A stretch of 20,339 nt of DNA, taken from positions 1 to 20,339 of IMG/VR virus record IMGVR_UViG_3300025840_004349; one strand, written 5' to 3'. The position numbers and the translations under genes were made by a program. The notes under the pieces were generated by a model. The model saw only the letters and a list, made by a program, of their open reading frames with translations, ran no database searches and was not told the DNA's origin. Shown in pieces: positions 1 through 20,339 of the stretch. The first letter of the stretch is position 1; every line of letters begins with the position of its first letter. This DNA is from a virus.

Positions 1-3
1 CAA

Positions 4-77
4 GGGCAAGTAGTTCAGTGGATCAGAACAGCGCACTTCTAATGCGTTGGTCGGGGGTTCGAATCCCTCCTTGCCTG
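4..77 (+). tRNA. tRNA-Arg(UCU)
   Basis: The cloverleaf folds by eye. The acceptor stem is GGGCAAG at 4-10 with CTTGCCT at 70-76, ending in a G-U pair. The anticodon stem 31-35/43-47 encloses loop CTTCTAA with anticodon TCT at 38-40. The T arm is GGGGG-TTCGAAT-CCCTC, and base 77 is the discriminator. No CCA is encoded. It reads AGA, a codon common in AT-rich phage genes. Confidence 0.93.
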
Positions 78-101
78 TTGGAAACTTTATGTTTCCTTTA
101 A

Positions 102-175
102 TCCCGTTTAGCACAGTTGGTAGTTGCGTTGGACTGTTAATCCGAATGTCGCTGGTTCGAGCCCAGCAACGGGAG
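102..175 (+). tRNA. tRNA-Asn(GUU)
   Basis: Acceptor stem TCCCGTT (102-108) pairs with AACGGGA (168-174). The anticodon stem is 129-133/141-145, with loop CTGTTAA and anticodon GTT at 136-138. T arm GCTGG/CCAGC lies at 151-155 and 163-167. No CCA is encoded. Only 24 bases separate it from tRNA-Arg, so the two are probably cotranscribed. Confidence 0.93.
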
Positions 176-178
176 CCT

Positions 179-249
179 GCCTCTAAAGCATTGTGGTGAT
201 GCACCGCTCTTGTAAAGCGGAGACGACAGTTCAATTCTGTCTAGAGGCT
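179..249 (+). tRNA. tRNA-Thr(UGU)
   Basis: Acceptor stem GCCTCTA (179-185) pairs with TAGAGGC (242-248). Anticodon stem CCGCT/AGCGG (204-208/216-220) holds anticodon TGT at 211-213. It begins three bases after tRNA-Asn, so the two must be processed from one precursor. Its discriminator base T249 is also the first base of the promoter -35 box that follows. Confidence 0.93.
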
Positions 250-277
250 TGACAAGGTTACGATCTTGTCTTATGAT
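249..277 (+). promoter_or_regulatory. Sigma-70-type promoter inside the tRNA cluster
   Basis: TTGACA at 249-254 is followed by exactly 17 bases and TATGAT at 272-277. It starts at the last base of tRNA-Thr and would drive tRNA-Gly(UCC). The inverted repeat GACAAG (251-256)/CTTGTC (265-270) lies within it, overlapping the -35 box. A second palindrome, GGGAG/CTCCC, lies at 307-320 in the expected transcript before tRNA-Gly. Confidence 0.7.
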
Positions 278-327
278 ACTCCTGTCCGTGTGAGGGAGTG
301 CGTTGGGGGAGAAATCTCCCACCACCT

Positions 328-399
328 GCGGAGTTAATTCAGTGGTAGAATGGCTGCCTTCCAAGCAGTTCGTCGTCGGTTCGAATCCGATACTCCGCT
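328..399 (+). tRNA. tRNA-Gly(UCC)
   Basis: Acceptor stem GCGGAGT (328-334) pairs with ACTCCGC (392-398), and base 399 is the discriminator. Anticodon stem 353-357/365-369 has loop CTTCCAA with anticodon TCC at 360-362. It decodes GGA. It lies downstream of the internal promoter at 249-277 and is followed at once by a hairpin at 401-418. Confidence 0.93.
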
Positions 400-400
400 T

Positions 401-420
401 CGGGAATCCGAATTCCCGTT
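401..420 (+). terminator. Hairpin ending the tRNA cluster
   Basis: CGGGAAT (401-407) and ATTCCCG (412-418) form a perfect 7-bp stem with loop CCGA, followed by TTGTTGT. The tail is T-rich but interrupted, so it is a weak terminator or a 3'-end processing signal for tRNA-Gly. Confidence 0.55.
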
Positions 421-431
421 GTTGTAAAACT

Positions 432-440
432 TAATAAATA
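432..440 (+). promoter_or_regulatory. T4-type late promoter motif
   Basis: TAATAAATA resembles the T4 late -10 element TATAAATA used with the phage sigma factor gp55. It lies 114 bases before the porin-like gene with no open frame between, which would give a leader of about 100 bases containing two hairpins (486-504 and near 512-533). The motif is short, so this is suggestive only. Confidence 0.45.
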
Positions 441-485
441 AAAATGTGATGAAGCCTCAACTACTCGCCTAGTCACAAAGTAAAC

Positions 486-508
486 AGAGACTTGTCGAGT
501 CTCTTTCC
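486..508 (+). other. Leader hairpin upstream of porin-like gene
   Basis: AGAGACT (486-492) and AGTCTCT (498-504) form a perfect 7-bp stem with a five-base loop, followed by TTCC. It could be a leader structure or a weak terminator. A second repeat (CGCAG...CTGCG) follows just upstream of the ribosome binding site GAGGT at 542-546. Confidence 0.4.
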
Positions 509-553
509 ATCCGCAGGTATATTACTCTGCGAGAAAATAACGAGGTATCAAAA

Positions 554-919
554 ATGATTAAATCCGCATTCGCAGTACTCGCTACTGCTCCCCTTTTCGC
601 TGGTGCTGCAATGGCAGGACCCTACGTTAACATTGAAGCCAACTCTGGTTTCACTGGTAGCGATTACTCTGGCACCACCACCGACCTGCACGTAGGTTAC
701 GAAGGTTCGACTGGTGCTCTGGGTTACTACATCCAGGGTGGTCCTTCGGTTGTCTCCCCTGACGGTGCTGCTTCTGACACCGTATTCTCTGGTAAGGTTG
801 GCGGTTCTGTTGCTGCTACCGAGAACCTGGGTGTCTACGGTGAGTTCTCGCTCGCAACTGGTGCTAACGGTGGCACCAACTCCTACGGCACCAAGGCTGG
901 TGTTAAGTGGACCTTCTGA
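554..919 (+). CDS. Small secreted porin-like beta-barrel protein
   Basis: This 121-residue protein has a clear Sec signal peptide: a lysine at position 3, a hydrophobic Ala-rich core to about residue 19, and a likely cut after Ala-Met-Ala before GPYVN. The mature ~100 residues are rich in Gly, Ser and Thr with alternating aromatic/hydrophobic strands (LHVGYEG, LGYYIQGG, KVGGSV, LGVYGEFSLA). It ends KWTF; a C-terminal Phe is typical of outer-membrane barrels. The length suits about six strands, much smaller than a bacterial porin. Ribosome binding site GAGGT (542-546) is seven bases before the ATG. It forms its own unit, with a late-like motif at 432-440 upstream and a strong terminator at 945-967 downstream. 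It is about 60% GC in a sampled line, far above the sugar operon. It could be a virion component with a fortuitous strand pattern. Confidence 0.75.
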   Translation: MIKSAFAVLATAPLFAGAAMAGPYVNIEANSGFTGSDYSGTTTDLHVGYEGSTGALGYYIQGGPSVVSPDGAASDTVFSGKVGGSVAATENLGVYGEFSLATGANGGTNSYGTKAGVKWTF

Positions 920-944
920 TTCACTGAATCCGTGCTATAATACT

Positions 945-967
945 GGGGACTTCGGTCCCCTTTTTTT
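945..967 (+). terminator. Rho-independent terminator with UUCG loop
   Basis: GGGGAC (945-950), loop TTCG (951-954) and GTCCCC (955-960) are followed by seven T (961-967). This is a textbook intrinsic terminator for the porin-like gene. The next ATG begins at 968, immediately after the T-run. Confidence 0.92.
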
Positions 968-1150
968 ATGCTTAAAAAGATTCTCCTTCATCCAGTTACG
1001 CATTTCAATCTTTTGGTTGTTGGATTTTTAGCTTTGATTCAATCTATGCATACTCACGTCCATTACACAATGGAGATTGATGCTGATAGTTATGTCTACA
1101 ACTTTTGTAGAAAAAATGTAGAGAAGTGCAAAAAGATTATTGACAAATGA
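968..1150 (+). CDS. Small membrane protein, unknown
   Basis: This 60-residue frame has one hydrophobic segment (about residues 12-25), then a histidine-rich stretch (MHTHVHY) and a Lys/Cys-rich tail. The first ATG abuts the terminator T-run, leaving no room for a ribosome binding site. The true start may be a later Met (1046) or expression may need read-through. Its TGA overlaps the ATG of the next gene (ATGA at 1147-1150), which supports it being real. I do not recognise the family. Confidence 0.5.
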   Translation: MLKKILLHPVTHFNLLVVGFLALIQSMHTHVHYTMEIDADSYVYNFCRKNVEKCKKIIDK

Positions 1151-1374
1151 CTGTACCATTTTTTGTTGAAGAACCTTACACTTGGAAAAAAGTAGAAGTT
1201 CCTTATGATATCGTCCAGTATTGTGATGCTTTCACTCTTGACGCGGATCGTGAAGACCTCCGATATATTGATTGTGTGTGGATGCATATGGGATATTATG
1301 GTGTTCCAACGCACGTTATGAAAGCAGTTCGTGATGAGTTTCATGGTCTTCCTGTAAAACCAATTTTTGAGTAA
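1147..1374 (+). CDS. Hypothetical protein, 75 aa
   Basis: This soluble protein has several aromatic residues (YTWKKVEVPYDIVQYCD near the N-terminus, WMHMGYYGVP in the centre) and no membrane helix. It is start/stop coupled to the previous gene. No catalytic motif is recognised. It resembles in size and setting the short early proteins of T4-like cyanophages. Confidence 0.65.
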   Translation: MTVPFFVEEPYTWKKVEVPYDIVQYCDAFTLDADREDLRYIDCVWMHMGYYGVPTHVMKAVRDEFHGLPVKPIFE

Positions 1375-1402
1375 GAATATATAAGACAGTCTAGAAGGTA
1401 TT

Positions 1403-1570
1403 ATGAAAATAAATCTCTGGTACTCAAAAAGCATGGAACAATGGCGTTGGACTTTATGTGAAAGTAAAAAAGGTGTTTGGCAAGAATCGGGACAGAGACC
1501 AGATCTCCGTGATGCGATGAATGATGTGGCAAACACAGTAGAATATATTATGGAGAAAAAACATAAATAA
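1403..1570 (+). CDS. Hypothetical small protein, 55 aa
   Basis: ATG at 1403 opens a 55-codon frame beginning MKINLWYSKSMEQWRWTL and ending KKHK. The ribosome binding site AGAAGG lies just upstream. The predicted protein is Trp-rich at the N-terminus with a helical C-terminal half. It fits neatly in the 230-base gap between its neighbours. The family is not recognised. Confidence 0.6.
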   Translation: MKINLWYSKSMEQWRWTLCESKKGVWQESGQRPDLRDAMNDVANTVEYIMEKKHK

Positions 1571-1604
1571 CTGAAAAACTGAAGAAGTAGAACACATTAT
1601 ACTG

Positions 1605-1862
1605 ATGGATAATATAAAAATCAGATGCCGATCCTGTGGACGGGAGTTAGAGGGGCATCAGAATAAAACCGTAACATGCGGTTGTCCAAACATGGCAACG
1701 ATTCGTGGTGATAAAGTTTCAGCAGTTGACTTATCCGAAGTTATTATGCTAAACTCTTATCAATCCCAAAATAAAAAGGGAGTCCTGACTCAGCAAGATA
1801 TTCAGTGGCAGGAACAAAGACGACAAAGAAAAGTTCGTAAACTAGACTTTGAAGTTAGATAA
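1605..1862 (+). CDS. Zinc-ribbon protein, unknown function
   Basis: This 85-residue protein has four cysteines as C8-x2-C11 and C25-x-C27, a likely zinc ribbon at the N-terminus (CRSCG ... CGCP). The C-terminal half is helical and strongly basic near the end (QRRQRKVRK), which could suit nucleic-acid binding. The target is unknown. It is followed four bases later by tRNA-Ser. No good ribosome binding site is visible; a late-like CATAAATA lies at 1562-1569. Confidence 0.7.
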   Translation: MDNIKIRCRSCGRELEGHQNKTVTCGCPNMATIRGDKVSAVDLSEVIMLNSYQSQNKKGVLTQQDIQWQEQRRQRKVRKLDFEVR

Positions 1863-1866
1863 AATT

Positions 1867-1950
1867 GGAAAGGTGGCCGAGTGGTTTATGGCAGTTGTCT
1901 TGAAAACAACCGTGTTAGTAGCACCGGAGGTTCGAATCCTCTCCTTTCCG
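1867..1950 (+). tRNA. tRNA-Ser(UGA)
   Basis: Acceptor stem GGAAAGG (1867-1873) pairs with CCTTTCC (1943-1949), with discriminator G1950. Anticodon stem GTTGT/ACAAC (1894-1898/1906-1910) holds TGA at 1901-1903. A long variable arm (about 1911-1925) gives the 84-base length expected for tRNA-Ser. It decodes TCA. Confidence 0.93.
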
Positions 1951-1994
1951 TTTCTTAATATTTTCTTCAACACTTTGTTGATACCAACACAATA

Positions 1995-2022
1995 TTGACG
2001 TTTTGAAAGTGCTTACTATAAT
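1995..2022 (+). promoter_or_regulatory. Sigma-70-type promoter
   Basis: TTGACG (1995-2000), 16 bases, then TATAAT (2017-2022). It would start transcription near 2029, about 20 bases before the ATG at 2050, and could drive the small-gene run 2050-3881. A small CAACA/TGTTG repeat lies upstream (about 1969-1981). Confidence 0.7.
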
Positions 2023-2049
2023 AGCTAGTAGGTATTTTAAACTAATCAA

Positions 2050-2199
2050 ATGGATGATCACACCTACAATAACTGGGTGAAGGTAAAGGCAGTCTTTGAA
2101 GAGTCTGGTAATACCGATAATATGTTCTACAAAAGGGCAGTAGCAATCGTACAAACTAGAAAAGATCCCTTGGCAAAATTTCTTGGAGATGAAAAATAA
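2050..2199 (+). CDS. Hypothetical small protein, 49 aa
   Basis: The frame from ATG 2050 encodes MDDHTYNNWVKVKAVF and ends KFLGDEK. It is soluble and helical, with no recognised motif. It is the first gene after the promoter at 1995-2022. Its TAA shares a base with the ATG at 2199 (TAATG), the start/stop coupling seen throughout this region. Confidence 0.65.
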   Translation: MDDHTYNNWVKVKAVFEESGNTDNMFYKRAVAIVQTRKDPLAKFLGDEK

Positions 2200-2420
2200 T
2201 GTTTAAAGACTGGGGTAAGGATATCGAACCTCCAGACAGGTTGAGTCGTGAAGAAGTTCAGGAGATGATTGACGATGCCATACGAAAGCACAATCGAAAT
2301 GCTTCGATTATCAGTATGTGTGTTGGTTGGGTTGTTCTTGCACTTTTTGCTGAAGGTCTTCTTCGACTTATCGGAGTAGTACCTCCTCTTTTGCCATGGT
2401 TAAAAATTACTTTAAACTAA
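2199..2420 (+). CDS. Small single-helix membrane protein
   Basis: This 73-residue protein has a charged N-terminal half (LSREEVQEMIDDAIRKHNRN) and one membrane helix at about residues 37-62 (ISMCVGWVVLALFAEGLLRLIGVV). The N-terminal part looks amphipathic and would face the cytoplasm. It is coupled on both sides by one-base TAATG overlaps. The function is unknown. Confidence 0.65.
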   Translation: MFKDWGKDIEPPDRLSREEVQEMIDDAIRKHNRNASIISMCVGWVVLALFAEGLLRLIGVVPPLLPWLKITLN

Positions 2421-2533
2421 TGTCGGAAGAAGACTACGAACGGTTACAAGAAAAAGTTAAAGAACTTCGAATAGCATTGTTGTTCGAAGAACCTTGTCCT
2501 TTATATGAGGAGGTCGAAGATGAACTGGACTGA
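2420..2533 (+). CDS. Hypothetical acidic micro-protein, 37 aa
   Basis: ATG 2420 (TAATG overlap) encodes MSEEDYERLQEKVKELRIAL and ends EEVEDELD. It is strongly acidic, with an amphipathic helix. An in-frame ATG at 2396 would add eight residues inside the previous gene; the TAATG coupling favours 2420. The family is not recognised. Confidence 0.5.
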   Translation: MSEEDYERLQEKVKELRIALLFEEPCPLYEEVEDELD

Positions 2534-2633
2534 GTTCATCGAGTTCATTGCTAGTGTTTTATACCTTTATATTGCTTGGTTAAGTGGTATTTTACTTGGA
2601 TATCTTATTGGTAGAAGAGATGGAGGAGATTAA
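2520..2633 (+). CDS. Tiny single-helix membrane protein, 37 aa
   Basis: The frame is almost wholly one membrane helix (WTEFIEFIASVLYLYIAWLS then GILLGYLIG) closed by RRDGGD, so the positive-inside end is C-terminal. A strong ribosome binding site, GAGGAGG, lies six to ten bases before ATG 2520, inside the previous gene, arguing that this tiny frame is translated. Confidence 0.6.
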   Translation: MNWTEFIEFIASVLYLYIAWLSGILLGYLIGRRDGGD

Positions 2634-2697
2634 TGAAAAACTGAATAGGATTCAACATTTTCAAGAACTACATAAAGCAATGGAGATAATCAAATGA
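2620..2697 (+). CDS. Possible 25-aa peptide
   Basis: ATG 2620 encodes MEEINEKLNRIQHFQELHKA and ends IIK*. It overlaps the previous gene by 14 bases and ends in ATGA at 2694-2697, coupling it to the Gnd-like gene. It may be a real helical peptide or only a translational bridge that carries ribosomes to 2694. Confidence 0.35.
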   Translation: MEEINEKLNRIQHFQELHKAMEIIK

Positions 2698-3218
2698 AAG
2701 TAGGAATGATCGGACTGGGACGAATGGGGGAAGGAATGTCCCGTCGTCTCATTGCACACGGACACGAAGTATGGGGTTACAGGAATAACTATGCAAAAGC
2801 TGAAGAACAATATGAAAAGGGTTATATCAGTGGATGTACCACTTCTGTGGAAAGCCTTGTTCAAGTAATGCATAGTTACAAGTCTGTTTCTGATAAGAAA
2901 CCAGCAGTTTTTATGATGGTTGTACCAGCAGAAACAGTAGAGGAAACGATCAATGGGTTACTACGATTATGTCGTGAAGGCGATATTGTTATTAATTATG
3001 GCAATAGCAGTATTGAGGACTGTTGGAAAAGAGAAGAGTATTGTTCAAAATTGGGCATCGCATATCTTGACTGTGATACTAATCGTGATGTTTGTGATGT
3101 GGATGGTGGATACAACTTTATGGTTAGGGGTGGAAATACTGCAATCGCCACTTGTAAAGGCATTTTTCACGCAATCGGACAGTGGGACTATACCACCAAA
3201 CATTCATCTATAATCTAA
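2694..3218 (+). CDS. 6-phosphogluconate dehydrogenase-like protein, NAD-binding domain only
   Basis: The N-terminus has the Rossmann dinucleotide motif GLGRMGEGMSRRL (about residues 7-19). Further family features are VVPAETVEETI, the strand before INYGNSS, and a GYNFMVRGG segment near residue 139 that matches the G-Y-x-x-M-V-x-G-G end of the Gnd/3-hydroxyisobutyrate dehydrogenase N-domain. Full enzymes have about 300-480 residues; this one stops at 174, just where the helical domain with the catalytic Lys should begin. The usual DxGTSGG substrate loop reads DCDTNRDVCDVDGG. Cyanophages are known to carry gnd for pentose-phosphate NADPH supply. This copy probably cannot catalyse the normal reaction unless the rest is supplied elsewhere. 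The next gene starts with a TAATG overlap, so the shortening looks settled rather than a recent frameshift. Confidence 0.75.
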   Translation: MKVGMIGLGRMGEGMSRRLIAHGHEVWGYRNNYAKAEEQYEKGYISGCTTSVESLVQVMHSYKSVSDKKPAVFMMVVPAETVEETINGLLRLCREGDIVINYGNSSIEDCWKREEYCSKLGIAYLDCDTNRDVCDVDGGYNFMVRGGNTAIATCKGIFHAIGQWDYTTKHSSII

Positions 3219-3349
3219 TGGAACACTTGTTAGGAAAAGCACTCATTATAGTTGCAATACCCTTTGTAATCACTACAATCTATTTCGGTTCTAAGAAGGG
3301 GCACTACTATGAATCCGAACACTATAAGGGCAATGGCACCGCACACTAG
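3218..3349 (+). CDS. Small single-helix membrane protein, 43 aa
   Basis: ATG 3218 overlaps the previous stop (TAATG). The frame begins MEHLLGKALIIVAIPFVITT, a membrane helix, then a short hydrophilic tail (GSKKGHYYESEHYKG). It looks like an N-out or C-in single-pass protein. The function is unknown. Confidence 0.6.
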   Translation: MEHLLGKALIIVAIPFVITTIYFGSKKGHYYESEHYKGNGTAH

Positions 3350-3527
3350 AATGCGGTTTCATTTCGCAGCATCATCTTTCTCAAGAATATATGGAGTCAG
3401 TCACGTTTCATCAGATATGATTGACTTTTGCTATGAATGGGCACTCCAAGAGGAAGTGGCACCACTCGATTGTTTAAATCACACAGATCGATACTTTAGA
3501 GGACTATGGATAGAATACAAGAACTAA
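3309..3527 (+). CDS. Hypothetical protein, 72 aa
   Basis: This soluble protein is rich in Arg, His and aromatic residues (MRFHFAASSFSRIYGV, YFRGLWIEYKN). The start at 3309 is preceded seven bases upstream by AAGGGG (3296-3301), a good ribosome binding site. It overlaps the previous gene by 41 bases. A later start at 3351 (58 residues) would remove nearly all of that overlap but has no binding site. No family is recognised. Confidence 0.6.
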   Translation: MNPNTIRAMAPHTRMRFHFAASSFSRIYGVSHVSSDMIDFCYEWALQEEVAPLDCLNHTDRYFRGLWIEYKN

Positions 3528-3664
3528 AAAGAGAAAATATGTGGCTCAAAGAGGAGATTCGAAGACTGAGGTATCAGTTATCTCAGAAAGAGGAAAGAGA
3601 ATGGGCACATCCAGAATCATGTTTGCATAACTGTAACCCCTGGGAAACATGGAAGTCCAACTAG
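3506..3664 (+). CDS. Small coiled-coil-like protein, 52 aa
   Basis: ATG 3506 opens inside the previous gene (22-base overlap). Residues 1-32 form a highly charged helix with heptad-like spacing (IQELKRENMWLKEEIRRL), as in a short coiled coil. The C-terminal part has two cysteines (ESCLHNCNPWE), possibly half a metal site. The function is unknown. Confidence 0.55.
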   Translation: MDRIQELKRENMWLKEEIRRLRYQLSQKEEREWAHPESCLHNCNPWETWKSN

Positions 3665-3729
3665 GGATTCTATTTTTTATGTGTATGTTTGGTGTATTTT
3701 TATTTGTAGTTTCTATCTTTTCAGAATAA
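3649..3729 (+). CDS. 26-aa single-helix membrane peptide
   Basis: ATG 3649 gives MEVQLGILFFMCMFGVFLFV and ends SIFSE*. It is one membrane helix with almost no soluble part, the size of small photosystem or cytochrome b6f subunits. Its start MEV-QLG is reminiscent of PsbM, but that is too short to call. It is coupled to the next gene by TAATG at 3727-3731 and overlaps the previous gene by 16 bases. Confidence 0.4.
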   Translation: MEVQLGILFFMCMFGVFLFVVSIFSE

Positions 3730-3881
3730 TGGGACACTTCGCACGGTGGGCATTAGAGACACCAGTTACATTAGGATTTCTTTGTTACCTTTTAGTTGTG
3801 GTGCCTATTCTGGGTATCTATCTTATACACAAATACAACTGGCAACACTGGGAACCATTTGACAAGGGACACAAGAAGTAG
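3729..3881 (+). CDS. Small membrane protein, 50 aa
   Basis: ATG 3729 (TAATG coupling) is preferred over the in-frame ATG 3681, which lies inside the upstream peptide gene. The protein begins MGHFARWALE, has a membrane helix (VTLGFLCYLLVVVPILGIYL) and a basic/aromatic tail (HKYNWQHWEPF...KGHKK). The -35 box of the tRNA-Pro promoter lies within its last codons. The function is unknown. Confidence 0.6.
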   Translation: MGHFARWALETPVTLGFLCYLLVVVPILGIYLIHKYNWQHWEPFDKGHKK

Positions 3882-3887
3882 TATAAT
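3859..3887 (+). promoter_or_regulatory. Consensus promoter for tRNA-Pro
   Basis: TTGACA (3859-3864), 17 bases, then TATAAT (3882-3887): both boxes match consensus exactly with ideal spacing. The -35 lies in the coding end of the preceding gene and the -10 starts one base after its stop. The start point would be about 28 bases upstream of tRNA-Pro. Confidence 0.85.
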
Positions 3888-3921
3888 TAATTCTGTTGGG
3901 AGGTAAGACCACTCAACGCAA

Positions 3922-3992
3922 CGGGGATTAGTAAAATGGTATCACGCTGCGTTTGGGACGCAGAAACGCAAGTTCGATTCTTGCATCCCCGA
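3922..3992 (+). tRNA. tRNA-Pro(UGG)
   Basis: Acceptor stem CGGGGAT (3922-3928) pairs with ATCCCCG (3985-3991). Anticodon stem CTGCG/CGCAG (3947-3951/3959-3963) holds TGG at 3954-3956. It has its own promoter at 3859-3887. A hairpin follows at 3995-4012 (GCCAGT/ACTGGC, loop TTTCCG) that may define the 3' end. Confidence 0.93.
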
Positions 3993-3994
3993 TA

Positions 3995-4012
3995 GCCAGT
4001 TTTCCGACTGGC
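3995..4012 (+). other. Hairpin after tRNA-Pro
   Basis: GCCAGT (3995-4000) and ACTGGC (4007-4012) form a 6-bp stem with a six-base loop. No T-run follows, so it is more likely a processing or stability element than a strong terminator. The next promoter starts five bases later. Confidence 0.5.
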
Positions 4013-4016
4013 ACAC

Positions 4017-4045
4017 TTGACTACATAGTCACAACACCTTATAAT
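4017..4045 (+). promoter_or_regulatory. Sigma-70-type promoter
   Basis: TTGACT (4017-4022), 17 bases, then TATAAT (4040-4045). It would drive the two-gene unit 4069-4547 with a short leader of about 17 bases. Confidence 0.78.
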
Positions 4046-4068
4046 AACTAGGTAAACCAAAAACAACA

Positions 4069-4284
4069 ATGGCACTGACTGAAAAATTCAAGAAAGACAT
4101 TAGCACTCTTCGTGCTGCTGCTAATGGAGATTTTTATCTTGATGTAAAGAATCCGAAACTTTACAAAAAAGTCCGTCGATATTATGAGTCAGAAGGAGTA
4201 GTATTCTCCGGTGACCCTCTTGATGATTATGAAATTCTTATGGAATATATCTATCAAGATCTTGAGACTGTTGAGGTTGCTTGA
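4069..4284 (+). CDS. Hypothetical protein, 71 aa
   Basis: The soluble protein begins MALTEKFKKDISTLRAAANG and contains a Lys/Arg/Tyr-rich centre (KLYKKVRRYYESEG) and an acidic end. It is the first gene behind the promoter at 4017-4045. Its TGA overlaps the ATG of the next gene. The style matches conserved short cyanomyovirus proteins; no function is known to me. Confidence 0.7.
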   Translation: MALTEKFKKDISTLRAAANGDFYLDVKNPKLYKKVRRYYESEGVVFSGDPLDDYEILMEYIYQDLETVEVA

Positions 4285-4547
4285 TGAAAGTTGTGAAAAA
4301 ACCAACTGTTCTTATGGAGCAGTTTCCTTATCGTTATGTTCAGGTTGGTAAGTTGGAAATCAACGGAAAACCAGATTGCCGTATTCAAAAAGTAGATTCT
4401 TATACTGGTCGTTATCGAGATATGTATCTCTGTGATAATGAAATGCAACTTATGACTGCAATGGAAGATTTTGAGTACACCAAGTGGTTGGACCCAGATA
4501 TGGTTCCTTGTTATGTCAAGGACGATGAAGACACGGATGGTCTATAA
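4284..4547 (+). CDS. Hypothetical protein, 87 aa
   Basis: The start is ATG 4284, sharing a base with the previous TGA, with GAGGT at 4273-4277 as ribosome binding site. A TTG one codon earlier is less likely. The protein is soluble, with a basic N-terminal half (MKVVKKPTVLMEQFPYRYVQVG) and an acidic C-terminal end (KDDEDTDGL). The family is not recognised. The hairpin-rich non-coding segment begins right after its stop. Confidence 0.7.
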   Translation: MKVVKKPTVLMEQFPYRYVQVGKLEINGKPDCRIQKVDSYTGRYRDMYLCDNEMQLMTAMEDFEYTKWLDPDMVPCYVKDDEDTDGL

Positions 4548-4743
4548 CAGCACTGGTCGGTTGAAGTATCCCCTTCATTCCCGAGTCTTGGAATGACTCT
4601 AAACTTACCCTGGTGGAGTCATTAGACCCTATTATGAGTTTCCAATCTCTCTCAAGGATTGGTGGTGCGGATGGGATCTCTCTCCCGCCCTGTTTCTTGC
4701 TTCAGGTTAAAGAGCAAGTGGCGTGCATGAAAAGACCGTATGA
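4548..4743 (+). ncRNA. Candidate structured RNA (possible wcaG-type leader)
   Basis: This non-coding stretch has at least four clean hairpins by eye: TGAAG/CTTCA (4562-4566/4573-4577), an 8-bp stem AATGACTC/GAGTCATT (4592-4599/4616-4623), CCAATC/GATTGG (4642-4647/4657-4662) and CTTGCT/AGCAAG (4696-4701/4713-4718). A GGGA/TCCC or GCGG/CCGC pairing lies at 4667-4688. It ends at the terminator 4744-4771 and sits directly upstream of the sugar operon. The wcaG RNA motif is known from cyanophages upstream of polysaccharide (wcaG) and high-light genes, so the context fits. I could not compare it with the consensus. It might instead be an independent small RNA or a 3' UTR. Confidence 0.55.
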
Positions 4744-4771
4744 AGCAGGGTTGCATAAACTCTGCTTTTTT
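4744..4771 (+). terminator. Rho-independent terminator overlapping a promoter
   Basis: AGCAGGGTT (4744-4752) and AACTCTGCT (4758-4766) form a 9-bp stem (one G-U) with loop GCATA and a run of six T (4766-4771). The -35 box of the following promoter (TTGCAT, 4751-4756) lies at the top of the stem and in the loop. Confidence 0.85.
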
Positions 4772-4779
4772 AGTATAAT
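4751..4779 (+). promoter_or_regulatory. Promoter of the sugar operon
   Basis: TTGCAT (4751-4756), 17 bases, then TATAAT (4774-4779). It predicts a start near 4786, about 20 bases before the ATG at 4806. It lies inside and just after the terminator hairpin, so read-through transcripts and new transcripts both converge on the operon. Confidence 0.72.
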
Positions 4780-4805
4780 AGATACTATGTGAATCTTTAG
4801 TTTTA

Positions 4806-5858
4806 ATGTCCGACTATAAGAAGACGGCACTCGTGCTCGGTGCTGGTGGATTTATTGGAAGTCATATGGTCAAACGACTTCGGCAGGAGGGATATTGGGT
4901 TCGAGGTGTAGATCTCAAACTTCCCGAGTATTGTGCATCTCATGCAAATGAGTTTATTGTTGGTGATCTGAGGGACACACGTTTTGTTGCTCGGTGCATT
5001 CGATATGCTGGAGAAACTGGTAACTTCTACGTCAGTATCGTAGATAAGTTCCTGGAACCCTTCGATGAGATCTATCAGTTTGCTGCTGATATGGGTGGTG
5101 CAGGTTTTGTTTTCACTGGTGAGAACGATGCAGACATTATGCACAACTCTGTGTCTATCAATCTAAACGTTCTTGAAGAGCAACGCAAATGGAACGAAAT
5201 TACAGAGCAGAATAAGACAAAGATTTTCTATTCTGGATCAGCATGTATGTATCCAGAGCACAATCAACTTGATCCTGATAATCCAGATTGCCGTGAATCA
5301 TCTGCATACCCCGCTGATCCAGATAGTGAATATGGATGGGAAAAACTCTTCTCCGAGAGACTTTACCTTGCTTACAACCGTAATCATGGGATCCCTGTTC
5401 GTGTTGCTCGTTACCATAATATCTTTGGTCCTGAGGGAACCTGGAACGGTGGAAGAGAGAAAGCACCAGCTGCAATCTGCCGTAAAGTCGCTTACCTCCC
5501 GGAGCAAGGTGGATCAATCGAAGTGTGGGGAGATGGTCAACAAACTCGTTCCTTCCTGTACATTGACGAATGCATTGAAGCAACTCGAAGATTGATGGAC
5601 AGTGACTTCCTTGGTCCTGTGAACATCGGTTCTGAAGAGATGGTTACTATCAATCAACTTGTGGATACTGCTGCCAAAGTTGCAGGTAAAACTGTTGAAA
5701 AGAATCATATTGATGGACCTCTTGGTGTTCGTGGTCGCAACTCTAATAATGATCTGATTCGTGAAAAGTTGGGTTGGGATTATTCCCAAACTCTTGAAGA
5801 AGGTATTCGTAAAACTTATTCGTGGATTGAAAATGAAATTAATCGCACACAGAGGTAA
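4806..5858 (+). CDS. GDP-mannose 3,5-epimerase-like SDR protein
   Basis: This 350-residue extended short-chain dehydrogenase/reductase has the NAD motif GAGGFIG (12-18), the active-site Ser segment SGSACMYP (143-150) and catalytic YGWEK (176-180). The stretch HNIFGPEGTWNGGREKAPAA (204-223) and AADMGGAGF (93-101) are hallmarks of GDP-mannose 3,5-epimerase, which turns GDP-D-mannose into GDP-L-galactose or GDP-L-gulose in the cytosol. About 20 extra residues (near 65-85) precede the AADMGG segment compared with the plant enzyme. It is the first gene of the sugar operon, behind the promoter at 4751-4779; no strong ribosome binding site is visible. Other extended SDR activities cannot be excluded, but the GME signature is strong. 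Confidence 0.82.
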   Translation: MSDYKKTALVLGAGGFIGSHMVKRLRQEGYWVRGVDLKLPEYCASHANEFIVGDLRDTRFVARCIRYAGETGNFYVSIVDKFLEPFDEIYQFAADMGGAGFVFTGENDADIMHNSVSINLNVLEEQRKWNEITEQNKTKIFYSGSACMYPEHNQLDPDNPDCRESSAYPADPDSEYGWEKLFSERLYLAYNRNHGIPVRVARYHNIFGPEGTWNGGREKAPAAICRKVAYLPEQGGSIEVWGDGQQTRSFLYIDECIEATRRLMDSDFLGPVNIGSEEMVTINQLVDTAAKVAGKTVEKNHIDGPLGVRGRNSNNDLIREKLGWDYSQTLEEGIRKTYSWIENEINRTQR

Positions 5859-6291
5859 TCTAAACGGATCTGATCCTGATACTGAAAATAAACCAGATAA
5901 AATCTTGGAATGTATCGAACAAGGATATGATGTTGAAATTGATATTCGTTATGATCCAAAAACTGATGCCCTTTGGTTAGGGCACGACGAACCTCAATAT
6001 ATGGTCAACTGGTATTGGTTAGCAGGAAAGCAAGATTATCTTTGGATTCATTGTAAAGACATTGCAACCCTTCATGAGTTTTCTACTAAGACGGGTGGAT
6101 ATAACTACTTCTGGCATCAGGAAGATGATTATACCTTGACTAGTAAGAATATTATCTGGGCATATCCAGGTAAAACTTATTCAACTAATACTGTAATTGT
6201 TATGCCTGAATGGAATAATCCAAATTGGGACAACTTAAAAGTTACTAATTGTTATGGAATTTGTACCGACTATGTAGAAAAACTCACATGA
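5833..6291 (+). CDS. Short glycerophosphodiester phosphodiesterase-like protein
   Basis: The start at 5833 gives MKLIAHRGNLNGSD; the frame extends upstream but only inside the epimerase gene. Catalytic-type motifs of the GDPD barrel are in order: AHRG (5-8), ENKP (18-21), EIDIR (35-39) and GHD (50-52). The family hydrolyses glycerophosphodiesters with a metal bound by the Glu/Asp pair. At 152 residues it is far below the usual ~240 or more, so it may be a reduced barrel acting on a sugar-phosphate or cyclic substrate, or a lyase relative. It overlaps the previous gene by 26 bases and the next by ATGA. Confidence 0.65.
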   Translation: MKLIAHRGNLNGSDPDTENKPDKILECIEQGYDVEIDIRYDPKTDALWLGHDEPQYMVNWYWLAGKQDYLWIHCKDIATLHEFSTKTGGYNYFWHQEDDYTLTSKNIIWAYPGKTYSTNTVIVMPEWNNPNWDNLKVTNCYGICTDYVEKLT

Positions 6292-7265
6292 AAATTATTA
6301 TAACGGGTGCTGCTGGACAAATTGGTTCAAGTTTATCTTGGAGACTTAAGGATAAACATGATTTGGTTCTTGTAGACAATTTAAGAAATGGACACTTCAA
6401 TAAAATTGAAGATCTTGAATGTCCTTTTTACAATGTGAGTGTAGCATCCCCAGACTTCTTTAATATCTTCTCTGGCGACTATGATGCTATCATCCATCTT
6501 GCTGGTGTTACAACTCTTCCTGATTGTGAATGCAATCCTGTTGATACTTTGAGTTCTAATGTCCTTGGCACATCTAATGTCTTGGACTTCTCTAGAAGAA
6601 AAGGTATACCTCATGTAATCTTTGCTAGCACGGCAGCAGTATATGAACAGAATAAAGAAGATGTATTAACAGAGGATCTTGATATCAACCCAAGGTTGTA
6701 CTACTCATTGTCCAAGAAAATGTGTGAGGAGTTAATTGCGTCTTACAGAAAAAACTATGGATGTAACGTCACGACTTTAAGGTTCTTTAATATCTTTGGT
6801 CCAGATGGTGATAAGGAGAGACTCAATCCTCCTCTTATCAGCTATGTTCATAGAGAACTGATGAAGGGTTTACCTCCAGTATTGTGTGGCGATGGTGAGC
6901 AAGTTAGAGACTTTATCTGCATTGATGATGTTCTAGCAATGATTGAACTTTGTTTGGATAAGAAACCCAATGACACCTTTAATGTTTGTACTGGTGTGAC
7001 TACAAGTGTCAATCAGATTGCAAAGTGGGTGGCTGAAGAACTGGGACTAGAACATCTTGGTATCAAGTACAGAAAGAGTAATCAACTATGGGATACATAC
7101 CCAGATCTCTTTGAAGGTCAATACCCATTTGATAAAAATATTGTTGTAGAAGAGACAGAGAAATATACCAAGGGATCGTATGAGAAGGCAAAGAGAATCC
7201 TTGCATGGGAACCCAATACAGATATTGAATCTGAAGTTAAGAGAGTGGCGAGGTTGATTAAGTGA
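6288..7265 (+). CDS. NAD-dependent nucleotide-sugar epimerase/dehydratase
   Basis: This 325-residue extended SDR has TGAAGQIG (6-13), a substrate Ser/Thr segment ASTAAVY (113-119) and the catalytic pair Y139-x3-K143 (YSLSK). The RFFNIFGP segment and VRDFICIDDV near the middle are typical of UDP-glucose 4-epimerase-type enzymes. It should change the sugar ring of an NDP-hexose. The exact substrate cannot be read off. The start at ATG 6288 overlaps the previous TGA; a longer upstream extension lies inside the previous gene and is rejected. The next gene starts on a GTG overlapping this stop. Confidence 0.82.
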   Translation: MKIIITGAAGQIGSSLSWRLKDKHDLVLVDNLRNGHFNKIEDLECPFYNVSVASPDFFNIFSGDYDAIIHLAGVTTLPDCECNPVDTLSSNVLGTSNVLDFSRRKGIPHVIFASTAAVYEQNKEDVLTEDLDINPRLYYSLSKKMCEELIASYRKNYGCNVTTLRFFNIFGPDGDKERLNPPLISYVHRELMKGLPPVLCGDGEQVRDFICIDDVLAMIELCLDKKPNDTFNVCTGVTTSVNQIAKWVAEELGLEHLGIKYRKSNQLWDTYPDLFEGQYPFDKNIVVEETEKYTKGSYEKAKRILAWEPNTDIESEVKRVARLIK

Positions 7266-8014
7266 AGGTAGCTCTATTATTATGTGGTCAACCAAAGTAT
7301 CTGGATGACCCTCGTCCTTACCATTTCTTTAAAGAGAACATCATTGATAGGTATGACACTGATGTCTATTGTCAAGCCTGGTTTGAAAAGGGTGCTGAGT
7401 ATGAGATCACTGCGTTTAATTTAAACGCTCATAGGTTAGATTCATTTACCTCACTATCTGTTCAATCTCCTGTATTAGATAACTCTGATCAAATCATCAA
7501 GGAGATTTATAAACCAAAGAAGTATTCCTTTGAACCTCCAAGGAATTTTAGATTTGAGAAGACTGTAGAGGCATGGTTGGATCAAAGGTATACTAACAGG
7601 TATGTAAATGTAGGTGTCTGGGATAGGCACAAGTATAGTTGCATCCTATCCTTCTTTAAATCACAACAGGATGTATTGAGTCTGGTCAATAAAGATGATT
7701 ATGATTTTTTCGTGCTAAGTAGATATGATATCACCATAGATAACTTCTCCTCTGTCATCGATATATCTACACTCGATCCTGAGAAGATGCATCTCCAAAA
7801 CATTCATGATTCATTTCCTGATGGGATGTATATCTTCTCTAAAAAGTATTTTGACTGGTTCAAAAACTTGTACGATGAGATTCAGACCCTGGATATATTG
7901 AAGAGGGTTCCTCACCCATCATCAGAACGATTGAAGAAGGCATCTTTTGGTTTACATTATGGAATGAATTTTGTTCAACCTCACCCCATCAGGATTAATA
8001 TTCTCAGAGCATGA
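7262..8014 (+). CDS. Probable glycosyltransferase-like protein
   Basis: This 250-residue protein begins at GTG 7262 (GTGA overlap). The N-terminus KVALLLCGQPKYLDD and the central DDYDFFVLSRYDITIDNF (about 145-162) resemble surface-polysaccharide proteins that open with a 'V-A-L-x-x-G-Q' strand and carry an acidic R-x-D near the middle, thought to be GT-A-fold transferases. No classical DxD is present (SRYD at 153-156 may serve). Its place between an epimerase and a methyltransferase supports a role in glycan assembly. The specific sugar is unknown. Confidence 0.55.
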   Translation: MKVALLLCGQPKYLDDPRPYHFFKENIIDRYDTDVYCQAWFEKGAEYEITAFNLNAHRLDSFTSLSVQSPVLDNSDQIIKEIYKPKKYSFEPPRNFRFEKTVEAWLDQRYTNRYVNVGVWDRHKYSCILSFFKSQQDVLSLVNKDDYDFFVLSRYDITIDNFSSVIDISTLDPEKMHLQNIHDSFPDGMYIFSKKYFDWFKNLYDEIQTLDILKRVPHPSSERLKKASFGLHYGMNFVQPHPIRINILRA

Positions 8015-9126
8015 TGAAGACAATTAAAAGAGATAGGTGTGTTCTTGCTGGCACCGATGACTTGACAGAGGTCTATACATTCAAAGACTTCCCTGTATTC
8101 TGTGGGTGTGTTGACTCAGAATTGGAGGATGTGTTGTGTGATATGTCATGGAGTGTGTCTGAGTCATCTGGTATCATTCAGTTAAATCAACTTATCCCTC
8201 TTGATTTTTTATATTCTGTAGGTCATAACTCAGGCAACATCGGTAAGACCTGGAGAGAACATCATAAAAACTTTTCTGAGTTTATCAAACGAGGGAACTA
8301 TAAAAATGTATTGGAGATTGGTGGCGCAACAGGTAATCTATTCAATAATTTTCTGACAGAGACCAAGTATTTTACCTGGAATATTTTGGAACCTTGCTCT
8401 GAAGTAAAGGTAAGAGATAAAAGACTTAGAGTACATAGAGGATTCCTTGAAAGATATGATTTTGGTGATGAAAAGTTTGATACTATTATCCACTCTCATG
8501 TATTGGAGCACACATACAATCCTCTAGAGTTTATTGAAAAGATATCAGATCTAACAGTACTGGGAGGAACACAATATATCTCTATCCCCAATATGAGATA
8601 TGCTCTTGAGATGGGATATATGAATATGTTGACCTTTGAGCATAGTTACTTTATTGATATTGACTTCCTTAAGTGTATATTAGCAAGAAAACAATTTGTT
8701 GTTGATGAGATAGTAGAGAACAACCACTCTATCTTCATTAAAGCAACTAAGGTTGATTACACTCCAGAGTTTGAAGAGTATTTTTCATCACACAAAGAAT
8801 TGTTTGTCAACTATATTGATAAGATTTTGAAAGACATTGAATCAATTAATCAATCAATGCACTCTCTAGATAATGTATTCTTATTTGGTGGACATGTCTG
8901 GTCTCAATATTTGCTATCGATGGGTCTATCCAAAAACATTGTCAATATTTTAGACAACGATGTTGATAAGCAGGACAAGAGACTGTACGGGACGGATCTT
9001 ATTGTAAAAGACCCAAAAGTGTTGTATAATTACACTGAACCAAAAGTTATAATTCGTGCTGGAGTTTACTCTGAGGAAATCAAAGCACAACTTCTTAGCA
9101 TCAATCCAACAACGAAGTTTTTATGA
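8011..9126 (+). CDS. SAM-dependent C-methyltransferase-like protein
   Basis: This 371-residue protein fits the three-part layout of NDP-sugar C-methyltransferases: a Cys-containing N-domain (C10, C31, C33, C43), a SAM fold with motif I VLEIGGATGNL (100-110) and HVLEHTYNPLEFI after the acidic strand, and a C-terminal Rossmann-like domain (from about residue 290) with LFGGHVW and ILDND. Such enzymes add a methyl group to a 3- or 4-keto-sugar nucleotide. The N-terminal zinc motif is incomplete compared with CxxC...CxxC, so zinc binding is uncertain. Either of two adjacent ATGs (8011, 8014) could start it; both overlap the previous stop. Confidence 0.72.
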   Translation: MMKTIKRDRCVLAGTDDLTEVYTFKDFPVFCGCVDSELEDVLCDMSWSVSESSGIIQLNQLIPLDFLYSVGHNSGNIGKTWREHHKNFSEFIKRGNYKNVLEIGGATGNLFNNFLTETKYFTWNILEPCSEVKVRDKRLRVHRGFLERYDFGDEKFDTIIHSHVLEHTYNPLEFIEKISDLTVLGGTQYISIPNMRYALEMGYMNMLTFEHSYFIDIDFLKCILARKQFVVDEIVENNHSIFIKATKVDYTPEFEEYFSSHKELFVNYIDKILKDIESINQSMHSLDNVFLFGGHVWSQYLLSMGLSKNIVNILDNDVDKQDKRLYGTDLIVKDPKVLYNYTEPKVIIRAGVYSEEIKAQLLSINPTTKFL

Positions 9127-9848
9127 AAAAGATATTAGTATGTTTTGTTGGCACAGGAACTTATCTAGAGTTTCTGCCTCAATACTATGAGAAAGTAATG
9201 GAGAACTTTTGTCCAGGGTATCTCAAAGATATTCTGGTTCTTACTGATGGTGAACTATCAGATACTCCAGAACACATTATTCTCAGAGAAACAGAACACA
9301 AAGTATGGCCTTACATTACTCTCGAAAGATTTAACATTATTCTAAAGCATAGAGATGTTATTGAAAACTATGATTGGTTTGTATTCATGGATGCAGATAC
9401 GATTGTAAATCAAAGAGTGGAGTATGATGAGTTCTTTGATGAAAGCAAAGATTATCTTGGGGTTCATCACCCTTGCCATTATTTGAAATGGCCTCCACAT
9501 AATCAACCGTATGGATCGTTTGACAGAACTAACTCTAGAGCAAGAGTTGGTGATGATGATGATCTGAGTACTTATTGGCAAGGTTGTCTGTGGGGAGGGA
9601 AGGTTCCTGAAATATTTGCTATCATGGAGGAACTAGATAGTAGAACACAACTTGATCTAAATGATGACATCATTGCACTTTGGCATGATGAAAGTCATTT
9701 GAATAAAATATTCATCGAGAACAAAGATAAGGTTAGAACACTCCCCTCTGATTATGCCTATCCAGAATCTTTTGATGATCTTGTAAAAGATCAACTTGAA
9801 CCAAAGATTGTACATCTTGCAAAAAATAATAGCAAATATCACTCATGA
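9123..9848 (+). CDS. Family GT6 glycosyltransferase (ABO-transferase type)
   Basis: This 241-residue protein has the GT6 signature WHDESHLNK (187-195), which in mammalian ABO transferases and alpha-1,3-galactosyltransferase binds acceptor and donor. A metal-binding DxD (DAD, 90-92, in DWFVFMDADT) and the HHPCHY segment (115-120) match the family order. GT6 enzymes retain the anomeric configuration and add Gal or GalNAc alpha-1,3 to a Gal acceptor. Most bacterial members are reported to have NxN in place of DxD, whereas a cyanophage member keeps DxD, as here. It lacks the N-terminal membrane anchor of animal enzymes and should act in the cytosol. ATGA overlaps couple it on both sides. Confidence 0.87.
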   Translation: MKKILVCFVGTGTYLEFLPQYYEKVMENFCPGYLKDILVLTDGELSDTPEHIILRETEHKVWPYITLERFNIILKHRDVIENYDWFVFMDADTIVNQRVEYDEFFDESKDYLGVHHPCHYLKWPPHNQPYGSFDRTNSRARVGDDDDLSTYWQGCLWGGKVPEIFAIMEELDSRTQLDLNDDIIALWHDESHLNKIFIENKDKVRTLPSDYAYPESFDDLVKDQLEPKIVHLAKNNSKYHS

Positions 9849-11218
9849 CAAAACTTGTTATCTTTGATTTGGATGGTGTCCTTATCGACAGTAAAGATTA
9901 TCACTATGAAGCACTGAACCAAGCATTAGGACCAGAATATGCAATCAGTAGAGAAGATCATGTAAGCATCTATGATGGTTTGCCAACCAAGGCAAAACTA
10001 GAACTTCTTACCAAGAACAAAGGTCTTCCAGTAGATCAGTATGATAAAATCTGGAGAGATAAGCAAGAAGCAACTCTCAAGATTTTTAATGAGTGTGTTG
10101 CTAAAGACTATGAATTGATGGGGTACTTCCAGCAGTTGGTGGACTGTGGTTACAAGATTGCCGTTGCTTCAAATAGTATTCGTAATACTGTTAAGATTAT
10201 TCTTCTTCGTTTGGGATTGCTTGAGTTTGTGGACATGTATGTGTCCAACGAAGACGTTGTTCGTAATAAACCATTTCCGGCAATGTATTGGAAGTGCATG
10301 ACTGCATTGGGTTCTTTACCTAATGATACGGTCATCATTGAAGATAGTCACATTGGTCGTCAGGGAGCTTTGGATAGTAAGTGCCATCTTGTCCCTGTAG
10401 AAAATAGAAAAGATCTTAATCAGAGTAAGATTGATCGAATCAAAAAAATTCTGAATGGTACTAAAGCAAAGGTTGCATGGGAGAGTAAAACAATGAATGT
10501 GTTGATTCCTATGGCAGGTGCTGGTAGTCGATTTGCTAGTCAAGGATATACCTTTCCTAAACCTCTGATTGAAGTTAAAGGTAAACCTATGATCCAAGTC
10601 GTCGTAGAGAATCTCAACATCAAAGCAAACTATACTTTCATTGTCCAGAAAGAGCATTATGAGAAGTATAGTTTGAATTATCTTCTTCCCTTGATTGCGC
10701 CAGGATGTAATATTGTTCAAGTTGATGGTATTACTGAGGGTGCTGCCTGCACCACACTTCTTGCCAAAGAATTCATTAACAATGATGAACCTTTAGTAAT
10801 GGCAAACTCCGATCAGTTTGTTGAGTGGGATTCTAATGAAACTCTTTATGCCTTCCAGAATGGTGAGGTGGATGGTGGTATTGTTACCTTCCCTGCAACT
10901 CATCCCAAGTGGTCTTATGCCAAACTGGGAGAGGATGGATATGTTGCTGAGGTTGCTGAAAAGAAACCGATCTCTGAGCACGCTACTGTTGGTATCTACT
11001 ATTGGAAGAAAGGTTCTGATTATGTGAAGTATGCGGAGCAGATGATTGAGAAGGATATTCGTGTCAATAATGAGTTTTACGTCTGTCCTGTTTTTAATGA
11101 ATCTATCAAAGATAAAAAAAAGATTAGAATTAAAGAGATAGATAAGAGTGGTATGTGGGGTATTGGCACTCCAGAGGATCTTAATTATTTCTTAGAGCAT
11201 TATGATGGAGAGGTTTGA
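9845..11218 (+). CDS. HAD phosphatase/phosphomutase fused to sugar nucleotidyltransferase
   Basis: This 457-residue fusion has two domains. Residues 1-205 are a HAD hydrolase of the beta-phosphoglucomutase type: nucleophile motif DLDGVLIDS (8-16), VASNS (107-111), Lys in NKPFP (141-145) and IIEDS (164-168). Residues 217-457 are a GT-A-fold nucleotidyltransferase: MAGAGSRF (223-230), FPKPLIEV (238-245), NSDQ (321-324) and WGIGTPEDL (438-446). A hexose-phosphate could be isomerised or dephosphorylated by the first part and activated to an NDP-sugar by the second. A Met at the domain joint might allow internal initiation. The substrate is unknown. It pairs with the opposite-order fusion at 11989-13044. 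Confidence 0.8.
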   Translation: MTKLVIFDLDGVLIDSKDYHYEALNQALGPEYAISREDHVSIYDGLPTKAKLELLTKNKGLPVDQYDKIWRDKQEATLKIFNECVAKDYELMGYFQQLVDCGYKIAVASNSIRNTVKIILLRLGLLEFVDMYVSNEDVVRNKPFPAMYWKCMTALGSLPNDTVIIEDSHIGRQGALDSKCHLVPVENRKDLNQSKIDRIKKILNGTKAKVAWESKTMNVLIPMAGAGSRFASQGYTFPKPLIEVKGKPMIQVVVENLNIKANYTFIVQKEHYEKYSLNYLLPLIAPGCNIVQVDGITEGAACTTLLAKEFINNDEPLVMANSDQFVEWDSNETLYAFQNGEVDGGIVTFPATHPKWSYAKLGEDGYVAEVAEKKPISEHATVGIYYWKKGSDYVKYAEQMIEKDIRVNNEFYVCPVFNESIKDKKKIRIKEIDKSGMWGIGTPEDLNYFLEHYDGEV

Positions 11219-12029
11219 ACGTGGATTATCTGGTTGTTTCATTAAAGCTTTAAATCAAAGCACCATTAGAAAATCTAGTTGTAAAGAATATTCTAAGAGA
11301 TTAATAAGACAAGCAAACAAACAGAAGTATTTTTCGAATTGTAGTCTGACTACTATAGATGTTCCTAAGGTATATGATATAGGTGAGGATTACTTTGATA
11401 TGGAGTATATACCTGCAGAAACTTTTGATTTGTTTTTTGAAACTTGTGATACCAATAAAGTGAACTTCACACTTAATTGTTTGTTTGAGTATTTTGATTT
11501 TCTTATCTCTACCAAAAAGACATTTAAGGAATGTGAAGTAAAAAATAAAATGTCAAGAAAGATTGAATCTTTATCAATCGATAGTAAATTCAAAGATTAT
11601 CTGTTACAATATAACTACAGTGCTGTGGGAGTACCTAAAACTTTTTGTCATGGTGATCTAACATTCTCAAATATTTTATTCAATGGCAAAAGAGTATTCT
11701 TTATCGACTTTCTAGACAGTTACATTAACACTTTTCTTGTTGATTTAGTAAAACTCAAACAGGATCTATTTTACTTTTGGTCTATCAAAGTAAACAATAA
11801 GAAATCTCTTAGACTTTATCAATCTAAGAGATTTATTTGGAATAAACTATACGAGAGATATAAAGAATATATTGATACAGACTTATTTAATCTGTTGGAT
11901 GTAATCAATCTCTTGAGAATACAACCTTATTTGAAAGATAAAAATCATAAGGTGATACTTAAAAATCTACTGGAATCGACTACTCTTTATGAAAAATTTA
12001 ATCATACCTATGGCAGGGAAGTCATCTAG
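11202..12029 (+). CDS. APH/choline-kinase-like phosphotransferase
   Basis: This 275-residue protein has the phosphotransferase active-site motif HGDLTFSN (150-157) and the metal-binding IDF (168-170), as in aminoglycoside phosphotransferases, choline kinase and LicA. MEYIP (67-71) is the hinge. The N-lobe is short and the Gly-rich loop is not obvious. It probably phosphorylates a small hydroxylated molecule such as a sugar, alcohol or choline-like headgroup. It lies between two genes that each carry a nucleotidyltransferase and a HAD domain, and overlaps both (17 and 41 bases). It is AT-rich. Start ATG 11202 or 11205. Confidence 0.7.
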   Translation: MMERFERGLSGCFIKALNQSTIRKSSCKEYSKRLIRQANKQKYFSNCSLTTIDVPKVYDIGEDYFDMEYIPAETFDLFFETCDTNKVNFTLNCLFEYFDFLISTKKTFKECEVKNKMSRKIESLSIDSKFKDYLLQYNYSAVGVPKTFCHGDLTFSNILFNGKRVFFIDFLDSYINTFLVDLVKLKQDLFYFWSIKVNNKKSLRLYQSKRFIWNKLYERYKEYIDTDLFNLLDVINLLRIQPYLKDKNHKVILKNLLESTTLYEKFNHTYGREVI

Positions 12030-13044
12030 ATTTCCTAATATGAGACCTAAGTGGATGTTGACACATCCAAAACAAAATAGATTTATGGTGATTGAGTCTA
12101 TTGCCGGAATCAATCTCGACTTCTTTGACAACATCTATTTTGTTGTACTCAAAGAGCATGAAGAGAAGTACCAGTTCAGTGATGGACTGCTCAAAGAGGT
12201 GGATGATCTTGGAATTCTTGATAAGACAAAGATTTCTTATCTTGATGAACAGACATCTTCTCAGTCCGAGACTGTATACCAGGTAATTAATAAGGAGAGT
12301 ATCGAAGGGTTTATTTTTATTAAAGACTCTGATAACTATTATGAATGTGAGATCAGCAATACGAATAATCAGGTTGTATACGTTGATCTAAATGAGAATG
12401 AAGATATCAATGCCAAAGGTAAGAGTTACATAGAGGTAGATGATAATAATATACTCACTAATATTGTTGAGAAGAAGATTGTAAGTTCTACATTCTGTTG
12501 TGGAGGTTATGGTTTTTCAAGTAGTGATCAGTTCTGTGAGACCTATGAGTCCCTCTCTGATATTGAGGAAGAGTGTTACATCAGTCACATTATCTTTGAG
12601 ATGATGTTATCTGGTTCGTTGTTTGATTCTACACAGGCATTTGTATACAAGGATTGGGGAACACTTAAAGAGTGGAAGAAGTATAAGGAGACATACAAGA
12701 CTATCTTTTGCGATATTGATGGCACACTTGTCACTAATACATCACACCAGTTTCCACCATTCATTGGTGAAGGTAACCCCATCCAAAGTAATATAAATTA
12801 TTTACGTAAACTATACGAATCAGAGAGAGTTTACATTGTTCTCACTACTAGTAGACCTGAACAATATAGACAAATAACTGTAGATGAGTTAGAATCAAAG
12901 GGTATATGTTACCATAATATTATTATGGGACTCCCACATTCTCAGAGAGTTTTGGTAAATGATTTTGCTGACTCCAACCCATTTCCATCGTGTATTGCTA
13001 TCAACATTCCACGTAACTCTGAAAACTTAGAAAAATATTTTTAA
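11989..13044 (+). CDS. Nucleotidyltransferase-like protein fused to HAD phosphatase
   Basis: This 351-residue protein carries domains in the opposite order to 9845-11218. Residues 1-232 are nucleotidyltransferase-like: IPMAGKSSRF (6-15), the RPKWML lysine (19-24), DSDNYYE (113-119) and DWGT (222-225). Residues 237-351 are a HAD domain with DIDGT (242-246), TTSRP (286-290) and NDFADSNP (324-331). The nucleotidyltransferase loop keeps the key Gly, Arg and Lys but reads GKSSRF, so activity is likely though not certain. It may activate the product of the kinase gene it overlaps by 41 bases, the HAD part then removing or trimming a phosphate. Confidence 0.75.
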   Translation: MKNLIIPMAGKSSRFPNMRPKWMLTHPKQNRFMVIESIAGINLDFFDNIYFVVLKEHEEKYQFSDGLLKEVDDLGILDKTKISYLDEQTSSQSETVYQVINKESIEGFIFIKDSDNYYECEISNTNNQVVYVDLNENEDINAKGKSYIEVDDNNILTNIVEKKIVSSTFCCGGYGFSSSDQFCETYESLSDIEEECYISHIIFEMMLSGSLFDSTQAFVYKDWGTLKEWKKYKETYKTIFCDIDGTLVTNTSHQFPPFIGEGNPIQSNINYLRKLYESERVYIVLTTSRPEQYRQITVDELESKGICYHNIIMGLPHSQRVLVNDFADSNPFPSCIAINIPRNSENLEKYF

Positions 13045-13050
13045 TATCAA

Positions 13051-13986
13051 ATGAAAATTGCAGCATTGAAGTGTAGTGGCGGATTGAATCAAGGAAATGA
13101 TTTCATCAACTTTGGAGGACAAACTGTATTAGAAAAACTTTTTCCCAAAGATGAAATAGAATATTTCGAATTTTTTGATTCATTCCTTCCCCACTGGAAA
13201 ACTAAAGAAATTCTTACCCAATCTACTATTGATTATATTAAAGAAAACTTTGACATAATTTATGTGTTTTCTGGATCTGCAGGATCTCCTGTTCTCTATG
13301 AGTATCTCTTCAAAAAGATAGACTCAATCGGCATTCCTTTTGTTTCTCTTGGAATTGGTTGTGGTGGTCAGTATGATGCATCAGAATCTAAGGCAATGAA
13401 TGACATTTACAACTTACCTAATTGTAAGTATGTAATCACTAGAGATAGTAAGACCTATGAGTTCCTTGAGGATAATGAGAAGGCATTGTCAGGTATGGAT
13501 ATGGCATTCTTTGCCAGAGATACTATCAAACCAAGAAAAGAAAACTCTTCTTTCAACTATGCTGTAGTGAATTATGAACCTGGTGGAAACCCTACAGACG
13601 TTGGTGCTGCATATGATTTGAAAAAACAACTAGAAGAAATTTATGATAAAGTTTATATTGTAGAAAACAATGTAAATCCATCTTCTACAGGAATCGATAA
13701 CTATGTTCAAATTGGATATGCTAGTGATCTTTGGAATTTCTATGCAAACGCTTCTTATGTCGTAACCACTAGAGTTCATACTTGTGTGTGTTGTGTTTCG
13801 AGTGGAGTTTCATTTACATATCTTGGAGGAGATAGTGGAGGTAAAAAAGGAAGAAACTGTTTATTTAATGAAATTGGATTGACACTAAAGACAGAAGAAG
13901 AGTATATTAGTGAAGAGTATTCTGATAAAATAGATGAGGCAAAGAAAAATTATTTGAATAAACTTGAGGCATTTTTGAATGAATAA
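13051..13986 (+). CDS. Polysaccharide pyruvyltransferase-family protein
   Basis: This 311-residue protein matches the pyruvyltransferase (CsaB/ExoV-type) pattern: an early Gly/Asn-rich loop (GGLNQGNDFINFGGQ), SLGIGCGGQ near residue 105, VITRDSKTYEFL near 130, and VVTTRVHTCVCCVSSGVSF near 240, in the position of the family's R-x-H-x-x-x-A-x-x-x-G-V-P segment. The family adds a pyruvate ketal from PEP to a glycan sugar, giving it negative charge. It starts seven bases after the previous stop and overlaps the next gene by eight bases. Some relatives have other roles, so the donor is unproven. Confidence 0.75.
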   Translation: MKIAALKCSGGLNQGNDFINFGGQTVLEKLFPKDEIEYFEFFDSFLPHWKTKEILTQSTIDYIKENFDIIYVFSGSAGSPVLYEYLFKKIDSIGIPFVSLGIGCGGQYDASESKAMNDIYNLPNCKYVITRDSKTYEFLEDNEKALSGMDMAFFARDTIKPRKENSSFNYAVVNYEPGGNPTDVGAAYDLKKQLEEIYDKVYIVENNVNPSSTGIDNYVQIGYASDLWNFYANASYVVTTRVHTCVCCVSSGVSFTYLGGDSGGKKGRNCLFNEIGLTLKTEEEYISEEYSDKIDEAKKNYLNKLEAFLNE

Positions 13987-14812
13987 AGATATTCTTTTGT
14001 ATGTTCACAATCCACTTGACGAAAAACTTCTTGATAGATGTTTAGAAAGTCTTATTCAAAAACAATCTGAAGATCTTAGTTGGAATACTTTGTATCTTTA
14101 TAATGCAGGTACGATTATTGATAATGATTTGATAATCGAAAAGTTGCAAAATATTGAATCTAAAAATTTCTTTTGTGAAGATTTGGTGGTTGTTCCCTTC
14201 GATGAAAAGACTCCAAAGTCTCTCTCTGCAGATTTAGAATATTTTTCTAAGTACTGGAATTCTGTCAATGAAGATCCGTCTCAAATACTTTTTCTAAAAA
14301 TTGATTATTCACTATCAAAAAATTTCCATAAAGCCGTAAAAGAATTGGAAAATCATAATGATTTTTTAATGAGTCTCCCTGTTTATAATTGCAAAGAATG
14401 GGTGTCTGAAAATGACTTCTGGTCACTTCTGGACAGTGATCAATATCTTCCGACTGGGAAGGAAATTTATTATAGGGGAGGTGATGTTGGGGGTGAAGAG
14501 GGAAATCCTTTTGATGAGCTTAGAGAAGAAGTTAAGTTTATATCTTATGATGGATCATTTGATTATAACTGTCATTATCTTTCTTCCGATAATCTAAAAT
14601 ATTTTATGGGAGGAAACAAAAATAATGTTTCTGTTTCTGATAAATTGACCAATATTGGTAGATTTTCTAAGGTATATAAAACCAAACAATGTTTTGTTGC
14701 ACATACATGGCATCCTGTAAAATGGCATGATGATAATGTTATTTTTAGAAAACCTGATAAGAATAATTATCGTCCAGATGACAGGAAAAATATTACGGGG
14801 CAAAGGTACTGA
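13979..14812 (+). CDS. Hypothetical protein, probable GT-A-like
   Basis: This 277-residue protein opens like a GT-A glycosyltransferase: ILLYVHNPLDEKLLDRCLES then a strand and loop. It has ILFLKIDYSLSKN near residue 105, where a DxD region would fall (KIDYS), and a C-terminal TWHPVKWHDDNVIFRKP stretch rich in His and Trp. No textbook catalytic motif is seen. It is markedly AT-rich. The ATG overlaps the previous gene's end and its stop shares a base with the next ATG. The call as a transferase is mostly from fold-like pattern and context. Confidence 0.5.
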   Translation: MNKDILLYVHNPLDEKLLDRCLESLIQKQSEDLSWNTLYLYNAGTIIDNDLIIEKLQNIESKNFFCEDLVVVPFDEKTPKSLSADLEYFSKYWNSVNEDPSQILFLKIDYSLSKNFHKAVKELENHNDFLMSLPVYNCKEWVSENDFWSLLDSDQYLPTGKEIYYRGGDVGGEEGNPFDELREEVKFISYDGSFDYNCHYLSSDNLKYFMGGNKNNVSVSDKLTNIGRFSKVYKTKQCFVAHTWHPVKWHDDNVIFRKPDKNNYRPDDRKNITGQRY

Positions 14813-15480
14813 TGTTTGTTATTCCATGCAAATACACCACAAATAGTCCTGTAGTTGATTGTGTCAGAAGTATTCGAAAAAGATATCCAAATGATTTGAT
14901 TGTAATTGTTGATTCCGATTCTGATGATAAAAGTTATTTTGATTTGGTTGAGGAATATGATGTAGTCATAGAAGACATATCAAATAAAAATTTTTTGGAT
15001 GGTGCTCTTTGGTATTGCTTTGAAAAATATAAAAATGAGAATTTCTTCTATCTAATTCAAGATAGTATGAAAATCAAAATGAATTTTGATTATGTTGAGG
15101 ATAGTGATTTTACATGCATATCTTCTTTCCCAAATACTTGTTGGGCAGAAAATTTTGAAGGAGGATCAAAAGCACAAAAAGAATTTGCTAAAAATGCATT
15201 ATCAAAAACTAATTATGAATATCTTGAATCAGAAATAAATTGGCATCCCGTCTTTGGTATTAGTTTTTTTATTTCTAGGAAACTTCTTGAAAAATTAAAA
15301 TCTAATAACTTGCATAGATACCTTCCATGTAGTAAAATGGAAATGGAAGCAAGTGAAAGAATATGGGGAATGGTTTTGTATCAAGAAGGAATTGATGTTT
15401 TAGATTCTTGTGTAATGGATGTTCCTTTTCATGTAAAATCAAATCCAATAATTAGTAAAGTATTTTTGAGGAGAAAATGA
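14812..15480 (+). CDS. GT-A-like glycosyltransferase, short
   Basis: This 222-residue protein begins MFVIPCKYTTNSPVVDCVRS, then RKRYPNDLIVIVDSDSDDKSYFDLVEEY split over residues 23-50. The DSDSDD strand end is the donor-binding position of family-2-like transferases. A later GISFFISRKLLEKL helps mark a GT-A fold. It is the most AT-rich gene here (about 27% GC in a sampled line). ATGA overlap joins it to the epimerase that follows. The specific reaction is unknown. Confidence 0.62.
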   Translation: MFVIPCKYTTNSPVVDCVRSIRKRYPNDLIVIVDSDSDDKSYFDLVEEYDVVIEDISNKNFLDGALWYCFEKYKNENFFYLIQDSMKIKMNFDYVEDSDFTCISSFPNTCWAENFEGGSKAQKEFAKNALSKTNYEYLESEINWHPVFGISFFISRKLLEKLKSNNLHRYLPCSKMEMEASERIWGMVLYQEGIDVLDSCVMDVPFHVKSNPIISKVFLRRK

Positions 15481-16328
15481 AAATTTTAGTTCTTGGATCT
15501 AGTGGTCAGATTGGTGCATATCTTACTGAGTATCTTCGTGGTAAAGATCATGAGGTAACTGAGTTTGATGTCGCTCGTGATTATGATGAAGATCTAACGC
15601 AGATTCCTAATCATAATCTCGATCGTGTCATTAAGGATGCAGACTTTGTGTTCTTCCTTGCATTTGATGTTGGTGGATCACGATATCTAAAGAAGTATCA
15701 GCACACCTTTGACTTTATCAATAACAATACTCGTTTGATGGCAAATGTCTTTGGTCTTCTAGAAAAGTATAATAAGAGATTTGTATTTGCATCATCGCAG
15801 ATGAGTAATATGAGTTACTCTCCTTATGGTGCATGTAAAAAACTTGGAGAACTATACACTACTGCACTCAAAGGACTGATTGTTAAGTTCTGGAATGTGT
15901 ATGGTATCGAGAAAGACCATGAGAAAGCACATGTCATCACCGATTTTATTCGTAGAGGATTTGAGGAAGGTGAGTTTGAGATGCTGACTGATGGTACAGA
16001 AGAGAGGCAGTTTTTATATGCCGAGGATTGTTGTGAGGCATTGGAGATGGTGATGGAGAACTATACCGACTTCAAATCAGAAGATCCTCTCCATATTACT
16101 TCTTTTAGATCTACTTCTATTAAAGAGATTGCCGATATTATTCAGGGTCAGTTTCACTTGATTGGCAAGTATGATGTAAAAATCAAACCAGGACTTGCTA
16201 AAGACAGTGTTCAAATGGATAAGAGAAATGAGGCAAATACATATATTACTGGATGGTGGTTACCCAAAACCACTATAGATAAAGGAATTGCAAAAGTATT
16301 TGAGGCTATGAAAAGTGATTGGATTTAA
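15477..16328 (+). CDS. NAD-dependent epimerase/dehydratase (third SDR)
   Basis: This 283-residue SDR has GSSGQIG (7-13), active-site serines SSQMS (106-110) and catalytic Y117-x3-K121 (YGACK). VKFWNVYGIE and RQFLYAEDCCEAL are typical of sugar-nucleotide SDRs. It is shorter than the first two and diverges strongly from them, so it probably acts on a different intermediate, perhaps a reductase or epimerase of a 4-keto-sugar. Its end overlaps the GT11 gene by 14 bases. Confidence 0.78.
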   Translation: MKILVLGSSGQIGAYLTEYLRGKDHEVTEFDVARDYDEDLTQIPNHNLDRVIKDADFVFFLAFDVGGSRYLKKYQHTFDFINNNTRLMANVFGLLEKYNKRFVFASSQMSNMSYSPYGACKKLGELYTTALKGLIVKFWNVYGIEKDHEKAHVITDFIRRGFEEGEFEMLTDGTEERQFLYAEDCCEALEMVMENYTDFKSEDPLHITSFRSTSIKEIADIIQGQFHLIGKYDVKIKPGLAKDSVQMDKRNEANTYITGWWLPKTTIDKGIAKVFEAMKSDWI

Positions 16329-17166
16329 TCATATTGGAACCATTGGAAGATTTGGAAATCAAATGTTTCAATATGCGGCACTAAAAGGTATTGCTGCTAA
16401 TCGTGGATTTGATTATATGATTCCACCCGAAGATCCTAGAGTTCAAATTGATAACTATGGATTGTTAGAGGCATTTGAACTTACGACCAATAAGAATATT
16501 GGTTGGATTGAAACTCAAAATATTTTGCAAGAAAGACATTTTCATTTTGATGAAGAGATTTTCAACAACTGTCCCGACAATGTAAGTCTTCATGGATTCT
16601 TTCAGTCGGAAAAATACTTCAAGCACATTGAGGAAGATATTCGTAAAGACTTTACCTTCAAGGATAACTGGTTAGAACCTTGTAAAGAGTTTCGTAGTCA
16701 GATGGGAGAAGAAGTCATCTTCCTTCACGTCCGTCGTGGAGATCCTGGACTTGCTGATAAGAGAGGTTTTAAGTGGGCATATGTAAATCTTCAAAGTACT
16801 CACCCCGTTCAACCTTTGGAATACTATGAAAAGGCACTTGCAGAGTTCGACGATAGTCTGCCCGTGGTTGTGTTTTCTGATTCAATTGAATGGGTGAAGG
16901 AGCAATCATTTTTCCAAGGTGATAGATTCATGTTCTCTGAACCAGAAGACAAGCATTCTGATGGAGCATTGGTTCCTTATCTTGATCTGTGCTTGATGTC
17001 TCTGTGTGATCATGCTATTATTGCTAATAGTTCTATGTCATGGTGGGGTGCATGGTTGATTCAAAATCCAAACAAAAAGGTAATCGCGCCAAACATGTGG
17101 TTTGGTTCTGACTACGCCGATAAAGATACTAAAGACTTATATTGTGAAACATGGAAAAGATTTTAG
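16315..17166 (+). CDS. Family GT11 alpha-1,2-fucosyltransferase-like protein
   Basis: This 283-residue protein has the GT11 motifs in order: GRFGNQMFQYAAL (11-23), HVRRGD (138-143, the GDP-sugar-binding motif) and NSSMSWWGAWL (238-248). The family moves L-fucose from GDP-L-fucose to galactose in alpha-1,2 linkage. The start is GTG 16315 inside the previous gene; an ATG start is not available near the motif. Since the operon's first gene looks like a GDP-L-galactose-making epimerase, the real donor could be GDP-L-galactose, which is 6-hydroxy GDP-L-fucose. Confidence 0.85.
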   Translation: MIGFNHIGTIGRFGNQMFQYAALKGIAANRGFDYMIPPEDPRVQIDNYGLLEAFELTTNKNIGWIETQNILQERHFHFDEEIFNNCPDNVSLHGFFQSEKYFKHIEEDIRKDFTFKDNWLEPCKEFRSQMGEEVIFLHVRRGDPGLADKRGFKWAYVNLQSTHPVQPLEYYEKALAEFDDSLPVVVFSDSIEWVKEQSFFQGDRFMFSEPEDKHSDGALVPYLDLCLMSLCDHAIIANSSMSWWGAWLIQNPNKKVIAPNMWFGSDYADKDTKDLYCETWKRF

Positions 17167-17957
17167 GGGATAAGAATAAGGCAATCCATAAGGCAAAGGG
17201 ATTGCCTCCCATATATTGCATCAACCTTGATGAAGAACCCAATAGATGGGAATATATGGTCGATCAATTTGATTATTGGGGAATAACTGACTACACTCAT
17301 ATCTCTGCTTATGATGGTAGAGATGGTAGAGATTTGGGAGACATTTTAAAAGGAAGATATCCAGATAATATGTCTTCTGGTGAAGTTGGATGTACTACTT
17401 CACATCTCAAAGCAATGAAGCATTTCTTGGAAACTTCCGATGCTCCTTGTGCTTTGATGATGGAAGATGATTGTGATATCTCCACAATGACATATTGGCA
17501 GTTTTCTTGGAAAGATTTTTATAGAAAAGTTCCATATGATTATGATGTTGTTCAGTTGGCGGTCATTAATCCAGCATCTATACATATGAAAATTCATCAT
17601 AGATTTATCAATGATTTTTCTACAGCGTGCTATATGATCACACGTAGGCATTGTCAGAAGTTGATTGACCTTCATGTACGTGGTGATAAGTATAAGATTG
17701 ATAATGGAGTTAAACCGAGAGCAGTTGCGGATGATTTGATTTATAACTCTGGCAACACATATGCGATTCCATTGTTTCTTTACAAACTTGAACTTGGATC
17801 ATCTATTCATCATGATCATGTTGACGTGTTTCACAAATCTAGTCATGATGGTCTCTGGCAATTCTGGAAAAATCAATCACCAGACCTGAAGTGGGATGAA
17901 ATTTTTGAGTATGACCCATATTTGGGACGGTTACCTCCAGGATTTGAAAAGAAATGA
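17151..17957 (+). CDS. Family GT25 LPS glycosyltransferase
   Basis: This 268-residue protein shows the GT25 (LPS biosynthesis) pattern: PIYCINLDEEPNRW (20-33), GEVGCTTSHLKAM (77-89) and MEDDCDI (104-110), the last holding the acidic donor/metal site. Bacterial members add galactose or glucose to lipooligosaccharide; many T4-like cyanophages carry one. It is the last gene of the sugar operon, overlaps GT11 by 16 bases, and is followed by the terminator at 17974. Confidence 0.82.
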   Translation: MEKILGDKNKAIHKAKGLPPIYCINLDEEPNRWEYMVDQFDYWGITDYTHISAYDGRDGRDLGDILKGRYPDNMSSGEVGCTTSHLKAMKHFLETSDAPCALMMEDDCDISTMTYWQFSWKDFYRKVPYDYDVVQLAVINPASIHMKIHHRFINDFSTACYMITRRHCQKLIDLHVRGDKYKIDNGVKPRAVADDLIYNSGNTYAIPLFLYKLELGSSIHHDHVDVFHKSSHDGLWQFWKNQSPDLKWDEIFEYDPYLGRLPPGFEKK

Positions 17958-17973
17958 GTATAAATCACTACAG

Positions 17974-17999
17974 AGGACCCTTGACACAGGTCCTTTTTT
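17974..17999 (+). terminator. Terminator of sugar operon with -35 box in its loop
   Basis: AGGACC (17974-17979) and GGTCCT (17989-17994) form a 6-bp stem with loop CTTGACACA and six T (17994-17999). The loop contains TTGACA, the -35 box of the hli promoter. Confidence 0.85.
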
Positions 18000-18009
18000 G
18001 CTATATAAT
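17981..18009 (+). promoter_or_regulatory. Consensus promoter for the hli-petF block
   Basis: TTGACA (17981-17986), 17 bases, then TATAAT (18004-18009): both boxes perfect. The start would be near 18016, about 20 bases before the hli ATG. The -35 lies wholly in the loop of the preceding terminator and the spacer contains its T-run. Confidence 0.88.
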
Positions 18010-18036
18010 ATGTAAAGATTTACAACAGAATGTAAA

Positions 18037-18264
18037 ATGACTGTAACAACTAACGATCGAGGTCAACAAAACATGTGGGCAACTGAACCCGCAATGTACA
18101 TGACTGATGAAGATCGTCTTAAGTACGGACTTGAGTCTCATGCAGAACGTGCAGAAAAAATGAACGGCCGCTGGGCAATGATGGGATTTGCTGCTGCAGT
18201 AATTTCTTATGCCACAACTGGTAGCCTGTTCTTCTTTGGTGTATTCGGTATCTGTGGCACTTGA
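18037..18264 (+). CDS. hli: High-light-inducible (Hli) protein
   Basis: This 75-residue protein carries the Hli/chlorophyll-binding core ERAEKMNGRWAMMGF (37-51), with Glu, Asn and Arg that bind chlorophyll and stack helices, followed by a membrane helix (FAAAVISYATTG). The N-terminal ~35 residues are hydrophilic. Phage Hli proteins protect the photosystems from excess light in the host thylakoid. It directly follows the consensus promoter at 17981-18009, so it is probably expressed early. Confidence 0.93.
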   Translation: MTVTTNDRGQQNMWATEPAMYMTDEDRLKYGLESHAERAEKMNGRWAMMGFAAAVISYATTGSLFFFGVFGICGT

Positions 18265-18289
18265 CAATGACTTCAACTTTGTTTACAAT
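18261..18289 (+). promoter_or_regulatory. Internal promoter before petF
   Basis: TTGACA (18261-18266) overlaps the hli stop. It is followed by 17 bases and TACAAT (18284-18289), one mismatch from consensus. A start near 18296 would lie inside the 28-residue gene and give a petF mRNA with a leader of about 57 bases. Confidence 0.6.
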
Positions 18290-18353
18290 AACTAGCATTG
18301 CCTTCTTTGTATTGCTGGCATACTCTGTAGAACAATTATCTGAAACATACTAA
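18267..18353 (+). CDS. 28-aa single-helix membrane peptide
   Basis: ATG 18267 encodes [20 protein letters not shown] then VEQLSETY. It begins two bases after the hli stop and its TAA shares a base with the petF ATG (TAATG). A single helix with tiny ends resembles the small subunits of photosystems or cytochrome b6f, though it matches none that I recall. Its place between hli and petF suggests a thylakoid role. Confidence 0.55.
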
Positions 18354-18646
18354 TGACTTTTAATGTTACTCTCCGCACTCCCGACGGCACCGAAACTACC
18401 GTTACCTGCGAAGAAGATCAGTACATTCTTGATGCTGCCGAAGAGGCAGGTGTTGATATGAACTACTCCTGTCGAGCAGGTGCTTGTTCCTCGTGTGCAG
18501 GCAAAATCGTCTCTGGTACGGTAGATCAATCAGATCAGTCATTCCTTGACGATGATCAAATTGATGAAGGATTTGTCCTCACTTGTGTTGCCTATCCTAC
18601 TTCTGATGTTACGATTGAAACCGACCAAGAGGAAAATCTTTACTGA
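18353..18646 (+). CDS. petF: Plant-type [2Fe-2S] ferredoxin
   Basis: This 97-residue protein has the cluster ligands C40, C45, C48 ([12 protein letters not shown]) and C78 (LTCVAYP), the exact C-x4-C-x2-C-x29-C layout of photosynthetic ferredoxin. It is acidic, as needed for docking to photosystem I and to FNR or bilin reductases. It would carry electrons from photosystem I or to phage-encoded enzymes such as bilin reductases or ribonucleotide reductase. It is full length. Start by TAATG coupling to the 28-aa gene; its TGA is followed at once by the next ATG. Confidence 0.95.
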
Positions 18647-18942
18647 TGATTGGAAATCTTGAACCCGAAAATAAGGTAATGGAAACACCATCTGTATATG
18701 AACAAGTTGCTTCTCTTGCCCAAAAGTTTGGGTGGGAAGATGGTGATGAGATTGTAGTTGAAATGGCAGGAACTCAAGTATCTGGTATTGATGTGGGTGA
18801 AGAATATAATGAAAAATGGCAGTCTCCACTTGGTACTAGAAAGTATAATAAAGATGCTTTTATCGTAATCAAAAATCTTTCACGTACACCATTTCAACCT
18901 AGTCAACCTAACCCAGAACTTAAAGCACACCATGCCGAGTAA
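18646..18942 (+). CDS. Hypothetical protein, 98 aa
   Basis: This soluble, acidic protein begins [20 protein letters not shown] and has a tail of Pro/Gln/Asn (FQPSQPNPELKAHH). The middle (GWEDGDEIVVEMAGTQV) is strand-rich. It overlaps the petF stop region (TGATG) and the thioredoxin-like gene by 11 bases. No family is recognised; co-location with petF hints at a redox or photosynthetic accessory role. Confidence 0.72.
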   Translation: MIGNLEPENKVMETPSVYEQVASLAQKFGWEDGDEIVVEMAGTQVSGIDVGEEYNEKWQSPLGTRKYNKDAFIVIKNLSRTPFQPSQPNPELKAHHAE

Positions 18943-19225
18943 ATTTCTTCTATTCTCTAAGGATTCTTGTGGTCCTTGTATGCTAGTTGAAAAGTATATG
19001 CGTTCCATTAAGGATGAACGCACCAGTCTTCTTGAAAAGGTTGACCTTGAAGATGTAAGTGATACTCCCATTCCACAAGAGAACCTTGACCTCGCAAAGC
19101 GATATGGTGTCACCGCAACTCCTGTTCTCATCATTGCTGATGAGGAAGGAAATAAACTAGAAGAGTTTACTGGTGGTATGGGAATCACCCAGAATATTCG
19201 TAAAATGTTTGATCAGTATGCCTAA
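18932..19225 (+). CDS. Thioredoxin/glutaredoxin-like protein
   Basis: This 97-residue protein has a redox motif C13-G-P-C16 (SCGPCMLVEKYM), as in thioredoxin, and the cis-Pro segment ATPVLII (62-68) opposite the active site. The N-terminal strand KFLLFSK and the C-terminal helix complete a short thioredoxin fold. It would reduce disulphides, perhaps of ribonucleotide reductase or Calvin-cycle enzymes, using ferredoxin-derived electrons. It sits two genes after petF. Confidence 0.82.
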   Translation: MPSKFLLFSKDSCGPCMLVEKYMRSIKDERTSLLEKVDLEDVSDTPIPQENLDLAKRYGVTATPVLIIADEEGNKLEEFTGGMGITQNIRKMFDQYA

Positions 19226-19388
19226 CGAAAATGCCCTCTGGGAGGATATGAGAAAGTTGAACTCCCTTTATGAAGAACTTTGTTGGGGGCACGACGACGA
19301 ACTAGTCTTCACCCACGACGGTGAAGAAATCATTATCTACAACAAATCAAAGGAGAAAAACAATGAACGAAAAAGCAGAACGTATTAA
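19218..19388 (+). CDS. Hypothetical protein, 56 aa
   Basis: The start at ATG 19218 (MPNENALWEDMRKLNSLYEE) is preferred; upstream extension lies inside the thioredoxin-like gene. The C-terminal half is LVFTHDGEEIIIYNKSKEK. It overlaps the previous gene by eight bases and the next by 26. It is soluble and acidic. The family is not recognised, though it looks conserved in style with other cyanophage small genes. Confidence 0.6.
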   Translation: MPNENALWEDMRKLNSLYEELCWGHDDELVFTHDGEEIIIYNKSKEKNNERKSRTY

Positions 19389-19470
19389 TGGTTGGGCAGC
19401 AATGATTGGTGTCATTGCCGCAATGGGCAGTTATGCCGTTAGTGGCCAAATTATCCCTGGTATCTGGTGA
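19363..19470 (+). CDS. hli: Very short high-light-inducible protein
   Basis: This 35-residue Hli core starts at ATG 19363 (MNEKAERINGWAAMIGVIAA). It keeps the E-x-x-N-G-x-x-A-M-x-G chlorophyll-binding helix, but the Arg after NG is replaced by Trp. Ribosome binding site AGGAG (19351-19355) is seven bases upstream and inside the previous gene. Virtually nothing but the helix remains, which is the short cyanophage type. It likely pairs in the membrane with other Hli or host proteins. Confidence 0.82.
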   Translation: MNEKAERINGWAAMIGVIAAMGSYAVSGQIIPGIW

Positions 19471-19595
19471 TGTTGGTACTAGCAACTTGTATGCTAGGTG
19501 CCTTTATAATTCACTCAGCATTTAAAAATATTGATGCTGATGATGACGATGACATGGATGGTGGTATGATGATACCCGCATATAACCCAATATAG
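19470..19595 (+). CDS. 41-aa membrane peptide with acidic tail
   Basis: ATG 19470 shares a base with the hli TGA. The protein starts MLVLATCMLGAFIIHSAFKN, a membrane helix or uncleaved signal anchor, then an Asp-rich stretch (IDADDDDDMDGG) and IPAYNPI. It is followed by the terminator at 19599-19632. The function is unknown; the coupling to hli suggests the thylakoid. Confidence 0.58.
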   Translation: MLVLATCMLGAFIIHSAFKNIDADDDDDMDGGMMIPAYNPI

Positions 19596-19598
19596 TTT

Positions 19599-19632
19599 CA
19601 AACTCTGCTCTATATAAAGGGCAGAGTTTTTT
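19599..19632 (+). terminator. Rho-independent terminator
   Basis: AAACTCTGC (19600-19608) and GCAGAGTTT (19621-19629) form a 9-bp stem with a 12-base loop (19609-19620), followed by more T to 19632. It ends the hli-petF unit. Its stem sequence is close to the inverse of the terminator at 4744-4771. Confidence 0.85.
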
Positions 19633-19638
19633 AGTATT

Positions 19639-19794
19639 ATGCCTCGTGGTCAAATCGATAAGGATGAGATGAAGTGTTATGTTCTTAAGTTGAAGTATCA
19701 GGTGGACAGTGATGAGGGATATCCTGGAGAGAAGGCCATTGCTCAAAAATATCTGAACATGGTACTGGACAAAATCGAGGAGTATCGTCTATAA
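19639..19794 (+). CDS. Hypothetical protein, 51 aa
   Basis: ATG 19639 starts seven bases after the terminator T-run and encodes MPRGQIDKDEMKCYVLKLKY, ending KIEEYRL*. It is helical and charged. With no ribosome binding site and a terminator just upstream, its expression is uncertain. A TATAAT overlaps its stop. It does look like a short conserved cyanomyovirus protein often near psbA, but I am not certain. Confidence 0.6.
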   Translation: MPRGQIDKDEMKCYVLKLKYQVDSDEGYPGEKAIAQKYLNMVLDKIEEYRL

Positions 19795-19795
19795 T
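19766..19795 (+). promoter_or_regulatory. Possible promoter upstream of the psbA leader
   Basis: TGGACA (19766-19771), 18 bases, then TATAAT (19790-19795), which overlaps the stop of the 51-residue gene. It would give a leader of about 250 bases before psbA. It is weaker than the next promoter. Confidence 0.45.
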
Positions 19796-19834
19796 AGTCA
19801 GGTCTTCGGGACACACCACACCTCACACGAGGAC

Positions 19835-19868
19835 TTGACAAGTGGTGGAAACCGTAGTATGATAAATA
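19835..19868 (+). promoter_or_regulatory. Composite early/late promoter for psbA
   Basis: TTGACA (19835-19840), 17 bases and TATGAT (19858-19863) form a near-perfect host-type promoter. GATAAATA (19861-19868), a T4-type late element, overlaps the -10 box. The two could let psbA be transcribed by host sigma-70 early and by phage gp55 polymerase late. Confidence 0.72.
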
Positions 19869-19875
19869 CATCAAC

Positions 19876-19999
19876 ACGTTAAGGAATGTAACGTTCTTTA
19901 AACTGTTTGTAACACACTTGCTGAAACGGGTCTAACCACCTTACCGAGGCTAAGCAAGTAAAAGATGCCTCTCATGTCTCTGTCTGAGGGTGACAGAGA
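19876..19999 (+). ncRNA. Structured psbA leader (possible PhotoRC-type RNA)
   Basis: The gap before psbA holds no gene but several perfect stems: ACGTTA/TAACGT (19876-19881/19889-19894), ACTTGCT/AGCAAGT (19916-19922/19953-19959) and TCTCTGTC/GACAGAGA (19977-19984/19992-19999), plus an alternative GAGGC/GCCTC (19946-19950/19967-19971) that could compete with the second. PhotoRC RNA motifs are known upstream of psbA in cyanobacteria and phages, and an antisense RNA is known near psbA in one cyanophage. I could not test either match. Confidence 0.5.
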
Positions 20000-20050
20000 A
20001 ATAAGTATCTCCACCATTTCCCTGATGGACCTACTTACTAGTACAAAACA

Positions 20051-20339
20051 ATGACTGCTACACTTTCACGTCAAAAACAATCGAATACTTGGGAACAGTT
20101 CTGCAATTGGGTCACCAGCACTGACAATCGTCTGTATGTTGGTTGGTTCGGAGTCCTTATGATTCCTTGCCTCCTTGCTGCTACAACTTGTTTCATCATC
20201 GCATTCATCGGTGCTCCCCCAGTGGACATCGATGGTATCCGTGAACCCGTTGCTGGTTCACTCATGTACGGAAACAACATCATCTCTGGTGCTGTTATTC
20301 CTTCGTCCAATGCTATTGGACTGCACTTTTATCCCATCT
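20051..20339 (+). CDS. psbA: Photosystem II D1 protein, 5' part
   Basis: The frame opens [20 protein letters not shown] and continues through [40 protein letters not shown] and [18 protein letters not shown], all diagnostic of D1. The first membrane helix is at about residues 33-53. The gene runs off the window end after 96 codons, so helices B-E and the site 130 that separates low- and high-light forms are not visible. No intron is seen in this part. D1 turns over quickly in light; the phage copy keeps photosystem II working during infection. Promoters lie at 19835-19868 and possibly 19766-19795. Confidence 0.97.

Follow-up and report, generated by a model that had tools for sequence, protein, structure and literature searches.

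A modular array of tandem pseudoknot-type RNA units that includes the wcaG RNA in T4-like cyanophages, with a possible role at a transcript 3' end

The window analyzed here (the whole stretch of DNA, 20,339 bases) is an IMG/VR virus fragment whose gene content, including tRNAs, a nucleotide-sugar operon, an Hli-like gene and psbA, is that of a T4-like cyanophage. The region in front of the sugar operon (Table 1) had been described in an earlier note, made from the sequence alone, as a non-coding, hairpin-rich stretch with an intrinsic terminator and as a possible wcaG RNA. Stretch, hairpins and terminator were confirmed, and an Rfam scan identified the RNA as wcaG (RF01761), matched over model positions 1-98 of 98 with 97.6 bits against a gathering cut-off of 42. 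The presence of this RNA in the window is an instance of an already known kind of element, first described by Weinberg et al. in 2010 (PMC2864571) and already annotated in isolates such as S-CREM1 and S-SCSM2R. The marine cyanophage context of wcaG, with exopolysaccharide or high-light genes downstream, is found in the window and varies among the isolates. The structured region, placed by the earlier note in about 225 non-coding bases, does exist, but its left edge lies at 4529, inside the ORF 4281-4547, and it extends over about 240 nt to the end of the terminator. The predicted fold of the region (-73.5 kcal/mol) is more stable than those of 200 dinucleotide shuffles (-61.7 +/- 4.4 kcal/mol; z -2.67), none of which is as stable.

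Table 1. Features of the wcaG locus in the window
Feature	Positions	Strand	Basis or remark
Small gene, phrog_552, function unknown	4069-4284	+	Homologue upstream of the array in 153/190 loci
gp206-like gene, phrog_481, function unknown	4281-4547	+	3' end and stop codon within module 1
Module 1, type IIa pseudoknot-like unit	4529-4556	+	Covariation, 22 distinct relatives
Linker 1 (UCGG..TGAAG/CTTCA..CCC hairpin)	4557-4582	+	Sequence; linker class common to relatives
Module 2, type IIb unit	4583-4613	+	Covariation, 28 distinct relatives
Linker 2 (UGGAGUC..GACCC hairpin)	4614-4635	+	Sequence; linker class
wcaG RNA, Rfam RF01761, full length	4634-4732	+	97.6 bits, E 6.4e-18
Module 3, type I H-type pseudoknot	4636-4667	+	Covariation, 40 relatives
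Linker 3 (CGGAUGGG..CCCGC hairpin; the middle stem of the Rfam wcaG model)	4668-4688	+	Rfam structure line, linker class
Module 4, type I H-type pseudoknot	4689-4723	+	Covariation, 48 relatives
Intrinsic terminator, 11-bp hairpin 4742-4768 and T-run	4742-4771	+	Sequence; homologous arrays
Predicted sigma70-like promoter, overlapping the terminator	4751-4779	+	Consensus match only
First sugar-operon gene, NAD-dependent epimerase/dehydratase	4806-5858	+	PF01370, E 1.5e-35

Elsewhere in the window, a PhotoRC-II RNA match (19904-20012, plus strand; 38.1 bits against a curated cut-off of 39) lies immediately 5' of the psbA start at about 20052. The ORF 2694-3218 (plus strand) encodes a 6-phosphogluconate dehydrogenase of 174 aa with the NAD-binding domain only, compared with about 345 aa in SynMITS9220M01, and is truncated or frameshifted. 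The ORF 9845-11218 (plus strand) combines a HAD phosphatase domain and a sugar nucleotidyltransferase domain in a single protein.

In the IMG/VR contigs collected by the wcaG core (at least 120), each of the two outer elements of wcaG (modules 3 and 4 in the window) follows the pattern A - UUUC - B - A' - (A-rich) - B' - GUGG of an H-type pseudoknot, which we denote the type I unit. In module 3, helix A is formed by GAG (4636-4638) and the A' strand CUC (4649-4651), with UUUC as L1, and helix B by 4643-4648 and B' 4656-4661, followed by GUGGUG; in module 4, the corresponding strands are CCUG (4689-4692) with CAGG (4703-4706), again with UUUC as L1, and 4697-4702 with 4712-4717, followed by GUGGCG. 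Relatives of module 4 were picked out by sequence anchors only, and among the 48 distinct sequences (35 nt) 100% of the cells are paired, the pseudoknot helix included, compared with 26-60% for slid partners. The two middle pairs of A:A' change together in these sequences (UA33/CG9/AU6 and GC37/AU7/UA4). The first type I unit is more variable in geometry than the second, and among the 40 relatives of module 3, 95% of the cells are paired, with two-sided changes, compared with 42-68% in slid controls. The covariation among homologues expected of a structured RNA at this site is thus strong in both wcaG units, and the interpretation of both outer wcaG "hairpins" as H-type pseudoknots, each consisting of two interleaved helices with compensatory changes, is well supported by the comparison of relatives. 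The unpaired UUUC, AAA and GUGGYG are highly conserved in type I units. At the last position of the stem, U-G is the commonest pair (39 of 48), which favors the plus-strand RNA as the working, selected form. The structure line of the Rfam wcaG model is nested and the pseudoknots are absent from it; the text of the 2010 paper (PMC2864571), its figure aside, makes no mention of these pseudoknots for wcaG. We claim no priority for these pseudoknots because the published figure may already draw them. A variant final unit, CUGAG-AUUUA-GUUAUU-..-CUCAG-..-AAUAAC-UUGGCG, was noticed in the loci L103, L219, L255 and L362 (about 1637-1672); its A:A' helix has 5 bp and both sides change between loci.

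The wcaG RNA is preceded in the window by two units of a second type with the pattern AGUC-(7-nt loop with GG)-GACU-(A-rich tail)-CUGG (type II). Module 1 consists of S1 (4529-4532/4540-4543), the loop ACGGATG (4533-4539), the linker ATAACAGCA and CUGG (4553-4556), and overlaps the last codons and the stop codon (TAA, 4545-4547) of the gp206-like ORF. In module 2, S1 (4583-4587/4595-4599) encloses the loop TTGGAAT (4588-4594) and is followed by the tail TAAACTTACC and CUGG (4610-4613). Among the 22 distinct relatives of the short subtype, 100% of the cells are paired and the loop-tail pair 6:22 is CG12/UA10; among the 28 distinct type IIb relatives, 99.6% are paired, with changes at 6:24 (CG17/UA11), 9:23 (AU15/GC12/UA1) and 8:26 (GC25/AU2). 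The loop-tail pairs of type II units covary but make no single regular helix. The suggestion that the RNA might represent a new class does not hold as worded, given that its core belongs to RF01761; for the type II units in front of that core, however, the scan of the window (E <= 1) gave no match to an Rfam family of their own. The perfect 8-bp stem that had been singled out (4592-4599 with 4616-4623) does exist, but at least 7 bp of it are kept in only one of 25 homologous junctions; it was rejected as a functional element because it is not conserved, and the competing S1 hairpin of module 2 covaries instead. Contigs with wcaG, 1.04 Mb in total, contain 155 type II units, every one of them located upstream of wcaG on the same strand; 50 lie at a distance of 302-1032 nt, mostly with an intervening small ORF. 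Such ORFs, present in many loci (e.g., L174 3122-3328), belong to several unrelated families (phrog_35121, phrog_2318 and others), and many of them have a stop codon that overlaps with the first pseudoknot of wcaG.

The window thus contains a chain of four units at 4529-4723, in the order II-II-I-I. For comparison, we used a wcaG-core collection of at least 120 IMG/VR contigs obtained with exact-motif anchors, and two further scans on other exact motifs that, with a custom parser, yielded at least 211 distinct arrays. Across these arrays, whose sequences are related to each other, there are 1 to 5 detected modules in 12 architectures, joined by three classes of linkers that are the same for both unit types. 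Given that the parser by construction ends every array with a type I module, the commonest architectures are I-I (67), I (38, a single-module count that may include arrays with a degenerate unit missed by the parser), II-I-I (32) and II-II-I-I (30), followed by II-I-I-I (17), II-I (13), I-I-I (8) and a few others. The scan for type II units does not involve the final type I anchor, and a canonical wcaG core was found downstream in 61 of the 99 matches listed, many of the remaining ones being shorter or variant arrays. The Rfam wcaG model itself scores a type II and type I pair in S-PM2 (L176, 73.7 bits), L227 and L206, which indicates that the two unit types are interchangeable in one slot; the location of type II almost always 5' of type I shows that order matters. 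Taken from these comparisons, the view that wcaG is the last two units of a modular array of pseudoknot-type RNA is well supported.

The array is a single-copy element: each of the 15 complete isolate genomes contains exactly one wcaG match. A dispersed repeat was rejected on this ground and given that the SynMITS9220M01 genome contains one array. An exact-core scan of 84,980 genomes for a host origin gave 52 matches, none in a titled cyanobacterium and mostly in high-GC actinomycetes, which were read as chance; the plasmids scanned gave zero matches.

On the 5' side, 142 of 190 contigs encode a homologue of the gp206-like protein (phrog_481) ahead of the array, as do 14 of the 16 isolate loci. 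A co-directional ORF ends between -70 and +25 nt from the array start in 169 of the 205 arrays with enough upstream sequence, and its stop codon is located at -1 to +4 nt from the start of the first module in 52 of these 169 loci and inside the first module in 49. This placement, seen in 101 of the 169 loci, would be compatible with pseudoknots that promote read-through of, or frameshifting in, the upstream gene, but the proteins encoded upstream of the arrays fall into 28 sequence clusters, and the frame past the stop is no more open than others (22.6 versus 20.4 and 22.5 codons in 117 loci). The latter result disfavors read-through, and we assign this explanation a minimal probability. On the 3' side, the proteins fall into 34 clusters among 192, the top two being nucleotide-sugar epimerase/dehydratases (89) and cytidylyltransferases (30). 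Many isolates have, as the first gene after the array, a tRNA, a 2OG-oxygenase, a glycosyltransferase, an hli-region gene or a tail-fibre gene. The constancy of the gp206-like gene and the differences among the downstream genes suggest that the array is attached to the upstream locus.

Comparison of homologous loci places the array after a stop codon and before a terminator and a promoter-like site. By consensus calls, a terminator is found 3' of the array in 175 of 206 homologous arrays, in most loci 18-30 nt from the wcaG RNA, and a strong sigma70-like promoter 3' of the array in 148 of 206, whereas the 100 nt on the 5' side contain one in 9 of 206. The claim that the stretch ends in a terminator is correct as far as the terminator goes, but this is not a simple end: the hairpin holds the -35-like box of the predicted promoter (TTGCAT, 4751-4756), followed after a 17-nt spacer by the -10 box TATAAT (4774-4779). 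A first count, limited to terminators for which a promoter could be detected, places the -35 box within the terminator hairpin in 77 of 89 cases, and the SynMITS9220M01 genome contains 6 composites of a terminator and a -10 box on the plus strand, compared with 0-1 in shuffles. Some loci lack the terminator or have a tRNA after the array. The arrays followed by tRNAs have a hairpin with a G-rich/C-rich stem and a conserved UGAC loop, with no T-run and often no -10 box, about 10-30 nt after the array (L300, L262, L020, L021, L022, L037, L060 and L077); the hairpin also occurs at L176, L365 and L367. A role in carrying the -35 box does not explain this conserved hairpin before tRNAs.

This junction also bears on the possibility that the locus is a DNA-level recombination point, a PeSL-like cassette that shuffles cargo genes, with RNA structure being secondary. 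The overlap of terminator and promoter resembles the composite promoter-terminator motifs of T4-like phages named in PMC4503421, the cargo on the 3' side differs, and small ORFs occur between modules. Nevertheless, the compensatory changes in the pseudoknots and the U-G pairs need selection on RNA structure, and isolates have one array per genome, not many, so that we regard such a junction as very unlikely.

Weinberg et al. listed wcaG as a probable riboswitch candidate that is likely cis-regulatory (PMC2864571), and the earlier note read the locus in the same way, as an attenuator or riboswitch. In this reading, the RNA would sense a metabolite or the light state and control terminator read-through into the sugar genes. 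Apart from this published assignment, such a switch would fit the short distance between the RNA and the terminator in most loci, the frequency of sugar genes downstream, and the highly conserved unpaired bases of the type I units. However, in most arrays a promoter-like site separates the RNA from the gene, the reverse of a 5' UTR, in which the RNA is located downstream of the promoter of the controlled gene. In an attenuator, furthermore, the terminator arm should pair better with the upstream RNA of its own locus than with that of other loci; the 5' arm has no such locus-specific complement (15.64 for the own locus versus 15.37 +/- 0.20 for other loci, p 0.12), and no antiterminator pairing was found by this test, the positive control of which was clear (24.2 versus 13.0). 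The number and type of modules vary as well, and the RNA is retained in loci where a tRNA, 2OG-oxygenase, hli or tail-fibre gene comes next. Control of the sugar operon, as claimed earlier, finds no support in these observations; a riboswitch or attenuator appears unlikely, and the long-standing riboswitch guess for wcaG is, on this comparative evidence, probably wrong.

We propose, as a reading with about an even chance of being correct, that the upstream transcript ends in this structured chain of units. The chain 4529-4723 would form the 3' end of the transcript of the phrog_552 and gp206-like phrog_481 genes, transcription would halt at the terminator, and the sugar operon would restart from its own early sigma70-like promoter that overlaps the terminator. 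The chain would shield the mRNA 3' end from exonucleases and insulate the upstream unit, acting mechanically and not by binding a metabolite. We infer folding of the modules in the cell, use of the promoter and mechanical action of the chain; protection from exonucleases is suggested by shape and place only. Several observations weigh against a pure 3'-end element: sugar and nucleotide-sugar genes are still the commonest downstream, which this model leaves unexplained; type II units are nearly always 5' of type I; some loci have no terminator or have a tRNA; and, by a strict rule, a promoter is found in only 6 of the 16 isolate loci, several others leading into tRNAs.

The mechanical role at a transcript end is ranked as most likely, with the riboswitch and a trans-acting RNA as its main rivals. 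The latter would be a stand-alone phage ncRNA that is processed from the intergenic transcript and acts on a protein or RNA of the host or the phage. The single copy at a conserved position in all 15 genomes, the strong conservation of tertiary type, and the tRNA neighbors in places, whose processing would free the RNA, are compatible with such an ncRNA, but its own 5' promoter is found in 9 of 206 loci only, the number of modules is variable, and many phages have coding sequence that runs into the first module; we consider a trans-acting RNA improbable.

In later cyanophage papers, wcaG is again described as a regulator of exopolysaccharide or high-light genes. Should the anatomy outlined here be right, screens for nucleotide-sugar ligands would be misdirected and wcaG should be treated as a transcript-end element; the Rfam model of wcaG should be divided by module; and the arrays, in dozens of variants with 1-5 modules, would offer a clearly delimited natural system for the study of chained pseudoknots on bacterial mRNA.

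Several known elements share features with the array. STAXI (RF01728) is a pseudoknot that occurs in tandem, in two or three copies (PMC2864571); it resembles the array in this respect but is found in Enterobacteriales near DNA-handling genes, and no STAXI match was obtained in the Rfam scan of the window (E <= 1). The same scan of the window gave no match to manA (RF01745), a cyanophage element that is likewise located near tRNAs and sugar genes and, in S-CREM1, near wcaG, but is a separate family. In the PeSL cassettes of T4-like phages (Arbiol 2010 and Comeau 2014, as cited in PMC4503421), a terminator stem-loop and an early promoter are combined between cargo genes, an arrangement that is seen here by consensus only; unlike in PeSL as described there, the -35 box lies inside the terminator hairpin, a conserved pseudoknot array precedes it, and there is one locus per genome. 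With wcaG as defined by RF01761, the window shares the full-length, high-scoring match, the marine cyanophage origin and the adjoining nucleotide-sugar genes; it differs in that the match is the 3' half of a longer modular array, that both outer stems are covarying H-type pseudoknots, which the nested Rfam line lacks, and that the element appears to be located at a transcript 3' end before a promoter-like site and not in a simple 5' UTR. Chains of pseudoknots that block nucleases or modulate translation occur in RNA viruses of plants and animals. By analogy, we tentatively suggest, as a possibility to which we give rather less than even weight, that wcaG, rather than being a riboswitch, is one arrangement of a modular tandem-pseudoknot RNA, built of two interchangeable kinds of units and carried once per genome by T4-like cyanophages, at the 3' terminus of a conserved transcript, which would make it a bacterial-virus counterpart of those chains.
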